DNA from: Ancylomarina sp. DW003
Lineage (GTDB): Bacteria > Bacteroidota > Bacteroidia > Bacteroidales > Marinifilaceae
Assembly: GCF_029029505.1 (NCBI RefSeq)
Contig: NZ_JAKJSD010000005.1
Span: 124,001-188,000, forward strand
Length of the DNA: 64,000 bases
Direction of reading: 5' to 3'
Shown here: in pieces, positions 1-64,000 of the stretch
Layout of the letters: each line of letters opens with the position of its first letter
How positions within the stretch are numbered: the stretch's first letter is position 1
Notes under the pieces: model-generated
Databases searched by the model: none
Seen by the model: only the letters and a program-made list of their open reading frames with translations
Told to the model about the DNA's origin: nothing
Made by a program: the position numbers and the translations under genes

Positions 1-226
1 TAAAGTAACGAGATTTCCTTCTTTCCTTATAACCCCAAATACAATATAAAATTCCCATAAGCATATAAAGAACAGACATGAAATCTCCATCTGGAAATTT
101 CATTTTAAACCCATCGATCAATGAACGAATTAAATCAACACTACCCAATATAAAAAAGAAGATACCACCTATGACTAAAAAACGAACGGTTAATTTTTTA
201 CTCCTGTACAATTGTATTTTTTCCAT
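1..226 (-). CDS. Partial small membrane protein
   Basis: A reading frame starts with ATG at 226 (MEKIQLYRSK) and stays open for 75 codons to the left edge, so the C-terminus lies outside the window. Two hydrophobic segments are visible, one at about residues 14-33 and one at about 49-66, separated by a short charged loop (DGFKMKFPDGD). This suggests a two-helix inner-membrane protein. It follows the zinc-ribbon gene by 30 bases in the same direction, so the two are probably co-transcribed. I do not recognise a family and propose no function. Confidence 0.6.
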   Translation of the reverse strand, partial: MEKIQLYRSKKLTVRFLVIGGIFFFILGSVDLIRSLIDGFKMKFPDGDFMSVLYMLMGILYCIWGYKERRKSRYF

Positions 227-256
227 TCTTTCAATTTAATAATTCCCATATAGACA

Positions 257-466
257 TTAACCCAAAAACCAAGAAATGTGAGTACACTCTGAACATACAA
301 AGCAAGTCGCGCTCTTATTGGCCCAATCTAAATTGAAAAAACTGGCAACCGATGTGTTCAACTGTGCTTCCCTACTCCAAAAGTATATACCACTACAAAC
401 AGGACAAACCAAGGCATGTCCGCTTACTTCAATGGTTTGTGGCTTTTTCTTTTCAAATAATCCCAT
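257..466 (-). CDS. Small zinc-ribbon-like protein
   Basis: This 69-residue protein has a CPVC knuckle at residues 21-24 and a CFVCSEC cluster at 55-61, the spacing of a small zinc ribbon. A lysine-rich N-terminus (MGLFEKKKPQ) and an aromatic C-terminus frame it. Such short Bacteroidota proteins are often annotated as hypothetical or DNA-binding, but nothing here proves nucleic-acid binding. It lies 29 bases after the cupin gene and 30 bases before the partial membrane-protein gene, all on the minus strand, so a small operon is likely. The metal site is inferred from cysteine spacing only. Confidence 0.65.
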   Translation of the reverse strand: MGLFEKKKPQTIEVSGHALVCPVCSGIYFWSREAQLNTSVASFFNLDWANKSATCFVCSECTHISWFLG

Positions 467-495
467 CTCTTATTATCATTTTTTTAACGAATAAC

Positions 496-834
496 TTATT
501 CCTTTGCTTTATATCTGTCTGCCTGGTCGAACAAAGTCATATCCTTATAACCTGCTTTAATTTTAGCAGAGTGCACCTCATCCTTTTCTATGAAATAGGT
601 ATCTCCTTTTTTCAGGTGAAGCACCACACCACTTATTGTAATCTCCATTTCTCCATCCAGTACAACGCCCCATTGAGCATTGTGTGCATGAGGTAGAACT
701 TCGATATCCTTTTCAAACTCCATAAAAACAAACTGTTGCTCGCCTGCCTGTATTAATTTAGACTTTAATCCATCGATAGGAATTGCCGCACTGGCATGTC
801 TATCAATAATTTCCGGAAATTTATTCTTTGCCAT
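496..834 (-). CDS. Small cupin-domain protein
   Basis: The 112-residue protein is a single cupin barrel. Motif 1 is seen as PHAHNAQWGVVLDG (H49, H51, with Gln at position 54 where many cupins have Glu). Motif 2 is seen as GDTYFIEKDEVH (final ligand H88). Such single-domain cupins usually bind a divalent metal and act in small-molecule chemistry or sensing; the substrate cannot be read from the sequence. The start at 834 follows an AT-rich stretch. The gene sits between the 156-residue membrane-protein gene (34 bases) and the zinc-ribbon gene (29 bases) in one direction, which suggests one transcript. Confidence 0.8.
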   Translation of the reverse strand: MAKNKFPEIIDRHASAAIPIDGLKSKLIQAGEQQFVFMEFEKDIEVLPHAHNAQWGVVLDGEMEITISGVVLHLKKGDTYFIEKDEVHSAKIKAGYKDMTLFDQADRYKAKE

Positions 835-868
835 TCAATTTCTAATTTAATATACACCCTATTATTCA

Positions 869-1339
869 TTAAAAATGGAGTGTCGTTTCCGTCTCTAACT
901 GTTTACCATCTTCCTGAGCCTTTTTATCCAGAAATATGCCATAAGTCATTCCGATAAGCATTCCCAATGGTAAACCTAAGCCGATATAAGCCATACTGCC
1001 TGAACTGATTCCGAACAAAACACCCATAGGAAGACCAAACGCAGCCAACCCTACAGATAACCAGAGATTTTGATAATGTCCTTTGCATACAATTTTAAGA
1101 TCTTTCTCAAGCAATTGTAGAATCTCAGCTTTATTCCTACTCATTAGTTTCGATAAATCTTTATCTAAACCTGAAAAGACATTAAGCAATTCAACTTTTT
1201 GATTAATTGAACCAATTAAGTCCAACGGTAGTTCTTTTTGTCTCAGTTCTTCAAACAGCTTTTCAAGAAAATCATATTGAGATACCAACTTTTTATTTTC
1301 TTCTATATTCGACCTTCTTGCGAGTTTTATTATTTCCAT
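869..1339 (-). CDS. Hypothetical protein with paired glycine-rich membrane helices
   Basis: The 156-residue product starts with about 85 charged, Leu/Lys/Glu-rich residues that look helical or coiled. Two glycine-rich hydrophobic segments follow (about residues 92-113 and 116-137), then a short charged tail. The small-residue helices (GLPMGVLFGISSG, GLPLGMLIGMTYG) suggest a tight hairpin in the membrane. I do not recognise the family. It is first in the minus-strand run ahead of the cupin and zinc-ribbon genes. No catalytic motif is visible. Confidence 0.6.
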   Translation of the reverse strand: MEIIKLARRSNIEENKKLVSQYDFLEKLFEELRQKELPLDLIGSINQKVELLNVFSGLDKDLSKLMSRNKAEILQLLEKDLKIVCKGHYQNLWLSVGLAAFGLPMGVLFGISSGSMAYIGLGLPLGMLIGMTYGIFLDKKAQEDGKQLETETTLHF

Positions 1340-1466
1340 TTTAACGCTATTTAAAATAACTGATTAGCTGATATTTATCCTTGTACTAAACCTTCAAAAT
1401 CTATCACAAGGCTTTGGGTACAACACATGACTATTTAACTTTTATTGTGGTTCGTTTTATACCTTT

Positions 1467-2096
1467 TCAATCAAAGATTGGTTCAAGATTGCGGTTTTTA
1501 TATAATTCATACATTTTCAAAATCTGCTCTTTTGTTACTCGACGTACCGATAATTCAGGTAGATTGTTAATATCGAAGAAACCTACATCACTTGTCTCCA
1601 AACCTATTTTCGCAGCCCCTCCAACGATTTCACATTCCATGAACAATTGATATATATCAAATGGGAATGGTCTATTCTGATGCTTATTATAATCTATTAA
1701 ACCAAGTATTCTAATAGGTTTAACGTCAAAACCAGATTCTTCTTTGACTTCATTAATTGCTATCTCACTTGGTAACATTCCATTATCTGCATATCCTCCA
1801 GGTGGACTCCATTTGTTATCCATTATTTCTTTAACTAATAATATCTTATCATCCTTAAAGATAATTGCTCGGACACCAACTTTTGGAGTTTGGTATCCAA
1901 CATCTCGATTGAAAACAAATTCCAGTTTTTCTGAATCAATTTCCGTGATATTATTCAAAATTTGAATACTCAAGTCGCGTAATTCTTCATATCGCTCCTT
2001 ATCATATTTGTCTTTAGTGAAAGCCAGCCCTGTCTGTGCAATAGAATTGATTTTTTTAGCAATTGTCAACCAATGATCAGGAGTGTGTTTAAGCAT
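1467..2096 (-). CDS. NUDIX hydrolase with helical N-terminal domain
   Basis: The 209-residue protein has an N-terminal helical segment (about residues 5-60, including TGLAFTKDKYDKERYEEL) like the Nudix_N_2 extension of nucleoside-diphosphate-sugar hydrolases. A NUDIX domain follows at about 70-200. The NUDIX box lies at residues 100-122, with the metal-binding helix INEVKEESGF. The box is not canonical: the Glu after GX5 is Met and the Arg of REUXEE is Asn, while the two catalytic-helix glutamates remain. Proteins of this type usually hydrolyse ADP-ribose-like or CDP-alcohol substrates; the actual substrate is unknown. It stands alone, about 120 bases after the GIY-YIG gene on the same strand. 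Confidence 0.85.
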   Translation of the reverse strand: MLKHTPDHWLTIAKKINSIAQTGLAFTKDKYDKERYEELRDLSIQILNNITEIDSEKLEFVFNRDVGYQTPKVGVRAIIFKDDKILLVKEIMDNKWSPPGGYADNGMLPSEIAINEVKEESGFDVKPIRILGLIDYNKHQNRPFPFDIYQLFMECEIVGGAAKIGLETSDVGFFDINNLPELSVRRVTKEQILKMYELYKNRNLEPIFD

Positions 2097-2214
2097 TCTT
2101 TTTTAATTTATATTATTAGCAGTAAGGTTTTCCTAAATGAATCATAGCGATCTTGCTAAATTCCACGTGTGATTTTAAAGAGTTTACTTATCGAATTGTG
2201 CAACGGTTACTTTT

Positions 2215-2221
2215 GTTAGGC
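2215..2221 (-). repeat. Integron-like core site at the 3' end of the GIY-YIG gene
   Basis: Read on the minus strand, the sequence is GCCTAAC, matching the RYYYAAC core of attC sites. The TAA inside it is also the stop codon of the GIY-YIG/DUF4357 gene. It is the exact reverse complement of the GTTAGGC found just upstream of the same gene, as expected for a cassette whose own 5' end completes its attC site. The following right-hand core is not recognisable, so this is a remnant at best. Confidence 0.4.
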
Positions 2222-3103
2222 AATGCTTTTTGTTATTTCGTCTTCTTCAATCTCTTTTAATGTTTTGCCATACTTATCTTTCCATGCAGTTCTACCATTT
2301 ATGGAATAACCAAGAATTATAGCTGCTGCAGTTGAAGGGCTCGGAAATTCAAAACTTTCTGTAAACTCAAGTTTATTATCTTTCTTAACTACAATTTCCT
2401 TTTCCACAAGGGTTTTTCTTTGGTTTGAATAGCTCCCAGATAAAGATTGGGTTTCTTTAGGATTCATTTGACTTCCTTTCTGAACTTCAAGACCGTTTGA
2501 TGTTAATTTGGCTTTTGCTTTGAATTCACTTATCTCAAGTTGAAGCAATTCATTCTTACTATTCTTACTTATCAACGATCCATTAGAACCTAAATGAAGT
2601 ACAGAATAACCCAATGTCGGAAGAATAATTTTCATATTATCAAAATAAGTGTCCATTTCATCTTGAACCATTCTTGGAAGATTTACTGAGTTTCCTTCTT
2701 TTCGATTCTTCATTCTATACTCTCCTGATTTCGATATTTGAGAGATTGTTTTTTGCTCAAGATATTTTGTATGGGATACAGTTAGGTTTTCATCCTTGGA
2801 ACTAAAGCAAATTATTGTTTCCGCAAAGGATTTATCTCCGTCTCTCAAATGTTGAGTAATTCTTTCCGCAAGCTTGTTCGCCTCACCGATATAAACAATC
2901 TTATCGTCTGGATTTTCTTCATCTTGACCAAATAGAAAATATATTCCTGGTCGAGCAAGTTCCGGTATGTCTTTAGTTCCAGCAAACAAGTTTCTAGGAA
3001 TCTTAATAGCTTGTCCTGTCCAATTAGACATGTAGGCAAAAATTACTCCCTCTGGATTTCCGTTTGCTAGATAGTTTGTAATTGTAATTCCTCTTTTATT
3101 CAT
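2216..3103 (-). CDS. GIY-YIG nuclease-domain protein with C-terminal DUF4357
   Basis: The 295-residue protein has a GIY-YIG domain at about residues 50-130: GIY at 53-55, YIGE at 71-74, then R81 and H85 at the usual catalytic spacing. Near the C-terminus (about 253-280) the segment STAAAIILGYSINGRTAW matches DUF4357, a domain often fused to GIY-YIG nucleases or restriction-associated proteins. The family is typically an accessory, mobile-element or defence-linked endonuclease; the target is unknown. The gene is closely bounded by inverted GTTAGGC/GCCTAAC cores, and its stop codon lies inside one of them, which suggests a captured gene cassette. Confidence 0.85.
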   Translation of the reverse strand: MNKRGITITNYLANGNPEGVIFAYMSNWTGQAIKIPRNLFAGTKDIPELARPGIYFLFGQDEENPDDKIVYIGEANKLAERITQHLRDGDKSFAETIICFSSKDENLTVSHTKYLEQKTISQISKSGEYRMKNRKEGNSVNLPRMVQDEMDTYFDNMKIILPTLGYSVLHLGSNGSLISKNSKNELLQLEISEFKAKAKLTSNGLEVQKGSQMNPKETQSLSGSYSNQRKTLVEKEIVVKKDNKLEFTESFEFPSPSTAAAIILGYSINGRTAWKDKYGKTLKEIEEDEITKSIA

Positions 3104-3131
3104 ATTGTAATTGCTATTCTTTTAAAGTTGT

Positions 3132-3138
3132 GCCTAAC
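3132..3138 (-). repeat. Integron-like core site upstream of the GIY-YIG gene
   Basis: Read on the minus strand this is GTTAGGC, a GTTRRRY core, 29 bases upstream of the GIY-YIG start codon. It pairs perfectly with the GCCTAAC at the 3' end of the gene. The partner attC half expected at higher coordinates was not found, so the site is probably an old boundary. Confidence 0.4.
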
Positions 3139-3931
3139 AAGTGTGTAAGTCACAATGCGATTTACCCCTCTTATCTGTCATTCCTTATAATCCTCTATTA
3201 ACCTGCACTTACCATCCGTTTTCATTCTAAAATCTAATTTTAGTTTTGCAAAACATCAAAATGAAAACTATAGTCATAGCTTAAAGGCATCTAAAATTAG
3301 AAAATTCACGAACTAAACAATATTTAACCCAGAAGTAAAACTATAAGCCATTGTAAAATAGAATCACTCTTCATAAAAAATATCCTTTTTCACAATACAA
3401 AGGCAATGTTGGTTTATTCTTCCAACACTTAATCCCTTATTCTTAAAATTTGACAAAACACTCCTATTAAACTTATAACAACCACCATTAGTGATCTCAG
3501 CATACTTCGCAACTCTCTAAGACCAATAAACATAGGCCTCTTCCCTAATTAAAGGCTCCTATATCATCATTTTGACACCTTATTTTATCTAAGCACTCTG
3601 TACTGAATAATCGACTAGTACCAGCCCAATCTTGATAATCCTCACACATTAAGCCATTGACAATCTGACAAAAGTGTTGTAAATTTATGGTTGCTTTCAT
3701 CCTACCTGTTTCTATCGTGCGGAATTGAATGTGCTTTCAGGCCCATTTTAATCTTGCAAGACCTCTGAATTAAAAACAAACTAAGCAAAGCTAACTCATA
3801 GACCCAATTACCGATATTATTGCCCATTCTACTATAGAATCAGGCAATTATCTGTGATTTCACCTCTCTAAGACTCTCATAAATTGAGCTGTCTTTTAAT
3901 TACACTCATTATTTATTCAAATTACATTTCT
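3139..3931. other. Long AT-rich region holding only a decayed gene
   Basis: About 790 bases separate the GIY-YIG gene from the next intact gene. The stretch is AT-rich with many stops in all frames. The only coding-like signal is the broken minus-strand frame at 3364-3700. A further short coherent minus-strand stretch lies between about 3710 and 3835 (including GNWVYELALL) but has no clear identity. I see no RNA gene or complete insertion sequence here. Confidence 0.5.
3364..3700 (-). pseudogene. Decayed gene of unknown family
   Basis: A frame opens with ATG at 3700 (MKATINLQHF) and runs about 50 codons to GAFN before a stop at 3545. Shifting by one base restores a protein-like frame (IREEAYVYW) that hits a TAG, then continues coherently (KYAEITNGGCYKF, then LSNFKNKGLSVGR) to a TGA at 3364. 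One frameshift and one in-frame stop in an otherwise protein-like sequence point to a dead gene. I do not recognise the family. Its neighbour is the cassette-like GIY-YIG gene, so it may be another remnant of accessory DNA. Confidence 0.4.
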
Positions 3932-4846
3932 ATGAAAGCTTTTAGTATTTTTTTACTCTGTTTGTTTCTAAGCGTCACAAGCTATTCGCAAAAGAAAAGT
4001 GGTACAGTTTATTCTGAGCACGAAGCAATAACAAAAACCCATGAACTATGGAAGGCCTTTGAGGCTGGAGATGCCGATGCCTTTTTAAGTTTTATGGCAG
4101 ATACGCTTAAGGTGTATGTCAATGGCGAAGACGTAAAAGCAACCGAAAAAGGTGTTCGAGGCTACGTGAATCGCTACAGAGACAATTACACAAATGTAAA
4201 AATTATGGAGCATAAACCTGCCTACCCCGATGCGATAGATTACAAAGGAGCAGGTGTTTGGGTTCAAGATTGGTTGAAATTAACAGGGATTCATAAGGAA
4301 AGCGGTATTATGCTCGACTTGCCTGTACATCATCTGTATAGCTTTAATAAGGATGGTAAAATAACCTCCTTCCACTATTATTTCAACAACGATGTGTTTG
4401 AACAAATTGGGGATAGTAAAAAGACGACCGAGAACGGAAAGCTTTATATCAATCACCCTTTAATTGCTAAAGTAAGACATTTGATGAATGCCTTTAGAGC
4501 AAAGGATATTGACGCATGGGCCACTTTCTTCTCCAAAGAAGCAACTTTTGGTAATTCTACCATGAAGTTTGGACAAACTAATAACCTGGAAGATCAGATA
4601 AAGGGCTTAAAAGAGAGTCGTTTCTTCAAACCTGAAACCAAGTTTAAAATTAAAGAAGTTGGTTATCCCGATTGCCTGTATTATGCCAAAGGCGACGGCT
4701 ACGTGGTATACTCATGGTGGCTATATACCGAGTGGGGAAAAGACAAAAAATTTGAAGTACCATTTATGGTGAGTACCACATTCGATAAGGATGGCTTGAT
4801 TGTGAAAGATTACGTTTGGTACAGCAACAACCATTTTGATGAATAA
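3932..4846 (+). CDS. Secreted protein with two SnoaL/NTF2-like domains
   Basis: I chose the ATG at 3932 because it begins a clear signal peptide (MKAFSIFLLCLFLSVTSYSQ) and the upstream in-frame codons look non-coding. The mature protein of about 285 residues has two NTF2-like (SnoaL-type) halves. Each starts with a similar helix: THELWKAFEAGDADAFLSF in the first and VRHLMNAFRAKDIDAWATFF in the second. These folds form cone-shaped pockets and act as small enzymes or binding domains; the ligand is not evident. It is exported to the periplasm or outer membrane side and appears to be monocistronic. Confidence 0.75.
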   Translation: MKAFSIFLLCLFLSVTSYSQKKSGTVYSEHEAITKTHELWKAFEAGDADAFLSFMADTLKVYVNGEDVKATEKGVRGYVNRYRDNYTNVKIMEHKPAYPDAIDYKGAGVWVQDWLKLTGIHKESGIMLDLPVHHLYSFNKDGKITSFHYYFNNDVFEQIGDSKKTTENGKLYINHPLIAKVRHLMNAFRAKDIDAWATFFSKEATFGNSTMKFGQTNNLEDQIKGLKESRFFKPETKFKIKEVGYPDCLYYAKGDGYVVYSWWLYTEWGKDKKFEVPFMVSTTFDKDGLIVKDYVWYSNNHFDE

Positions 4847-4943
4847 TTAGCAGTGAAGAGGGAAACCCCTCTTCTTTTTTGTTTGTATTCCCCACAAACT
4901 TCTATTTCCTTTGTATTACAATAAAGCAAAACCATTACTAATC

Positions 4944-5774
4944 ATGATATCAGTAAAACAAAGGAAACTGGCAGAACAATTCTCTAATTTACACCACGCT
5001 GATGAAATGCTGGTAATTCCCAATGCCTGGAGCGCTGGCTCAGCTCTTGTATTTGAAAAACAAGGCTTCAAAGCTATAGCAACGACCAGTGCTGGCATTG
5101 CATACTCTTTAGGCTATCCCGATGGTGAGGATATTAGCTTAGATGATCTTTGTTTGGTGGTAAAACAAATCACCAAGCGAATCAGCATTCCCCTTTCAGT
5201 CGATTTTGAACGTGGCTATGGTGAGACCATTAAAGAAATAAAAGAAAACGTCAAGCAAGTTATTTTAGCTGGCGCGGTTGGTATCAATATCGAAGATGGC
5301 TTAGCCAATGGTCATCTCGAAAATCTGGAGTGTCAAATTAAAATGATCAAGGCTATTTCAGAATTGAAAGAAGAATTGAATATTCCCTTTGTTATCAATG
5401 CACGCACCTGCGCTTATTGGTTAAATGTAGCCGATGATGAAAGCAAATTAAGAATTGCAATAAAAAGAGGAAATGCCTTTGCAGAAGCTGGTGCTGATTG
5501 TGTTTTTATTCCTGGCCCTTTAAATAAGGAAACCATAAAAAATCTAGCCAATAAAATTGATGCCCCGCTCAATGTAATAGCTAATCCAACCTTCAACGAC
5601 TTTGATGTCATGAATAAAATAGGTGTGAAACGCTTGAGCATGGGATCCGGAGCCGTGCGCTCTGTTTTCAATCATCTAATCAATATTGGTCAGGACTATT
5701 CTAACGGGAAACTAGATTTAATGATTGATCAACCTTTTTCTTACGCCGAAGCCAATAAATTTTTTACTTTATAG
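4944..5774 (+). CDS. Isocitrate lyase/PEP mutase family protein
   Basis: The 276-residue cytoplasmic protein belongs to the ICL/PEP-mutase superfamily, a TIM barrel that makes or breaks C-C or P-C bonds in 2-oxo or carboxylic acids. Visible landmarks are IPNAWSAGSA near the N-terminus, SVDFERGYG around residue 80-90, GINIEDG near 110 and INARTCAYW near 150. The KKCGH catalytic loop of true isocitrate lyase is absent, so a lyase or decarboxylase of the oxaloacetate/PEP-mutase type is more likely. The start at 4944 (MISVKQRK) fits the family better than the in-frame ATG 33 bases upstream. The flavoprotein gene follows after 34 bases. Confidence 0.85.
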   Translation: MISVKQRKLAEQFSNLHHADEMLVIPNAWSAGSALVFEKQGFKAIATTSAGIAYSLGYPDGEDISLDDLCLVVKQITKRISIPLSVDFERGYGETIKEIKENVKQVILAGAVGINIEDGLANGHLENLECQIKMIKAISELKEELNIPFVINARTCAYWLNVADDESKLRIAIKRGNAFAEAGADCVFIPGPLNKETIKNLANKIDAPLNVIANPTFNDFDVMNKIGVKRLSMGSGAVRSVFNHLINIGQDYSNGKLDLMIDQPFSYAEANKFFTL

Positions 5775-5808
5775 TAGAATCTAAATTTCATTAATCAAAC
5801 CTATTAAT

Positions 5809-6270
5809 ATGCGACGTAAAGAACGAAATATCGAAGATCAGACTATCATTCAGGACATTTTAAATACCTCACATATTTGTCGCATTGGTCTATCGGATAC
5901 CGATTACCCTTATATCCTACCCCTTAATTACGGACACGAGGATAATGTCTTGTATTTTCATTGTGCTCCCGAGGGACGTAAAATTGATTTAATAAAGAAG
6001 AACAATAAGGTTTGTTTCGAGATAGAATCGGATTACCGACTTGTGACTGATGAAGTTTCCTGTAAATGGACTTCGGAGTATCGCTCATTAATTGGCATAG
6101 GCGAAATTGAAATCATCCATAGCCCTGAGGAAAAGGTTAAAGGTCTTGATATTATCATGCAACAACATGGTAAAACTGATAACCAATATCCAACTAAGGT
6201 GCTAAGTAAACTACTCGTTTTAAAACTAAGTATAAAAGAGCTTTCTGGTAAACAATCAGGAGTTTGGTAA
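5809..6270 (+). CDS. Pyridoxamine 5'-phosphate oxidase-like flavoprotein (NimA-like)
   Basis: The 153-residue protein matches the small split-barrel FMN-binding family that includes 5-nitroimidazole resistance proteins (Nim). Typical features are the N-terminal MRRKERNIED, the strand pattern YPYILPLNYG, and FHCAPEGRKIDLI, which corresponds to the family's H-x-A-x-x-G-[RK]-K-x(2)-L motif. It probably binds FMN or a related flavin in the cytoplasm. Many chromosomal members do not confer drug resistance, so resistance should not be assumed. It lies 34 bases after the PEP-mutase-like gene and may share its transcript. Confidence 0.82.
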   Translation: MRRKERNIEDQTIIQDILNTSHICRIGLSDTDYPYILPLNYGHEDNVLYFHCAPEGRKIDLIKKNNKVCFEIESDYRLVTDEVSCKWTSEYRSLIGIGEIEIIHSPEEKVKGLDIIMQQHGKTDNQYPTKVLSKLLVLKLSIKELSGKQSGVW

Positions 6271-6376
6271 AATTTTCAAACTGAGAAACCATTCATGAGA
6301 TTATTTTCATGACTTAAGATTTTCTTTTGCAGGATAATGTGTAAATTACCCACCCCTAATCTTAAAATCGAAAATA

Positions 6377-8074
6377 ATGAAACCGACCACTCTTACCATC
6401 CTAATTCTTCTATTTAGCACAAGTTTACTTTTCAGTCAAGATAGAGTTACAGGTGAAACCTTCGCTACACGCTCTGAAATTATTGCTCAAAATGGAGTTG
6501 TCGCTACCAGTCATCCATTAGCCACTCAAATTGGTCTGGACATTTTAAAAGCTGGTGGTAACGCAATTGATGCAGCCATAGCTGCCAATGCTGCACTAGG
6601 CTTAATGGAACCGACAGGTAGTGGTATTGGTGGCGATTTATTCGCTATTGTTTGGGATGCAAAAACAAAAAAACTCTATGGTCTAAATGCCAGTGGTCGC
6701 TCTCCTAAGAGCTTAAACCTTGAGTATTTCGAGAAGAAAGACATGACTAAAATTCCTTCTTTTGGTCCACTCCCTGTAAGTGTTCCCGGTTGTGTTGATG
6801 GTTGGTTCGAGCTTCACAAGAAATTTGGTTCCATGAAAATGGATCAAATTTTAGAACCAAGTATTAACTATGCTGAACAGGGCTTCCCCTTAACTCAACT
6901 TATTGCTTGGTACATGCAAAAGTCGATTCACAATTTCGAAAAGAATGGTTTTTCAAATATTAAAGACACCTATATCAAGCCCAATAATGGACAATTACCT
7001 GATGAAGGTGAGATTTTCAAAAATCCATACTTAGCTGATACATATAAGAAAATTGCTAAGGGTGGACGCGATGCTTTTTACAAAGGTGATATTGCTAAAA
7101 CAATAACTAAATTCATTCAAGAAGAAGGTGGTTTTTTATCTAAATCAGATCTTGCTAACCACTACTCAGAATGGGTAGAACCAGTTTCAGTAAACTATAG
7201 AGGTTACGATGTTTGGGAACTCCCACCAAACGGTCAAGGCATTGCAGCACTGCAAATGTTACAACTACTAGAAGGCTACGATTTTTCAAAGATTGAATTT
7301 GGTAGTGCTGAGCATCTACACCTATTTACCGAAGCTAAAAAGCTAGCCTTTGAAGACAGAGCCAAGTATTATGCCGATATGGATTTTGCCAAAGTTCCAG
7401 TCAACGAATTATTGTCTGATGCATATGCCAATAAGCGCAGAGAACTAATTGGAGACAAGGCATCTTATTATGATGCAGGTGAAATTAGTGCTGGTGAAAC
7501 CGTTTACCTAACAGTCGCTGATAAAGAAGGTAATATGATTTCCTTAATACAATCAAACTACCGCGGTATGGGATCGGGAATGGTTCCGCCTAAGCTTGGC
7601 TTTATGCTACAAAATAGAGGGGAGTTATTTAGTCTAAAAAGAGGACAAGCCAACACCTATGAACCTGGCAAGAGACCTTTTCATACGATTATTCCGGCCT
7701 TCATCACAAAGGATGGCAAACCTTATTTGAGTTTTGGTGTTATGGGCGGTGATTTTCAACCCCAAGGACATACACAAATTGTTATGAACCTGATTGATTT
7801 CGGAATGAATCTTCAAGAAGCAGGCGATGCACCTCGTTGGGATCATACAGGAACATCAACTCCAACTGGAATCGACGCTGAAGGAAGAGGTGAGATTCGC
7901 CTTGAATCGGGAATTTCTTATGAGACCATTAGAGGTTTAATGGACAGAAAACATACTATTGGTTTTGCCAGAGGTGTATATGGTGGTTACCAAGCTATTA
8001 TGTGGGATAGTAAAAATAAGGTCTATCGGGCAGCTTCTGAAAGTCGAAAAGATGGACAAGCCGCAGGTTATTAA
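6377..8074 (+). CDS. ggt: Gamma-glutamyltransferase
   Basis: The 565-residue precursor has an N-terminal signal peptide (MKPTTLTILILLFSTSLLFS). The large-subunit landmarks follow: GVVATSHPLATQIGLDIL, then GGNAIDAAIAAN, then PTGSGIGGDLF. The self-processing site is at GETVYLTVADKEGN, where the Thr before VYL aligns with the catalytic Thr of TTHxSVxD; the canonical second Thr/His are replaced. Later small-subunit motifs SNYRGMGSGM and GGDFQPQGHTQI are present. Such enzymes hydrolyse glutathione and other gamma-glutamyl compounds in the periplasm. The length is normal. It appears to be transcribed alone. Confidence 0.92.
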   Translation: MKPTTLTILILLFSTSLLFSQDRVTGETFATRSEIIAQNGVVATSHPLATQIGLDILKAGGNAIDAAIAANAALGLMEPTGSGIGGDLFAIVWDAKTKKLYGLNASGRSPKSLNLEYFEKKDMTKIPSFGPLPVSVPGCVDGWFELHKKFGSMKMDQILEPSINYAEQGFPLTQLIAWYMQKSIHNFEKNGFSNIKDTYIKPNNGQLPDEGEIFKNPYLADTYKKIAKGGRDAFYKGDIAKTITKFIQEEGGFLSKSDLANHYSEWVEPVSVNYRGYDVWELPPNGQGIAALQMLQLLEGYDFSKIEFGSAEHLHLFTEAKKLAFEDRAKYYADMDFAKVPVNELLSDAYANKRRELIGDKASYYDAGEISAGETVYLTVADKEGNMISLIQSNYRGMGSGMVPPKLGFMLQNRGELFSLKRGQANTYEPGKRPFHTIIPAFITKDGKPYLSFGVMGGDFQPQGHTQIVMNLIDFGMNLQEAGDAPRWDHTGTSTPTGIDAEGRGEIRLESGISYETIRGLMDRKHTIGFARGVYGGYQAIMWDSKNKVYRAASESRKDGQAAGY

Positions 8075-8134
8075 CAACAATACGTTTCACTTAAACATCC
8101 TAACAGTCAAACTACTGATCTTAGACATTAAAAA

Positions 8135-8602
8135 ATGAATAGTCAAACCTATTTTGCGATTCACACAGGTAAGTACTTTCCACGACCACTCAATTTAATC
8201 GGATACATTGCAGTTGTACTCGGGGTTATAGAGCTATTAGATTCTTCATTATTTGGCATACCACTAATTTTGGCCGGGTCTTATTTAAGCTTTAATCTTT
8301 CTGGCTTTGAAATAAAAAATGGTCAGTTTAGAAATTTCTTCTATCTCTTGCATTTCAAAATAGGAAAATGGAAAACTTCCGACCTGCCCAATATTGGCAT
8401 ACTAAAAAGGCGATACGCAAGAAAAACTTATGGCGGTAGAACTCCGGTAAGTGTAAGAGAAAAAGCATTTGTATATGAAATTGCCCTACTTTCAGAGAGT
8501 CAAGAGACAAGATTTAAATTACTGAGAGTAAATGACATGAACAAAGCTAAGGTCATTGAAAATCAAATTGCCACACTATTGGATTTAAAGAAAATCGATT
8601 AA
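8135..8602 (+). CDS. Hypothetical membrane protein
   Basis: The 155-residue protein has two closely spaced hydrophobic segments at about residues 19-34 and 37-53 (GYIAVVLGVIELL, GIPLILAGSYLSF). A soluble C-terminal part with beta-strand character follows (FKIGKWKTSDLPNIGIL, FVYEIALLS), reminiscent of bacterial PH-like domains attached to a membrane hairpin. I do not recognise a named family. It precedes the DUF1697 gene by only 13 bases, so the two are likely co-transcribed. Confidence 0.6.
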   Translation: MNSQTYFAIHTGKYFPRPLNLIGYIAVVLGVIELLDSSLFGIPLILAGSYLSFNLSGFEIKNGQFRNFFYLLHFKIGKWKTSDLPNIGILKRRYARKTYGGRTPVSVREKAFVYEIALLSESQETRFKLLRVNDMNKAKVIENQIATLLDLKKID

Positions 8603-8615
8603 AATAAATACCAAC

Positions 8616-9173
8616 ATGCAGGAATCGAACGAAAAATACATCGCTCTTTTAAGAGGTATAAATTTAGGTGGCAAACGCAAACTACTTATGGCCGATTTAA
8701 AAGCTCTTTTTTCAAAAATAGGCTTTACAAATATTGTCACCTATATACAAAGTGGTAATGTCGTATTTGAATCGGATAAGAAAGAAGGTAATATTGAATT
8801 AGCCCAGAAGATAGAAACTGCTATACTAGAACATTTCAAACTTGATGTTCCTGTAATGGTAAGAAAGGCTTCTGAATGGAAACAGGTTGTATCAGATAAT
8901 CCATTTTTTAAGAACCAAAATATAGGTATTGAGCGTCTGCATTTGACCTTATTAGATAAAACACCTGCACAGGATTTGGTTGATGATTTAAAACAAATAG
9001 AATTTGATTCTGAGCAGTTCGAAATTATAGGTCAACACATTTTTCTTTGCTGTAAGGATAAGTTCAGCAGCAAAAGTAAGATGACTAATACGTTATTTGA
9101 GAAGAAACTCAAATGCAAATCAACTACGAGAAATTGGAAAACGGTAATGAAACTTTCAGAATTAAGTCGATAA
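8616..9173 (+). CDS. DUF1697 family protein
   Basis: The 185-residue protein is a clear DUF1697 member. The diagnostic N-terminus YIALLRGINLGGKRKLLMAD is followed by the family block IVTYIQSGNVVF and, near the end, TNTLFEKKLKCKSTTRNWKTV. The function of the family is unknown; the fold is thought to be compact, cytoplasmic alpha/beta. The length is normal. It is convergent with the phosphatidylserine decarboxylase gene, whose stop lies 2 bases away. Confidence 0.88.
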   Translation: MQESNEKYIALLRGINLGGKRKLLMADLKALFSKIGFTNIVTYIQSGNVVFESDKKEGNIELAQKIETAILEHFKLDVPVMVRKASEWKQVVSDNPFFKNQNIGIERLHLTLLDKTPAQDLVDDLKQIEFDSEQFEIIGQHIFLCCKDKFSSKSKMTNTLFEKKLKCKSTTRNWKTVMKLSELSR

Positions 9174-9174
9174 A

Positions 9175-10068
9175 TTAATCAATCAATTTACTGGCGATAT
9201 TCTCACCCATAAACACAGCTGTTTCATAGCCTTTACGAGTATTTTCAATCAGATCATCGGCTAATTTTACTTTTCCTTTTTCGAAGAATAAAACCAATGT
9301 AGAGCCTCCAAATGCAAAGTAGCCTTTCTCCTCTCCCTTCTCAACTTGAGAGTTAGCCTGATAGGTTTGAATAATACTTCCTACCATTGTAGCTCCTACT
9401 TCTGAAATAATAATCTCACCAAAATCACTAGTTTTAAGTGTGCTATAAGCTCTATAGTTTTGACAAAAAATTTCCAAACTCTTCTTCAAAGCCATAGGCG
9501 AAACCGAAAAGTAACGTCCTTTTATATCTTTTGATTCTGAGATATGTCCACTTGCAGGAAAATGAAAACGGTGGTAATCTGTAGGTGCCAAACGAACAAT
9601 AAGCATTGATCCATCAGCATATTTTTCAGCCAATTCTTCATCTTTAAGAAAAGTCTCAACTGTAAATTCCGATCCTTTCACAAAAAATGAAGAAATATCT
9701 TTTATCGACTGAAAAGCAAGCACTTTTCCATCAGCTGGAGAAACAACCCCACTATCCAAAGGTCTGCTTTCGGGCTGAATCTTTCTGAAAAAGAAATCAT
9801 TGAAATTTAAATAAGCCTTACTATCTGTTATCTTATAATTGGATAAATCAATTTGATATTGAGCAATAAACTTATCAATCTTTTTCTTTGAAAAACGACT
9901 ACTCATATACCAACCACCAAGCATGGTCAACATTTTTCGTTTAACAAGAGTATGAAGCGTTGCTTTACCCAGAGAAGAATTATAAAGCCATCTTAACATC
10001 CCTTCACTTGGAACGAATTCCTTAATTAGACTTCCACTCTTTCTTTCTATATATCGTATGGATCCCAT
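9175..10068 (-). CDS. psd: Phosphatidylserine decarboxylase proenzyme
   Basis: The 297-residue membrane-associated proenzyme converts phosphatidylserine to phosphatidylethanolamine. Visible motifs are SPADGKVLAF (the conserved Asp of the triad), YHRFHFPASG with the catalytic His, and FGGSTLVLFF near the C-terminus. The GGST is the self-cleavage site at which Ser becomes the pyruvoyl cofactor (LGST in E. coli). No phosphatidylserine synthase gene lies next to it. It is monocistronic and convergent with the DUF1697 gene. Confidence 0.93.
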   Translation of the reverse strand: MGSIRYIERKSGSLIKEFVPSEGMLRWLYNSSLGKATLHTLVKRKMLTMLGGWYMSSRFSKKKIDKFIAQYQIDLSNYKITDSKAYLNFNDFFFRKIQPESRPLDSGVVSPADGKVLAFQSIKDISSFFVKGSEFTVETFLKDEELAEKYADGSMLIVRLAPTDYHRFHFPASGHISESKDIKGRYFSVSPMALKKSLEIFCQNYRAYSTLKTSDFGEIIISEVGATMVGSIIQTYQANSQVEKGEEKGYFAFGGSTLVLFFEKGKVKLADDLIENTRKGYETAVFMGENIASKLID

Positions 10069-10270
10069 AAATCAGATTTAACTGCAAATTTAAAAGAATT
10101 CAAAAAACATTGGGGCTACTTTTCCATTTTTCTATCAATTTCCTCAATATTTGATTCGTATTATGCTTATCACACACTCACTTATTAAACTAAAACTAAT
10201 AATAGTTGAAATAGATTTGAAGAAAACTGTAGAAGCTCTATCTTGCAATTCTAACAGATCAGAGAAAAAT

Positions 10271-10489
10271 ATGGAGAACAACCAGCCTGACGGCAGAAAT
10301 AGAAAAGACATTAAAATAGGTATAGAAGTTGAAATTGTTCAAAAACAAGATCAACGAAGTGGCGAACTAACTGAAGGTGTAGTGAAACGTATTCTAACAA
10401 AATCACCTAAACATCCACATGGTATAAAAGTTCAATTGGAAACCGGAGAAGTGGGTCGTGTTAAAAATATCATTGATGAAGAATATTAA
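10271..10489 (+). CDS. YwbE family protein (DUF2196)
   Basis: I chose ATG 10271 because the 72-residue product (MENNQPDGRNRKDIKIG) matches the usual length of the family, while the 40 codons upstream look non-coding. Family features are VEIVQKQDQRSGELTEGVV followed by ILTKSPKHPHGIKVQLETG and a closing GRVKNII. The short beta-rich protein is widespread in Bacteroidota and Firmicutes and has no established function. It stands alone before the carbonic anhydrase gene. Confidence 0.85.
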   Translation: MENNQPDGRNRKDIKIGIEVEIVQKQDQRSGELTEGVVKRILTKSPKHPHGIKVQLETGEVGRVKNIIDEEY

Positions 10490-10618
10490 GCTTTACAAAA
10501 AAGAACTTTACTATATTTAATCTCACTTGTGTGTAAACCTCTCGTTTGTTTCTCTTCTAATTTTAGAATCAAACTATCGCACACTTGTGAATTCATTTAT
10601 TAACCAAAACACACTAAA

Positions 10619-11245
10619 GTGGATATTGAAAGCATTTTTAACAACAACAAAAAGTGGATAGCCAATAAACTTAAACAAGATCAAGATTATTTTAAGACAC
10701 TTGCAAAAGATCAAAGTCCCGAAATTTTATTTATTGGTTGCTCTGATAGTCGAGTGACTACGGGTGATCTAATGGGAATAGAACCAGGTGACATGTTTGT
10801 GCATCGCAATATTGCCAATATGGTTTCCAATACCGACTTAAGCGCAATGTCTGTGATTAACTATGCTGTTAGTAACTTAAAAGTAAAGCATGTTATTATT
10901 TGCGGCCATTACAATTGTGGTGGTGTAAAAGCAGCTATGCAAGCTGAAGATATGGGAATTCTAAATCCATGGCTACGAAATATTAGAGATGTATACCGAT
11001 TGCATAAAGATGAGCTAAATGCCATTGAAGATGAACAAGAAAAATACAACCGACTTGTAGAACTAAACGTTCAGGAACAATGTGTTAATCTAATTAAGAC
11101 TGCCGATGTACAAAAAGCACTGCGCAAACGACATATTACGGTTCATGGTTGGGTTTTCGATATTCATACGGGGCATATTATCGATATGAAAATTGATTTT
11201 AATAAAATACTTAAGGACATTATGGAAATTTACCGATTGGTATAA
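10619..11245 (+). CDS. Beta-class carbonic anhydrase
   Basis: The 208-residue cytoplasmic zinc enzyme interconverts CO2 and bicarbonate. The zinc ligands and catalytic dyad are visible in CSDSRV (Cys, Asp-Arg) and GHYNCGGVKAA (His, Cys), with HRNIANMV between them. The start at 10619 is GTG, giving MDIESIFNNN; no ATG lies close upstream in frame, and this fits the family N-terminus. The isoaspartyl peptidase gene follows after 36 bases. Confidence 0.93.
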   Translation: MDIESIFNNNKKWIANKLKQDQDYFKTLAKDQSPEILFIGCSDSRVTTGDLMGIEPGDMFVHRNIANMVSNTDLSAMSVINYAVSNLKVKHVIICGHYNCGGVKAAMQAEDMGILNPWLRNIRDVYRLHKDELNAIEDEQEKYNRLVELNVQEQCVNLIKTADVQKALRKRHITVHGWVFDIHTGHIIDMKIDFNKILKDIMEIYRLV

Positions 11246-11281
11246 CTCCATTTCTATACAAATAAGAAAGCTTTACTACCT

Positions 11282-12259
11282 ATGAAACAACTTCCTTTAA
11301 TTCTAGCTCTATTCTTTGCCGCTTTAAGCTTACAAGCACAAACAAGTGGCAACTACACCATTGTTATTCACGGCGGAGCTGGTACTATTCTTAAAAAAAA
11401 TATGAGTCCTGAAAAAGAAGTCTCCTATCGTGCTAAACTTAATGAGGCACTTCATGTTGGAGATTCTATTCTAAAAAATGGAGGTACTTGTTTGGATGCA
11501 GTAGAGCAGGTTATTCATGTGATGGAAGATTCTCCCCTATTCAATGCAGGTAAAGGAGCCGTTTTCACACACGATGGTCACAATGAGCTTGATGCTTCCA
11601 TTATGCATGGAGCTAATCTAAATGCAGGTGCTGTTGCTGGTGTCCGAGATATTCGCAACCCAATTAGTGCTGCCAGAATGGTTATGGAAAAATCTGCACA
11701 CGTGATGTTATCAGGAAAAGGCGCTTCTCAATTTGCCAAAGAGCAAAATCTAAACATTGTAGATCCGAGCTATTTCTATACGCAAAAAAGATGGGAGTCC
11801 TTAAAAAAGTTACAAGACAAAAGACGTAAACCAACACAAAGTGACAAGCATGGAACAGTTGGTTGCGTTGTATTGGATAGCTACGGTAACTTAGCAGCCG
11901 GAACTTCAACAGGTGGGATGACCAACAAAAAATACGGTCGAATAGGAGATTCTCCTGTTATAGGCGCCGGAACCTATGCCAACAATAAAACTTGTGCTGT
12001 TTCCTGTACCGGGCATGGTGAATATTTTATCCGCTTAGCTGTTGCTCGCGATATCTCAGCTCAAATGGAATACCTTAATCAGAATGTTAAAACATCTTGC
12101 CAAGATGAGATTAATAAACTTACTAGCCTGAATGGAACTGGTGGTGTTATTGCTGTCGACAAAAAAGGAAATGTAGCCATGGAATTCAATACGGCTGGCA
12201 TGTACCGAGGCTATATCAAATCGAACGGGGAAACTTATATCGGTATCTATGGCGAATAA
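11282..12259 (+). CDS. Isoaspartyl peptidase/L-asparaginase (plant type, Ntn hydrolase)
   Basis: The 325-residue precursor has a signal peptide (MKQLPLILALFFAALSLQAQ), so it works in the periplasm. The N-terminal block YTIVIHGGAGTI is diagnostic. The autoproteolysis site is KHGTVGCVVLD, where Thr becomes the N-terminal nucleophile; GTSTGGMTNKKYGRIGDSP and TGHGEYFIR complete the active site. These enzymes remove beta-aspartyl residues or hydrolyse asparagine. A strong intrinsic terminator follows. The exported gamma-glutamyltransferase nearby suggests peptide and amino-acid scavenging, but that link is inference. Confidence 0.92.
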   Translation: MKQLPLILALFFAALSLQAQTSGNYTIVIHGGAGTILKKNMSPEKEVSYRAKLNEALHVGDSILKNGGTCLDAVEQVIHVMEDSPLFNAGKGAVFTHDGHNELDASIMHGANLNAGAVAGVRDIRNPISAARMVMEKSAHVMLSGKGASQFAKEQNLNIVDPSYFYTQKRWESLKKLQDKRRKPTQSDKHGTVGCVVLDSYGNLAAGTSTGGMTNKKYGRIGDSPVIGAGTYANNKTCAVSCTGHGEYFIRLAVARDISAQMEYLNQNVKTSCQDEINKLTSLNGTGGVIAVDKKGNVAMEFNTAGMYRGYIKSNGETYIGIYGE

Positions 12260-12290
12260 GAAGAATTCTTAAAGAAATTAAACAAATGAA

Positions 12291-12318
12291 ACTCACCAAA
12301 ATCAGGTGAGTTTTTTTT
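12291..12318 (+). terminator. Intrinsic terminator after the isoaspartyl peptidase gene
   Basis: A 7-bp stem, ACTCACC paired with GGTGAGT, has a 7-base loop and is followed by eight T residues. It lies 32 bases after the stop codon. Confidence 0.85.
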
Positions 12319-12479
12319 GTGAAAATATAGAGGTGATTTTTCACAATATAGGACATAAATTATCCACATAGTAACTGAACGTATATAGTCACACAAAAAC
12401 ATAAATAGATGATATTTGTTTGTTTTTTTTCATCAATCATTTCATACATTCGCGCACTATTTTAAAATGATAAGTGATA

Positions 12480-13805
12480 ATGAAGAAGCTTAAAGATATC
12501 GTAGTAATTGGTGTAGCTCTATTTGCTATGTTTTTTGGAGCGGGAAATCTGATTTTTCCTCCTCAGTTGGGTGTTATGAGTGGCAATGCCTGGCTACAAG
12601 CTATAATGGGCTTCTTCACAACCGATGTGAGCTTGTCAATACTGGCAATTATTGCCATAGCTAAATCAGGAGGAACCTTTCATTCATTTGCATCCAAAGT
12701 CGGACCAAAGTTTAGCATCATTATGGGTATCATTATTATGCTGATAATTGGTCCTCTATTAGCATTACCCAGAACAGGAGCAGTCAGTTACGAGATGGGA
12801 ATACTTCCTATTTTTCCAGATATACCTCAATACCTTTTCACCTTTCTATATTTTGGTGTTTCCTTACTCTTTGTCATCAATCCCAAAGGTATTATCGACA
12901 AAATAGCCGTTTATCTGACACCTGTTTTGCTTATTGCATTGGTATCAATCATTGTAAAAAACATGATGATACCTGATGTAACATTAGCTGCACCAAAAAT
13001 ATCAAATGTATATACCTATGCCTTTCTTGAGGGTTATCAAACTGTTGATGGCTTGGCAGCAGTCATCTTTGCTGGTATTGTTCTTCTGAGTTTAAAGGAA
13101 AAAGGCTATACCGATACCTCTTCACAAATAAAAATGACTATCAAGTCGGGCTTAGTCGCTTTTAGTATTATTGGTTTCGTTTATGGAGGACTCATCTATT
13201 TAGGTGCAAGTGGTGCTGCCAATATCCCTGATGGAATGAGCAGAACTGAAACTTTCATGGCTTTGGTTGATCAAATGTTTGGCCAATATGGGGTTTGGAT
13301 GGTTGCCGTAACAGTTATATTTGCTTGTTTTACAACAACAGTTGGTTTAACAACTACAGTTGCTGAATATTTTAGCGAATTGACAAACAATAAACTGAGC
13401 TATCGGTTTAATGTCGTTACGATCACTTTAGTCAGTTTCGTTCTTGCCAATCTGGGAGTTGAACAGATCGTTTACTTTTCAGGTCCAATTTTGAATATCA
13501 TTTACCCTGCCATACTGGTTTTAATAATTCTTAATCTTTTCGATAAATACATCCCTTACAGAAGTATTTACTCCGGAGTTGTAGGCGGAACGCTATGTTT
13601 TAGCATCCTGCTGTTTATCTGCAAATCTTTCGATTCCTTATCTCTTATCAAAGATTGGTTATCATCCTTCCCCATGAGCACTTACGAAATGGGATGGCTA
13701 ATACCTGCCATTTTGGGAGGACTGATAACTTCAGTCTTTTATAAGACTAAATTAGTACGTCAATCAAAGAAAACAAATAAGCCTTCAACATCTCTTACAA
13801 TTTAA
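12480..13805 (+). CDS. brnQ: Branched-chain amino acid:cation symporter BrnQ
   Basis: The protein of about 441 residues has roughly 12 membrane helices and the LIVCS/BrnQ signature at its N-terminus (FAMFFGAGNLIFPPQLG). It would import Leu, Ile or Val with sodium or protons across the inner membrane. I use ATG 12480 (MKKLKDI); an in-frame GTG six bases earlier is possible. Helices are evenly spread and the length is normal. It is preceded by an AT-rich region and appears monocistronic. Confidence 0.92.
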   Translation: MKKLKDIVVIGVALFAMFFGAGNLIFPPQLGVMSGNAWLQAIMGFFTTDVSLSILAIIAIAKSGGTFHSFASKVGPKFSIIMGIIIMLIIGPLLALPRTGAVSYEMGILPIFPDIPQYLFTFLYFGVSLLFVINPKGIIDKIAVYLTPVLLIALVSIIVKNMMIPDVTLAAPKISNVYTYAFLEGYQTVDGLAAVIFAGIVLLSLKEKGYTDTSSQIKMTIKSGLVAFSIIGFVYGGLIYLGASGAANIPDGMSRTETFMALVDQMFGQYGVWMVAVTVIFACFTTTVGLTTTVAEYFSELTNNKLSYRFNVVTITLVSFVLANLGVEQIVYFSGPILNIIYPAILVLIILNLFDKYIPYRSIYSGVVGGTLCFSILLFICKSFDSLSLIKDWLSSFPMSTYEMGWLIPAILGGLITSVFYKTKLVRQSKKTNKPSTSLTI

Positions 13806-13993
13806 TCAACTGAAAGCTATCGCATAATGAAGCTCATTACAGCTTTAATCTTTTCAATAATTCCATCATCTTACGTATCATAGCTTAGATAAGACCGGTA
13901 TTCTTGATCACTCTTGGCAATCCCTTTCATAAATATCTATAGATAAAGTACTTCATATTTACTCCTTTTTATTAATACTGCTTTCAAAACACA

Positions 13994-14119
13994 TTAACCA
14001 TTTGGTTAAAATAAAATTGAAATTATTTGTAGGTAAAAAATAAAGCTCTACATTTGTATTAACCAAACGGTTAAACCGAATGGTTTATTTTTTGAATTTA
14101 ATTTAACCATCTGGTTAAA
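13994..14119 (+). promoter_or_regulatory. Promoter and four TetR-type operator palindromes
   Basis: Four palindromes related to TTAACCAnnTGGTTAA lie upstream of the TetR gene: 13994-14009 (TTAACCATTTGGTTAA), 14059-14074 (TTAACCAAACGGTTAA), 14073-14086 (AAACCGAATGGTTT) and 14103-14118 (TTAACCATCTGGTTAA). A Bacteroidota-type promoter fits between them: TTTG at 14026-14029, 19 bases, then TACATTTG at 14049-14056. The second operator would then sit at the transcription start and the last ends 11 bases before the ATG. Binding would block transcription of the regulator and the efflux operon. The sites are seen directly; the assignment to this TetR protein is inferred. Confidence 0.8.
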
Positions 14120-14129
14120 AACAGGAGTC

Positions 14130-14738
14130 ATGGAAAAAAAAGCAATTGAAACTCAGGAAAATATTCTTGTAGCTGCGCGAGAGATATTCTCAACAAAAGG
14201 ATATGCTGGCGCCAGAATGCAAGAAATAGCCGATCGCGCAGGAATAAACAAGGCCTTATTACACTACTACTACAAAAACAAAGAAAAATTATTTGAACAA
14301 ATTTTTGAAGAAGCTTTCAAAAAAATTATTCGTCCTCTTGCTTCGTTCCTGGCAGATGATTCTGATTTGTTTCAGAAAATTCGTAACATCTGCAATCTCT
14401 ATCACAGCATGTTACTTGAATATCCTTTCATCCCTAACTTCGTCATGAACGAAGTAAACACCGACCCTAGTCGAATTATAAACCTAATCCATATAGAAGG
14501 TGTAATCGAGGGAAAGAAAAAAACGTTGGGGCAAATTGAGGAAGCAGTGAAAGCTGGAAAAATACGACCAATAGATCCAAGAGAATTGGTATTGAATATT
14601 ATCAGCCTTTCTATTTTTCCATTTGCAAGCAAACCCATTGTCAAGGAATTCTTTTATAAAGACTCTGATATAAATGCAGTTCTAAAGACTAGAGCAGATC
14701 GCATTGCAGATTTTGTTATTCAATCCATAAAAATATAA
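14130..14738 (+). CDS. TetR/AcrR family transcriptional regulator of the export operon
   Basis: The 202-residue protein has a typical N-terminal TetR DNA-binding domain (residues about 8-55): ILVAAREIFSTKGYAGARM followed by IADRAGINKALLHYYYKNKE. A helical ligand-binding C-terminus follows. It is the first gene of a seven-gene plus-strand cluster and lies only 8 bases before the TolC-like gene. The palindromes directly upstream suggest that it represses its own operon. The organisation resembles E. coli CecR with YbhGFSR, but the ligand here is unknown. Confidence 0.9.
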   Translation: MEKKAIETQENILVAAREIFSTKGYAGARMQEIADRAGINKALLHYYYKNKEKLFEQIFEEAFKKIIRPLASFLADDSDLFQKIRNICNLYHSMLLEYPFIPNFVMNEVNTDPSRIINLIHIEGVIEGKKKTLGQIEEAVKAGKIRPIDPRELVLNIISLSIFPFASKPIVKEFFYKDSDINAVLKTRADRIADFVIQSIKI

Positions 14739-14746
14739 TCTTCGAT

Positions 14747-16033
14747 ATGACCATTTTAAGAAATAGCAAATACATTTTTTTATTGATAATCTTTTTCAAG
14801 ATTCAAATAGGATGGACTCAGGAAAAAGTCCTAAAACTGGAAGAATGCCAACTGGAAGTACAGAAAAACTTTCCTCTGATGAATGGAAAAGAGCTCATAA
14901 ATCAGAGCTCAAAATTAAATATTGAGAATTTGAAGGTTGCTAATTTACCGCGCCTGTTTGTCAATGGACAAGTTAGCTATCAATCGGATGTAACTGGTAT
15001 CTCATTTCCCGGAATGAATACACCTTCAGCACCAAAAGATAGATATGCTCTTAACCTTGACGTTGAGCAATTGATTTATGATGGCGGAAAAACAAAGCAT
15101 AGAATTGATCTTGAAGAAAAATCATCAGAAGTAGAAGTACAGAATCTGGAGATTCAAATGTATCAGCTTCGCGAAAGAGTAAACACAGCCTATTTTGGTA
15201 TTCTGTTAGTCCGAAAAAGCAAGGAAGTTCTGGCAGACAAACAAAAGACTATTTTAAAACGCATTGCACAGCTTAAATCTTCAGTTGAAAATGGGATTGT
15301 ACTACCTGCCAACTTAAAAATATTAGAATCTGAACTGCTTTTAATCCAACAGCAGTTTATGGAATTGGATGCACACGAAATGAGTTCCTTCAATGTGCTT
15401 TCACAACTTATGGGTCGTCAGCTTAATATTGACACCAAACTTAAAGAGTATACAATTCAAGAAAAATTAACACCTCAAATTCGAATAGATTCTAAGAACA
15501 GACCTGAATATAAATGGTATGCCAGCCAACAATCTCTACTTGATTCACAAAACGAACTTTTGAAAAAAGACAGGTCTCCGGTTATCACAGGTTTTGGTCA
15601 GGCAGGTTACGGTAACCCAAGCTACAACCAGCTAAAAGATAAATTTGATACGTACTATATGTTAGGTGCAAAAATATCTTGGAACATATTCGATTGGAAG
15701 ATCAACCGCAGAAAACAAAAGGCCATTTCAATAAAAAAAGATCTTATCACAAGCAAGGAGTTAAGTTTCACACAAAATCAGTTAATCGAACTCGGGAAAG
15801 AATCTAACGAGATTAACAAATTTGAAATCCTATTGGAACAAGACAAGGCAATAATCGAACTACAAGAAGAAATCAGCAGAAGTTCTGCTTCTCAACTTGA
15901 CAATGGTGTGATCACATCAAGTGATTATCTGGAAGATTTGAACAAGGAAATACAAGCCAAATTAAATAGAGAATATCATAGTATTCAGTTACAGCAATCT
16001 CTTGCTGAGTATAAAAGAATTCAAGGTATCTAA
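14747..16033 (+). CDS. TolC-like outer membrane efflux protein
   Basis: The 428-residue protein has a signal peptide (hydrophobic residues about 12-24) and the long helical repeats of outer membrane efflux factors. Examples are RVNTAYFGILLVRKSKEVL and the paired region near the C-terminus (QLDNGVITSSDYLEDLNKE). It should form the trimeric outer membrane exit duct of the exporter encoded downstream. It follows the TetR gene by 8 bases and precedes the adaptor gene by 11 bases. The length is normal for the family. Confidence 0.9.
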   Translation: MTILRNSKYIFLLIIFFKIQIGWTQEKVLKLEECQLEVQKNFPLMNGKELINQSSKLNIENLKVANLPRLFVNGQVSYQSDVTGISFPGMNTPSAPKDRYALNLDVEQLIYDGGKTKHRIDLEEKSSEVEVQNLEIQMYQLRERVNTAYFGILLVRKSKEVLADKQKTILKRIAQLKSSVENGIVLPANLKILESELLLIQQQFMELDAHEMSSFNVLSQLMGRQLNIDTKLKEYTIQEKLTPQIRIDSKNRPEYKWYASQQSLLDSQNELLKKDRSPVITGFGQAGYGNPSYNQLKDKFDTYYMLGAKISWNIFDWKINRRKQKAISIKKDLITSKELSFTQNQLIELGKESNEINKFEILLEQDKAIIELQEEISRSSASQLDNGVITSSDYLEDLNKEIQAKLNREYHSIQLQQSLAEYKRIQGI

Positions 16034-16044
16034 AAGCATTAAAT

Positions 16045-16941
16045 ATGAATAATATGAAAACAACAACACTATTAGGAATTGGTTTAGCCTTAGTATTCCT
16101 TTCAAGCGGATGCAAACAGAATGGGAATGAATCAGATGCCTACGGTAATTTCGAAGCAAGCGAATATGTGATCTCTGCTGAAAATTCGGGAAAGATATTA
16201 AAGCTCAATATAGAAGAAGGTGATGTTTTTACAGAAGCCAGGCAAGTAGGAATCATTGATACAACCCAACTGTTTCTTCAAAGAGAACAATTAACAGCCC
16301 AGAAAAGTGCTGTAGCCTCAGGTATCAAAAACATTCTATCTCGAATCGCAGTTTATCAGGAGCAAATCTCGATCCTAAAAAAGGACAAAAAAAGGATAGA
16401 TCAGATGTTTACCGATGGAGCAGCTACAAGTAAACAGGTTGACGATGTTAATGGCGGGATACAAATTGCTGAGAAACAAATTCAAGCCGTTAAAACTGAA
16501 AATGCGAAGGTACTAGCTGAATTGGAGAGTTTAAACAGAAAAATTGATGCTTTAAACGACCTGATTCAGAAAAGCAACATTATTGTTCCACAAGCCGCAA
16601 CAGTTTTAGAGAAATATCGTGAACCCTACGAAATGGTAAACATGGGTACTCCCCTATTCAAATTAGCCGATTTAAGAACACTTGACTTAAGAGTTTACAT
16701 CAGTGGTGATCAAATTTCATCTGTTAAAATTGGGCAAACCGTAAATGTTTTGATTGATAAAAATGAAGACGAGAATTTCACTCTTGAAGGCAAAATAAGC
16801 TGGATTTCGTCTCAATCGGAGTTTACGCCCAAAATTATTCAAACAAAAAAAGAGCGGGTAAAATTGGTATATGCCGTAAAAATAAAAGTTGTTAACGATG
16901 GGCGTCTGAAAATTGGTATGCCAGGCGAAATTAGATTCTAA
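16045..16941 (+). CDS. HlyD-family periplasmic adaptor lipoprotein
   Basis: The 298-residue protein starts with a lipoprotein signal (LVFLSSGC), so it is probably lipid-anchored. It has the split biotinyl-lipoyl domain (SAENSGKILKLNIEEGDV, later IIVPQAATVLEKY) around an alpha-helical coiled-coil hairpin at about residues 85-185, then a beta-barrel (LRVYISGDQISSVKIGQ). It links the ABC permeases to the TolC-like duct. A second in-frame ATG lies nine bases downstream and could be the true start. The gene corresponds in position and length to E. coli ybhG. The first ATPase gene starts 6 bases after the stop. Confidence 0.9.
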   Translation: MNNMKTTTLLGIGLALVFLSSGCKQNGNESDAYGNFEASEYVISAENSGKILKLNIEEGDVFTEARQVGIIDTTQLFLQREQLTAQKSAVASGIKNILSRIAVYQEQISILKKDKKRIDQMFTDGAATSKQVDDVNGGIQIAEKQIQAVKTENAKVLAELESLNRKIDALNDLIQKSNIIVPQAATVLEKYREPYEMVNMGTPLFKLADLRTLDLRVYISGDQISSVKIGQTVNVLIDKNEDENFTLEGKISWISSQSEFTPKIIQTKKERVKLVYAVKIKVVNDGRLKIGMPGEIRF

Positions 16942-16947
16942 AAAACG

Positions 16948-17874
16948 ATGAATGCAAGCATACATATAGATAAAATATCTAAAAGCTACGGCAATGTCCA
17001 AGCTCTCAAAAATATCAGTTTGGATATTCATTCAGGTGAATTATTTGGACTGATTGGCCCGGATGGTGCTGGTAAAACAACGCTTTTCCGATTGCTGGCA
17101 ACCCTGTTATTACCCGACGAAGGCTCTGCCCAATTGTGTGATATTGACAGTATAGCTGGATACAAGAAAATCAGGAACCTTTTAGGATATATGCCAGGTA
17201 AGTTTTCTCTTTATCAGGATTTAAGTGTGATTGAGAACCTTCGCTTTTTTGCGACTGTTTTCAACACTAAAATCGAAGATAATATGGATATGATTCATGA
17301 TATCTGGGTGCAGATTGAACCTTTCAAACACCGTTTGGCAGGACAACTCTCAGGTGGTATGAAACAAAAACTGGCTCTTTGTTGCGCACTCATCCATCAA
17401 CCCAAAATACTATTACTAGATGAACCTACTACAGGTGTCGATTCCGTATCAAGATCGGAATTCTGGCAAATGCTTAAGGGCTTAAAAAAGAGAGGTATCA
17501 CTATAGTCGTTGCAACTCCCTATATGGACGAGGCCAATTTATGTGAACGTGTTGCACTAATTCAGGATGGTGAGGTTTTGCAGGTTAATACACCTGCTGA
17601 AATTGTAGCACAATTTGGCAAAGAACTGTATTCTGTTAGAAGCGATGACAATTACCAATCATTACTCGATTTAAGAGAGTTTGAAGCGACTCATTCGGTT
17701 TTTCTCTTCGGACAAAGTTTACACTACACCGACATTCAAAATAAAGCTTCGGTTGATAAGTTAAAAACTTATTTAATGAGCAAAGGAAGATCAGATATTG
17801 TAATCGAAAAAATCAAGCCAGATATCGAAGATTGTTTTATGGCATTAAGTACAAAATCAGAAGATCATGAATAG
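16948..17874 (+). CDS. ABC transporter ATP-binding protein, first of a pair
   Basis: The 308-residue ATPase has Walker A GPDGAGKTT at residues 37-45, a consensus signature LSGGMKQ at about 135 and Walker B ILLLDEP with the catalytic Glu. The H-switch position is degenerate: VVATPYMDEA has Pro where His is expected. The partner ATPase has the opposite defect, so the two probably form a heterodimer with one consensus ATP site. It energises the two ABC-2 permeases encoded downstream. It overlaps the next ATPase gene by 8 bases, which implies translational coupling. E. coli has the two ATPase domains fused in YbhF. Confidence 0.93.
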   Translation: MNASIHIDKISKSYGNVQALKNISLDIHSGELFGLIGPDGAGKTTLFRLLATLLLPDEGSAQLCDIDSIAGYKKIRNLLGYMPGKFSLYQDLSVIENLRFFATVFNTKIEDNMDMIHDIWVQIEPFKHRLAGQLSGGMKQKLALCCALIHQPKILLLDEPTTGVDSVSRSEFWQMLKGLKKRGITIVVATPYMDEANLCERVALIQDGEVLQVNTPAEIVAQFGKELYSVRSDDNYQSLLDLREFEATHSVFLFGQSLHYTDIQNKASVDKLKTYLMSKGRSDIVIEKIKPDIEDCFMALSTKSEDHE

Positions 17875-18613
17875 TACACAACAGGTGATCCGTGTTAAAA
17901 ACATGTACAAGAAATTCGGAGAATTTACGGCGAACAGTGATTTGACTTTCGAAGTAAAAGCTGGTGAAATTTTTGGTTTCCTGGGTGCTAATGGTGCAGG
18001 TAAAACAACGGCTATTAAAATCCTATGTGGCTTATCTTTCCCAACATCGGGAGAAATTAGTGTCGCTGGTTTTGATGTATACAAGGAACGGGAATCCGTC
18101 AAAAGAAACATTGGCTATATGAGTCAGAAATTCTCTCTTTACGAGGATTTAACGGTTTTTGAAAACATTCGATTCTATGGAGGCATCTATGGTTTATCTA
18201 AATCAGAAATTAATTCTAAATCGGACGAATTGCTAAAAAAACTTGATCTGGAACATGCAAGAAATAAAAGAATAAGCGCATTACCATTGGGCTGGAAGCA
18301 AAAATTAGCCTTCTCTGTAGCCATAATTCACAACCCTAAGATTGTATTCCTTGATGAACCAACCGGTGGTGTCGATCCCGTAACGCGAAGACAATTTTGG
18401 GATTTGATTTACGATGCCTCCCGAGCAGGAATTACCGTTTTTGTAACAACGCACTATATGGACGAAGCAGAATATTGCGACCGGGTATCCATTATGGTAG
18501 ATGGTAAAATTGAGGCCTTAGATACGCCGGAGGAACTGAAAAAGCAATTTAATGCGACTGATATGGATCAGGTCTTTCTTAGTTTGGCCAGAACTGCAAC
18601 TCATATAGAATAA
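17867..18613 (+). CDS. ABC transporter ATP-binding protein, second of a pair
   Basis: The 248-residue ATPase has Walker A GANGAGKTT, Walker B IVFLDEP and an intact H-switch (VTTHYMDEAEYCDRV). Its signature motif is degraded to LPLGWKQ instead of LSGGxxQ. Combined with the first ATPase, this leaves one site with all consensus elements. The start overlaps the stop of the previous gene by 8 bases. The first permease gene follows after 17 bases. It corresponds to the C-terminal half of YbhF-type fused ATPases. Confidence 0.93.
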   Translation: MNSTQQVIRVKNMYKKFGEFTANSDLTFEVKAGEIFGFLGANGAGKTTAIKILCGLSFPTSGEISVAGFDVYKERESVKRNIGYMSQKFSLYEDLTVFENIRFYGGIYGLSKSEINSKSDELLKKLDLEHARNKRISALPLGWKQKLAFSVAIIHNPKIVFLDEPTGGVDPVTRRQFWDLIYDASRAGITVFVTTHYMDEAEYCDRVSIMVDGKIEALDTPEELKKQFNATDMDQVFLSLARTATHIE

Positions 18614-18630
18614 GATTAATAAATATACGG

Positions 18631-19737
18631 ATGAATCGATTTATCGGATTTTTAAAAAAGGAGTTCTATCATATTTTTCGAGATAAGAGATCTATGCTTA
18701 TTCTGTTTGGAATGCCAATCGTTCAAATCATGCTCTTTGGTTACGTCATTTCTACGGATCTTAAAGATGTTAAAATGGCTGTATTGGACCATTCTAAAGA
18801 TGAATATTCTGCAGAAATCATCAATAAAATAACCTCATCGGGCTACTTTAAACTAACTGAGAACCTCGAGTCTGCAGAAGAAGCCGATGCCATTTTTCGG
18901 AAAGGCGATGTGAAACTGATTTTAGTCTTCGAACCTGATTTTGGTAAGAACTTAATCAAAAACACAAAAGCTAATGTTCAGATTCTAACCGATGCTACTG
19001 ATCCAAACATGGCTAATTTGGAGGTTAATTACTTGCAAGGTATTCTTCAAAACTACAATATCGAAATCAATAATGGAAAGAAAGAGCCCTTCAGGATTAA
19101 GTCTAATACACGAATGTATTTTAATTCCAATCTGGAAAGTGTTTTCATGTTTATTCCCGGTATAATGGCAACCATACTCATGTTAGTTTCAGCCATGATG
19201 ACCTCAATATCAATTGCTCGCGAAAAAGAATTGGGAACCATGGAAATACTATTGGTATCACCCTTAAATCCATTACAAATTATATTGGGTAAAGTAACAC
19301 CATATCTGGTTTTATCATTTATCAATGCCTTGGTTATTATTGGCATGGGCTATTTTATATTCGGTGTTCCAATTTTAGGCAGTTTTGCCTTACTAATGGC
19401 TGAGAGTATTCTATTTATCTTTCTTGCTTTATCCATCGGTATTTTTATATCAACAGTAGCAAAAAGTCAGCAAGTTGCAATGATGCTCTCCATGTTTGTA
19501 TTAATGTTGCCTACCATCATACTTTCCGGCTTTATTTTTCCAATTCGAAACATGCCGCTCCCCCTTCAGATCATAAGCAATATAATACCTCCAAAATGGT
19601 TTATTGTGATTTTGAAAAACATTATGCTGAAAGGTGTCGGTTTTGAATATATATGGAAAGAGACTTTGATATTAATCGCCATGACCATAGGTTTCATCGG
19701 ACTTAGCCTTAAGAAGTTTAAAACAAGATTAGAGTAA
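18631..19737 (+). CDS. ABC-2 type permease (YbhS/YbhR-like)
   Basis: The 368-residue inner-membrane protein has the ABC-2 layout: one N-terminal helix (MLILFGMPIVQIMLFGYVI), a periplasmic domain of about 140 residues, then five C-terminal helices starting near FMFIPGIMATILM. The conserved cytoplasmic stretch REKELGTMEILLVSPL is the coupling region. It pairs with the next permease, which is similar in plan, to form the export channel for small molecules. It sits 17 bases after the ATPase gene and 17 bases before the second permease gene. Confidence 0.92.
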   Translation: MNRFIGFLKKEFYHIFRDKRSMLILFGMPIVQIMLFGYVISTDLKDVKMAVLDHSKDEYSAEIINKITSSGYFKLTENLESAEEADAIFRKGDVKLILVFEPDFGKNLIKNTKANVQILTDATDPNMANLEVNYLQGILQNYNIEINNGKKEPFRIKSNTRMYFNSNLESVFMFIPGIMATILMLVSAMMTSISIAREKELGTMEILLVSPLNPLQIILGKVTPYLVLSFINALVIIGMGYFIFGVPILGSFALLMAESILFIFLALSIGIFISTVAKSQQVAMMLSMFVLMLPTIILSGFIFPIRNMPLPLQIISNIIPPKWFIVILKNIMLKGVGFEYIWKETLILIAMTIGFIGLSLKKFKTRLE

Positions 19738-19754
19738 TCCCGAAAGTAAGAATT

Positions 19755-20873
19755 ATGCGAATTTTAAAATATCTACTACAAAAAGAGTTTTTACAGATTT
19801 TCCGTAACAAGAGCATGTTACCTATCATATTTGTCATGCCAATAGTTCAGCTTTGTATTCTGTCTTTTGCGGCTACTTACGATATGAAAAACACGAATCT
19901 GTATATTGTCGACAAGGATCTTTCCAGTCACTCCAGAGAATTAATTTCCAAATTTAATGGATCTCCGTTTTTCACAGTTAAAGAAATTGGTTTTTCGGAG
20001 GAAGAGGCGGAAAAAGAAATATTTAAAGACAATATTGATGCAATTCTTGTCTTCAATAAAGATTTTGGAAAGTCTGTTGATTTAAAAACACAGGCATCCA
20101 TTCAGATTCTTGTGAATGCCATAAATGCAAGTTCAGCAGGCCTGTACAACGCTTACATCAATTCTGTTATTCAGGATTATAATCAGAATATAGCACTCAG
20201 TTTGGCAGGGCTAAGTCAGGACAATCAACACAATATGGTCAGATCGACTTACTCGCATCAGTTTAATCCCGAGATGAAGTATATACCGTATATGCTACCA
20301 GGTTTAATTGTTTTGCTGATTACCGTTATTAGCTTGTTTTTATCTGCAATGAATGTTGTGCGGGAAAAAGAGATTGGAACCATTGAACAGATCAATGTAA
20401 CACCAATTAAGAAGTCTCAATTCATTCTAGCGAAGCTAATTCCCTTTCTGCTTATAGGCTTTTTCGTTTTGGGAATAGACCTTTTGGTTGCTGTTTGGGG
20501 ATTTAAAATTCCGTTTTTAGGTTCAGTTTGGCTGATCTATCTGGTCGCCTTTGTCTATTTAATTGCAATCTTAGGCTTCGGCTTACTCATCTCAACACAA
20601 ACTGACACACAGCAACAAGCCATGTTTATAGCTTGGTTTTTTATGGTCATTTTCTTACTGATGAGTGGTCTATTTACACCTATCGAAAGCATGCCCGAGT
20701 GGGGACAGAAGCTTAACATTCTCAATCCAATTGCTTATTTTATCAAAATAATCAGAATGATCATGTTAAAAGGTTCCGGCTTTTTTGATATCATCAAGGA
20801 AATAGGAATTCTAAGTATTTTTGCCATTGCATCCATCTCATTTGCTGTAAGAATGTACCGAAAGGTAGCCTAA
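19755..20873 (+). CDS. ABC-2 type permease (YbhR/YbhS-like), second of a pair
   Basis: The 372-residue protein has the same plan as its upstream neighbour: an N-terminal helix (MLPIIFVMPIVQLCILSF), a large periplasmic loop, then five helices with the coupling stretch REKEIGTIEQINVTPI. The pair is diverged, so it is an old duplication expected to work as a heterodimer. It is the last gene of the TetR-controlled operon. No obvious strong terminator follows within the next hundred bases. Confidence 0.92.
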   Translation: MRILKYLLQKEFLQIFRNKSMLPIIFVMPIVQLCILSFAATYDMKNTNLYIVDKDLSSHSRELISKFNGSPFFTVKEIGFSEEEAEKEIFKDNIDAILVFNKDFGKSVDLKTQASIQILVNAINASSAGLYNAYINSVIQDYNQNIALSLAGLSQDNQHNMVRSTYSHQFNPEMKYIPYMLPGLIVLLITVISLFLSAMNVVREKEIGTIEQINVTPIKKSQFILAKLIPFLLIGFFVLGIDLLVAVWGFKIPFLGSVWLIYLVAFVYLIAILGFGLLISTQTDTQQQAMFIAWFFMVIFLLMSGLFTPIESMPEWGQKLNILNPIAYFIKIIRMIMLKGSGFFDIIKEIGILSIFAIASISFAVRMYRKVA

Positions 20874-21010
20874 AAGCCATATTGCATTCTTATAATAATA
20901 TTATATTTTTGGAATACTGATCCTGTCTAAAATTCGTTTCTTTGATAAGATCAATATTCCTATAAATAATGAGGTTTAATATTAACACCTAATATTATTT
21001 TAACGCAACA

Positions 21011-22285
21011 ATGATTAAAACACGCAACCCCAAATTCGATACCGCCTGGAGAATCCTTGTTATTCTTTCCGTTGTTATTCAAGCAACTTTACTCCCTCTT
21101 GATATTTTATTCGAATTAAGATTTCACCCATGGTATTATTTTTTGGATCTGGGGATTACTTTGGTTTTTTTATTGGATTTTCTTGAAAATATATATCGCT
21201 ATAAAAGAATACAAAAGCACACTGTATTCAAGGATATTTATTGGGATACCTATTCATCTAAGAAATATTTTATTGCTGATGCTTTAGCTATTCTACCCTA
21301 TGCCCTTTTGTTTTCACATCCAGCTTTGCAGCTGCTTAGAATGTTCAAGTGGGTAAAAGTATTTAGAACAATGCGCTTTTATCAAATCAGAAATATTAGA
21401 AACACAGCTGGCATTTCTTTCTGGTACTTAATTCTTGGTTTCTTCCTTTTATCCCATGGCTTCACCTGTCTCTGGTTATGGATTCATGGATTTGATTCCG
21501 GTATGAGTAATATCGACAATTACGTTCAATCTCTATATTGGATAATCACAACCTTAACTTCGGTAGGTTACGGAGACATTGTTCCTGTTGGTAATATTGA
21601 AATGTTGTTCACCATATTTCTTCAATTATTTGGAGTGGGAGTTCTTGCTTTTTTGGTAGGAACAGTTGTAGGTATATTCACAAAGAAAAATCCGGCAGAA
21701 CAACGATTTATAGAGAATATGGAAAAACTTAGAGCATTAATCCATTATCAGCATATTCCTAAGAGCCTGGAAAATAGAATAAACGACTATTTTACTTACG
21801 AATGGAAACAAAAACTTGGATATGATGAGAGCGAGTTAATGGAAGCACTACCCTACGGTTTAAGAATAGAATTACAGCTCGAATTCAAGAAAAATGTCAT
21901 CAAAGATATTCCTTTGTTCGATTGTGTTGACGATCATTTCATAAGAGACATAGCCCAATATCTTACACCTATGATATTAACACCTGGAGATTATTTATTC
22001 AGAACCGGAGATATTGCCAAGTCCATGTTTTTTGTACAAAAAGGAAAAATAAGTGTTCTCTCTGCCGATGAAAGTAAGCAGCTAACCATTCTGCAAAAAG
22101 GTGACTTTATGGGCGAAATAGGACTGTTTAAGAAAGTAAGCAGAACTGCAACAGTAAAGTCAATAAGCTATTCTGATGTGTACGAATTGCAAAAAAAGGA
22201 ATTCGATAAAGTTTTGAAGAGATACCCTCAAATAGCTGAAAAATTGAAAGCAAAATCGATTTCAAGAGAAGAACGTTACATTTAA
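21011..22285 (+). CDS. Voltage-gated-type potassium channel with cyclic nucleotide-binding domain
   Basis: The 424-residue protein has six membrane segments and a potassium selectivity filter, TLTSVGYGDIVPVGN. A cytoplasmic linker (about residues 235-300) precedes a C-terminal cyclic nucleotide-binding fold (DYLFRTGDIAKSMFFVQKG, then GDFMGEIGLF and SRTATVKS). The S4 region is only weakly charged (LQLLRMFKWVKVFRTMRFY). The layout resembles prokaryotic CNG/HCN-like channels such as MloK1 and SthK. It is transcribed alone between the export operon and the NlpC/P60 gene. Confidence 0.9.
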   Translation: MIKTRNPKFDTAWRILVILSVVIQATLLPLDILFELRFHPWYYFLDLGITLVFLLDFLENIYRYKRIQKHTVFKDIYWDTYSSKKYFIADALAILPYALLFSHPALQLLRMFKWVKVFRTMRFYQIRNIRNTAGISFWYLILGFFLLSHGFTCLWLWIHGFDSGMSNIDNYVQSLYWIITTLTSVGYGDIVPVGNIEMLFTIFLQLFGVGVLAFLVGTVVGIFTKKNPAEQRFIENMEKLRALIHYQHIPKSLENRINDYFTYEWKQKLGYDESELMEALPYGLRIELQLEFKKNVIKDIPLFDCVDDHFIRDIAQYLTPMILTPGDYLFRTGDIAKSMFFVQKGKISVLSADESKQLTILQKGDFMGEIGLFKKVSRTATVKSISYSDVYELQKKEFDKVLKRYPQIAEKLKAKSISREERYI

Positions 22286-22409
22286 ACTTATTAGCTCATA
22301 TTTTGATACTGAAACCAGACAATAAGTATCGAGAATATAGGTTTATCTTATTAGAGAAATCCTTTATCAATAACCTACTGTTTCTTATACATCCACCGAA
22401 AACTGATTT

Positions 22410-22955
22410 ATGCTTAAACAAGTCCTCTTCCTAATTCTGATAGCCTTAACAATTGCCTCTTGTTCGACAAAAAAACATGTAAGGAAACAAAGAAAAAATA
22501 AAACAATCCGGATAGAAAATGACGAGAAAGCTAAGATAAAAGAGCAAAAAAAGCAGTTTAAATTATCACAAAACCCTAAAAAGAAAACCAGTGTAAAGCA
22601 TAAACTCGAAACACACTACAAGAAATACAAAGCAGTACCCTATAAATACGGAGGAACCAGCATAAAAGGTTTCGACTGTTCAGGCTTTGTACAATTCACT
22701 TACAAGCATCTTTTCAATATCAATTTGCCTCGAACAACTGGTCTAATGCTAAAAGAAGGTAATTCTGTTTCTAAAAGAAAACTTCAGGTTGGTGACTTAG
22801 TTCTATTTAGAACATCAAAACGGTACCGTCACGTCGGCATATTTATGGGCAATAATCTTTTTATGCATGTATCAACAAAGAAAGGTCTTATGAAATCAAA
22901 CCTGGATAATCCTTATTGGTTAAAGCGTTACCTAACCTCTCGAAGAATATTTTAG
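22410..22955 (+). CDS. NlpC/P60 family cell wall peptidase lipoprotein
   Basis: The 181-residue protein starts with a lipoprotein signal ending in IASCS, followed by a very basic linker (about residues 23-70). The NlpC/P60 domain shows the catalytic Cys in KGFDCSGFVQFTY and the catalytic His in RYRHVGIFMG. These enzymes cut peptide cross-links in peptidoglycan, here from an outer or inner membrane anchor. An intrinsic terminator follows. The length matches single-domain Spr/MepS-like lipoproteins. Confidence 0.92.
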   Translation: MLKQVLFLILIALTIASCSTKKHVRKQRKNKTIRIENDEKAKIKEQKKQFKLSQNPKKKTSVKHKLETHYKKYKAVPYKYGGTSIKGFDCSGFVQFTYKHLFNINLPRTTGLMLKEGNSVSKRKLQVGDLVLFRTSKRYRHVGIFMGNNLFMHVSTKKGLMKSNLDNPYWLKRYLTSRRIF

Positions 22956-22990
22956 GTCTGGAAAATAACAGATGAAAATAATATAAAAAG

Positions 22991-23019
22991 AAAAAACTCA
23001 GGTCCCCACCTGAGTTTTC
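22991..23019 (+). terminator. Intrinsic terminator after the NlpC/P60 gene
   Basis: ACTCAGGT pairs with ACCTGAGT across a CCCC loop. An A-tract precedes the stem and a short T-tract follows, so it could act in both directions. Confidence 0.8.
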
Positions 23020-23217
23020 TTACTAACCTAAATCTAACCTATGAAAAACTTTCTGAGTCGTTTGGAGTAAGACTCAGTTCTATTTATGAAAAAAATAGTT
23101 TTGTTTCTACACTACAAACATAGGTGTTTCTTTAGTTAAGGGGAGTCAACACAAGTTAAAGAAAGTTAAGAATGTATTTTTATTTGCGATTGGCTTAGAC
23201 AAAATCGTGCTCTCTGT

Positions 23218-23230
23218 GAACATGGAGGGA
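23218..23230 (-). repeat. Truncated tRNA-Arg 3' end
   Basis: GAACATGGAGGGA is identical to the 3' acceptor/T-arm end of the three nearby tRNA-Arg genes, but the rest of the tRNA is missing. It is followed by CCTCACTACGTTCGCCAT, which resembles the sequence after the second truncated copy at 23519-23535. It looks like the scar of a deletion or recombination in a tRNA array. Confidence 0.55.
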
Positions 23231-23348
23231 GACTCCTCACTACGTTCGCCATAAACATGTTACGAACCTCTAAATGGATTCTCAGCCCTTTAATTTTGCT
23301 GAAACTTGAATACAAAAAAAACTCACCAATTTCTTGATGAGTTTTCTG

Positions 23349-23422
23349 TGAACATGGAGGGATTCGAACCCCCAACCTCCTCGGCCGTAACGAGGTGCAC
23401 TATCCAGTTATGCTACACGTCC
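23349..23422 (-). tRNA. tRNA-Arg(ACG), copy 1
   Basis: Read on the minus strand, the 74-base sequence folds as a cloverleaf. The acceptor stem is GGACGTG/CATGTTC with G-U pairs. The anticodon stem CCTCG/CGAGG holds the loop TTACGGC, giving anticodon ACG. The T-arm is GGGGG TTCGAAT CCCTC. The discriminator base is A and CCA is not encoded. It is the first of three identical copies. Confidence 0.95.
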
Positions 23423-23500
23423 ATTATATTTTTTTTGAATCAGAATAATGGAATTTTTCTGATTTAATTTACACAAATCATTTTGTATAAATTCTAATGT

Positions 23501-23515
23501 GAACATGGAGGGATT
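23501..23515 (-). repeat. Second truncated tRNA-Arg 3' end
   Basis: GAACATGGAGGGATT matches the 3' end of the flanking tRNA-Arg genes, then departs into sequence (CCTCACTACGTTCGTCAT) shared with the other truncated copy. The spacer before it (23423-23500) resembles the spacer between tRNA copies 2 and 3, so this position probably once held a full tRNA. Confidence 0.55.
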
Positions 23516-23601
23516 ATTCCTCACTACGTTCGTCATGAATATATTACGAACCCCTTTGGGTTCTCATCCCTCCTACTTGGTGGGAAATTCAATCTTTTCG
23601 G

Positions 23602-23675
23602 TGAACATGGAGGGATTCGAACCCCCAACCTCCTCGGCCGTAACGAGGTGCACTATCCAGTTATGCTACACGTCC
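23602..23675 (-). tRNA. tRNA-Arg(ACG), copy 2
   Basis: This copy is identical over 74 bases to copy 1, with anticodon ACG and discriminator A, and has no encoded CCA. About 180 bases, including a truncated copy, separate it from copy 1. Confidence 0.95.
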
Positions 23676-23754
23676 ATTATGTTTTTTCAATCAGAATTAC
23701 GGATTTTCTTCTGATTTCAATTATACAAATCGTTATTTGTATAAGTCCTTATTG

Positions 23755-23828
23755 TGAACATGGAGGGATTCGAACCCCCAACCTCCTCGGCCGTAACGAG
23801 GTGCACTATCCAGTTATGCTACACGTCC
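23755..23828 (-). tRNA. tRNA-Arg(ACG), copy 3
   Basis: This copy is identical over 74 bases to copies 1 and 2. It lies 79 bases from copy 2. It is first in the direction of transcription, so a single promoter beyond 23830 could drive all three. Confidence 0.95.
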
Positions 23829-24110
23829 TTTTCTTAATTGCGATGCAAATATAAGGCTTTTTTTTCTAATGCTGCAAGCATTTTCTCTCCAAAAAAACAC
23901 AGAAAGCCCTTTATTCATTATACAAAGCTGAATTTAAACCGTATACAAAACAAAAAAAATAACAAGCCTTGTAAATTCTCTACTTCTAAGCTTAATTTTT
24001 ATTAAAACATCAGCTCTAAAATTGTTCTGAAGATAAAAAAGGCTAATTTTATTATTTGAAACAAAATTCCCTATTGTTAAATCAAGCTTTGTAAATATAA
24101 AATTACTGAA

Positions 24111-26585
24111 ATGAAGAAATTCTTTAAAATTTTTGGTGGAATAATTCTAGTTCTCGTGCTACTATTAGCCCTACTTCCCTACCTTTTCAAAGATCAGATT
24201 ATGGATCGTGTAAAAGTAGAGATGGATAAAGCTGTTGATGCAAAAATTGAAATTGCAGATGTCAGCTTATCTATGTTTAAAAATTTCCCAAAATTATTCG
24301 TTGAAATACAAGGCATTTCTGTCGTTGGTAAGGGTGATTTTTCGAATGACACCTTAGCTTATGTAGGTAGTTTGTATACTGCAGTTGATTTAGGCTCTGC
24401 AATTTCCGGGGAACAGCTTAATGTTGGAGCTATTGTATTGGCCAAAACAAAGGTAAATGCTTTAGTTCTTGAATCGGGAAAAGCCAACTGGGATATCTCT
24501 AAAGCTGAAACTGAAGAAGTTGTTGAGGAAGAAAGCACCGAAGCTTCTGACTTCAAAATTATATTCGAGGAAGTACGCGTTGAAGATTTCGCTTTGGAAT
24601 ACCACGATGCTACTCTAAAAGCAAACTTGGTTCTTGCTGATTTGGATTTAAACCTTAACGGTGATTTTTCTGCCAAAGAAACCAACCTGAACGTTAATTC
24701 TACCGCAACCGGAATCACCTTCGATTTTGAAGGCATAAAATATCTTAAGAATGCAAGCTTAGGTTTAGAGGCGGCTTTAGCTGCTGACTTAGAGAATATG
24801 ATTTTCAATTTCAAGGAAAACAAACTCACTCTAAACGATTTGGAATTTGGTATGATGGGAAGTTTTGCCATGTTGGAAGATGCCTATAATATGGACATTA
24901 AACTAGATGCTAAAAAGACTGATTTCAAATCCCTCCTATCTATGGTTCCGGAAGCCTTTATGAAAGACGTAAAAGGTTTGGAAACATCCGGAAGTTTGGT
25001 TTTGAATGCTTTTATTAAAGGCGAATACAGAGAAGATCACATGCCTGCTTTTGGAGCGAAACTAAAAGTGGCTGATGCCAATATCAAATACCCTGATCTA
25101 CCGGAAACCATCAATAACATTAAGATCGATGCCGAGGTGAACCACCCGGGTGGCGATTTGGATGCTTTAGTAACCGACGTGAATGCCTTTCACCTGGAAG
25201 TTGCCAATAACCCTATTGATGCAGAGATTCACATTAAAACACCAATAAGCGATCCTGAAATAAGTGGTCTTTGTAAAGGAGTTATTGACTTCGCCAAGAT
25301 TCGCCATGCCATTCCAATGGATAGCATTAAGATTGCAGGTATTGTTACTTCTGATATCAGTTTCAAAGGGCGTTTATCAGCTATTGAGAAAGAAGAGTAT
25401 GAAAAATTCATGGCCAAAGGTGATCTTAAGCTTAAGAATTTTGAATTTACCACGCCTGATTTCCCGCAAGGCATTCGTATCGTCAGTTCGGTATTGAGCT
25501 TTACACCACAGTTTATCAGATTAAATTCATTCGATTCTCGTATTGGAAAATCTGATGTACAACTAAAAGGTCGACTTGAAAATTACATTCCTTATGCCCT
25601 GAAAGGGAAAACACTTAAGGGGAACTTCAATATGAATTCAAGAAGTTTCGACTTGAATGAATTTATGACCGAAGAAGAAACTGCTGTAGAAACAACGGAT
25701 ACCATTCCGATGTCTGTCGTTCCTGTTCCTGCTGATTTAGATATCAAATTTGTTGCAAACATGCAAAAGATCAAATTTGACAAAATGCTGATTGAAGATG
25801 TAAAGGGGCTTATCGTCGTTAAGAATTCGGTTGCCAAACTGACCAATCTTTCAATGAACATGCTAAAAGGGCAAATGACCATGAATGGCTCATACAGTAC
25901 CAAGGATGTTAAAAAGCCAAATTTCGATTTTGGTTTAGATGTAAAAGAGTTTGATATTAAATCGACTTACGAGTCTTTAAGTATGGTTAAGAAGATGATC
26001 CCCATGGCATTAAACTGCGAAGGAAAAGTATCATCTGATTTGAAGATTAAATCTCAGTTAAACGAGGAAATGGCTCCTGTTATGAATACCTTAAATGGTA
26101 AAGGTGCTTTTCACTCAAGAGGGATTATCATTAAAGACAGTAAAGCATTTGTTGCCTTGGCCAAAGCACTTAAGAATGATAGCTACAAGCGTATCTCTGT
26201 TTCAAAATTCGATATGAATTTTGTGATTACAAACGGAAATATCATTGTGAAGCCATTCAATACAAAAATTGCTGGTCATCAGGCTACCATATACGGTACA
26301 CAGTCAGTAGATGGAAAACTGGATTTCACCATGGACATGAAACTACCTAAAGAAGAATTGGGTAGTGACGTAACTAAATTCCTTGACAAAATACCAGGAA
26401 ACAAAAGCATTCAAAAGCTGGATGTCTCTGTTAAAATTACGGGAACCACTAACGATCCTAAAGTGAACTTAGACCTAAGCAAAGCCATTAAGCAAGCGAA
26501 AGATGCTGCACTGAAAGAATTGAAGAAAAAAGGCAAAAAAGATCTGGAAAAGAAAGCCAGAGACCTATTTAAAAAATTGTTCTAA
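24111..26585 (+). CDS. AsmA-like inner membrane/periplasmic protein
   Basis: The 824-residue protein has one N-terminal membrane helix (ILVLVLLLALLPYLF). A long beta-rich periplasmic region follows in which AsmA-type segments recur: FPKLFVEIQGISVVGKGDFSN at the start and VDGKLDFTMDMKLP near the end. It closes with a lysine-rich tail. AsmA-like proteins are thought to bridge the envelope and help lipid transfer or outer membrane assembly; the partner here is unknown. It is transcribed alone and followed by a terminator. Confidence 0.88.
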   Translation: MKKFFKIFGGIILVLVLLLALLPYLFKDQIMDRVKVEMDKAVDAKIEIADVSLSMFKNFPKLFVEIQGISVVGKGDFSNDTLAYVGSLYTAVDLGSAISGEQLNVGAIVLAKTKVNALVLESGKANWDISKAETEEVVEEESTEASDFKIIFEEVRVEDFALEYHDATLKANLVLADLDLNLNGDFSAKETNLNVNSTATGITFDFEGIKYLKNASLGLEAALAADLENMIFNFKENKLTLNDLEFGMMGSFAMLEDAYNMDIKLDAKKTDFKSLLSMVPEAFMKDVKGLETSGSLVLNAFIKGEYREDHMPAFGAKLKVADANIKYPDLPETINNIKIDAEVNHPGGDLDALVTDVNAFHLEVANNPIDAEIHIKTPISDPEISGLCKGVIDFAKIRHAIPMDSIKIAGIVTSDISFKGRLSAIEKEEYEKFMAKGDLKLKNFEFTTPDFPQGIRIVSSVLSFTPQFIRLNSFDSRIGKSDVQLKGRLENYIPYALKGKTLKGNFNMNSRSFDLNEFMTEEETAVETTDTIPMSVVPVPADLDIKFVANMQKIKFDKMLIEDVKGLIVVKNSVAKLTNLSMNMLKGQMTMNGSYSTKDVKKPNFDFGLDVKEFDIKSTYESLSMVKKMIPMALNCEGKVSSDLKIKSQLNEEMAPVMNTLNGKGAFHSRGIIIKDSKAFVALAKALKNDSYKRISVSKFDMNFVITNGNIIVKPFNTKIAGHQATIYGTQSVDGKLDFTMDMKLPKEELGSDVTKFLDKIPGNKSIQKLDVSVKITGTTNDPKVNLDLSKAIKQAKDAALKELKKKGKKDLEKKARDLFKKLF

Positions 26586-26634
26586 AAGCTTTTCAGTATA
26601 GAGAAATAACTGATTCAAATCAGTCAAATAAATC

Positions 26635-26669
26635 ATCCTCGTGAGTTCATTCTTACGAGGATCTTTTTT
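26635..26669 (+). terminator. Intrinsic terminator after the AsmA-like gene
   Basis: ATCCTCGT pairs with ACGAGGAT over a 12-base loop and is followed by a T-tract. It lies about 50 bases after the stop codon. Confidence 0.85.
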
Positions 26670-26765
26670 GTATTTAATCATGATAAAGTAGAAAACACAA
26701 TCATATTGTAAACAATATTAATTTTACATTTACAACTTGGATTCAGGAATAAAAAAATAGATTCA

Positions 26766-27353
26766 ATGACAATTGAAATAAAAACACATGAAAGAAAATT
26801 ATTTAAAAACGTCGACTACACAGAAAAAACTTTAAGAGATCGGGAGTTTTATAAATGTAGATTTGTGGCCTGTATTTTCTTAAGGAGTGATCTGATTGGT
26901 AACAGTTTTGAAGATTGTACATTTGAAAATTGCGATTTTTCGATGACAAAAGTTCAAGGAGCAGGTTTTAGGAATGCGACTTTTAAAGAATGTAAGATTT
27001 TAGGTGTTGATTTTTCGGAGTGTAACAGATTTATGTTCTCCTTCTCATTTTATAATTGTCATTTGGATTATTCTACTTTTTATGGCGCAAAGTTGATGAA
27101 AACAAAATTCGATAAATGCTCTTTAAAGGAGACTGATTTTACTGAAGTCAATTTAACGGCTTCCGTATTTTCTGACTGTGACTTAAGCAATGCCATATTT
27201 TTAAATACCATACTAGAAAAGGTAGATTTCAGAACGGCAAAAAACTATTCGATAGATGCTGAATCTAATAAATTAAAGAAAGCCAAATTCTCAGCATTCA
27301 ATCTTGAAGGTTTACTCTATAAATACCAATTGGATATCGATTACAGTTCTTAG
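26766..27353 (+). CDS. Pentapeptide-repeat protein (Qnr/McbG-like size)
   Basis: The 195-residue protein is built of A(D/N)LXX-type repeats from about residue 25 to 150, for example CTFENCDFSMTKVQGAGF and CSLKETDFTEVNLTASVF. These would fold into a right-handed quadrilateral beta-helix. A break with extra aromatic residues (CNRFMFSFSFYNCH) divides two coils, and a C-terminal helix (KAKFSAFNLEGLLYKYQLDI) closes the rod. Size and layout resemble Qnr and McbG, which mimic DNA and protect gyrase. That role is only an analogy here. It is transcribed alone. Confidence 0.88.
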   Translation: MTIEIKTHERKLFKNVDYTEKTLRDREFYKCRFVACIFLRSDLIGNSFEDCTFENCDFSMTKVQGAGFRNATFKECKILGVDFSECNRFMFSFSFYNCHLDYSTFYGAKLMKTKFDKCSLKETDFTEVNLTASVFSDCDLSNAIFLNTILEKVDFRTAKNYSIDAESNKLKKAKFSAFNLEGLLYKYQLDIDYSS

Positions 27354-27461
27354 ATTTGATTTCAACCTAAAAGTTAAATCAAACTGCAAACTCGTAAAAA
27401 AGGACTAATTCCTCTGTGAAATCAGCTTTTTTTTTAAAATCGTAAGTAAATCTGGTGAAAC

Positions 27462-27497
27462 AAAAAAGGTGGAATCAATTAAGACTCCACCTTTTTT
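27462..27497. terminator. Bidirectional terminator between convergent genes
   Basis: AAAAAAGGTGGA pairs with TCCACCTTTTTT across a 12-base loop. It lies between the plus-strand pentapeptide gene and the minus-strand symporter gene and has A/T tracts for both directions. Confidence 0.85.
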
Positions 27498-27596
27498 CTA
27501 TAAGTAAATTGAATAAGCTCACATGTAATAAGAACTCAAAACCAGCCAAACCATTTAATCCTCTTTACACTGAATGCTTATCCAATTCTAAATTTC

Positions 27597-29258
27597 TTAC
27601 CAGAACAAAGCATATAGAGCAACCAAAACGATAATAATCGCATAGGATACCATATTGAATGTTTTCCCTGTTTTAAAAGTTTCTTTGCTAATTTCAATTC
27701 CTTTGGAATCGTCAGCACCTTTATTCTGCATATAGCTTACGACAGCTATTATTGCCATCGAAATAAGACAGGTTATGCCCATCTGATCAAGAAACGGTAA
27801 TGATGGGAACAAACCTTCCAAAGCAGAACCTTCAAGCCAACCTTTAGGTCCGATTTTAAAAAACATAGCGATTGGAATAGAAGCCAGAATACCGACAATA
27901 GCCGCCCTATTCGTTGCTTTCTTCCAAAACAAACCTAACAAGAATACCGCTAGAATTCCCGGACTCACAACACCAGAATATTCCTGAATAAACTGAAAGG
28001 CCTGATCTAAACCAGCAAGCTGCGGTGCTATAAAACAAGCAATAACCAAAGCTCCTGCTGCTGACAAACGCCCTACATTCACAGTTCTTTTATCCGAAGC
28101 CTTAGGATTAAAATAAGGCTTGTAAATATCCATAGTAAAAATGGTAGATGTTGAATTCAGCATAGATGCCAGAGAAGATACAATTGCCGCTGCTAAGGCT
28201 GCAAAAGCAACTCCCTTAAGTCCGTTAGGTAAAAACTGCAACAACCAGGGATAAGCCTTATCAGCAGCCTCCAATGTTGGGGTACTGTTCTGAGCAGCAT
28301 CGCCCAAGCGAGCCATTATAGACGGATCATTAACCATGACATAAGCCGCAATTCCGGGAATCACAACAATTAGGGGGATGATTAACTTTAAAACACCTGC
28401 AAACACAATCCCTCTTTGCGATTCCTTAAGAGATTTAGCAGCCAATGTTCGCTGAATAATATACTGATTGAATCCCCAGTAATACAGGTTTGCAACCCAC
28501 ATACCACCAATCAATACGCCAATACCCGGAAGGTTGACATATTGGGTATGTGCCTCATCCAGAATCATATGAAAACTATCGGGTGCCGCCTCGTAAATAT
28601 GTTTAAAACCAGCTAATACACCCTCGCCACCTGATACGTGATTTAGAGCCAGATAAGTTGTTACTAACCCACCTAGAGTTAGGAAAACAACCTGAACAAC
28701 ATCGGTCCAGGCCACAGCCGATAAACCACCATACAGAGAATAACTGGCAGCAAAAAGGGCCAAACCAAAAATTCCGTAAATCATAGGAACACCCATAATG
28801 GTTTCCATAGCCAAAGCACCTAAATAAAGTACTGAGGTGAGGTTCACAAACACATAGAGAGCAATCCAGAAAATAGCTAATATCGTTTTCAGATTCGTTG
28901 AATAACGCTGTTCAACAAATTGAGGTATGGTATACAGTCCCTTCTCTATAAAAATAGGGAGGAAATACTTCCCAACAATTATCAGAGTAATCGCAGCCAT
29001 CCATTCGTAAGAGGCAATGGCTAAACCAATGGCAAAACCAGAACCCGACATACCAATAAATTGTTCTGCCGAAATATTAGCCGCAATCAAAGATGCACCA
29101 ATGGCCCACCAAGGTAACGATTTACTTGCTAAAAAATAATCATCAGCATTTTTCTGGTGTCCCTCCTTATCGCGGGATACCCAAAGACCTATACCGATTA
29201 TAACGATTCCATAAATAATGAAAATCGCGTAATCTAAAAATGAAAATGTATTCTCCAT
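27597..29258 (-). CDS. Sodium/sugar symporter (SSS family, SglT-like)
   Basis: The 553-residue inner-membrane protein has about 14 helices and the family blocks AADYFLASKSLPWWAIG-like near residue 38-54, SAEQFIGMSGSGFA, and GLSAVAWTDVVQ. The last is typical of sodium/galactose-glucose symporters related to vSGLT. It is the last gene of the galactose cluster on this strand, after galT, and probably imports galactose released by the plus-strand glycosidases. The substrate is inferred from context. The length is normal. Confidence 0.9.
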   Translation of the reverse strand: MENTFSFLDYAIFIIYGIVIIGIGLWVSRDKEGHQKNADDYFLASKSLPWWAIGASLIAANISAEQFIGMSGSGFAIGLAIASYEWMAAITLIIVGKYFLPIFIEKGLYTIPQFVEQRYSTNLKTILAIFWIALYVFVNLTSVLYLGALAMETIMGVPMIYGIFGLALFAASYSLYGGLSAVAWTDVVQVVFLTLGGLVTTYLALNHVSGGEGVLAGFKHIYEAAPDSFHMILDEAHTQYVNLPGIGVLIGGMWVANLYYWGFNQYIIQRTLAAKSLKESQRGIVFAGVLKLIIPLIVVIPGIAAYVMVNDPSIMARLGDAAQNSTPTLEAADKAYPWLLQFLPNGLKGVAFAALAAAIVSSLASMLNSTSTIFTMDIYKPYFNPKASDKRTVNVGRLSAAGALVIACFIAPQLAGLDQAFQFIQEYSGVVSPGILAVFLLGLFWKKATNRAAIVGILASIPIAMFFKIGPKGWLEGSALEGLFPSLPFLDQMGITCLISMAIIAVVSYMQNKGADDSKGIEISKETFKTGKTFNMVSYAIIIVLVALYALFW

Positions 29259-29354
29259 ACTCTTATATTTTGAACTTTTATTTAAATATCAATTCAGTCA
29301 TTTATTTAAACTCAGCCATAAATTTAATAATTATGACAACTATTCAATAGCCTG

Positions 29355-30398
29355 TTAGCCTTTATAATGTTTCTTAGGTAACCTTCTTAAGCGTTCCGCA
29401 CTGGTTTCAGGCGTAATATCGCGTTGAGGATTTCCCAACATTTCGTAGCCTACCATAAATTTCTTAACCGTTGCTGAACGAAGCAGTGGTGGATAAAAAT
29501 GCATATGCAGGTGCCATTCCGGATGCTCTTCTCCATCGGTTGGAGCTTGGTGAATACCTGCCGAATAAGGAAATGAAATCTCAAAAAGATTATCGTAACG
29601 TATGGTTAAGTCTCTATAGATGGCTGCAAATGCTTCTTTCTCTTCCTCATTCATTTGTCCTAAATGCTGAATAGCTCTTTTAGAAATAATCATGCTTTCA
29701 AAAGGCCAGGTTGCCCAATAAGGAACCAAAGCCACAAAGTGCTCATTCTCGACTAAGATACGCTCCTGCTTATCCAATTCTTTCGCCAGATAATCTTCAA
29801 GCAAAGTTTTTCCATGCTTGTCGTAATACGCTTTTAGCCTAAGCGATTCTTTTGCCGGCTCGTCGGGTACCGAAGATTGCGCCCAAATCTGTCCATGTGG
29901 ATGCGGGTTACTACAGCCCATTACTGAGCCTTTATTCTCGAATATCTGTACGTAATTGATTTCTTCACGACTTCCCAGTTCAGCATACTGCTCCTGCCAC
30001 AAGTCCACAACTTTTTTTACAACTGCAACCTCCATTTGGGGAATGGTTAAATCGTGACGAGGCGAAAAACAAATCACACGGCAAATGCCTTGTTCACTTT
30101 CTGCACGAAACAGGTCGTCTTCATTCACACCCCCTTTAGGTGCATCTAGGTTTAATGCAGCAAAATCGTTGGTAAAGACATAAGTTTCATCATAATTCGG
30201 ATTCTTCTCACCTCCTATTCGATCATTACCCGGACACAGGTAACATTCCGGATCGTGCTCAGGACGTTTTTCTTCACTTACTTTCTCAACCTGTCCCTGC
30301 CAGGGACGTTTGGCACGATGTGGTGATACTAAAACCCACTCCCCTGTTAAAGGGTTATATCTTCGATGAGGATGATCCTCCATATTAAATTCTGACAT
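29355..30398 (-). CDS. galT: Galactose-1-phosphate uridylyltransferase
   Basis: The 347-residue enzyme of the Leloir pathway exchanges UDP between glucose-1-P and galactose-1-P. The N-terminal block [20 protein letters not shown] is diagnostic. Zinc-site cysteines occur in CYLCPGN and the catalytic triad in [12 protein letters not shown]; a second HIT-like half ends in [12 protein letters not shown]. It lies between galK (about 120 bases upstream) and the symporter gene (about 96 bases downstream), all on the minus strand. Confidence 0.96.
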
Positions 30399-30517
30399 AT
30401 TTTCCTTATCTGTTTTCGCTTATTGCTTCTCTCTTATCGATAATCTGATAACAAATGATTTCTTCATTACCTCCACAAATCAGCATATCAACTCATCAAT
30501 ACATTATCACATCAACT

Positions 30518-31672
30518 TTATTCAAGTCTTTTTGCTCCATCTCCAATTTCAGCCACATAGAAATCGGGTTCCAGACCTACTCTATTCTTATAGTTTTCGC
30601 CAACCGTTTTAATAAAAGTTGCCACAGCCTCATCCTTAACAAGGCTTACAGTACAACCTCCAAATCCGGCTCCTGTCATACGGGAGCCAAGAACATCATC
30701 AATCTTACGAGCTTCTTCAACCATAGTATCCAATTCAACTCCTGTTACCTCGTAGTCATCACGAAGCGAATCATGAGACGCATTCATCAACAGACCAAAT
30801 TCTTCAAGTTCTCCTTTTTTTAATGCATCAATCGCCTCAAACACACGTTGATTTTCTGAAACAACATGCTTAGCTCTGCGAAGAATAACATCATTTTTAA
30901 GTAAGTGTTTCAAATTTTCGAACGTCTCGTTATTGAGCTCACACAAGAAATCAATCTTCTGTTCCCGATCAATCAATTCAACAGCAAGCTCGCATTCTGC
31001 ACGTCTTTCATTGTACTTGGAATCAGCTAAACCTCTTTGCTTATTAGTATTTCCAATAACCAACTTATAACCATCCATTTTGAGAGGTACGATATCATAC
31101 GCCAGCGTATCGCAATTCAAGGCTAAAACATGATTTTTAACGCCCATGCCAATGGCAAACTGATCCATAATGCCACAATTGACTCCTACGAAATCATTTT
31201 CAGCTTTTTGCGACATTTTCACAAGCTCTATTTGATCTAAATTTGCTTCAGCCAATTCATTAAAGGCAACCGACATCACTAATTCTACCGACGCAGATGA
31301 CGACAAGCCAGCACCATTGGGGATATTACCAGAAAATAAGAGTTCCATGCCCTTGGCTTTAAATCCTCTTTTCTGAAACTGATCCAAAACACCCATCGGG
31401 TATTTTACCCATTCCTTATTTCCTTTTTTAATCTCGCTAGTGGAAATTCTGGTCTTATATTCGAAGTTTTCACTTGAAAAAAAGATAGAATCATCCTCTC
31501 TCTCCCTAAGAATCAAATAAGTTCCAAAACTTAAAGCACAAGGAAAAACATAACCACCGTTATAATCAACATGCTCTCCGATAAGATTTACCCGACCCGG
31601 GGCAAAATATATTTTACAGTCTCCCTCTCCGTAAAGATTAAAGAACTGTTTCTTTAGTGTTTCAATATTCAT
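30518..31672 (-). CDS. galK: Galactokinase
   Basis: The 384-residue GHMP kinase phosphorylates galactose at C1. The galactokinase signature GRVNLIGEHVDYNGGYVFP lies at about residues 26-44, the ATP-binding GAGLSSSASVELV near 120, and GSRMTGAGFGGCTVSLV near the C-terminus. I chose ATG 31672 (MNIETLKKQF); an in-frame start 12 bases upstream is less likely. Directly upstream is a direct repeat of ACTGGTYGGT that may be a regulator site. It is followed by galT. Confidence 0.96.
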   Translation of the reverse strand: MNIETLKKQFFNLYGEGDCKIYFAPGRVNLIGEHVDYNGGYVFPCALSFGTYLILREREDDSIFFSSENFEYKTRISTSEIKKGNKEWVKYPMGVLDQFQKRGFKAKGMELLFSGNIPNGAGLSSSASVELVMSVAFNELAEANLDQIELVKMSQKAENDFVGVNCGIMDQFAIGMGVKNHVLALNCDTLAYDIVPLKMDGYKLVIGNTNKQRGLADSKYNERRAECELAVELIDREQKIDFLCELNNETFENLKHLLKNDVILRRAKHVVSENQRVFEAIDALKKGELEEFGLLMNASHDSLRDDYEVTGVELDTMVEEARKIDDVLGSRMTGAGFGGCTVSLVKDEAVATFIKTVGENYKNRVGLEPDFYVAEIGDGAKRLE

Positions 31673-31684
31673 AAAAAAAATCAA

Positions 31685-31704
31685 ACTGGTTGGTACTGGT
31701 CGGT
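31685..31704 (-). promoter_or_regulatory. Possible operator upstream of galK
   Basis: Two adjacent copies of ACTGGTYGGT (31685-31694 and 31695-31704) lie 13 bases before the galK start. The same half-site, ACCAGT on the plus strand, occurs at 34929-34934 between the divergent gntR and galM genes. Binding by the GntR-type regulator is a guess. Confidence 0.35.
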
Positions 31705-31889
31705 AAATATATGAATAGTTTTTACGATTCCAAAAAGGAAGTATACTTAGTTTAAAATTAGTCTTTTAAACTCAATCTAAACAAGACAAAAATGAAAGTA
31801 TTCTATCCATCTATCAGAAAAAAAAAATAAAGCCTACCCATTACAACAATAACAAGTAGACTTCGCTTATAAAGATCATTATATCAGGC

Positions 31890-33800
31890 TTATTCTATAT
31901 AGTTGTCCTTAATATCCTGAACAACTTCCGGATTAAGCAATGTGCTGATATCGCCCATATCTTCAAAATTTTTCTCAGCAATTTTTCTAAGTATTCGTCG
32001 CATAATTTTACCCGAACGTGTTTTTGGAAGACCTTTGGAAAATTGTATTTTATCTAATTTTGCAATTGGACCAATATGCTCAGCAATAATTTGATTAATC
32101 TCTTTACGAACATTATCATGTATTCTGGACTCACCAACTTCTTTTAATATGACGAAACCATAAAGTGCATTTCCTTTAATATCATGAGGAAATCCAACAA
32201 TTGCAGATTCAGCAACAGCCGGATGCTCATTAATCGCATTCTCGATAGGTGCTGTTCCCAAATTATGTCCTGAAACAATAATCACGTCATCAACTCGTCC
32301 GGTGATTCTATAAAAACCAACAGCATCTTTTAAAGCACCATCACCAGTAAAATATTTATCCTCAAAGGTTGAAAAGTAAGTTTCCTTATATCTTTCATGA
32401 TTTCCCCATATGGTACGTGCCATAGATGGCCACGGGTATTTAATACACAAACGGCCCTCTACCTGATTACCTTTCAGTTCCTTTCCATCTCCATCCATTA
32501 AGGCTGGTTGAATTCCCGGTAAGGGCAAAGTCGCATAAGTTGGAATAGTTGGTGTGACATAGGGTATTGGCGCTATCATAATTCCACCTGTTTCGGTTTG
32601 CCACCAGGTATCAACTATAGGACAGTTCTTCTTCCCGATATTATCGTTATACCAATCCCATGCTTCAACATTTATAGGTTCTCCAACAGTTCCAAGCACC
32701 TTTAATGAGGATAAATCGTATTTCTCGATGAAACTTAAATTTTCCTTAGCCAAAGCCCGAATTGCTGTTGGGGCTGTGTAAAGCTGATTAACCTTGTGTT
32801 TTTCAATAACGTGCCAGAATCGACCAAAATCAGGATAACTTGGTATCCCCTCAAACATAAGGGTTGTAGCACCATTTAGCAGTGCTCCATACACAATATA
32901 TGAATGTCCGGTTATCCAACCAATATCTGCTGTACACCAGAATACATCTTTCTCACGATATTGAAAGATGTTTTTGAAAGTATAAGCCGTATAGACCATA
33001 TATCCGGCAGTAGAATGAACCATTCCTTTGGGCATACCTGTTGATCCGGAGGTATAAAGAATAAATAAATCGTCTTCGGCTTCCATAATTTCAGGAGTAC
33101 AATCTATACTTGCCTTATCAAGCAAGGGCTGCACCCACTCATCTCGCCCTTCTTTTATAGAAACATCTGAATGGATTCTCTTAACGACCAACGCCGATTC
33201 AACACATGGACTAGATTCCAGAGCTTCATCAACAATTCCCTTAAGGTCTATAGTTTTTGCACCACGATAAGCACCATCTGAAGTGATAATCATCTTGCAA
33301 CTACTATCATTTAAGCGTGTAGATAGTGCTTTAGCTGAAAAGCCTGCAAATACAATGGAATGAATGGCTCCTATACGAGCACAGGCCAACATAGAGATAG
33401 TTAGTTCAGGAATCATAGGAAGATAAATACAAACTCTATCTCCTCTTTTAATGCCTTTGGATTTTAATACATTCGCAAAAGCACAAACTCGCTCATGCAG
33501 CTCTTTATAAGTAATATGTTCAGAATCTTCATCCGGATTATTAGGCTCAAAAATAATCGCGACTTTATCCGCACGAATTCGTAAATGTCTATCGATACAA
33601 TTTTCAGTAATATTCAATTGAGCACCTTCGAACCATTTCACATCAGGCTTTTTAAAGTCCCAGGAAAGAACTTTGTCCCAAGGTTTTCGCCATAAAAAAT
33701 GCTCTTCTGCAATTTCTTCCCAAAAATTCTCCGGGTCTTTTACAGATTCTCTGTAAACTTGAAAATACTCTTCAAGGTGCTTAATGTGATAATGACTCAT
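31890..33800 (-). CDS. acs: Acetyl-CoA synthetase
   Basis: The 636-residue AMP-forming enzyme activates acetate to acetyl-CoA. Motifs are YTSGSTGMPKGMVHS (AMP binding), WWQTETGGIMIAP, and near the C-terminus LPKTRSGKIMRRIL, whose Lys is the usual regulatory acetylation site. Length and N-terminus (YHIKHLEEYFQVYRES) are typical. It lies between galK and the GntR-type regulator on the same strand. That setting is unusual, because acetate activation has no direct place in galactose catabolism. Confidence 0.95.
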   Translation of the reverse strand: MSHYHIKHLEEYFQVYRESVKDPENFWEEIAEEHFLWRKPWDKVLSWDFKKPDVKWFEGAQLNITENCIDRHLRIRADKVAIIFEPNNPDEDSEHITYKELHERVCAFANVLKSKGIKRGDRVCIYLPMIPELTISMLACARIGAIHSIVFAGFSAKALSTRLNDSSCKMIITSDGAYRGAKTIDLKGIVDEALESSPCVESALVVKRIHSDVSIKEGRDEWVQPLLDKASIDCTPEIMEAEDDLFILYTSGSTGMPKGMVHSTAGYMVYTAYTFKNIFQYREKDVFWCTADIGWITGHSYIVYGALLNGATTLMFEGIPSYPDFGRFWHVIEKHKVNQLYTAPTAIRALAKENLSFIEKYDLSSLKVLGTVGEPINVEAWDWYNDNIGKKNCPIVDTWWQTETGGIMIAPIPYVTPTIPTYATLPLPGIQPALMDGDGKELKGNQVEGRLCIKYPWPSMARTIWGNHERYKETYFSTFEDKYFTGDGALKDAVGFYRITGRVDDVIIVSGHNLGTAPIENAINEHPAVAESAIVGFPHDIKGNALYGFVILKEVGESRIHDNVRKEINQIIAEHIGPIAKLDKIQFSKGLPKTRSGKIMRRILRKIAEKNFEDMGDISTLLNPEVVQDIKDNYIE

Positions 33801-33826
33801 ATATCCAGGTATTGGTTATTACTAAC

Positions 33827-34840
33827 TCAAAACGATTTCCTGGAAACAAGATACGAAACATTCTCTATTTGCTTATTTTTTTTATTTAAAACCATATCAG
33901 CCAACAAATTACCCATTGCGGCAAAATCTGTTGATATGGTTGAAATTCCATCTGCGACAACCTCCTTTAGAGGTGTATCGTTATAAGAAATAATACCTAA
34001 ATCAACTCCTAGTTCAAGATTTCCAGACTTGGCTGTTTTCACCAGGGAAACCAAATCTTTATCAGATGGCACAATATAAACTTCCCCGCTATGTATTTGA
34101 TGGTTTTTAAGACTGGAAATCACTTCAGACTCCCATATATTCTTATGCTTGTCACAAAATTTATTAAAACCTTTCATCTGTCCAAGAGGCTCTTTCCCTC
34201 CCGGGAAAACCAAAAATAGTTTTTGATATTTCTTTAGCTCGTCCATTCCTGAATTTAAAGCAGAAATCATATCTTTTTCAAAATTCTGATGAACCGATGG
34301 GTAATGCTTCACAAGCGTAGCATTCGTTTGGTCTAAAATATAGACTTTATCCTGTGGCAACTGCTTCAGAATAGAATGTGCATCGTTAAATTTCGCCGGC
34401 ATAATCACATAAGAGGTATAAGCTCCATTACTAGCCTCTATTAAATCCTTAAAAACCTGCCGGTTAAAATGATGAAAATAAATATCGACAACTGCCTGAC
34501 CTTTTAAACTCTCCAAAAATGAATTATACAAGACTTCCTTAAAGGCATTTAATTCATCGAAAAGAAGAAAAATTTTATGCTTAAACTGGGTTACTGTACT
34601 TTCCACATAATAACCTTTACCAGGCACAGAAGAAATGACACCCCTGGCTTTCATCTCATTAAAAGCTACCAACACGGTATCTCGCGACAAAGAAAACTCT
34701 TTACAAATCGCATTGATAGACGGCAAACGATCTCCCTTCTGAATTAAGCCAGCTTCAATAGCTTCTATCAAAGAATTAATCATTTGTTTATATTTAGGGA
34801 TACCCGAACCGGATGATATCTTAAAAATTTGATTCAACAT
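33827..34840 (-). CDS. GntR-type regulator with LacI-like sensor domain
   Basis: The 337-residue protein has an N-terminal GntR winged helix (about residues 10-75): GIPKYKQMINSLIEAIEAG followed by CKEFSLSRDTVLVAFNEM. The remainder resembles a periplasmic-binding/LacI-type sugar sensor (KIFLLFDELNAFKEVLY, GVDLGIISYNDTPLKEV). This AraR-like layout is common in sugar-responsive regulators of Bacteroidota. It lies next to acs, galK and galT on its own strand and is divergent from galM with 230 bases between. It therefore probably senses galactose or a related sugar; this is inferred. Confidence 0.85.
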   Translation of the reverse strand: MLNQIFKISSGSGIPKYKQMINSLIEAIEAGLIQKGDRLPSINAICKEFSLSRDTVLVAFNEMKARGVISSVPGKGYYVESTVTQFKHKIFLLFDELNAFKEVLYNSFLESLKGQAVVDIYFHHFNRQVFKDLIEASNGAYTSYVIMPAKFNDAHSILKQLPQDKVYILDQTNATLVKHYPSVHQNFEKDMISALNSGMDELKKYQKLFLVFPGGKEPLGQMKGFNKFCDKHKNIWESEVISSLKNHQIHSGEVYIVPSDKDLVSLVKTAKSGNLELGVDLGIISYNDTPLKEVVADGISTISTDFAAMGNLLADMVLNKKNKQIENVSYLVSRKSF

Positions 34841-35070
34841 ATAATGTATTTAATATCTCAATGGATGAGATGACAAAATTAAAAAATAATTAGAACAAAC
34901 AAATATACAATATTAACTACAGGTAGCTACCAGTATGCAATTATTAATTTATACAACATGTTTGATAGTGAGAAAATTTCTTCTAATTTCGGGACTCTAA
35001 ATACGAGAGGAACCAAGGAATGTTTATCAAAGATAAGATTCTATAGATCAAAAGCAAAGCCAAATTTAAA

Positions 35071-36078
35071 ATGATTCAAACCAAAGCCTTCAGCCAAACA
35101 AACCCAAATATTAAACAGTTCGTTATTACCAATAAGAATGGTGTTTGCGCTAAAATTACAAATTATGGTGCGATACTTACTTCTTTGAAGTTGCCTTTAA
35201 AATCAGGTATGAGAGAAATTGTTTTGGGTTTTGGTTCTCATGAGGAATATCAAACTGAAGCTTACCTTAAAGACTACCCCTACTTCGGAGCAATCATTGG
35301 TCGCTTTGCCAATAGAATAAACAAGGGGAAAGTTATTATTGATGATAAGGAAATTCAACTCCCAACTAACCATGGTAAACACTTACTGCACGGTGGACAT
35401 TCGGGTTTCGACAAGCAAATCTGGGATACAGAAATTATTGATGAATCAAAACTGCAGCTAAGCTTATTTAGCAAAAATGGTGATCAGAACTTCCCCGGGA
35501 ATATGAGAATAAAGGTCATTTATGAACTGACTGATGCTAATGAACTAGCCATAAATTATTCTGCTACTTGCGATAAAATTAGTCCTATCAATCTCACCTC
35601 ACATACTTATTTCAACTTTACAGGTGGAAAAGAGAACATCTTGAATCATGAACTTCAAATTGATTCGGATCAAATACTGGAAAACAATTCAGAACTGATT
35701 CCTTCCGGAGATTTCCTGAAAGTAGAGCATACAGCTTTTGATTTTAGAGAAGCTAAATTAATCAAAGAAGATATTGCAGATATTGAAAATTACGACAATT
35801 GCTACGTTTTAAAAACAGCAAACAAAAGCCTGAAAAAGATCGCTGAAGTTTACGAAGAACAATCCAATATCAGGATGGAAGTTTCCACTGATTTCCCGGG
35901 GCTTCAAGTCTATACAGGTAAGTATATTAATATTGAGAATCAATTTGGTCCATTTTCCGGACTAGCTCTTGAAACGCAAGGCTTTCCTGATGCGCCCAAT
36001 CAAGCCAACTTTAATCATGGCTTAATTCATCCGGGCGAAATTTACCAACATCAAACACGCTATCAGTTTCATTTCTAA
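35071..36078 (+). CDS. galM: Aldose 1-epimerase (mutarotase)
   Basis: The 335-residue enzyme interconverts alpha and beta anomers of galactose or glucose. Motifs include GRFANRINKGKV, KHLLHGGHSGFDKQIW (catalytic His region), NLTSHTYFNFTG (second His) and LETQGFPDAPNQANF containing the catalytic Glu. No signal peptide is visible, so it works in the cytoplasm with GalK. It is divergent from the GntR-type regulator. A decayed copy of its C-terminus occurs 13 kb away at 49015-49155. Confidence 0.95.
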   Translation: MIQTKAFSQTNPNIKQFVITNKNGVCAKITNYGAILTSLKLPLKSGMREIVLGFGSHEEYQTEAYLKDYPYFGAIIGRFANRINKGKVIIDDKEIQLPTNHGKHLLHGGHSGFDKQIWDTEIIDESKLQLSLFSKNGDQNFPGNMRIKVIYELTDANELAINYSATCDKISPINLTSHTYFNFTGGKENILNHELQIDSDQILENNSELIPSGDFLKVEHTAFDFREAKLIKEDIADIENYDNCYVLKTANKSLKKIAEVYEEQSNIRMEVSTDFPGLQVYTGKYINIENQFGPFSGLALETQGFPDAPNQANFNHGLIHPGEIYQHQTRYQFHF

Positions 36079-36452
36079 AACATCGGTTTATTTCCTGTAT
36101 ATAACAGAGTTTATATCCCCAAATTCCCTCACCATTCTTCAAAGAATCTTCATTTTACCCTCTGCTTATTTCAAATCCAGCTTAAAAAATATAGCTAATG
36201 CAAAATCACAATTTGTAAGCTGAATTCTAGTGTTAAAGGGGTGTTTGGTCATTCCGTTTAGAATTCTGGTCAATTTGTACAAGTCGAAAAGGCCTATTTT
36301 TACTTGCTTTACATACGAAAATTGATACACCTGCATGCGAGTTGTAGAGGTTTTCAAATTTAGGTTCGTAAAGTAAGAGTATGCTCTTTCAATTTGGTAG
36401 CTTGTGGAGCATCTCTTATTTCTTTATCTTTGAGTTTTACGCAAAGCATACG
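36079..36452. other. Intergenic region with regulator upstream site
   Basis: The 374 bases between galM and the sensor-regulator contain the 21-bp-spaced GGTCA direct repeat at 36244-36281. I see no convincing gene here; a 63-codon frame on the minus strand is AT-rich and has no family resemblance. Confidence 0.5.
36244..36281 (+). promoter_or_regulatory. AraC-type direct repeat upstream of the sensor-regulator
   Basis: GGTCATTCCGTTTAGAA at 36247 and GGTCAATTTGTACAAG at 36268 form a direct repeat with 21-bp spacing, two helical turns, as AraC-family dimers prefer. An almost identical double site lies upstream of susC (39329 and 39350). The pair suggests autoregulation and shared control by the AraC-domain protein encoded at 36453. 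Confidence 0.65.
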
Positions 36453-39086
36453 ATGATAAGAACATTTATAACTTCTTTATTATTACTTCTCTTTTTCTGT
36501 AGCACTAAACTGCAGGCCGACCAGCATTTTCAAAAACTTCACAAATACACAACAGAACACGGCATTGCAAACAATACGATCCATTCTATTTTTCAAGATT
36601 CAACAGGGCGCATATGGATTGGAAGTATGAATGGTTTATGTACTTATAATGGTAAAGAATTTATCAGTTTTCAAAATACAGATTCTTTAAAATCAAATAC
36701 AATCATTTTCATCGGTCAGATCGATAAAAACCAGCTCCTTTTGGGAACCAAGAATGGCAATTACATCTTTTCCATTTTAGAAGAGAATTTCACTAAAATT
36801 CATTTGCCTGAAAATGAAAACTCTCCTGCCACTGCCCTTTTCAGAATTAATAACAAAACTTTTATTGGTAGCAAAAAGGGAATTTACAAATACAATACGC
36901 AAAAACGAGAAGGAAAAAAAATAGCTCAGATCTCCATTACTTGCAAGCAAGTATCTCCTGAAAATAAAGTTCTTCTGGGAACTAATGGGGATGGTATATG
37001 GGAAGCTAATTTAAATAACGATAAACTCAAACTTACACCTGTTTTTAAGACACTTGCAAATGAACAGATAAAAGCCATGCATTTTAAAGAGGGAGGAACC
37101 CTTTTAGTTCTGAGTAAAAAAGGGCTTTGGCTTGCTGATAAAAACGAAACAAAACTCATTATTTCAGGCTCATTCTCATCACTTGAAGTGTCGCAGCAAA
37201 ACGAGATACTACTGGGAACTAAGGGGCATTTTATTCAACAAGTGTATCAAAGTAATAATCAGTTCAGCCTAAAAAATTATATCAAGCAAGACAATGAGGT
37301 CTTCAACGACTATTTCGATGCTCATATTAATATTCTTTTCAAGGATGATTCAGGTGTTATTTGGATTGGAACTAATCGAGCAGGAGTTGACAGAATTGAT
37401 CGCAAGAAAATCACGTTTACCAAATATAAAAGCAAGGCTCAAAGCCAAGCTGCCGAAGCGGGGTATATTAATGCACTCACACAAAGTGAAGATGGAAAAA
37501 TATGGGTTGGAACTTCAGGCAAAGGTCTGTTCCTACTGAATAAAGCAAAAGAAGAGTTACTTCCTGTTAAGGTTCTGAATATAGACACAGATAGCCTTTA
37601 TATTGAAGCCTTACTACAACACAACAATAAACTCTATATTGGAACAAGACATCATGGCATTATTACAGCAAACTATCCTCCACAAAACTTCAGTGAGGTA
37701 AAAATATCAGGACATATCTTTTCTTCAGAAGCTGGTTTAGAAAAAAACAACTACATCTATTCTCTAAAGAATTTCAATAATCGACTCTACATCAACTCTT
37801 CCAAAGGCACATTTAAGTACGATTTCGGAACAGATAAGATGGTGAAAACCGACAGCCTTCCTTCTTTAAACATTGAGATTGACTCTTTGAACAACAAGTG
37901 GATTCTATCTTATAATATGAACCTATTTTTTAATCAAACTCAAGTCAAACTCGAAACCGAGGTGTCTGACATTCTCCTTTCCAATAATCAAGGTGTTTGG
38001 GTTCCCACATTAAAAGGTTTGGCATTAATCGATAGTGAAAATAAAACACCTGTCTTTTTTAATCCGCCGGAGAAAGTCATTGAATTTACATCCATAAGGG
38101 AAGATCAGCAAGGTCACTTCTGGCTTGGGTCACGTATGGGTATCTATCGATTCGATCCCCAAAGCAGAATCTTTTCGGCCTACCAAATTCCTGGCGGGGC
38201 AAAGGCCAATAGTTTTAACCATGGGAAAATATTACAGACAGAACAAGGTGAATTTTTCTGGGGTAGTAACGATGGACTTGTAGCTATAAAGCCTTCAACT
38301 GTTGATTATTTGCCTATGGCCAGGTTTGAAATAGAGAGAAACAGTAAGAATTCAGCTATATTTGAGGTGTACAACTACTCTTTTAACCATCAGGAAGACA
38401 ACAGTATTGCCTATCAATTCTCACACCCTGATTCGCTTTGGCATCTGATTCCTGCTAACAGTTCGAGACTTGACTTTTCTCAGATAGAAAAAGGCTCATA
38501 CACAATAAATATAAGCGTTGTAAATGCAGATGGTCTTTTTAATAAGGCATACCAATCCTTTAATTTCGATATCAAGAATTCCAATAAATCAAGCTTAAGC
38601 TGGTTGTTACTCGTAATTATCGGCTTAATCGGAGCAGTCATCATTATTTTAAAACGGAAACAAAATCCAATTCCTTTCGACGAAACCGAATATAGTACCT
38701 CAATTGAAACGCCCGAAGACAAAATCTATAAGGAATGGATGCGTGACGATTTTATGCAAAAAGCCATTGAAATTATCGAGGGAAGTATTTCGAACACTTC
38801 TTTTGGCGTAAACGAGCTATACGAAAGCATGCAAATGAGTAAATCAAACTTCTATCGAAAGCTCAAAATCATTACCGATCTGTCACCCAATGAACTGATT
38901 CGATTCATTAGACTTCGAAAATCAGCTCAGCTGCTTATTCTACCCGATTTAAGTGTGAATGAAATTGCCTACGAAGTGGGATTCAACACACCTTCTTATT
39001 TCACACGTTGTTTTAAACAGCAGTTTGGCATAGCTCCTTCAGAATACAAAGAGTATTATGAAAGCTTGTGTAGTGTTGTAAAATAA
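36453..39086 (+). CDS. Membrane sensor-regulator: periplasmic propeller repeats fused to AraC DNA-binding domain
   Basis: I chose ATG 36453 because it starts a signal-like sequence (MIRTFITSLLLLLFFCSTKL). The product is 877 residues. Regulator-propeller repeats fill about residues 30-600 (for example DSTGRIWIGSMNGL, EDGKIWVGTSGKG, QQGHFWLGSRMGIY). A Y_Y_Y-like domain comes next, then one membrane helix (SWLLLVIIGLIGAVIIIL), and an AraC-type HTH ends the chain (LSVNEIAYEVGFNTPSYFTR). There is no histidine kinase or receiver domain, unlike classical hybrid two-component sensors. It likely senses an oligosaccharide in the periplasm and activates the downstream susC operon. Confidence 0.88.
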   Translation: MIRTFITSLLLLLFFCSTKLQADQHFQKLHKYTTEHGIANNTIHSIFQDSTGRIWIGSMNGLCTYNGKEFISFQNTDSLKSNTIIFIGQIDKNQLLLGTKNGNYIFSILEENFTKIHLPENENSPATALFRINNKTFIGSKKGIYKYNTQKREGKKIAQISITCKQVSPENKVLLGTNGDGIWEANLNNDKLKLTPVFKTLANEQIKAMHFKEGGTLLVLSKKGLWLADKNETKLIISGSFSSLEVSQQNEILLGTKGHFIQQVYQSNNQFSLKNYIKQDNEVFNDYFDAHINILFKDDSGVIWIGTNRAGVDRIDRKKITFTKYKSKAQSQAAEAGYINALTQSEDGKIWVGTSGKGLFLLNKAKEELLPVKVLNIDTDSLYIEALLQHNNKLYIGTRHHGIITANYPPQNFSEVKISGHIFSSEAGLEKNNYIYSLKNFNNRLYINSSKGTFKYDFGTDKMVKTDSLPSLNIEIDSLNNKWILSYNMNLFFNQTQVKLETEVSDILLSNNQGVWVPTLKGLALIDSENKTPVFFNPPEKVIEFTSIREDQQGHFWLGSRMGIYRFDPQSRIFSAYQIPGGAKANSFNHGKILQTEQGEFFWGSNDGLVAIKPSTVDYLPMARFEIERNSKNSAIFEVYNYSFNHQEDNSIAYQFSHPDSLWHLIPANSSRLDFSQIEKGSYTINISVVNADGLFNKAYQSFNFDIKNSNKSSLSWLLLVIIGLIGAVIIILKRKQNPIPFDETEYSTSIETPEDKIYKEWMRDDFMQKAIEIIEGSISNTSFGVNELYESMQMSKSNFYRKLKIITDLSPNELIRFIRLRKSAQLLILPDLSVNEIAYEVGFNTPSYFTRCFKQQFGIAPSEYKEYYESLCSVVK

Positions 39087-39535
39087 CACATTTCTAATTA
39101 TAGTTGGTTAATTAAAACCACTCCAGCTTGCTGACAAACCACTCCTCCTTAAAATTAAGGAGGGGAAATCTAAATTTCTGATTTCTCTACTTAAGTGAAA
39201 TTTTATTAAAGAAGTAAACAAAAGCTCCCTATACTCTCTTCACATCCCACGAAAAAACACCACTTCTCTCCCTTAGAAATCATCAAACAAGCTCACTTTT
39301 ATTTAAACCCTCACTTTTCATGAAAATTGGTCAGTTTGTATAGAATTTTGGTCATTCTGTACAGCCCAAACCCTCTACAATTCGCTTGTTTTGGGGTATT
39401 CATTTAATAAAGGATCAAACCTTCATGTCATTTATTTTCATTCCGAATGAATAAATAACAGTCGAAAACACCCAGGAATTCACCTGCATCCTAATCTAAA
39501 TGGAGACAAATCATTTCTTAACTAACCTAAACCTT
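39087..39535. other. Leader region of the susC operon
   Basis: The 449-base gap holds a short hairpin at 39144-39163 (CCTCCTTAA paired with TTAAGGAGG) just after the regulator gene. It also holds the double GGTCA site at 39326-39363 and about 170 bases of leader before susC. No gene is apparent. The hairpin lacks a T-tract and resembles the CTCC/GGAG-rich intergenic repeat seen near 52411-52454. Confidence 0.5.
39326..39363 (+). promoter_or_regulatory. AraC-type direct repeat upstream of susC
   Basis: GGTCAGTTTGTATAGAA at 39329 and GGTCATTCTGTACAG at 39350 are spaced 21 bp apart and match the double site upstream of the sensor-regulator at nearly every position. This is the likely activation site for the susC-susD-glycosidase operon. 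Confidence 0.65.
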
Positions 39536-42500
39536 ATGAAAGAAACTTATCGAAATTTAGCAAGGCAAAGAGGCCTTCTAAAACAAAGCTTTTCATGGAT
39601 AACAGGCTTGTGCTTTATGGCATCCCTAATAATGGCTGGCCCGGCATCAGCATCCATTAATGACCGTAATACAGAAACGTCCGTACAGCAAGGACAGGAA
39701 AAGTTAATTCAGGGGCAAATTCTGGACAAAAATGGTGTAACTGTAGTTGGTGCTAATATTATTATTAAAGGTACGACAACAGGTACAACAACCGACATAG
39801 ATGGAAACTTCCAAATAAGTGTTCCTGAGAATGCAACTCTGATTTTCAGCTTTATTGGTTTCTTAAATCAAGAGGTAGCAGTAGCTGGCAAGTCAATAAT
39901 TAATGTTACGCTACTAGAAGATGCTCTGGGACTTGACGAAGTTGTTGTCGTTGGGTATGGAACCCAGAAAAAAGCTAACCTTACGGGATCTGTTTCAGCT
40001 GTAAAAGGTGATGAAATGGTGAAAAAACCCATGACCGATGCACGTCAGGCCCTGCAGGGTGTATCTACTGGTGTCACTATTATAGATCGAGGTGGTATCC
40101 CTGGTGAAGAGAATCTGAATATTAATATTCGAGGTATCGGATCCTTATCCTCCAATACAAACCCTTTAGTTTTAGTCGATGGTATTGAAATGTCAATGAG
40201 TGATATAAACCCTTCTGATATTGAAAGTATTTCAATTTTGAAAGATGCAGCATCCTCATCAATTTATGGTGCAATGGCAGCCAATGGTGTTATCCTGATT
40301 ACCACAAAAAGAGGACAAGAAGGTGGCTACAAAGTCAACTACGATGGCTATTATGGCTGGCAAACTCCTGCTACCCTACCCGAACAAGTTGGAGCTGAAG
40401 ATTACCTGAACCTGGTAAACGAGGCCCTTGTTAATGCCGGACTGGATGCAAAATACTCTGATGATTACATACAGAAAACGGTTGCTGGTGACGATCCAAT
40501 CAATTATCCTTATGCAAATCTGTTTGAAGAGCTGTTCGAGACCGCTCCGGTTTTCAATCAATCACTACGAATCAGTGGTGGAAATGAGAAATCAAAAATA
40601 GCCTTATCTCTGAATCATATGGATCAGGAAGGTATGCTTAAGAATGTCAGTTCGAAGCGCTATGGTTTCCGTTTGAATACAGACTTTCAGGTGAAAGACA
40701 ATTTTAAAGTCAGAGCAGATGTTTCGTTCAACCGAAGAGATAACGAAAAGCCAAACAGGTTAAATTCAGCTATAGGAGCCATGGTGGGCACCTCACCCGT
40801 TACTGTTTTAAAGTATCCCAATGGTGTGTATGGTTTGAATAAAGACAATACCAATGCCCTGGCTTGTCTTGAAGTTGGCGGAATGAATGAGTCCGTTGAT
40901 GAAACGCTTAACATGAAAATCGGAACCGATATAGAGATGGTAAAAGGCTTAACGCTTAAGGCTGATCTTTCATACAAAAGCATCAATAACCGTTACAAAA
41001 ACTACACCGCTGCATATGACTTTGTGGATCCTGAAAATACAGACAATGTCATTCAAAAATGGTCACCAAGTAAATTGGTCGATGGTCGATGGCAACAGGA
41101 GGAAATCAACTTTAAGGCCTTGCTGAATTATAACACAAGCTTTGGCGATCATGAACTCGATCTGTTAGCAGGTACTGATATTACAGAGAATACAGCCTAT
41201 ATCCTTAATGGAGCGCGTAACAATATTTACGGCGATAATTATACGGAGTTGAACACAGGTGATGCCGAAGGTCAAACCAATGAAGGTTACCAGGAAGACT
41301 GGGCTTTACTTTCATATTTGGGAAGGGTAAACTATGCCTACAAAGGCAAATACCTGCTTGAAGGAAATATCCGTTACGATGGATCATCCCGATTTGCAGA
41401 AGGAAACAAATGGGGCGTCTTCCCATCCTTTTCAGCAGGTTGGAGAGTGACGGAAGAAGATTTTATGAATGAGATTAGTATGGTAAATAACCTGAAACTA
41501 AGAGGTAGTTGGGGACAATTAGGGAATCAGAACATCGGTTACTATAAATTTTCGTCTACCGTTTATGCTGATTTCCCTTATAACTTTAACGACAACGAGG
41601 TGAATGGCTATTCGCAATGGTATTTTGCTAATACCGATATCACCTGGGAAACAACCGAAATGATAGATTTTGGTTTGGACCTTGCCTTATTCAACAACAA
41701 ACTGGAAATTGTTGCTGACTGGTACCAAAAAGATACCAAAGATGTTCTGTTGAAATTGCCAATTTCATATTTAACCGGACTAAGTGCCTCAGAAACCAAT
41801 GCCGGTCAGGTTCGAAACACAGGTTGGGAACTGGCGATTACCCATCGAAATACGATTAATGATTTGACTTACTCTATCGGTTTCAATATCTCCGATGTGA
41901 AAAATGAACTGATTGACTTTGCAGGAAACGAGCCTTCAATTAGCGGATGGACTATCCTAAAAGAAGGTGAAGCGATCAATTCATTCTACGGATATGAATC
42001 TGATGGCTTATTCCAAACTCAAGCCGAAATTGATGCGCATGCCGTTCAACCTAACCAATCGGAGCTGAAGCCCGGTGATATTAAACTGGTTGATCAGAAT
42101 GACGATGGTGAGATAAACGACGATGATCGTAAGGTCATCGGCTCTCCAATTCCACATTATACAGTTGGTCTTAACCTTTATGCCGAATACAAAGGTTTCG
42201 ATTTTTCAGCCTTCTTTCAGGGTGTTCTCAAGGCTGAAAACTATTTCTATGGTGCACCTAACGAAGGTCCGGCATATGAAATCTTCACAACAACCCGTGT
42301 ATTGGATCGATGGACACCTGAAAACACCGATGCTTCCTTTCCAAGATTACAGGCTGCCTCAAACAAAAACAACTATCTGTACAACGATTTTTGGATAAGA
42401 GATGCCTCATACGTCAGATTGAAAAACCTGCAAATTGGTTATTCTTTCCCTAAATCTGTATTGGAAAGATTAAAGCTTGATAAATTGAGATTATATGTCG

Positions 42501-42625
42501 GTGGGACCAATCTGTTTACCATTACGGATGTAGAATCGGGACTCGATCCGGAAACTTATGATGGAAGACCAAATTACTACCCACCTGTTTCAACCTATAC
42601 AATGGGAATTCAAGTTCGATTCTAA
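39536..42625 (+). CDS. SusC-like TonB-dependent outer membrane transporter
   Basis: The protein of about 1029 residues has an N-terminal export signal (TGLCFMASLIMAGPASASI), a CarboxypepD_reg-like domain (LIQGQILDKNGVTVVGANI), then the plug and TonB box region (EVVVVGYGTQKKANLTGSVS, IRGIGSLSSNTNPLVLVDG) and a 22-strand barrel ending in TMGIQVRF. It imports glycans as a complex with the SusD-like lipoprotein encoded next. I prefer ATG 39536 (MKETYRNLAR); an in-frame ATG at 39500 would add 12 residues. The stop overlaps the first in-frame start upstream of susD. Confidence 0.93.
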   Translation: MKETYRNLARQRGLLKQSFSWITGLCFMASLIMAGPASASINDRNTETSVQQGQEKLIQGQILDKNGVTVVGANIIIKGTTTGTTTDIDGNFQISVPENATLIFSFIGFLNQEVAVAGKSIINVTLLEDALGLDEVVVVGYGTQKKANLTGSVSAVKGDEMVKKPMTDARQALQGVSTGVTIIDRGGIPGEENLNINIRGIGSLSSNTNPLVLVDGIEMSMSDINPSDIESISILKDAASSSIYGAMAANGVILITTKRGQEGGYKVNYDGYYGWQTPATLPEQVGAEDYLNLVNEALVNAGLDAKYSDDYIQKTVAGDDPINYPYANLFEELFETAPVFNQSLRISGGNEKSKIALSLNHMDQEGMLKNVSSKRYGFRLNTDFQVKDNFKVRADVSFNRRDNEKPNRLNSAIGAMVGTSPVTVLKYPNGVYGLNKDNTNALACLEVGGMNESVDETLNMKIGTDIEMVKGLTLKADLSYKSINNRYKNYTAAYDFVDPENTDNVIQKWSPSKLVDGRWQQEEINFKALLNYNTSFGDHELDLLAGTDITENTAYILNGARNNIYGDNYTELNTGDAEGQTNEGYQEDWALLSYLGRVNYAYKGKYLLEGNIRYDGSSRFAEGNKWGVFPSFSAGWRVTEEDFMNEISMVNNLKLRGSWGQLGNQNIGYYKFSSTVYADFPYNFNDNEVNGYSQWYFANTDITWETTEMIDFGLDLALFNNKLEIVADWYQKDTKDVLLKLPISYLTGLSASETNAGQVRNTGWELAITHRNTINDLTYSIGFNISDVKNELIDFAGNEPSISGWTILKEGEAINSFYGYESDGLFQTQAEIDAHAVQPNQSELKPGDIKLVDQNDDGEINDDDRKVIGSPIPHYTVGLNLYAEYKGFDFSAFFQGVLKAENYFYGAPNEGPAYEIFTTTRVLDRWTPENTDASFPRLQAASNKNNYLYNDFWIRDASYVRLKNLQIGYSFPKSVLERLKLDKLRLYVGGTNLFTITDVESGLDPETYDGRPNYYPPVSTYTMGIQVRF

Positions 42626-42672
42626 TGGGATTACAATCTAAAAGAATAAATAATCTTAAAGTGAAATATATT

Positions 42673-44352
42673 ATGAAAACAAATATAATTTGCCTGACTT
42701 GTGCTCTAATGATGGTACTGGCAGGCTGTAGCGACGATTTTCTGGAGCGTACACCTAGCGATCAGGTATCTTCAGCAGATTTCTTCACTCAGGAGAAAGA
42801 TTTGGTCTATGCATTAAATGCAGCCTATGCTTCTATTGGTTTCAATAGCTGGGGAAGTAAATATGGCTATTCAACCGATTTGCTTCGTGTCGAAGCTTTA
42901 ACCGATAATGCACTTGATCACCACTCATGGAATGCGGGTTATCGTCTGGCTGACGGAACAGCCTCTTCTTATGACGGCTATGTTGAAACCCGCTGGAAAG
43001 AACGATACAGAGGTATTCAAAGAGTAAATAGAATATTGGAAGGTGCCGATGGGGTTACCGATATTAATGCCGACTATAAGGCCCGCTTACTTGCTGAAGC
43101 AAAATTCCTGAGAGCCTTCTTTTATTTTGATTTGGTTTACCTGTTTGGCGATGTACCTTTCCTTACAGCCAGTTTAGAACCTCAAGATACAACACCTGTC
43201 GAAGATGCTGATGGCGAAAAAGAAGCTTCTGAAGCGGCAAAAAGAACCGACAAGAGTGTGATTCTGGATGCCATTGTAACAGATTTGACTGAGGCTGCTA
43301 CAAAGCTTCCTAACACTTACTCAAGTGAAGATATGGGGCGTATAACCAAAGGTGCAGCTCTGTCTATGAAAGCAAGAATCCTTTTATATCAGGAAAAATG
43401 GAGCGAAGCTGCTCTTACAGCCAAAGCCGTTATGGATTTGGGCATCTATACCATTCACCCCAATTATTCAAGCATGTTCACCTACGAGGGGATCGGCAAC
43501 TCCGAGGTCATTTTTGATTTACAGGAAGTAAAAGACTCTGATAACCAATGGAATTTCACAGTTCAGAATTATGGCCCTAACTCAGCAGGTGGCTGGAGCA
43601 GTGGTTGTCCTATGCAGTCTTTGGTTGACACTTATGAGTGTACCGATGGTAAAACAATAGCCGAATCAGCTTTGTTCGATCCAAACGATCCATATGCAAA
43701 CCGTGACCCTCGAATGAAATATTCCATTCTTTATCCGGGCAACGACTGGCGCGATGGTGTCTTTAACTCGATTCCCGGAGCAACTTACCCTGGAAAAGAA
43801 ATCATTCCAGGCGATGACTTAACCGACGGTACAGGCGGTCAGTGGAACAAAACAGCCACAGGTTACAATTGGTTGAAATATATATCAGAAGACGATATCG
43901 ACAATGGCGACTACTGGAATGGTTCCATCCATTACATCCTGATTCGTTATGCTGAGGTTCTACTGACTTATGCCGAAGCAAAAATTGAGAGCAATGATAT
44001 CGATCAGTCTGTTTACGATGCCATAAACGAAGTGCGCCAACGTGCCGATGTGAACATGCCTGTGGTTACTAGTGGTAAAAGTCAGGATGAGTTGCGTACG
44101 ATACTAAGACGCGAACGACGCGTGGAATTGGCTTTTGAAGGCTTGCGCCTGATGGACATCAGAAGATGGAAAATTGCAGAGAATGTGATGCCTGGTGTAC
44201 CTGAAGGCTTGACTTACACTGATCCTGACTCAGGGCAACCCGTAACACTTTCGTGGGGAACACGTGTATTCGACCCTAACAAACATTACCTGTGGCCTAT
44301 TCCACAAGCAGAGATTGACATTACCCACATTCAGCAAAATCCTGGATGGTAG
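42673..44352 (+). CDS. SusD-like glycan-binding lipoprotein (RagB/SusD family)
   Basis: The lipoprotein of about 559 residues starts at ATG 42673 (MKTNIICLTCALMMVLAGC), whose lipobox cysteine is followed by SDDFLERTPSDQVSSADFF, the classic SusD start. TPR-like helices follow (ARLLAEAKFLRAFFYFDLV, then GAALSMKARILLYQEKW). The C-terminal SusD signature is RRERRVELAFEGLRLMDI. It caps the SusC barrel on the cell surface and binds the glycan. A perfect hairpin separates it from the glycosidase genes. Confidence 0.94.
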   Translation: MKTNIICLTCALMMVLAGCSDDFLERTPSDQVSSADFFTQEKDLVYALNAAYASIGFNSWGSKYGYSTDLLRVEALTDNALDHHSWNAGYRLADGTASSYDGYVETRWKERYRGIQRVNRILEGADGVTDINADYKARLLAEAKFLRAFFYFDLVYLFGDVPFLTASLEPQDTTPVEDADGEKEASEAAKRTDKSVILDAIVTDLTEAATKLPNTYSSEDMGRITKGAALSMKARILLYQEKWSEAALTAKAVMDLGIYTIHPNYSSMFTYEGIGNSEVIFDLQEVKDSDNQWNFTVQNYGPNSAGGWSSGCPMQSLVDTYECTDGKTIAESALFDPNDPYANRDPRMKYSILYPGNDWRDGVFNSIPGATYPGKEIIPGDDLTDGTGGQWNKTATGYNWLKYISEDDIDNGDYWNGSIHYILIRYAEVLLTYAEAKIESNDIDQSVYDAINEVRQRADVNMPVVTSGKSQDELRTILRRERRVELAFEGLRLMDIRRWKIAENVMPGVPEGLTYTDPDSGQPVTLSWGTRVFDPNKHYLWPIPQAEIDITHIQQNPGW

Positions 44353-44363
44353 CAAAATAACAA

Positions 44364-44395
44364 ATCATTCCCGGAAGTATCCCTCCGGGAATGAT
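44364..44395 (+). promoter_or_regulatory. Perfect 12-bp hairpin between susD and the glycosidase genes
   Basis: ATCATTCCCGGA pairs perfectly with TCCGGGAATGAT across an 8-base loop. It begins 12 bases after the susD stop and has no T-tract, so it is better explained as an RNA-stabilising or partial-termination element than as a full terminator. Confidence 0.65.
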
Positions 44396-44494
44396 TAACA
44401 AAATCAAACATCACAAATAAGAAACAAAATATTTCAACTTTTGCTTAACTCTCAGTAGTTAACGGAGGGTGTCGTATAGGAAAGAAAAACCAAA

Positions 44495-46876
44495 ATGAAT
44501 AGAATACTATTATCAGTCATTTTTATCTACCTCTTTCATAATGCCATTGCGCAAGAAAAGGTATTTCCGGGAGCCGATGAGCAAAGCCCGTCCCGAGCCC
44601 AATATTTTTCATGGATCAACAACACCAACGAAGGAACTACTGAGGAACAAACCCTTATCAATCTTGATTTTTTCCAGTGGCTTAATCAGGAGTACGGAAT
44701 GGTTCTTGACATTTACGCTTTCGACGCGGGTGCTATCGATGGCAAACGATTTTACGGCGATATGCGTTCCGAACGTTTTAAAAAACAATTTCCCAATGGC
44801 TTCGATCCCCTTTACGAAAAAGCAAAAGCCATTAACACACGATTAGGTGTTTGGGGTGGTCCCGATGGTTTTGGAGATACCGAAGCTGAAAAGCAAGCCC
44901 GAATTGATCAGATGGTCAGCCTTTGTAAAGACTATGAGTTTGCCCTGTTTAAATTCGATGCCGTTTGTGGTCCTTTACGTCCTGAAAAGGAAGATGCCTT
45001 TATCGAAATGATGAAAGCCTGTCGCCAATACAGCCCCGACCTGATTTTGCTAAATCATCGCCTTGGCTTAAAGAAAAGCAAGCCCTATGCCACTACCTTT
45101 CTGTGGGGTGGTCAGGAAACTTATATCGATGTGTTTACCACCAACAATACAACAGCACCCCATCACCGCGCCGGAGCTCTCGACAGAGGCTTAGTTCCCG
45201 GGTTAAAAAGATTAACTGAAGATCATGGCGTTTGCATCTCATCCTGTATCGACTATTGGGATGATGATTTGATTATGCAAGCTTTCAACCGCAGCATGAT
45301 ATTGGCTCCTGAAATTTATGGTAACCCCTGGTTACTAAATGATGATGAGTTTGCCAAGCTGGCAAGAATCTATAACATTCATAGAAAATATGGCAAAATT
45401 CTGGTTAATGGGAAAGTATTGGATGAAGATAAATACGGCAAATCAGCTGTCTCGCGAGGAGATGCTGAAACCCGTTTGGTTACCCTATCGAACCTGACTT
45501 GGGAACCAATGACCTATACCATTAAACTGGACGAAGAAATCGGTTTAAGTACTGATAAAAATATTGAACTCAGACAATTCCATCCCACCGAAAAAATAAT
45601 GGGACACTATACAAAAGGAAGCGAAGTTGAAGTGCGTGTAGAGCCTTTCCGCTCCTGCCTCCTATTGGCCAGTTCGCAAACATACGATGAGCCTGGTTTA
45701 GTAGGAACAGACTACCAGATCGTTCGAAACGTTCCCGGTAAATCCGTCTTAATTAAAGTCTTGGGTATGCCCGGCAGCAGTTCAAAGATTCAGCTTACAA
45801 ATGCCGAAGACTACAAAACAGCCAGCCTCAATGGAAAATCGGTAAAGGCCTTAATCAAAGGAAGATCAGTAAAAGTAAACTTCGAAGGTGAGAAACTGAA
45901 AGAAGCGCCTCATCGTAAATTAGCCGAGCTTAAAGAAATTAGAACACCCGAAGATACCGAGGCTTTATACGAAGCCACCTGTTTTGCTGCCGATAATAAC
46001 GCGCTCGAAGTCCGATCGCTTAAACGATCAGGCGCCACAAATATTCCTCAGGTGCAAAAAGCCAGAGATGCCTTCTTCAATCAAGACGTTTTTATAAAAC
46101 GAGGCATATGGGACAAGAACCTCTTTGATGGCGATATGGAAACAGGCTACTGGCCAAGCAGAAAATACAATATCGATCAGAAAATTAAGGGCGGATGCTT
46201 CCGTCTTGACCTGGGTCGTATCACCGATTTGGATCAAATCGTTATTAAAGTGCCTGACGAATTTTCGCTTCAACCTCTTCTGCTTGACGAAGGTAATTAT
46301 GCTGAGGTTTCGTCAGATCTGAAAAAGTGGAAAACTATTACCTATTACGCTGGTGAAGAAATGGTCATCGATATAAATGAACCCATCCGTTACCTGAGAC
46401 TGGGGGCACAACCGGGAAGAATCGTTGAAATTGAAGCGAAGAAAAATGGAAAGATGCTGGACCGTAGCAATTGGACAGCCTCAAACCTCTTTGCACACGC
46501 TAAAAAAATGGAGACACAACAAACATGGCAAGCCAACTTCAAATTGGATGAAATTCCTGAGGGCTCATACCTGTCGATTGCCATCAACGGCAAACACGGT
46601 ACCGAGGGTGCTTATGCTGCTGCAAAGATAGACGGTGAATACCTGGGTTGTCCCGACCGTGCTGTTTCATTCCCATCCAACACCTGGGAGTTTGTGAATT
46701 CGAGACGAGACAGCAATTACACCTATTACCTTCCTCTGGATAAAAGTATGATTGGTAAGAATATCGAGGTGTTTGTGATGGGATACGATAAGGAACATAC
46801 AGACATCAAGCCGGAGGTTTGGATATCAGCAAACCCAACACCCTTTAAAGAACAAATTCTGGAACTAAGCAAATAA
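44495..46876 (+). CDS. Exported glycosidase, clan GH-D-like, with C-terminal discoidin-type domain
   Basis: The 793-residue protein has a signal peptide (LLSVIFIYLFHNAIAQ) and an N-terminal TIM-barrel-like region (about residues 40-320). The strand ending YEFALFKFDAVCG resembles the K-x-D nucleophile motif of GH27/GH36-type enzymes; later conserved-looking segments are LILLNHRLGLK and CISSCIDYWDDDL, which could supply the acid/base Asp. A beta-rich middle and an F5/8-type-C-like region (RLDLGRITDLDQIVIKV) follow. Family membership is inferred. With GH97 and the gal genes next to it, alpha-galactosidase or a related activity is most plausible. Confidence 0.65.
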   Translation: MNRILLSVIFIYLFHNAIAQEKVFPGADEQSPSRAQYFSWINNTNEGTTEEQTLINLDFFQWLNQEYGMVLDIYAFDAGAIDGKRFYGDMRSERFKKQFPNGFDPLYEKAKAINTRLGVWGGPDGFGDTEAEKQARIDQMVSLCKDYEFALFKFDAVCGPLRPEKEDAFIEMMKACRQYSPDLILLNHRLGLKKSKPYATTFLWGGQETYIDVFTTNNTTAPHHRAGALDRGLVPGLKRLTEDHGVCISSCIDYWDDDLIMQAFNRSMILAPEIYGNPWLLNDDEFAKLARIYNIHRKYGKILVNGKVLDEDKYGKSAVSRGDAETRLVTLSNLTWEPMTYTIKLDEEIGLSTDKNIELRQFHPTEKIMGHYTKGSEVEVRVEPFRSCLLLASSQTYDEPGLVGTDYQIVRNVPGKSVLIKVLGMPGSSSKIQLTNAEDYKTASLNGKSVKALIKGRSVKVNFEGEKLKEAPHRKLAELKEIRTPEDTEALYEATCFAADNNALEVRSLKRSGATNIPQVQKARDAFFNQDVFIKRGIWDKNLFDGDMETGYWPSRKYNIDQKIKGGCFRLDLGRITDLDQIVIKVPDEFSLQPLLLDEGNYAEVSSDLKKWKTITYYAGEEMVIDINEPIRYLRLGAQPGRIVEIEAKKNGKMLDRSNWTASNLFAHAKKMETQQTWQANFKLDEIPEGSYLSIAINGKHGTEGAYAAAKIDGEYLGCPDRAVSFPSNTWEFVNSRRDSNYTYYLPLDKSMIGKNIEVFVMGYDKEHTDIKPEVWISANPTPFKEQILELSK

Positions 46877-46983
46877 ATCAGAGAGATTTGGATGTGAAAC
46901 CTGAGACTAATTTACCTGATGTTTTTTATCTGATTACAGTCTCATTTTTCACTTCTGATACCTCACTCCTAAATAAGAACCTT

Positions 46984-48936
46984 ATGAATAAAAAATTAGT
47001 CTGCCTATTAAGCTTCTGCCTGGTGATAAGCCCGGCATTTGCTAAAGATTACAAACTGCAATCGCCCAACAAAAGGATAAGCATCAGCATTCAAACCGGA
47101 AGCAAACTTAGCTTTACTGCCAAACACAATGAGACCCTTCTGATTGCCCCTACGACCATTGGCATGGAACTGGAGGGCGGTACAAGTCTTGGAACCAATC
47201 CAATTGTGAAGCAGAAAAGTCTGAACACCGTCAATCGCAAACTAAGACCTGAAGTTCGTGAGAAGAACGAGATTGTTATTGAAAATTACAATGAGATTAA
47301 ATTGTCCTTCAAACAAAACTTCGACTTGGTATTCAGAGCCTACGATAACGGGATTGCTTACCGTTTCGAAACCCGTTTCCCTGCTGAGATTACCGTGAAA
47401 TCGGAAACCGGTAAGTATCATTTCCCTGACAATAAACTGGTATACTGGCCAAAGGAAAAAAGCTTTCATTCAAACAACCAGGTCTATTACGATTTTACTT
47501 CACTGGGTGAACTATCTTCAAAAGATCTGGGTTCTTTGCCCGTACTTATGACATCGGAAAATGCGCCAAGCATCTTAATTGGTGAAACCGATCTGGAAGA
47601 CTACCCGGGCATGTGGTTCAATGGTGCCGAAGGAAACAGTTTGGTTTCTACCTTCCCTGCTTATCCTGACAAGACAGAACAGATTAAAGACAGAGATGTG
47701 TTTGTAAGAACCCGCATGAATTATATCGCCAAAACAGAAGGTACGAGAACTTTCCCCTGGCGCTATGTGGCTATTGCTGAAAATGATGGTGACTTAATTA
47801 CCAACCAATTATCATGGCTACTGGCTGACGAGAATGTGATTAAAGATCCATCGTGGATTAAACCCGGTAAAATTGCCTGGGACTGGTGGAATGCCAACAA
47901 TATTTACGGGGTCGATTTCCGTGCGGGCATCAACACCGAAACCTATAAGTATTATATCGACTTTGCCGCTGACTATGGTTTGGAATACATCATTATGGAC
48001 GAGGGTTGGTACGAACTGGGCGATTTATTAAAGATTGTACCTGAAATCGACATGGAAGATCTGACTGCTTATGCCAAAGAAAAAGGTGTGGGTATTATCC
48101 TTTGGGTGGTTTGGAAAACGCTTGACGACCAGTTGGAAGTGGCTCTTGATCAATTCCAAAAGTGGGGCATTAAAGGCATTAAAGTCGACTTTATGGATAA
48201 GGATGACCAGTGGATGGTGAACTATTACCACAAAATTGCCCGTGAATCGGCTAAGCGTGAGTTATTGGTTGATTTTCATGGTTCGTACAAGCCAGCCGGA
48301 ATCCGTAGAAAATACCCTAACGTATTGACTCGTGAAGGTGTGAATGGTGGTGAGCAATACAAGTGGAGCATGCGCCAAACGCCTGAACATAACCTGACCA
48401 CGCCTTTCTCGAGAATGGTAGCAGGCCCTATGGATTATACACCCGGAGCCATGCGTAACGCACAAAAGAAAGATTACAAACCTATTTTCGATACACCTAT
48501 GAGTATGGGAACCCGTTGCCACCAGCTGGGCATGTATGTGGTTTACGAAAGCCCTTTGCAGATGCTTTGCGACAACCCATCGAACTACAAGAAGGAGCCT
48601 GAGTGTATGGAGTTTCTTTCGGCTGTTCCTGCCGTTTGGGACGAAACCAAAGTTCTGAATGCTAAAATAGCTGACTACATCACTCTTGCCCGAAGAACAG
48701 GAAAAGAGTGGTATATAGGTGCTATGACCGATTGGGACAAGCGCGAATTAAGCTTTGATCTATCCTTTTTGGCTAAAGGCAAATATAAAATGATCCTGTA
48801 TCGCGACGGTGACAATGCCGACCGTAATGCCATCGATTATAAGAAAGAGATAAAAACAGTTGAATCAACAGATAAGCTGACCATTAAATTAGCCCCTGGT
48901 GGCGGTTGGGTTGCCAGATTGATTCCTATAAATTAG
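46984..48936 (+). CDS. GH97 glycoside hydrolase, probable alpha-galactosidase
   Basis: The 650-residue protein starts at ATG 46984 with a signal peptide (LVCLLSFCLVISPAFA). An N-terminal beta-domain (LQSPNKRISISI) is typical of GH97. The barrel carries KIAWDWWNANNIYGVDF, EYIIMDEGWYE and IKVDFMDKDDQWMVNYY. The Asp in KVDFMD is the position used as nucleophile by retaining GH97 alpha-galactosidases, whereas inverting SusB-type alpha-glucosidases use a Glu base. HGSYKPAGIRRKYPN and LTREGVNGGEQYKW are also present. Galactose release fits the galK/galT/galM genes. A terminator follows. Confidence 0.88.
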   Translation: MNKKLVCLLSFCLVISPAFAKDYKLQSPNKRISISIQTGSKLSFTAKHNETLLIAPTTIGMELEGGTSLGTNPIVKQKSLNTVNRKLRPEVREKNEIVIENYNEIKLSFKQNFDLVFRAYDNGIAYRFETRFPAEITVKSETGKYHFPDNKLVYWPKEKSFHSNNQVYYDFTSLGELSSKDLGSLPVLMTSENAPSILIGETDLEDYPGMWFNGAEGNSLVSTFPAYPDKTEQIKDRDVFVRTRMNYIAKTEGTRTFPWRYVAIAENDGDLITNQLSWLLADENVIKDPSWIKPGKIAWDWWNANNIYGVDFRAGINTETYKYYIDFAADYGLEYIIMDEGWYELGDLLKIVPEIDMEDLTAYAKEKGVGIILWVVWKTLDDQLEVALDQFQKWGIKGIKVDFMDKDDQWMVNYYHKIARESAKRELLVDFHGSYKPAGIRRKYPNVLTREGVNGGEQYKWSMRQTPEHNLTTPFSRMVAGPMDYTPGAMRNAQKKDYKPIFDTPMSMGTRCHQLGMYVVYESPLQMLCDNPSNYKKEPECMEFLSAVPAVWDETKVLNAKIADYITLARRTGKEWYIGAMTDWDKRELSFDLSFLAKGKYKMILYRDGDNADRNAIDYKKEIKTVESTDKLTIKLAPGGGWVARLIPIN

Positions 48937-48967
48937 CCCCTCAGTAAGTAAATATGCAATAAATGAC

Positions 48968-49004
48968 AAATGGAGCTTCCGATAAGAATTGGGAGCTCCA
49001 TTTT
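48968..49004 (+). terminator. Intrinsic terminator of the susC-susD-glycosidase operon
   Basis: AAATGGAGCTTCC pairs with GGGAGCTCCATTT with one mismatch and a 10-base loop, followed by T residues. It begins 31 bases after the GH97 stop. Confidence 0.75.
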
Positions 49005-49014
49005 AAAATCTGAA

Positions 49015-49155
49015 AAGAATCAATTTGGTCCCTTCCCGGGTATCGCACCGGAAACTCAAGCTTTTCCTGATGCTCCCAATCAAGCCAACTTCAATCATGG
49101 ACTAATCCAGCCGGATGAAGCATACCGACATCAAAGCACATCTAAGTTTTATTTT
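49015..49155 (+). pseudogene. C-terminal remnant of a second galM
   Basis: The segment encodes NQFGPFPGIAPETQAFPDAP and on to HGLIQPDEAYRHQ. This closely matches the last 45 residues of the intact GalM at 35071-36078 (NQFGPFSGLALETQGFPDAP, HGLIHPGEIYQHQ). Nothing upstream matches the rest of GalM, and the C-terminal residues have drifted, so it is a non-functional fragment. It sits immediately after the terminator of the glycosidase operon, at the border with the dehalogenase operon. Confidence 0.8.
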
Positions 49156-49199
49156 TATACAATCATCCCAATAAACATCCTCAGTCGGGATCATTATTT

Positions 49200-49301
49200 T
49201 CAAAAGAGATTGGCACTTTGAATCAGAAATACCAGTACAGCCGTTAGCATTAGCCCGTAAAAAAGCAAAGCTGCTATTTGAGTTTGTTTCTTCTTATCCA
49301 T
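49200..49301 (-). CDS. 33-residue single-helix membrane peptide coupled to rdhC
   Basis: An ATG at 49301 opens a 33-codon frame (MDKKKQTQIA) with one hydrophobic helix (about residues 9-27: IAALLFYGLMLTAVLVFLI) and ends with TGA at 49200. The start overlaps the last codons of the rdhC-like gene by 8 bases (ATGGATAA), a typical arrangement for translational coupling. Charged residues at the N-terminus suggest an N-in orientation. No family is recognised; it could be a small subunit of the membrane dehalogenase complex. It is the last gene of the operon. Confidence 0.55.
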   Translation of the reverse strand: MDKKKQTQIAALLFYGLMLTAVLVFLIQSANLF

Positions 49302-50439
49302 CTGATTTCAATATTTTATTTGTGAACCATCGTCTTGCATCGAGAAGAACTTTGAAGCTTGCTCCCACAGGACAGAAATAGTGACAAAAAAAGTCCGAAA
49401 TAAAAAGTGAGCCAATTAAGGCTGCGGGTAGAATATACCACTGCACACCAATTCCTTCCAATGAAAAAAACATGGCGAAAGGTTCGTAGGAAGCCAAAGT
49501 CGGATTTTCGGATATCAGAATTAAAATCAAGGACAAGTACAACAAATATTTAGGCGTGTGAATCAGGAATCGGCTCAGTTTAGGTGCCAGCTTGAAATTA
49601 ATACCCGATATTTTATTCAGAATTATCTGCCCGGCATGAAAAGGACAAACCGTATTGCAATACACATTCCTTCCCAAAACAAGAATGGTGAGTATATTTC
49701 CCAACAAGAGCACATACCAAACAAAATGCTGTCTGATATCGGGCATATAGCCCAAGAGAATTTTGGCAATATGCGATAAGGATACTGAGGCATTCAGTAC
49801 AAAGCCAATCAGAATAAAAGAACTGAAAAGGACTGCATATCTTAGTTTCTTTTTCTTAAACAAAACAGCTACAATACCCAGTATAAAAATCAAAGCAACC
49901 CATAAGTCCTGATAAGCTAGCTGCCATTTAGCCTCAATATCGGGAAGAGGAAAAGAAAACTGATCCGTGGCAAGTTTCCAGGAGGCCTCACGACTAGCCA
50001 AAGCAATCGCATTTGAACTCACTGTTGCTCCCGAAATCGCCTCTACATCTTCCCCAATCAGAAACTTATCATTGAGCTTTTTATCAGGGAATTGTTCAAA
50101 GAATCGCTTGTTGCGAAGCTTGGCCACATAGGCATGAGTCTCGGTATGGTGCATAAGATCCATATCGATAAGCCTCCCCAGGGAATCGGACAGAAGCATC
50201 ACTTTTAGTCGTCCTCCATAGCCCTGCGCCCAACCTTCGGATATATAACCAAGCCATTTGTCGCCACTGTAGACTCTGCTGCCTTTATCAACACGATCGA
50301 TATTATACGTCTCGAATAAAGCCGGTTGGTGCAGTTGCTTTGGTTTAATCACATCGGCCTGACCGATATAAAAAGCAATCAACAGGCTCGCAAAGGCAAA
50401 CCCGTTGATTATTGATTTCTTCATATTAATTGCCAGCAT
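49294..50439 (-). CDS. rdhC: RdhC/NosR-like membrane protein with FMN-binding and Fe-S motifs
   Basis: The 381-residue protein has one N-terminal helix, then a periplasmic FMN-binding domain whose covalent flavin motif is visible as EAISGATVSSNAI (Thr is the expected attachment site). About five helices follow, and two cytoplasmic cysteine motifs, CNTVCPFHAG and CHYFCPVGA, both of the CxxxCP type seen in NosR/NirI/RdhC. It probably moves electrons from the quinol pool or cytoplasm to RdhA, or assists its maturation. It starts 3 bases after the rdhB-like stop. An alternative start 15 bases inside (MKKSIING) is possible. Confidence 0.85.
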   Translation of the reverse strand: MLAINMKKSIINGFAFASLLIAFYIGQADVIKPKQLHQPALFETYNIDRVDKGSRVYSGDKWLGYISEGWAQGYGGRLKVMLLSDSLGRLIDMDLMHHTETHAYVAKLRNKRFFEQFPDKKLNDKFLIGEDVEAISGATVSSNAIALASREASWKLATDQFSFPLPDIEAKWQLAYQDLWVALIFILGIVAVLFKKKKLRYAVLFSSFILIGFVLNASVSLSHIAKILLGYMPDIRQHFVWYVLLLGNILTILVLGRNVYCNTVCPFHAGQIILNKISGINFKLAPKLSRFLIHTPKYLLYLSLILILISENPTLASYEPFAMFFSLEGIGVQWYILPAALIGSLFISDFFCHYFCPVGASFKVLLDARRWFTNKILKSDG

Positions 50440-50442
50440 GCC

Positions 50443-50724
50443 CTACTTCTTTTTAAGCGCGACTTTCCTGCCAAATAGGAGTAAAAGAATAGAAGGGATT
50501 CCAAATACAACCAATCCCATACTGGCAGCCCGGGGCACCCCCTCAAGAACTGAACTAACCGACCAAGCCAGACAGAAGATGAATAAAAAGCCTCCCAGTC
50601 CGAGCAAAGACCAGCTTAGCGCATTAAAATTAATCTGCTTGTGATATTTATATAAGCCCACTACAAAGAGGCATGAAAGTACGCCCAGCAGGTAAAATAA
50701 TATTTCTGTTCCAGTAAAAACCAT
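50443..50724 (-). CDS. rdhB: RdhB-like membrane anchor of the reductive dehalogenase
   Basis: The 93-residue protein has three hydrophobic helices (about residues 7-24, 34-54 and 66-84). The loop before the last helix reads SSVLEGVPRAASMG, which resembles the conserved E-x-x-[QR]-A-A element of RdhB anchors that hold RdhA to the outer face of the membrane. It lies 16 bases after rdhA and 3 bases before the rdhC-like gene. Length, position and motif together support the call, although RdhB sequences diverge strongly. Confidence 0.8.
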   Translation of the reverse strand: MVFTGTEILFYLLGVLSCLFVVGLYKYHKQINFNALSWSLLGLGGFLFIFCLAWSVSSVLEGVPRAASMGLVVFGIPSILLLLFGRKVALKKK

Positions 50725-50740
50725 TGTTTATAATTTTAGA

Positions 50741-52147
50741 TTAATGACCATTGTAACGTCTTCCTTTCGCATCGAAAAATTGATCAATCTTCTCAGGATT
50801 GTCTATATCTCCGTAACCGAATGCTTTATCCATTTCGCGCATAAAATCGTGAACAGGCCCCGGCATGGCAGCCGTAATTTTATCAACCAAACGGTGATGC
50901 CAAAAGTCAGGTTTGTTATATGGACAGGAAGCTATGCAGGAACCACAATCGCTACCCGTTTCGCCCCAAACATTGAAGCATTTGCGTGCATTCATATAAT
51001 ATTTCTTCACGCCTTTTGCATTGAACCAGGCATTCTCATAATCGGGTTCAAAACTTGGTTCGGTATCGTAAGTAATAGCCTGACCGGGGCAAGCATCGGC
51101 ACAACGTTTGCAATTCTTACAAAAGTCCATTGCACCAAACTCAACAGGCTTGTCGTATTCAACAAAATCAAAATCGGTATACACTTTAGCCAGACGCACA
51201 CGTGGCCCATACTTGTAAGTAATTAATGTTCCCATTCTCGAACCTTCACCCAAGCCCGCAGCAATTGCATAAGGCACACTCAAACCCGTATCGTTCCCAG
51301 CCGGAACAGCTTGATAACCTAATTCTTTAAGAAAAACGGAGACCTGATGTGCTACCTTTGTCATAGCAGAATACTCGGCACCTACAGTTGCACCTTCTAT
51401 CATACTTGGTGCTGCCGACACGGCTTCGTAGTCCATTTCAAAGGCCATTACAATCACACTCTTAGGTTCAAAGGGAAATTTCTCCCATCCGTAAACCGCC
51501 TCATCCATCCTACCACTCATAACAGCAGCCGGATCGATATGTTCCGAATAGTCCCAACGGGTATCGCGTTTGCTTATGCCTATTAAATCGGCACCATACA
51601 AACGAGCCGTTCTCTTGATGATATTAGCCGCATCCGCTTTAGATTGAAACTTGTATTGGGGTCTGGCTTTGTGCTCGCCACCTTCGGGGCTATGTCCGCT
51701 TTTCGTATCTGATTGATTCCAACTTAGAATACCTGTGTTGGGAACGCCAAAACAAGACAAAGGAGAACTTGAATGATGCAAGGCCCACCCCCCGGCATTC
51801 ATAGCCTGTGCCAGCTGATCGTAACCGGGCTTTGTATTATGTCTTTCGCTTGTAAACATTTGTCCGGCCTTAACCACTTCTTCATCTTCGGGATGAAAGC
51901 CCAAAAGAGAGCCCGTAAAAATAATGTCTCTGGTGCTATGCTGTTTGTAATCATCCCTTACTTCAGCCGGAAATTCATCATGCGTCTTAATACTATTTCC
52001 TCCTGTTTTTTCATCAATCTTTTTGGCTAAGCCTTCTTTGGCTTTAGCAGGAATAGCAATGGCACCAATAGCGGCACCTGCAGCTCCCAATTTCAGAAAA
52101 TTCCTTCTATTAATTGCGGAGGGATCTTTAGCCTTCTTTGTAATCAT
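50741..52147 (-). CDS. rdhA: Reductive dehalogenase catalytic subunit (Tat-exported, corrinoid and 2x[4Fe-4S])
   Basis: The 468-residue protein starts with a twin-arginine signal (NRRNFLKLGAAGAAIGAIA). The dehalogenase domain includes GSRMGTLITYKYGPRVRLAK. Two ferredoxin-like clusters follow: FGAMDFCKNCKRCADACPG and CFNVWGETGSDCGSCIASCP. These three blocks are diagnostic of respiratory RdhA rather than of the related queuosine enzyme QueG, which is cytosolic and lacks the Tat signal. The enzyme would use a corrinoid to remove halogens from organic compounds outside the cytoplasmic membrane. The rdhB, rdhC and 33-residue genes follow. The natural substrate is unknown; marine bromophenols are a guess. 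Confidence 0.93.
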   Translation of the reverse strand: MITKKAKDPSAINRRNFLKLGAAGAAIGAIAIPAKAKEGLAKKIDEKTGGNSIKTHDEFPAEVRDDYKQHSTRDIIFTGSLLGFHPEDEEVVKAGQMFTSERHNTKPGYDQLAQAMNAGGWALHHSSSPLSCFGVPNTGILSWNQSDTKSGHSPEGGEHKARPQYKFQSKADAANIIKRTARLYGADLIGISKRDTRWDYSEHIDPAAVMSGRMDEAVYGWEKFPFEPKSVIVMAFEMDYEAVSAAPSMIEGATVGAEYSAMTKVAHQVSVFLKELGYQAVPAGNDTGLSVPYAIAAGLGEGSRMGTLITYKYGPRVRLAKVYTDFDFVEYDKPVEFGAMDFCKNCKRCADACPGQAITYDTEPSFEPDYENAWFNAKGVKKYYMNARKCFNVWGETGSDCGSCIASCPYNKPDFWHHRLVDKITAAMPGPVHDFMREMDKAFGYGDIDNPEKIDQFFDAKGRRYNGH

Positions 52148-52483
52148 CTTGTTTTGTCGTTTGATTGGTTTGTTTGGAGTTTAAACCTAGCCAATGAGGG
52201 TATCAAAATCGACGTGACAGAATATTTGAACGTGCGAAATAAATGGCAGAACCTATAAAGAACTCATACACAAATACAAACTATAAGTGGAATGAATGCG
52301 TAAACTTTCTGATCTTACTTTCAAATGCACCCTTTCGTCTACCGACACTTTCCCTCTTAGGGAAAGATCCAGTATAAACTTTCAGAATAATAATTCAAAG
52401 CTTAGTTTTATTCTCTCTCCTTCCAGGGGAGATGTCCGAAGGACAGAGGGGTGTTAATTACCATCTATTCATCAAAGAAGAAT
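52148..52483. other. Upstream region of the rdh operon with inverted repeats
   Basis: The 336 bases hold two repeat-like elements. CTTTCCCT/AGGGAAAG forms a hairpin at 52348-52366. A CTCC/GGAG-rich element with a TGTCCGAAGGACA hairpin lies at 52411-52454. They look like dispersed intergenic repeats. The rdh promoter must lie here, but I cannot point to it with confidence. Confidence 0.45.
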
Positions 52484-53590
52484 TTAATCCTCTTGCTTCA
52501 ATAACGAATTACGGTACGCTGATGGCGTTTGATTGGTGAACTTTTTAAAGGCCGTATTGAAGGTCCCTTTAGATTTGAAACCAACCTCGAAAGCCAAAGC
52601 CAGAATGGAATAATTCTCGTACTTGCTTTCTTTCAATAGCGCCTTAAATTCCTCTACGCGATAATTGTTCACATATTCATTAAAATTCTGCCCAACCAGT
52701 CCATTTAAGGTTTCAGTAATATGGTGTGGCGGAATATCCAGCTTTTCGCTAATCATGCTCAGTTTGATATCCGGATCTAAAAAAGGTTTCTCTTGAGAAA
52801 ACAAACCGTTTAATCGATTGGCAATAGCTTTGGCGTCTTTCTCTTGCAAACCGGAACGTAAATATTTATCGTAGTTGTGTAAGGCATATTTTTTATTCTT
52901 GTGATGAATGGACTGAGGATTTGTTATGATATGGTAGGCAAACAAATAACTTAGCGTGATAAAATAAAGAATATGTGCGATCTCCATCACGCCGGAGTAT
53001 GATTGATAGGTACTTTCGATAATGGTTTGCGGAATCATTAAAACACCATTCAATAACATCATAAACACCACCAAACGCAGCATCACCGTCTTATCCTTAT
53101 TGTATTTGAAAATATTGAATCGGCCAAAACTTTCGAGATGGTAAAATTTACTTAAACGATAAATAACCACAAGCGGATAGCTGATTGAAAGAATAATAAG
53201 CAGAACCATTCCCATGGCATGAACCGATTGGTGAAAAGAATCATAGCCCATTAAATCGGTAATAGCCAAAGCAATAAAAAGAACTGCAGGTATAATCAGA
53301 TGTCGGGCAATATGCTTGAAAGATGGCAGTTTGCCCTTTATAACCGTATAGGCATAAAAGTAAACTGAAATAGGAGCGGTAAACTCAAAACACAGAATTG
53401 CGGAAGCCAAAGAGGTAATATCGTAGCCTGATTCTAATACAAAACCATAGCTAAAATGCACCACTAATGTGAATAGGATGTAGTTCAATATCATATTTGG
53501 AGCTGTCTTAAACTTCTTTCTCAGAAGAATAAGCATCAGTCCGGAAGTTTGTAGCAGGCAATACAGTAAAAGGCCACTAATGATTCCCAT
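52484..53590 (-). CDS. AraC-family regulator with N-terminal membrane domain
   Basis: The 368-residue protein has about seven hydrophobic helices in its first 230 residues and an AraC-type HTH at the C-terminus (YSILALAFEVGFKSKGTFNT, then FTNQTPSAYRN). This 7TM-AraC layout is common in Bacteroidota. It lies directly upstream of the rdh operon on the same strand, separated by 336 bases, so it may control dehalogenase expression. Known RdhA regulators are usually CRP/FNR, MarR or two-component types, so this would be a different arrangement. The link is positional only. Confidence 0.85.
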   Translation of the reverse strand: MGIISGLLLYCLLQTSGLMLILLRKKFKTAPNMILNYILFTLVVHFSYGFVLESGYDITSLASAILCFEFTAPISVYFYAYTVIKGKLPSFKHIARHLIIPAVLFIALAITDLMGYDSFHQSVHAMGMVLLIILSISYPLVVIYRLSKFYHLESFGRFNIFKYNKDKTVMLRLVVFMMLLNGVLMIPQTIIESTYQSYSGVMEIAHILYFITLSYLFAYHIITNPQSIHHKNKKYALHNYDKYLRSGLQEKDAKAIANRLNGLFSQEKPFLDPDIKLSMISEKLDIPPHHITETLNGLVGQNFNEYVNNYRVEEFKALLKESKYENYSILALAFEVGFKSKGTFNTAFKKFTNQTPSAYRNSLLKQED

Positions 53591-53775
53591 TAAGCGATTG
53601 TTTCAGTTTTAATTTCGGAAAGGTAAACATAGTGAATCCATACAAGAATATCAAAGGTGTTAAGGGTTCTCTGTTGCCCATCTGAAAGTGATATTGAATC
53701 GACATCATTCGTATTTAGCTCGCTTGTCGATTTAACCGGGAGGGGCACAATCTTTGAGAAACAAACATATAAAAG

Positions 53776-53818
53776 AAGCCGACTCGCAAAAGTCGGCTTG
53801 TAGTCTATTTAGAATCTG
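53776..53818 (-). terminator. Terminator of the DUF4190-like gene, left copy of a 43-bp repeat
   Basis: AAGCCGACT pairs with AGTCGGCTT, with a T-tract on the minus strand. The 43-base segment is repeated at 61161-61203 with only four differences. Each copy follows the stop codon of a minus-strand gene. The two copies bracket the ABC/cassette island. Confidence 0.75.
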
Positions 53819-53823
53819 TAGGT

Positions 53824-54108
53824 TTACATGGACAAACCGATAAGTGCTGCCAAGGTGCCTGCAAGCAGAAAAACCATTACAATACCTATTAAGCTAATCA
53901 CCAAGCCAGCAACAGACAAGCCCATTCCTTTATTTATCTTTTTAGCCTTTGAAATACCCATGGCACTAAAAATAAGTCCCAGTAGCCACATCACCCAACC
54001 AAGAAAAGGAATCCATCCTAAAAATAAGGTTAGCAATGCTAATACAAATCCTGCAGTTCCTATTCCATTACTTCTAGTATCAACAACTTGAATTGTTTGT
54101 TCACTCAT
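53824..54108 (-). CDS. Small DUF4190-like membrane protein
   Basis: The 94-residue protein has two long hydrophobic segments with a hinge (GTAGFVLALLTLFLGWIPFLG, shortened here to GTAGFVLALLTLFLGWI, and GLSVAGLVISLIGIVMVFLL) around a basic loop (GISKAKKINKG). The pattern is that of DUF4190-type small membrane proteins. The function is unknown. It ends in a terminator shared in sequence with the HU-like gene 7 kb away. It appears monocistronic. Confidence 0.75.
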   Translation of the reverse strand: MSEQTIQVVDTRSNGIGTAGFVLALLTLFLGWIPFLGWVMWLLGLIFSAMGISKAKKINKGMGLSVAGLVISLIGIVMVFLLAGTLAALIGLSM

Positions 54109-54536
54109 TCTATTAAATTTTATAATTCTGCCTTACCTTATTTTGGGGATTAGTCAGGTCAAATTCTTATCCCTTATCAAAAACGCCTTAAACAGATAGT
54201 GCCTTATGCCCTTCCCGATTAAGAAGTATCAAATTTATGAAAATCAGAAACACAAACAAGGGAGCAAAGCTATTATTCAATATAAAACGTATCATCACAT
54301 TTTAAAGTGCACAAATAAGGCATTTCAAAGGATAAATGGAAAGATTAGCCCAACACTAAGTTTTTAATCCCAAAGCTTTTGGAAGCTCTACAATGTCTAT
54401 GACAATTTAGCTTTTGTTAGTCTTTCGTGCTTTATTCCTTTCATGCCGCAAATTCGGAGCAGGCAAGTTCTTTGGCTGGTTTTGGTTGTGTGTCAGCATA
54501 TGTGACCAGATAATGTACTTGAATGCTGTGGGCAGG
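54109..54536. other. Gene-free edge of the ABC/cassette island
   Basis: The 428 bases contain a weak attC-like element at 54348-54422 and a region near 54495-54532 with local inverted repeats (TGTGTCAGCAT, AATGCTGTGGGC). No open frame is convincing. This is where the accessory island meets the DUF4190-like gene. Confidence 0.45.
54348..54422 (-). repeat. Weak attC-like element downstream of the ABC-type ATPase gene
   Basis: On the minus strand the element reads GACTAAC AAAAGCTA at one end and GTTGGGC at the other, which are plausible left and right cores 75 bp apart. The segment AACAAAAGCTA is identical to the left arm of the clearer site at 58139-58329. Internal pairing (AAGCT/AGCTT, TGTC/GACA) supports a hairpin. 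The arms match poorly, so the call is tentative. Confidence 0.3.
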
Positions 54537-56594
54537 TTACTCATCAATAGTCAATGGTTTTATCAATTTTTTATCAATATACCTTAAATTAAAATCTAGT
54601 CCTTCTGTTGCATTTTTAAATGATTCATCAGAATTCTCAAATGATGCAAACAACAGCGTCTGCACTCCAGTATATCCAGACAATTCAGTTAGAAAGCTAC
54701 GAAAATGGTTAATTGAAATATCTTGCTGTTTAGGTTCATCGAACATCAATAGATTTGGATGATTGCACTCAAACTCCTGTGATGTCAGATATAAGCTACA
54801 AGTATATGCCCAAATACAACGAATAAAATCACTTGCTCCTGAATCGAAACGCAAATCGTAACTCTTCAAATCATCTCCGAATTGAGTTTGCGCTACTGGT
54901 AAGTAGTTATCCATTGAAATATTAATTAAATCATTTGATTTGCTCGTGTATTCAAACTTCCCTATAAGTCTCTTAAACTCAGCAAGTAAATACCTTAATT
55001 TCTTTCTATCATTAGTTGAAAAATAATCACTCGGCAAATTTTCAGTATCATTCAATATATTCTGATGCTCAGATGATAAATATTCTACTTCTTCAATATA
55101 TTCATTAAAGTCTTCCAAATATTTTGTATAAAACTCTATTCTCTTCTTAATATTTAGTTTACGTTCAATTTCAACTTCAGAAGGTAGCCTATCATCTGAG
55201 ATAAGTTCCCTTTTTATATCTCTTAGTTGCTGACGCTTATTAGATAAATCCAATTTGATTCTATCTAATCTAATTTCTTTGGTTCTAATCTTAGATTCTA
55301 ATCCTTCTATATATACCTTAATCATTTTAATCTGTGCATCGATAAAGGCTATATTATCTTCTATTAACATCGGTGTTTGAGTAATCTCCGATGGTAATAG
55401 CGAATCTTTAACAGTTTGTTCGCAAGTTGGGCAAATGTCTTGAGCTATCTTACTATCAATTTCAGCACCTAATTTTTTAACCTTTTGAGCCCCTTTATTC
55501 TTTCGTAAATCTTCTTGAAGTGATTGTAATTGCACTTTATATCTGATCAACTTGTCTTTATCAAAACTAAGTTCTTCCGACAACATTTCATAGTTAAGTG
55601 AATTTGCATTTATACTTTCATTTAGAGAATCAAGTTTTGCTTCATTTTGCTCAACTTTTTCAGAAACCTTAGGTATAATTACATGCTCAACTAACTCCAA
55701 TTCTTTGGCTTGTAAATCAATAAAATCAGGAATACTATATTGTTCTTCATCCTTTATTAATAAAATAGAAATACTATTCGTATCATTTACAATTGTTGGT
55801 TTAGAATCAAACCCATACAATTTACCACCTCCTTTTTCAGCAAAACGAGTTAATTGCTTAAATAAATTAGTCCACTTCTCTTCTAATACCCTCTTTGCTG
55901 TATTCAATTTTAACTTTTCCTGTTTATTCACATAAACATCAAGCCCTAGAACAAACTCGATAATTCTAGCTTCCTTATTTGTAAGACCATAAAAGGGCAT
56001 TGTAGCTAAAAATCCAGACCAACCAGTTTTTTGCTCAATAATAAATGAAGGTGCAACTTGTTGTAAATAAATCTTTCTTTTGTCTCCTGATTTGTTTAAT
56101 ACACTTGGTAAACTCCAACCTAAAAAATGCTCTAAAAACAAATGATAACCATAAATATCATCAGACGCTCCACCTTTATCGTGGATATACATAGGTTGTG
56201 AATCTAAAGCCTTGTTTTCCCCTGTTAATAAAGCTCCTTTAAATACATCAATCAATTGAGAGGCTCTTGATTCACATTTAACACTCCTTTTGGAAGTAAC
56301 TATTTTATTATTACCATTTTCGAACTCTAAGAAAACGAAAGATTGTAAAACTTGGTGAAAAGAACCTTTAGGAAATTCAACAATATCCTTCAAGACAGAC
56401 TGCATTGTTTTTTCATTCTTGCCACCGATTAATTCTTCGAATCCTAAACAATAAAGAATTGATTGGAACAAACTACTTTTTCCCGATGTATTATTACCGC
56501 GAATAATATTAAAACCTTTTTCGAAACTATATTCTGCACCATACAGACCAGAATTTGTATTAATCTCTATTTTTATTGCTCTTATATTAATCAT
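54537..56594 (-). CDS. SMC/Rad50-like ABC ATPase of an ABC-three-component-like system
   Basis: The 685-residue protein is an ABC ATPase split by a coiled coil. Walker A is GNNTSGKSS at residues 33-41, a zinc-hook-like CPTC lies at 388-391 between two helical arms (about 300-385 and 410-500), and SGAS (585-588) stands at the signature position. Walker B with the catalytic Glu is LLMFDEP at 615-621. In known families this layout belongs to RecN/Rad50-like conflict-system ATPases. It overlaps the middle gene by 8 bases and is the third gene of a tight operon with a nuclease-like effector gene, as in ABC-3C systems. Confidence 0.8.
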   Translation of the reverse strand: MINIRAIKIEINTNSGLYGAEYSFEKGFNIIRGNNTSGKSSLFQSILYCLGFEELIGGKNEKTMQSVLKDIVEFPKGSFHQVLQSFVFLEFENGNNKIVTSKRSVKCESRASQLIDVFKGALLTGENKALDSQPMYIHDKGGASDDIYGYHLFLEHFLGWSLPSVLNKSGDKRKIYLQQVAPSFIIEQKTGWSGFLATMPFYGLTNKEARIIEFVLGLDVYVNKQEKLKLNTAKRVLEEKWTNLFKQLTRFAEKGGGKLYGFDSKPTIVNDTNSISILLIKDEEQYSIPDFIDLQAKELELVEHVIIPKVSEKVEQNEAKLDSLNESINANSLNYEMLSEELSFDKDKLIRYKVQLQSLQEDLRKNKGAQKVKKLGAEIDSKIAQDICPTCEQTVKDSLLPSEITQTPMLIEDNIAFIDAQIKMIKVYIEGLESKIRTKEIRLDRIKLDLSNKRQQLRDIKRELISDDRLPSEVEIERKLNIKKRIEFYTKYLEDFNEYIEEVEYLSSEHQNILNDTENLPSDYFSTNDRKKLRYLLAEFKRLIGKFEYTSKSNDLINISMDNYLPVAQTQFGDDLKSYDLRFDSGASDFIRCIWAYTCSLYLTSQEFECNHPNLLMFDEPKQQDISINHFRSFLTELSGYTGVQTLLFASFENSDESFKNATEGLDFNLRYIDKKLIKPLTIDE

Positions 56595-57078
56595 TAAATA
56601 AGGTCCATTGGTTAGTTAATTCTTTTAGCTTTTTGTCTGTAATCTTTTTCTTTCCTATTTTCTTTAACAAGGAAATTTCATCGAAAAGGATTTCTTCATC
56701 TTCTTCAATTTTGTCGCAAAACATAAATCCTTTTTCTTCTAACTTATAAGTGCCCTTTGAGTAAGAACAGTATTTCTCAGCTGTTGCGATTTGTAATGCT
56801 CGATTTAAAGTTGGCTCAATCCCCCATACAGAAAAGTCTGTTTTAAAATTACTCTCTACAAAACTGAGTAATACCTTTCTGTTTTCAATGCGTTTAAATG
56901 CCCAAGAAAAAAGGTGCAGTTTTAGCAAACCTGATTTATTACCAATACACGAATATTTTAAGGTTAAACAAACCTGTGCAATCTTATAATTCGGTCTATA
57001 ATCTGCAGGTACAGAAATAGGTCTTTTGGTAAACGATAAATGTTTGATATTTAATTCATTCATATTATTCAAAATCAA
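56587..57078 (-). CDS. Small middle component of the ABC-three-component-like system
   Basis: The 163-residue protein has no enzyme motif. Its C-terminal half looks like a winged-helix region (LNRALQIATAEKYCSYSKG, then YKLEEKGFMFCDKI) that may bind DNA or bridge the other two proteins. The call rests mainly on position between the effector and ATPase genes. It overlaps the ATPase gene by 8 bases. ATG 57078 overlaps the effector stop by 14 bases; a second ATG at 57063 begins just after that stop and may be the real start. The short length matches middle components of such systems. Confidence 0.65.
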   Translation of the reverse strand: MILNNMNELNIKHLSFTKRPISVPADYRPNYKIAQVCLTLKYSCIGNKSGLLKLHLFSWAFKRIENRKVLLSFVESNFKTDFSVWGIEPTLNRALQIATAEKYCSYSKGTYKLEEKGFMFCDKIEEDEEILFDEISLLKKIGKKKITDKKLKELTNQWTLFND

Positions 57079-57994
57079 TAGGGCAACGTAAAATCCAATC
57101 AGCCATTACCTGATTACACAAACTTTGAACCATAGGTTGATCTAAGTACGGAAAGCTTTCTTTTATTTTAGTTTCAACCATGATTGAAAACTTTCGATGG
57201 AGTTTATTATTATCTTGGTTAGGGAACATACATTCTTCCTCGACTTGCTCTTCTACTTGATTAATTATTTTGATGAATTTTTCGAAATCATCAGGATAAT
57301 CACTTTGCCACTTTTTTAAAATACCACTGCCTTCAAGAAAATGGCTCACACTTTTCTCTGTTAGACTATCTACTTTCTTTTCCAAATCTTTAGTACTAGA
57401 ATCAAATCTTGCCTTGTGCTTTCTTTGTGCATTTTTCACCAATGATATTTCCTTATCTTTCCATTTTAGTTTATCTTCTTCAGACGTTGCATCGGTTGGT
57501 GTAATATCTATTTTTCCATCATCAATTTTAAGAATATGATATATTTCCGGTTTTAAAAAGCCAATATCAGCAGGAATTACTTCAAAGTTTACATTATCAA
57601 TTATTGATAAGCCCCAAGATTTAACTTCATCTCTTTTCTTTGTGCAATGGTCAACCAATTCATTTTTACTATTCATTGGTGTAACAAAAAACCATTGTTT
57701 AATAGGTGTACCACCCAATTTATTAGAAAGTTGACTTTCAAAAGTCTTTAATTTCTTTAAATCCTTAGTGATCTTATCCCTCTGTTTGTCATATAGTTCA
57801 CTGGCACTATAATGCTCATCTGGACAATAACATTGAAATGCTTTTCCACTTCGAGTAAATCCTTCAATTCCATAATCTCCAGGCGTCGCTGGTATTTCAA
57901 AATATGAATCATTCTCATATCTTCTTTTAAATACTATTTGGCAAACGTCTTCCCATCTGTCACCATCAAAATTTCCATATTCTGTTTTAATCAT
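57065..57994 (-). CDS. PD-(D/E)xK-like effector of the ABC-three-component-like system
   Basis: The 309-residue protein has an N-terminal nuclease-like core. E15 lies in RWEDVC, GDYGIEGF at residues 39-46 gives Asp40 and Glu44, and AFQCYCP at 52-58 replaces the usual E/Q-x-K with Q-x-Y. That pattern resembles restriction-endonuclease-fold effectors of ABC-three-component conflict systems. The C-terminal half is helical and charged. No membrane segment is present. It is the first gene of the operon and follows an integron-like core site. Nuclease activity and target are inferred, and the missing Lys leaves catalytic competence open. Confidence 0.65.
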   Translation of the reverse strand: MIKTEYGNFDGDRWEDVCQIVFKRRYENDSYFEIPATPGDYGIEGFTRSGKAFQCYCPDEHYSASELYDKQRDKITKDLKKLKTFESQLSNKLGGTPIKQWFFVTPMNSKNELVDHCTKKRDEVKSWGLSIIDNVNFEVIPADIGFLKPEIYHILKIDDGKIDITPTDATSEEDKLKWKDKEISLVKNAQRKHKARFDSSTKDLEKKVDSLTEKSVSHFLEGSGILKKWQSDYPDDFEKFIKIINQVEEQVEEECMFPNQDNNKLHRKFSIMVETKIKESFPYLDQPMVQSLCNQVMADWILRCPIDFE

Positions 57995-58363
57995 AGACGG
58001 ATTTTATTTGTGGGTTGGCAAAAAATAGCTCTTTGGTAAGCTGAAGTTTTGGCTTGTGGGCTAGAGCTTGCTAGTGTGCTATTTGTGTGTCGGATTTTCA
58101 TAGGTTTTTTTAATATTGTTTCGGTCTTATCACATGAACGCTAACGGGCTTGCTATGTGTGTTGCGGGCTTTCAAAGCTCTTCACTTTCAAATTGCATTT
58201 AGCCAAAACTTTGATTTACATTAATTCAAATTATAAATTGACAAATCAAAGATTTGGCGGTGTTGCTACGGAGAACTGCGGTTGATTTACCCGCTGAACC
58301 CCGCATTACATATAGCTTTTGTTATGGGCTTTTATTAAATTATGTTCGTGTCGAGACCAATCC
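57995..58363. other. Intergenic leader of the ABC operon and attC-like site
   Basis: The 369 bases contain the attC-like site at 58139-58329 and, closer to the effector gene, repeated CTTGCTA/TGTGTG words (58040-58090) resembling its arm. No gene is seen. Confidence 0.5.
58139..58329 (-). repeat. attC-like site 3' of the exported 123-residue protein gene
   Basis: On the minus strand, GCCCATAAC (58329-58321) and GTTAGCG (58145-58139) form outer cores. The inner arms GCTATATGTAATGCGGG and CCCGCAACACACATAGC are inverted with 14 of 17 positions matching. The central loop is about 110 bases and contains AAATCTTTGATTTG-type words also seen in the next site. This is the structure of an integron attC site with a large loop. 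Confidence 0.65.
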
Positions 58364-58735
58364 TCATTCTTTCTTATAAAAAGTCCCTGAATTATAAGAC
58401 ACTTCTAAAACACCTTCATCCCACTTATATAGATATGGGTTATATCTAAATTTCATATAAATATTAGTTCCTTTTATTTGCCACAATTTCGATGAAACCT
58501 TTTCATACACTTCTATTTCATAAACATCATCTTTGACTTTAGTTGGAACATAATATATGATATCATTATCATACATATCATCTCCATTTTCATCGAGTGA
58601 ATTGTATTCTAGCGTAATCTCTTTTTTTTCATAAAATTTAACAACGTCATGCTCTTCCCATTCTTTGTATTGCTGTCCAAATGAAATTGTTGTAATAAAG
58701 ACAAGATACATTAAGAGTAAAATTCTAAAATTCAT
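58364..58735 (-). CDS. Exported hypothetical protein in a cassette
   Basis: The 123-residue product has a signal peptide (ILLLMYLVFITTISFG) and an acidic, aromatic mature part (VVKFYEKKEITLEY, IYMKFRYNPYLYKWDEG) with beta-strand character. I do not recognise a family. The gene lies between two attC-like sites, so it is probably carried as a cassette. Such single-gene cassettes often encode exported or interaction proteins of unknown role. Confidence 0.65.
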   Translation of the reverse strand: MNFRILLLMYLVFITTISFGQQYKEWEEHDVVKFYEKKEITLEYNSLDENGDDMYDNDIIYYVPTKVKDDVYEIEVYEKVSSKLWQIKGTNIYMKFRYNPYLYKWDEGVLEVSYNSGTFYKKE

Positions 58736-58750
58736 AATTATTCAATTTAT

Positions 58751-58832
58751 GGCTAATGCCAGATTTATATTGTACAGAACCATATGTGAGTTCTATCAGT
58801 TTTTGCACAACCTTTCGTTGGTTGTTATGGGC
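58751..58832 (-). repeat. Degenerate attC-like site 3' of the 84-residue protein gene
   Basis: The left core GCCCATAAC (58832-58824) is exactly complementary to the GTTATGGGC that opens the same cassette at 59520-59512. Inner pairing TTGTGCA/TGTACAA and GAAC/GTTC suggests a hairpin. The right core reads GCATTAGCC and lacks the conserved GTT, so that half has decayed. Confidence 0.5.
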
Positions 58833-58841
58833 TGTTTATAA

Positions 58842-59096
58842 TTACATCAATAAACACACAGCTTGGATTTCCTTTAAATATTCTTGGTGTTTTTCCCAAG
58901 ATATACATTCAATGTAAGTATATTTATTATCATAGGAAAACTCTAAATTCAACTTCAGATAAATTGAGTATTCCTTCATTTCATCCTCTGTAAGATTTTT
59001 GAATACAATTGCTAATTGATCTTTGGATAAGACAAGTTTCTCATAGACACTCTTAAACGCATATTTTCCTAATGGGTTCTTGGAAAACAATTTCAA
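58842..59096 (-). CDS. Small hypothetical protein co-translated with GIY-YIG gene
   Basis: The 84-residue protein (MKLFSKNPLGKYAF) is helical and charged, with a beta-like middle (LKLNLEFSYDNKYTYIECIS). Its start overlaps the stop of the GIY-YIG gene by four bases, so the two are translationally coupled and form one two-gene cassette. No family is recognised; an immunity or regulatory partner is conceivable but unproven. Confidence 0.6.
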   Translation of the reverse strand: MKLFSKNPLGKYAFKSVYEKLVLSKDQLAIVFKNLTEDEMKEYSIYLKLNLEFSYDNKYTYIECISWEKHQEYLKEIQAVCLLM

Positions 59097-59440
59097 TAGT
59101 GTTCCTTATGATGGATAATATCAGCATCACTGAAATTCCTAAAATCAAGTAGTTTTGAGATATTATACCCCTCATTCCAGGCATCATAGGTATATGCATA
59201 ATAACTTTCTCTCTTTTCTAACTCATATTTATCATCAGGTAATTCTTCTAAGATGAGAAAGTCAAAACTATTTTCACCATATTTATCCCAGTCAATTTGT
59301 AATTTTCTATTTCCATTGCCTTCTTTTAATGCAGCCTTATGCTGATTCCATCTCTTGTAGATATCATTACTTTGCCCAATATAACAACGATTATTAAGCC
59401 TATTCTTTATACAATAAATTCCTATCTTGATATTTTTCAT
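59093..59440 (-). CDS. Small GIY-YIG domain protein
   Basis: I chose ATG 59440 (MKNIKIGIYC) because the upstream in-frame codons run through the attC-like site and are not protein-like. The 115-residue product is a GIY-YIG domain: GIY near residue 7-9, CYIGQS at about 19-24, Arg in YKRWNQH and a Glu-bearing later helix (YELEKRESYYAYTYDAWNEG, shortened to EKRESYYAYTYD). Small proteins of this type are mobile nucleases. It shares a cassette with the overlapping 84-residue gene. Confidence 0.8.
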   Translation of the reverse strand: MKNIKIGIYCIKNRLNNRCYIGQSNDIYKRWNQHKAALKEGNGNRKLQIDWDKYGENSFDFLILEELPDDKYELEKRESYYAYTYDAWNEGYNISKLLDFRNFSDADIIHHKEHY

Positions 59441-59511
59441 TAATGTTTGGTTTTTAAACAGATCAAAAAGAATAGAGTATAAAATAACTGCTAAACAGCT
59501 TATCGTTAATT

Positions 59512-59710
59512 GCCCATAACGTTGAGTATAAGAAACGTAAGTGATTTCGAAGCGCTTACCTGTCAAGTTGTACTGAGCCAAATTTGCGTTTTGACACAAA
59601 TTTAAAATATTAAACAAACCAGTCAAATCGCAGATTTGGCGGAGCTGATTCAATGTACGAAAGTTCCGTAAACCACTGCCCCACTTATGTTTTTATACAT
59701 TGTTGTGGCG
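59512..59710 (-). repeat. attC-like site between two-gene cassettes
   Basis: On the minus strand the left core is CGCCACAAC (59710-59702) and the right core is GTTATGGGC (59520-59512). Adjacent arms pair well: GTATAAAAACATAAGTGG on one side and the reverse complement of GTATAAGAAACGTAAGTGA on the other. The loop is about 140 bases. The left core matches the start of its own cassette at 60781 and the right core matches the next cassette's own left core, as integron recombination predicts. Confidence 0.7.
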
Positions 59711-59717
59711 TCGTTAT

Positions 59718-59957
59718 TTATAAATCCAACAACTTTTTCACTAATTCTAAATCATCTGATTTCGCAGATTTTAGAAAGTCATTTTTTACACTTTCACTAA
59801 TGTTATCAATGGAGACAGTTTCTGATAAATTATATTGACCAGGATATTGGCTTTTATCATACTCATGAAGAACCTCTCCATTTTCAAATAAAGTGTAGTC
59901 ATTATCAAGTATCCCTTTTTTCGTATTGTGCGAATAAGCAATTCTTCTTTTTCCCAT
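59718..59957 (-). CDS. Small hypothetical protein in a cassette
   Basis: The 79-residue protein (MGKRRIAYSHNTKKG) has an acidic middle (YTLFENGEVLHEYDKSQY) and an amphipathic C-terminal helix (LKSAKSDDLELVKKLLDL). It follows the DUF4145 gene by 65 bases on the same strand and ends 8 bases before the attC-like left core, as cassette genes usually do. I do not recognise a family. Confidence 0.6.
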   Translation of the reverse strand: MGKRRIAYSHNTKKGILDNDYTLFENGEVLHEYDKSQYPGQYNLSETVSIDNISESVKNDFLKSAKSDDLELVKKLLDL

Positions 59958-60022
59958 GTTATATTTTTTTATCTAATTAGAAATATATCGTGAATATTAA
60001 ATCCAAATGGTTAAATGATATT

Positions 60023-60754
60023 TCATTTCTTTCTACGCTTTGCTATTTCAGCTGGCATTACATAAACATACTTAATCAACTCTTCTATAAATAGAATTAT
60101 CTGACTTGCATCCTCTTTTTCTACATTTTTTATTGGGTCAAAATGAGCACCAGAATTACCTATTAACCTGATTTCTGTTGCCCAATCACCAAGGTTTTTA
60201 TCTAGAACTCCTGTTTTAACCAAATTCTTTATTCTCTTTGCTAAAACTCCCTCAGTTTCTCCCTTGTCTACTGTTATTGCCTCTAAAGTTCGTCTTGACA
60301 TCACAGCAGAGGCTCTGTAACATTGGGCTGAGAAAGTAGTTTTTGCTTCTTGAATTATTTTTTGAATATCCTCGGGGATATCAGATGAAATATTCATTCC
60401 TTGAAAAGGCCACCAAAACAATCCACGATAGTTTATATGACCACCTGCATGTTTCTTATTTGAAGGAGAATCACCAACATATTCTTGTTCAATAACAATA
60501 ACTGGCTGATGACAATTTCTACATTCCATTGAAGTCACTTGGTCAATTAAAGTCCTTCTATTTTGACCTCCTTGACTTACAATATATCCAGAATCAAAAG
60601 TTGCAGGGAGTGAGCCTAAAATATCAAAACTCGATTGTTTGTTACATCGCGGGCAAAGTCCATATGGAGTATTTGAATCAGGTAATCCATCATGGTCTTG
60701 AGGTAATTCCTCTTCTCTCTGTCCTTTCTTATTTTTAGTTAATCTATTAAACAT
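60023..60754 (-). CDS. DUF4145 domain protein with N-terminal zinc ribbon
   Basis: The 243-residue protein has a zinc-ribbon-like start: CPRCNKQ near residue 34-40 and CRNCHQP near 78-84. A C-terminal DUF4145 follows, recognised by AQCYRASAVMSRRTLEAITVD, then RIKNLVKTGVLDKN and EIRLIGNSGAHFDP. DUF4145 occurs in proteins of restriction, toxin and other defence loci and may act as an RNA- or nucleotide-linked adaptor; its activity is unclear. It is the first gene of the rightmost cassette, with its boundary core 18 bases upstream of the start. Confidence 0.82.
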   Translation of the reverse strand: MFNRLTKNKKGQREEELPQDHDGLPDSNTPYGLCPRCNKQSSFDILGSLPATFDSGYIVSQGGQNRRTLIDQVTSMECRNCHQPVIVIEQEYVGDSPSNKKHAGGHINYRGLFWWPFQGMNISSDIPEDIQKIIQEAKTTFSAQCYRASAVMSRRTLEAITVDKGETEGVLAKRIKNLVKTGVLDKNLGDWATEIRLIGNSGAHFDPIKNVEKEDASQIILFIEELIKYVYVMPAEIAKRRKK

Positions 60755-60771
60755 CTGCTGTCTTTTTTAAT

Positions 60772-60781
60772 GCGCCACAAC
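60772..60781 (-). repeat. 5' boundary core of the DUF4145 cassette
   Basis: On the minus strand the sequence is GTTGTGGCGC. Nine of ten bases are complementary to the core at 59710-59702, which closes the same cassette. The other half of an attC for a preceding cassette was not found. Confidence 0.5.
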
Positions 60782-60831
60782 TCGTTACTACATGCACTAT
60801 AAAAGTGCCTATATTTTTAATATATCATGAT

Positions 60832-60878
60832 AAAAAGTGCACAATACATACCCTATAGGTCAGTATTGTGCACTTTTT
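60832..60878. terminator. Perfect 16-bp hairpin with T/A tracts
   Basis: AAAAAGTGCACAATAC is paired with GTATTGTGCACTTTTT over a 15-base loop. It would stop transcription in both directions between the HU-like gene and the cassette genes. Confidence 0.7.
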
Positions 60879-61020
60879 TGTAATAATACCTTCCTGTTTT
60901 ATAAATATTTTGAATAAGAGCATCCAAATTTATGAAAAGCAAAAGAATCAACAAACTTTACATTCCTTTTCTTTTATAATTAAGTAAAACTCTCAAAACG
61001 AATCCTTTTTATAAATGATC

Positions 61021-61133
61021 AGTACTCCCGATAATCGGGAGTACTAAGGATATGGTATCGGGAGTAGTAAGGACCAACAAGCGGGAGTACTAAGGACATG
61101 GTGTCGGGAGTAGTAAGGGCCGACAATCGGGAG
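61021..61133. repeat. 23-bp tandem repeat headed by an 11-bp palindrome
   Basis: Four units of 23 bp start at 61036, 61059, 61082 and 61105, and a fifth begins at 61128. Each opens with CGGGAGTACTAAGG or CGGGAGTAGTAAGG, and the two variants alternate, giving a 46-bp higher-order period. The first unit is preceded by its inverted copy, forming the palindrome AGTACTCCCGA-taa-TCGGGAGTACT. The array lies between two terminators. Confidence 0.75.
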
Positions 61134-61160
61134 CAAGCCATTAGCGAGAAGTAAACAAAT

Positions 61161-61203
61161 AAGCCGACTCGTAAAAGTCGGCTTATAATCTATTCAGAAT
61201 CTG
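61161..61203 (-). terminator. Terminator of the HU-like gene, right copy of a 43-bp repeat
   Basis: TAAGCCGACT pairs with AGTCGGCTTA. The segment is identical at 39 of 43 bases to 53776-53818 and stands 13 bases after the stop of the minus-strand HU-like gene. Confidence 0.75.
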
Positions 61204-61216
61204 GTGGTTTTTATAT

Positions 61217-61918
61217 TTAGCTTACCGGAGTCAGGTCGATTAACAATCGGCCGGTGCGCATGCTTTTGTTATTTTTAAATATCGTTCTGACTTCGATTTG
61301 AAACGTGCCTGTGGTCAGGCTTTCGGGAACGAAGAACAGAAGTTCCGATGGCTTGTTCTTTACCACATTGCTAACGCGTGTTTCGCTGCTATCGGCTGCA
61401 ATAAAGAAGATACCTTGTTTGTCGTCTTCTTCATCGAACTTAAGCAAGGCGCCTTTTACCGAAGCAATTTGCCCCGGGCTAAAACTCTCGTTAATAGTCT
61501 TTGTTTTCAGGTCGGTGAATCGCTGAATAACAGGTTGCGGTAAGCTTAGCTCTACTTTTCGCAACTCGATATTCGCGATGGCTTCTGCCAGACGCTTACC
61601 TGCGTTTAAATTCAGTCGGATTGAATGACGGTTCTTGTCGAAGGTATCCTGATCGTTGACAAAAACACCCGACAAGCTAGGGTAAACTTTAAAGAGTTCG
61701 GTATTCACATTGTTGCCATTGGCTACTGCATCTACCACGGCATAGTTAAACTCTTCGATGACTGATAGGGCTTCTGCTTTGGTTACCGTAGAGCCTTTAC
61801 CTACCATCTGTTCTACAATTTGTTCTGTTGTTATGGTATCATTGTCTGTAACGAGTCCCATATAATCATCCGGATCATCGGTCAGATGATTTAAAATTAA
61901 ACCATATCTTAGGGCCAT
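61217..61918 (-). CDS. HU-like DNA-binding domain protein with C-terminal DUF4469
   Basis: The 233-residue protein has an HU-related N-terminal domain (about residues 1-115): ITTEQIVEQMVGKGSTVTKA, VYPSLSGVFVNDQDTFDK and KRLAEAIANIEL. An Ig-like DUF4469 region follows (GQIASVKGALLKFDEEDDKQ, then LLFFVPESLTTGTFQIEVRT). Such proteins are common in Bacteroidota and usually hypothetical; DNA binding is inferred from the fold. It is transcribed alone and ends in the repeated terminator. Confidence 0.85.
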   Translation of the reverse strand: MALRYGLILNHLTDDPDDYMGLVTDNDTITTEQIVEQMVGKGSTVTKAEALSVIEEFNYAVVDAVANGNNVNTELFKVYPSLSGVFVNDQDTFDKNRHSIRLNLNAGKRLAEAIANIELRKVELSLPQPVIQRFTDLKTKTINESFSPGQIASVKGALLKFDEEDDKQGIFFIAADSSETRVSNVVKNKPSELLFFVPESLTTGTFQIEVRTIFKNNKSMRTGRLLIDLTPVS

Positions 61919-62161
61919 AATTTTAAGTTTTAAAATGAATACTGCAGGTCCCGCCAGCTACATTTTCCACCGTCCAAAGTTGATGATGTCTAGCTGATGG
62001 GAACCTGTTTTTATTTATATACTGATTCTGAATACATTCAATTCATTTTATCCTGACTCCCCTCACCAACTTCATCATATTCCTGTAAACAAATCTAAAC
62101 GAGCTAAAAAACGCCTCTATTCACCTGATTGTATTCGTCTAAATTTATTTTATTGAGATGA

Positions 62162-63310
62162 TTATTTTAAGAATTTCCCTGGAATCTCATAAATATCCTT
62201 ACCTCGAAGATCTTTTGCTAATATTTTCCCTTCAGGATCAACCAGAATAATGTGAGGAATCCCTTCAATACAATATGAATCCATTATTTCATTTATATTT
62301 TCCTTGCCAATTTTTAGGTGATCCCAGTGGCTCTCATCTTCATGAATCGCTTTCATCCACATTTCTTTTTTCCAATCTGAAGAAACGCCCAAAACAGTTA
62401 AGTTCTTATCCCTATATTTTTCCAGAGCTTTTTTAAAATTTGGTGTTTCCAATCTACAATACTTACAACCTGAACTCCAAAAATCTACAATTACATATTT
62501 CCCTCTAAAATCGCTTAGTTTTATAACATTATCCAGGGTATCTTTCCCTGTAATTTCAGGAGCAACAGAACCAATAGCACATTGCTGAAGCAAATCTAAT
62601 CTTCGCTCCATAACTTGTACATAGTGAGTTTTGGCAGCATCTTCAGTAAAACTTGATACAAATTTTCTGTACTTGTTAACTTCTTCCGTCGTTTCAGGGC
62701 AAAGTCTTAAAAATATCCTGGATTTGTACAAATAAATACCAAATGGATTATTCTTATTCTTATTTACTATAGCATATGTTAGACTATCTACGCTTTGGGT
62801 AATTTTATCAGAGTAATAACAAGATGATTCTGATTTAATTCGAGCCATTTCCTCTCGATTACCTTTATCTCTTGCTCTATAAAACAACTCACTTAAAGAG
62901 TCTCTTTTGTTTTGACAAGTAATCTTGTCCACTGCTTTTAGATATTTATCATACATGTCATGTAATGGTGCCCCTAATACATTCCATTTAATCGAATTAG
63001 AATTAATTACATTTCCAACAATTTGCATATCTCTCGGTTCTACGAATACTTTACCTCCTGTATTACCATTACCTATGTAGTATAGCTGGGCCGATTTGTT
63101 CTTCAAACTAAACTCAAACTTACCATCCTTAATTCTTGCAGAATCGATAACAACAAATTGACTGTAATGTTCATCTTTGATTTCACTTAAGAAAATCTTC
63201 TCCTCATTAAATCCGTTAATGTTTCCTGTCAAAAATATTTCATCTTTTTTACAAGAAACAATACATAGATTACATAACAACATCCAGAATAAAATATACT
63301 TTACATTCAT
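62162..63310 (-). CDS. TlpA-like thioredoxin lipoprotein with DUF4369
   Basis: The 382-residue protein starts with a lipoprotein signal (LLCNLCIVSCKK). DUF4369 follows at about residues 25-120 (FLTGNINGFNEEKIFLSEI, IDSARIKDGKFEFSL), then a helical linker and a thioredoxin domain with the active-site CKYC in VDFWSSGCKYCRLETPNF and a cis-Pro region (IEGIPHIILVD). It probably transfers electrons or reduces disulfides in the periplasm. It lies 92 bases downstream of the PKD-like lipoprotein gene on the same strand, as often in SusC/SusD nutrient loci. Confidence 0.88.
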   Translation of the reverse strand: MNVKYILFWMLLCNLCIVSCKKDEIFLTGNINGFNEEKIFLSEIKDEHYSQFVVIDSARIKDGKFEFSLKNKSAQLYYIGNGNTGGKVFVEPRDMQIVGNVINSNSIKWNVLGAPLHDMYDKYLKAVDKITCQNKRDSLSELFYRARDKGNREEMARIKSESSCYYSDKITQSVDSLTYAIVNKNKNNPFGIYLYKSRIFLRLCPETTEEVNKYRKFVSSFTEDAAKTHYVQVMERRLDLLQQCAIGSVAPEITGKDTLDNVIKLSDFRGKYVIVDFWSSGCKYCRLETPNFKKALEKYRDKNLTVLGVSSDWKKEMWMKAIHEDESHWDHLKIGKENINEIMDSYCIEGIPHIILVDPEGKILAKDLRGKDIYEIPGKFLK

Positions 63311-63401
63311 AACTTATGATTTAAAAAATTATCGCACCCTATTCGATATTGAAGTGCATTTTAAAAAGGAGGAGAGTGCATATACACTCTCCTAGTTTCT
63401 C

Positions 63402-64000
63402 TTAATTTTGCTTCTCATCTACATAAATAACTTCATCACAGAATCCCATCTGTCTATAAATCTCTTCAGCAGAAATACCGCCTAATTCATTCAATTTGTA
63501 AAAAATTACTCCACCTTGCTTTCCTGACAGAGAAAGATCTTTCACACAAATATCCAAACGTGTAAATTGCTTATTCGGATCATCTTTAGTTGGGGTATAT
63601 ATAGGATGTGCTAATACATTCGTAATTTGTACATTCTCGGCACTACCATTTATTAATTCACTCTCAGCAGATATTCCAGCATCAACATTCATATCTAGTA
63701 CATACACATTATTATTGGCCAAATACATCATTTTCCCACCAGAACCTTCAGATCTAACAATCCATGGGTACTGATTTCTTACAAAAATATCGCTCATCGA
63801 TTCATATTTAGTCGCAGATGAAAGATTAGGCGCCATACCGGCAGTTATTTCAATTTTTGCCTTTGCTTCAAATACGCCATCATTTACCTCAAATCTCAAA
63901 ACCCAGTATTTTCCTGTGGTACTATTATTCATTAGTGCCCACATTTTATCTGAATCACTCAGGTAACCAGCACATAACATTTTCATATTAGCTCCTAAGT
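63402..64000 (-). CDS. C-terminal part of a PKD-like family lipoprotein (partial)
   Basis: At least 198 residues are visible, and the frame is still open at the right edge (LGAN precedes the first internal Met), so the N-terminus lies outside. The beta-rich sequence includes KYWVLRFEVNDGVFEAKA, MMYLANNNVYVLD and DICVKDLSLSGKQGGVIFY, which suggest a propeller-like or PKD-type lipoprotein end. In Bacteroidota such proteins sit between SusD-like and TlpA/DUF4369 genes, which agrees with the gene that follows here. The family call is tentative. Confidence 0.55.
   Translation of the reverse strand, partial: LGANMKMLCAGYLSDSDKMWALMNNSTTGKYWVLRFEVNDGVFEAKAKIEITAGMAPNLSSATKYESMSDIFVRNQYPWIVRSEGSGGKMMYLANNNVYVLDMNVDAGISAESELINGSAENVQITNVLAHPIYTPTKDDPNKQFTRLDICVKDLSLSGKQGGVIFYKLNELGGISAEEIYRQMGFCDEVIYVDEKQN

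Follow-up and report, generated by a model that had tools for sequence, protein, structure and literature searches.

Organisation of the reductive dehalogenase locus

The window, the whole stretch of 64,000 nucleotides of the Ancylomarina sp. DW003 genome that was analysed, carries on its minus strand a reductive dehalogenase locus (49294-52147) with the order rdhA, rdhB-like and rdhC (Table 1). The gaps are 16 nt (rdhA/rdhB-like) and 3 nt (rdhB-like/rdhC), in agreement with the preliminary description, which had the RdhB-like and RdhC-like genes follow almost without spacing, and this A-B-C order was found again in many related loci, far beyond chance. Judged by sequence, the locus represents a true gene cluster for a reductive dehalogenase of the respiratory type. 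Two of its features, the fourth ORF and the regulator gene, were passed over in the preliminary description, whose range starts at position 49200, the exact end of the fourth ORF.

Table 1. Features of the reductive dehalogenase locus in the window.
Feature	Position	Strand	Product	Basis
rdhA	50741-52147	-	468 aa	TIGR02486, motifs, fold, tree
rdhB-like anchor gene	50443-50724	-	93 aa	Profile match to PceB, alignment, hydropathy
rdhC	49294-50439	-	381 aa	FMN_bind and Fer4_5 over cut-off, motifs, hydropathy
Microprotein ORF	49200-49301	-	33 codons, single helix	Recurrence after rdhC, codon-position bias
Predicted AraC-type (HTH_18) membrane-bound regulator	52484-53590	-		HTH_18 60.9 bits, AlphaFold2 model
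Possible regulator site upstream of rdhA (weak, no claim)	52205-52233	-		Degenerate pattern

Family, motifs and placement of RdhA

RdhA is recognised by the reductive dehalogenase model TIGR02486 (212.2 bits, cut-off 160.35, E 1.5e-62). The closest solved structure is 8q4h_A, both by sequence (E 3.6e-78) and by fold (Foldseek; E 5.0e-33, 30% identity), and an RdhA profile searched against the PDB matched DhPceA (E 9.7e-119), SmPceA (2.5e-77), NpRdhA (8.8e-32) and QueG (1.6e-10). The Tat signal and both cluster motifs reported earlier were located: RRNFLK (RRXFXK) at residue 14, with RR invariant in 21 of 21 aligned RdhA; FeS1 CKNCKRCADACP (CXXCXXCXXXCP) at residue 343; and FeS2 CFNVWGETGSDCGSCIASCP at residue 390, with CXXCXXXCP from residue 401. 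The segment KYGPRVRLAK at residue 312, which had been called RdhA-specific, is indeed conserved, as G314, R316, R318 and K321 are invariant in all 21 sequences, but its exact letters are not exclusive to the family, two characterised PceA having variants. Tyr259 and Arg318, which align with the catalytic Tyr246 and Arg305 of PceA, and the eight cluster cysteines are likewise invariant (21/21). Family, motifs and fold together predict that RdhA binds a corrinoid and dehalogenates.

A corrinoid Fe-S reductase of the same fold that acts on a non-halogenated substrate would agree with the fold being partly common with QueG, and to our knowledge no member of this Bacteroidota RdhA clade has a demonstrated substrate. 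This is nevertheless an improbable reading, given that all 21 aligned sequences retain the two residues that are catalytic in characterised dehalogenases and that, according to the available text of PMC12908670, a Marinifilaceae RDase responds to 2,6-dibromophenol.

A placement with epoxyqueuosine reductase (QueG), raised beforehand as a finding that would count against a dehalogenase, was looked for in the tree, where QueG is a distant outgroup: the host's separate QueG (L044 2251-3183) and four other QueG form a 100/100 clade far from RdhA. A misnamed QueG would account for the weak similarity to the QueG model TIGR00276 (34.5 bits), a score far below the cut-off of 200, and the Foldseek match of RdhA to QueG reaches E 2.5e-6. 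With a Tat signal and an RdhB-like partner as well, this identity deserves next to no credence and was rejected on model score, fold match and tree. The tree comprised 57 rows, among which only three are characterised enzymes; it left out L019 (frames split), L027, L032-L034, L082, L089 and the second rdhA of L023 and L025, together with 18 of the 29 order-level loci, those used being L097-L102, L104-L107 and L110.

Two other RdhA types were considered and set aside. The hybrid RdhA with N-terminal transmembrane helices (PMC6797604), one of which is also encoded in the host genome (L002 832-2184), belongs to the same superfamily, but the window RdhA has a Tat signal, a separate RdhB-like gene and no hydrophobic stretch over the hydropathy threshold, and it falls in another clade. 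NpRdhA (4ras) shares the core fold, with Tyr and Arg at matching places, but it is described in the available text of PMC10624902 as cytoplasmic, NADPH-dependent and catabolic; its type was rejected by tree placement, as NpRdhA lies elsewhere in the tree.

The RdhB-like anchor, the quinone pocket and RdhC

The rdhB-like product has three predicted helices by hydropathy and no Pfam or NCBIfam match, while a profile of 19 RdhB matched PceB (8q4h_C) with E 3.9e-11. The EXE motif of RdhB, whose second Glu has a proposed role in proton release, is incomplete here and reads E61-G-V63; in the 19-row RdhB alignment the first Glu is present in all rows (19/19) and the second is replaced by Val in the window and in L013-L016. 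The name "RdhB-like" is used because of this Val.

Nine quinone-pocket residues are named for D. hafniense PceA in the available text of PMC10624902. Four are identical in the window RdhA (PceA K489, H495, D515 and Y520; window K412, H418, D440 and Y445), Pro, Tyr and Met stand at the positions of S486, W487 and A511, and the counterparts of A498 and R499 depend on the alignment, being Asp and Lys in one and Val and Asp in the profile alignment. This region is poorly modelled in the predicted structure of RdhA. Since five of the nine residues are not clearly kept, the reading of RdhA as a menaquinol-fed respiratory enzyme is weakened. The window system resembles PceA2B2 of Desulfitobacterium hafniense TCE1 (8q4h; PMC10624902) in RdhA fold, catalytic Tyr/Arg, two clusters, Tat signal and small three-helix anchor, and is unlike it in the other five pocket residues (changed or unsure), the Val in place of the second RdhB Glu and the AraC-type regulator.

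The RdhC family is defined in the available text of PMC5928378 by the FMN motif [ST]G[AS]TX[ST], two CX3CP motifs and six helices, and Bacteroidota members are noted there. The window RdhC has SGATVS at residue 136, CX3CP at residues 261 and 352 and six hydrophobic stretches by hydropathy; the 3' end of its gene is overlapped by the microprotein ORF, a feature that does not appear in that text. PceC is approximately 50 times scarcer than PceA (PMC8905343, available text) and is absent from the solved PceA2B2 complex as presented in the available text of PMC10624902; RdhC may therefore lie outside the main electron path.

A microprotein ORF linked to rdhC

The ATG of the microprotein ORF overlaps the rdhC stop (overlap 49294-49301). 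Across four phyla, a like ORF follows rdhC in 30 of 32 cases: 26 pass a strict filter and four (L018, L019, L026 and L080) were accepted by eye; copies with identical ends and genes with less than 200 nt of downstream DNA are excluded from this count. The filter, which was defined after the first examples had been seen, asks for an ATG no more than 60 nt from the stop, a length of 24-48 residues, a single hydrophobic stretch and a net positive start, and it was passed by 9 of 612 control ORFs, which were mechanically called ORFs of at least 100 aa from rdh loci and other stretches of the host genome and not curated genes. After rdhC of L129 no such ORF was found, and in L078 it looks broken. 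Codon-position bias was detected in the ORF (15 clade I pairs computed, three disjoint ones used, first four codons omitted).

The predicted microproteins are 29-53 residues long, with a single helix and usually a positively charged start, and their ORF lies at, near or overlapping the rdhC stop. Bacteroidota, Vibrionaceae, sulfate reducers and one clostridium have such ORFs, which remain with rdhC even where it is transcribed away from rdhA. Among 16 RdhC-like genes found away from rdhA, the downstream DNA was checked in 15; a looser listing gave some overlapping hydrophobic ORF in three (L143, L148 and L153), none of which resembles the microprotein by eye.

The window microprotein has no match in NCBIfam, Pfam or PDB, and of five microproteins searched against Pfam, three gave matches below the cut-off (DltX, MarC and Pilin_N), with none for the window's. 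No family model was found for it, nor any description among the matches listed in the open-licence literature, where "reductive dehalogenase" and "microprotein" do not co-occur, which is weak evidence of absence. The length and overlap of the ORF make it easily missed by annotation. Cytochrome bd oxidase offers a parallel in CydX, a protein of 37 residues. From its recurrence and coding signature, we lean towards the view that rdhC-containing RDase operons encode an unrecognised fourth component, a membrane microprotein that would be a structural or functional partner of RdhC.

The upstream regulator and its DNA

Of the 16 clade I/II-type loci in which the DNA upstream of rdhA could be seen, 15 have a homologue of the regulator there. 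The AlphaFold2 model of the window regulator has seven long helices ahead of the HTH; it gave no match in the PDB under E 0.001, and its best match to a seven-helix receptor (E 0.042) probably reflects helix number only. Against the Btr model it scores 29.5 of 900 bits, far below the cut-off. In L084 and L090 an outer-membrane gene of the Phenol_MetA_deg family stands between regulator and rdhA; the window operon is without one, and the host genome has one marginal match above the cut-off (25.5 bits) and one below.

A degenerate pattern at the possible site upstream of rdhA occurs once in the 4.84 Mb of the host genome, having been fitted with the window site itself included. A motif model trained on five relatives (L017, L019, L085, L087 and L088) placed its best sites ahead of Phenol_MetA_deg in L084 (18.9) and L090 (10.6); L016 had one at the equivalent position (12.8), L018 had one near rdhA (10.7), and L014 and L015 had no site close to rdhA. 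Within the 64-kb window its highest scores were 16.2, 14.0 and 11.4. A nine-relative model built without the window did not rank the site, its best window score of 12.6 (upstream of the regulator) being lower than 14.0 elsewhere in the host genome. No operator is claimed for the window, since the model trained without it fails to single out this site.

The neighbouring glycan locus

The respiratory-type RdhABC set does stand in a Bacteroidota genome beside a glycan (SusCD/GH97) locus, as had been reported. The further proposal that the two form one unit, with sugars feeding electrons to halogenated natural products, draws on their being neighbours and on a GH97-like gene (27% identity) upstream of the distant rdhA of L130, one of five further loci. 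The glycan genes run on the other strand and have their own Reg_prop/HTH_18 regulator gene upstream (36381-39086). The flanks examined around 30 related rdh loci contained no GH97 gene, which brings the count to 1 in 35 other loci with a GH97 gene close to rdhA. Seven of the 30 loci (L016, L083, L084, L086, L087, L088 and L090) have the operon next to a different gene, common to them all (276-305 aa, identified by eye), which the window flank is without. Lack of conserved synteny weakens the coupling, which is very improbable. Halogenated products of algae or sediments, put forward in the preliminary description, are hypothetical acceptors. The GC content is 38-46% in the rdh operon, 41-44% in the glycan genes and 30-34% in the Lamassu block, and base composition gives no sign of a recent arrival of the operon.

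Cofactor supply, distribution and physiological role

Genes for corrinoid supply, whose absence had been put forward as evidence against a dehalogenase, are present. The host genome has nine cobalamin riboswitches. One of them leads a single operon that encodes precorrin-2 dehydrogenase, CobA, a protein resembling a chelatase (scoring under the cut-offs of its models), CbiL, CbiH-CbiC, CbiET, CbiG-CbiF, CbiJ-CbiD and CbiM, with CbiQ; CobS lies elsewhere. TatC, two ApbE and MenD are also encoded, so the corrinoid ring, Tat and menaquinone expected of organohalide respirers are covered by marker genes and not step by step. The host carries corrin-ring pathway genes of its own, so tests on it could dispense with a B12 supplement.

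The RDH cut-off was passed in 12 of 56 Marinifilaceae genomes, a patchy presence, and in one (G004) of four other genomes of the genus; in a phylum-wide sample only the host's own genome appeared (1/395 at E 1e-48). Among plasmids, six carry RdhA (at most 32% identity), with no rdhC closer than 27% identity, and a related operon occurs in a Desulfoluna MAG (L030). Desulfoluna strains with rdhABC clusters are reported to dehalogenate brominated and not chlorinated compounds (PMC7031245, available text).

Organohalide respirers known so far fall within Chloroflexota, Proteobacteria and Firmicutes, and RDase genes were counted in 112 Bacteroidota genomes (PMC12090745, available text). In a consortium, Marinifilaceae bin.4 showed 1.65e3-fold induction by 2,6-dibromophenol of an RDase encoded with RdhB, with a Btr-like regulator upstream (PMC12908670, available text). 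By description it is like the window system in family, RdhA with RdhB, upstream Btr-like regulator, Tat signal and both cluster motifs; its authors placed it with Marinifilum, and the likely counterpart of Marinifilum among the genomes analysed, genus g11 by our inference, has a clade II RdhA approximately 51% identical to the window's. The cluster is of a kind recently reported from close relatives and its novelty is limited; the preliminary description overstated it, as RdhC or RDase genes of Bacteroidota, including Marinifilaceae, are already in print (PMC5928378, PMC6797604, PMC12090745, PMC12908670).

A true dehalogenase serving detoxification, or the dumping of excess fermentation electrons, and not respiratory growth, is possible, although clearly the less likely role. 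It would fit the patchy presence, the incomplete quinone pocket and the statement in the available text of PMC12090745 that organohalide respiration has yet to be characterised in any of the corresponding isolates. Tat export, the membrane anchor, the kept protonatable K, H, D and Y and the presence of MenD point instead to quinol coupling.

Proposed function and implications

The preferred reading, to which we give a probability of roughly three in four, is a respiratory-type corrinoid and Fe-S reductive dehalogenase that would act in the periplasm, probably be fed by menaquinol and accept aromatic, perhaps brominated, substrates. RdhA would acquire its corrinoid and its two [4Fe-4S] clusters in the cytoplasm, cross the inner membrane through Tat and bind the RdhB-like anchor on the outer side of that membrane. 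Oxidation of menaquinol at the A/B interface would send electrons via the two clusters to the corrinoid. The corrinoid would then remove the halogen, the proton coming from Tyr259 and Arg318 sitting in the pocket, with a possible gain in energy and growth. RdhC, carrying covalent FMN attached by ApbE, may be an auxiliary electron donor or a reactivating factor, and may have the 33-residue microprotein as a small partner in the membrane. Expression of the operon would be turned on by the seven-helix AraC-type protein in response to an organohalide, probably aromatic and often brominated.

By genes and transcripts, marine Bacteroidota are candidate organohalide respirers, and the rdhC-linked microprotein would provide a tangible starting point for working out what RdhC does.

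Operon layout and identity of RdhA

The rdh operon likely encodes a respiratory-type reductive dehalogenase. Its three rdh genes had been accurately described in the preliminary description, which left unnamed the AraC-type regulator gene at its head and the 33-codon ORF at its end. We give odds of roughly three in four to the whole mechanism, in which a periplasmic corrinoid/Fe-S RdhA would be held by an RdhB-like anchor and fed by menaquinol, with RdhC and the microprotein as auxiliary proteins and an AraC-type regulator.

Features of the rdh region and of other loci in the host genome
Feature	Locus	Coordinates	Strand	Remark
AraC-type regulator gene	window	52484-53590	minus	first in transcription order
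rdhA	window	50741-52147	minus	336 nt after regulator gene
rdhB-like gene	window	50443-50724	minus	16-nt gap after rdhA
rdhC	window	49294-50439	minus	3-nt gap after rdhB-like gene
Microprotein ORF, 33 codons	window	49200-49301	minus	ATG overlaps rdhC stop
Lamassu-type defence system	window	54537-57994	minus	~1 kb upstream of rdh regulator
LmuB	window	54537-56594	minus	Lamassu-type system
LmuC	window	56587-57078	minus	Lamassu-type system
LmuA	window	57065-57994	minus	Lamassu-type system
Hybrid-type RdhA gene	L002	832-2184
Anaerobic ribonucleotide reductase-like genes with riboswitch	L041	11153-13563		riboswitch 13395-13563, upstream; genes named by eye

The operon assignment is confirmed by the TIGR02486 score of RdhA (212.2 bits, cut-off 160.35), its PceA-like fold and its conserved motifs; Pfam at E 0.001 returned Fe-S and Tat models alone and no dehalogenase model. 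A QueG identity failed, with a model score of 34.5 bits against a cut-off of 200. Among solved structures, PceA of Desulfitobacterium hafniense (8q4h) and that of Sulfurospirillum multivorans (4uqu) are nearest, followed by NpRdhA and then QueG, and the fold search gave the same order (8q4h_A, E 5.0e-33; 4ur3, 2.9e-26; 4ras, 4.6e-18; QueG, 2.5e-6) with an AlphaFold2 model (mean pLDDT 75.1, pTM 0.79) that is poor at the signal and in much of residues 413-433, beside the quinone site. No variation was seen among 21 aligned relatives at Tyr259 and Arg318, at the twin arginines or at the eight cluster cysteines. Nine residues are named for the menaquinone pocket of D. hafniense PceA (PMC10624902); four (K489, H495, D515 and Y520, in PceA numbering, the offset between the 8q4h chain and the paper being our own count) are identical in the window protein, S486, W487 and A511 are changed to Pro, Tyr and Met, and the counterparts of A498 and R499 differ between two alignments.

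Phylogeny and distribution

In a maximum-likelihood tree of 57 rows, with three characterised enzymes only and several long branches that make its deep order unsure, the window RdhA falls in clade I (Bacteroidales, seven rows, support 100/99), whose sister is clade II (eight rows, 100/100; joint node 100/99). Grouping with QueG, proposed earlier as grounds for rejecting a dehalogenase, was not found, the five QueG rows forming the outgroup (100/100). Flavobacteriaceae, Fulvivirga and Melioribacteraceae surround both clades, with Vibrionaceae further out; outside all of these branch two Desulfobacterota rows, paired, and D. hafniense PceA together with Oceanirhabdus, and support for the deeper order is weak. 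Hybrid RdhA (eight rows) form a separate clade (100/99).

Of 56 genomes from the host's family, taken to be Marinifilaceae, 12 exceeded the RDH cut-off, as did 28 of 393 in the order sample (hybrid-type genes counted in); at E 1e-48 the phylum sample gave 1/395, the window's own genome only. Matches of 140-157 bits occur in 16/56 family genomes; the hybrid clade takes in all five such genes placed in the tree (L002, L093-L096).

A third, distant RdhA type was seen in the same family (L078, L079, L080, L081), with RdhC, other redox genes and a microprotein-like ORF (broken in L078) nearby; Labilibaculum filiforme carries such a locus (L079) plus a clade I operon (L016). In Flavobacteriaceae (L021, L023, L025) and Fulvivirga (L024), paired rdhA, an extra gene of ~360 aa, rdhB and rdhC occur in varying order, followed by 2-oxoacid:ferredoxin oxidoreductase-like subunit genes (named by eye).

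RDase genes are already in print for Ancylomarina and Marinifilaceae, and the operon is therefore of a known kind. They were listed in 112 Bacteroidota genomes, Ancylomarina and Marinifilum among them, with no isolate characterised for organohalide respiration according to that source (PMC12090745). An inducible gene with a Btr-like regulator was described in the Marinifilaceae bin.4, and Marinifilum and Ancylomarina were named candidate organohalide respirers (PMC12908670).

RdhB-like protein and RdhC

The RdhB-like protein has no match in Pfam or NCBIfam, and a profile of 19 RdhB matched PceB of 8q4h at E 3.9e-11. The first Glu of the EXE motif is kept in 19/19, while the second is Val63 in five aligned clade I rows (window, L013-L016) and Glu in clade II rows. 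Since a role in proton release to the outside is proposed for these Glu residues in the solved PceA2B2 complex (PMC10624902), the change to Val may bear on energy coupling. The window RdhC has the published motifs of its family, noted in Bacteroidota in 2018 (PMC5928378).

Cofactor supply

The host genome (4.84 Mb, 99.98% complete) has nine cobalamin riboswitches above cut-off. One heads an operon for precorrin-2 dehydrogenase, CobA, a chelatase-like protein (scoring below its model cut-offs), CbiL, CbiH-CbiC, CbiET, CbiG-CbiF and CbiJ-CbiD, with CbiM, CbiQ and an ABC ATPase 3' of these genes; another precedes a BtuFCD-like set (periplasmic binding protein, FecCD permease, ATPase) and one a TonB receptor gene, while CobS is encoded elsewhere. 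An absence of corrinoid supply genes, the other ground raised earlier against a dehalogenase, is therefore contradicted by these riboswitch-led corrinoid synthesis markers and putative uptake genes. TatC, two ApbE and MenD were also found. A further locus with a cobalamin riboswitch (L041) is listed in the table.

Two further RDH-model matches in this genome are a QueG and a hybrid-type RdhA (149 bits, below the cut-off), in which inspection by eye showed an ENE motif and hydrophobic stretches at the N-terminus. The latter lies in the hybrid clade and resembles those listed for related genera in PMC6797604, which reports hybrid RdhA from Marinilabiliales.

Regulator, substrate and neighbourhood

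Of the 16 clade I/II-type loci whose upstream DNA is visible, 15 have a regulator homologue upstream of rdhA, next to it or with one ORF between. The homologue is divergent in L015; none was seen upstream of rdhA in L014, and L013 begins too near rdhA to judge. The regulator model (mean pLDDT 74.9) has seven long N-terminal helices and then an HTH, a predicted form not found in open-licence literature. An ACGTC...TGTCG motif, where the AraC-type regulator may bind, is shared upstream of the rdh units in L016, L017, L083, L084, L085, L087, L088 and L090; the window counterpart of this motif is divergent and not significant.

The best guess for the substrate would be an aromatic, brominated compound, because a Phenol_MetA_deg (PF13557) outer-membrane gene lies between regulator and rdhA in L084 and L090 and downstream of rdhC in L080, the bin.4 RDase is induced by 2,6-dibromophenol (PMC12908670) and dehalogenation by Desulfoluna strains is specific for brominated compounds (PMC7031245). 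The suggested coupling of the dehalogenase to the adjoining glycan locus is unsupported, as no GH97 gene was found in the examined flanks of 30/30 other rdh loci; among five further loci, L130 alone has a GH97-like gene, which lies upstream of an rdhA of a distant type. The Lamassu-type block (GC 30-34%) is perhaps a recent insertion.

A probable microprotein gene behind rdhC

Following ORFs were sought behind the 32 rdhC genes with enough downstream DNA. A strict filter (ATG start, 24-48 residues, at most 60 nt from the stop, one hydrophobic stretch, net positive start) was passed in 26/32 cases vs 9/612 control ORFs (Fisher p 4e-33, relatedness ignored), and four more recognised by eye bring the total to 30/32. 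Carriers are found in several clades of Bacteroidota and further include three Vibrionaceae, two Thermodesulfobacteriota and one Bacillota. The ORF stays behind rdhC even in Photobacterium and Enterovibrio, where that gene is oriented away from rdhA; no similar ORF was seen by eye at 15 RdhC-like genes not adjoining rdhA. A helix Tyr is common to 22 of 28 aligned rows, and substitutions at codon positions 1, 2 and 3 number 36, 14 and 44 (three disjoint clade I pairs; p 5e-4), a pattern like that of coding DNA.

Five microproteins had no NCBIfam family and no Pfam match above cut-off, and no description was found in open-licence literature; CydX offers a comparison case (PMC4325964). In our reading of these sequences, the ORF is probably a real gene and its product a putative partner of RdhC, both translation and binding being predicted only. 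This small ORF, missed by the preliminary description, is the most interesting part of the locus.
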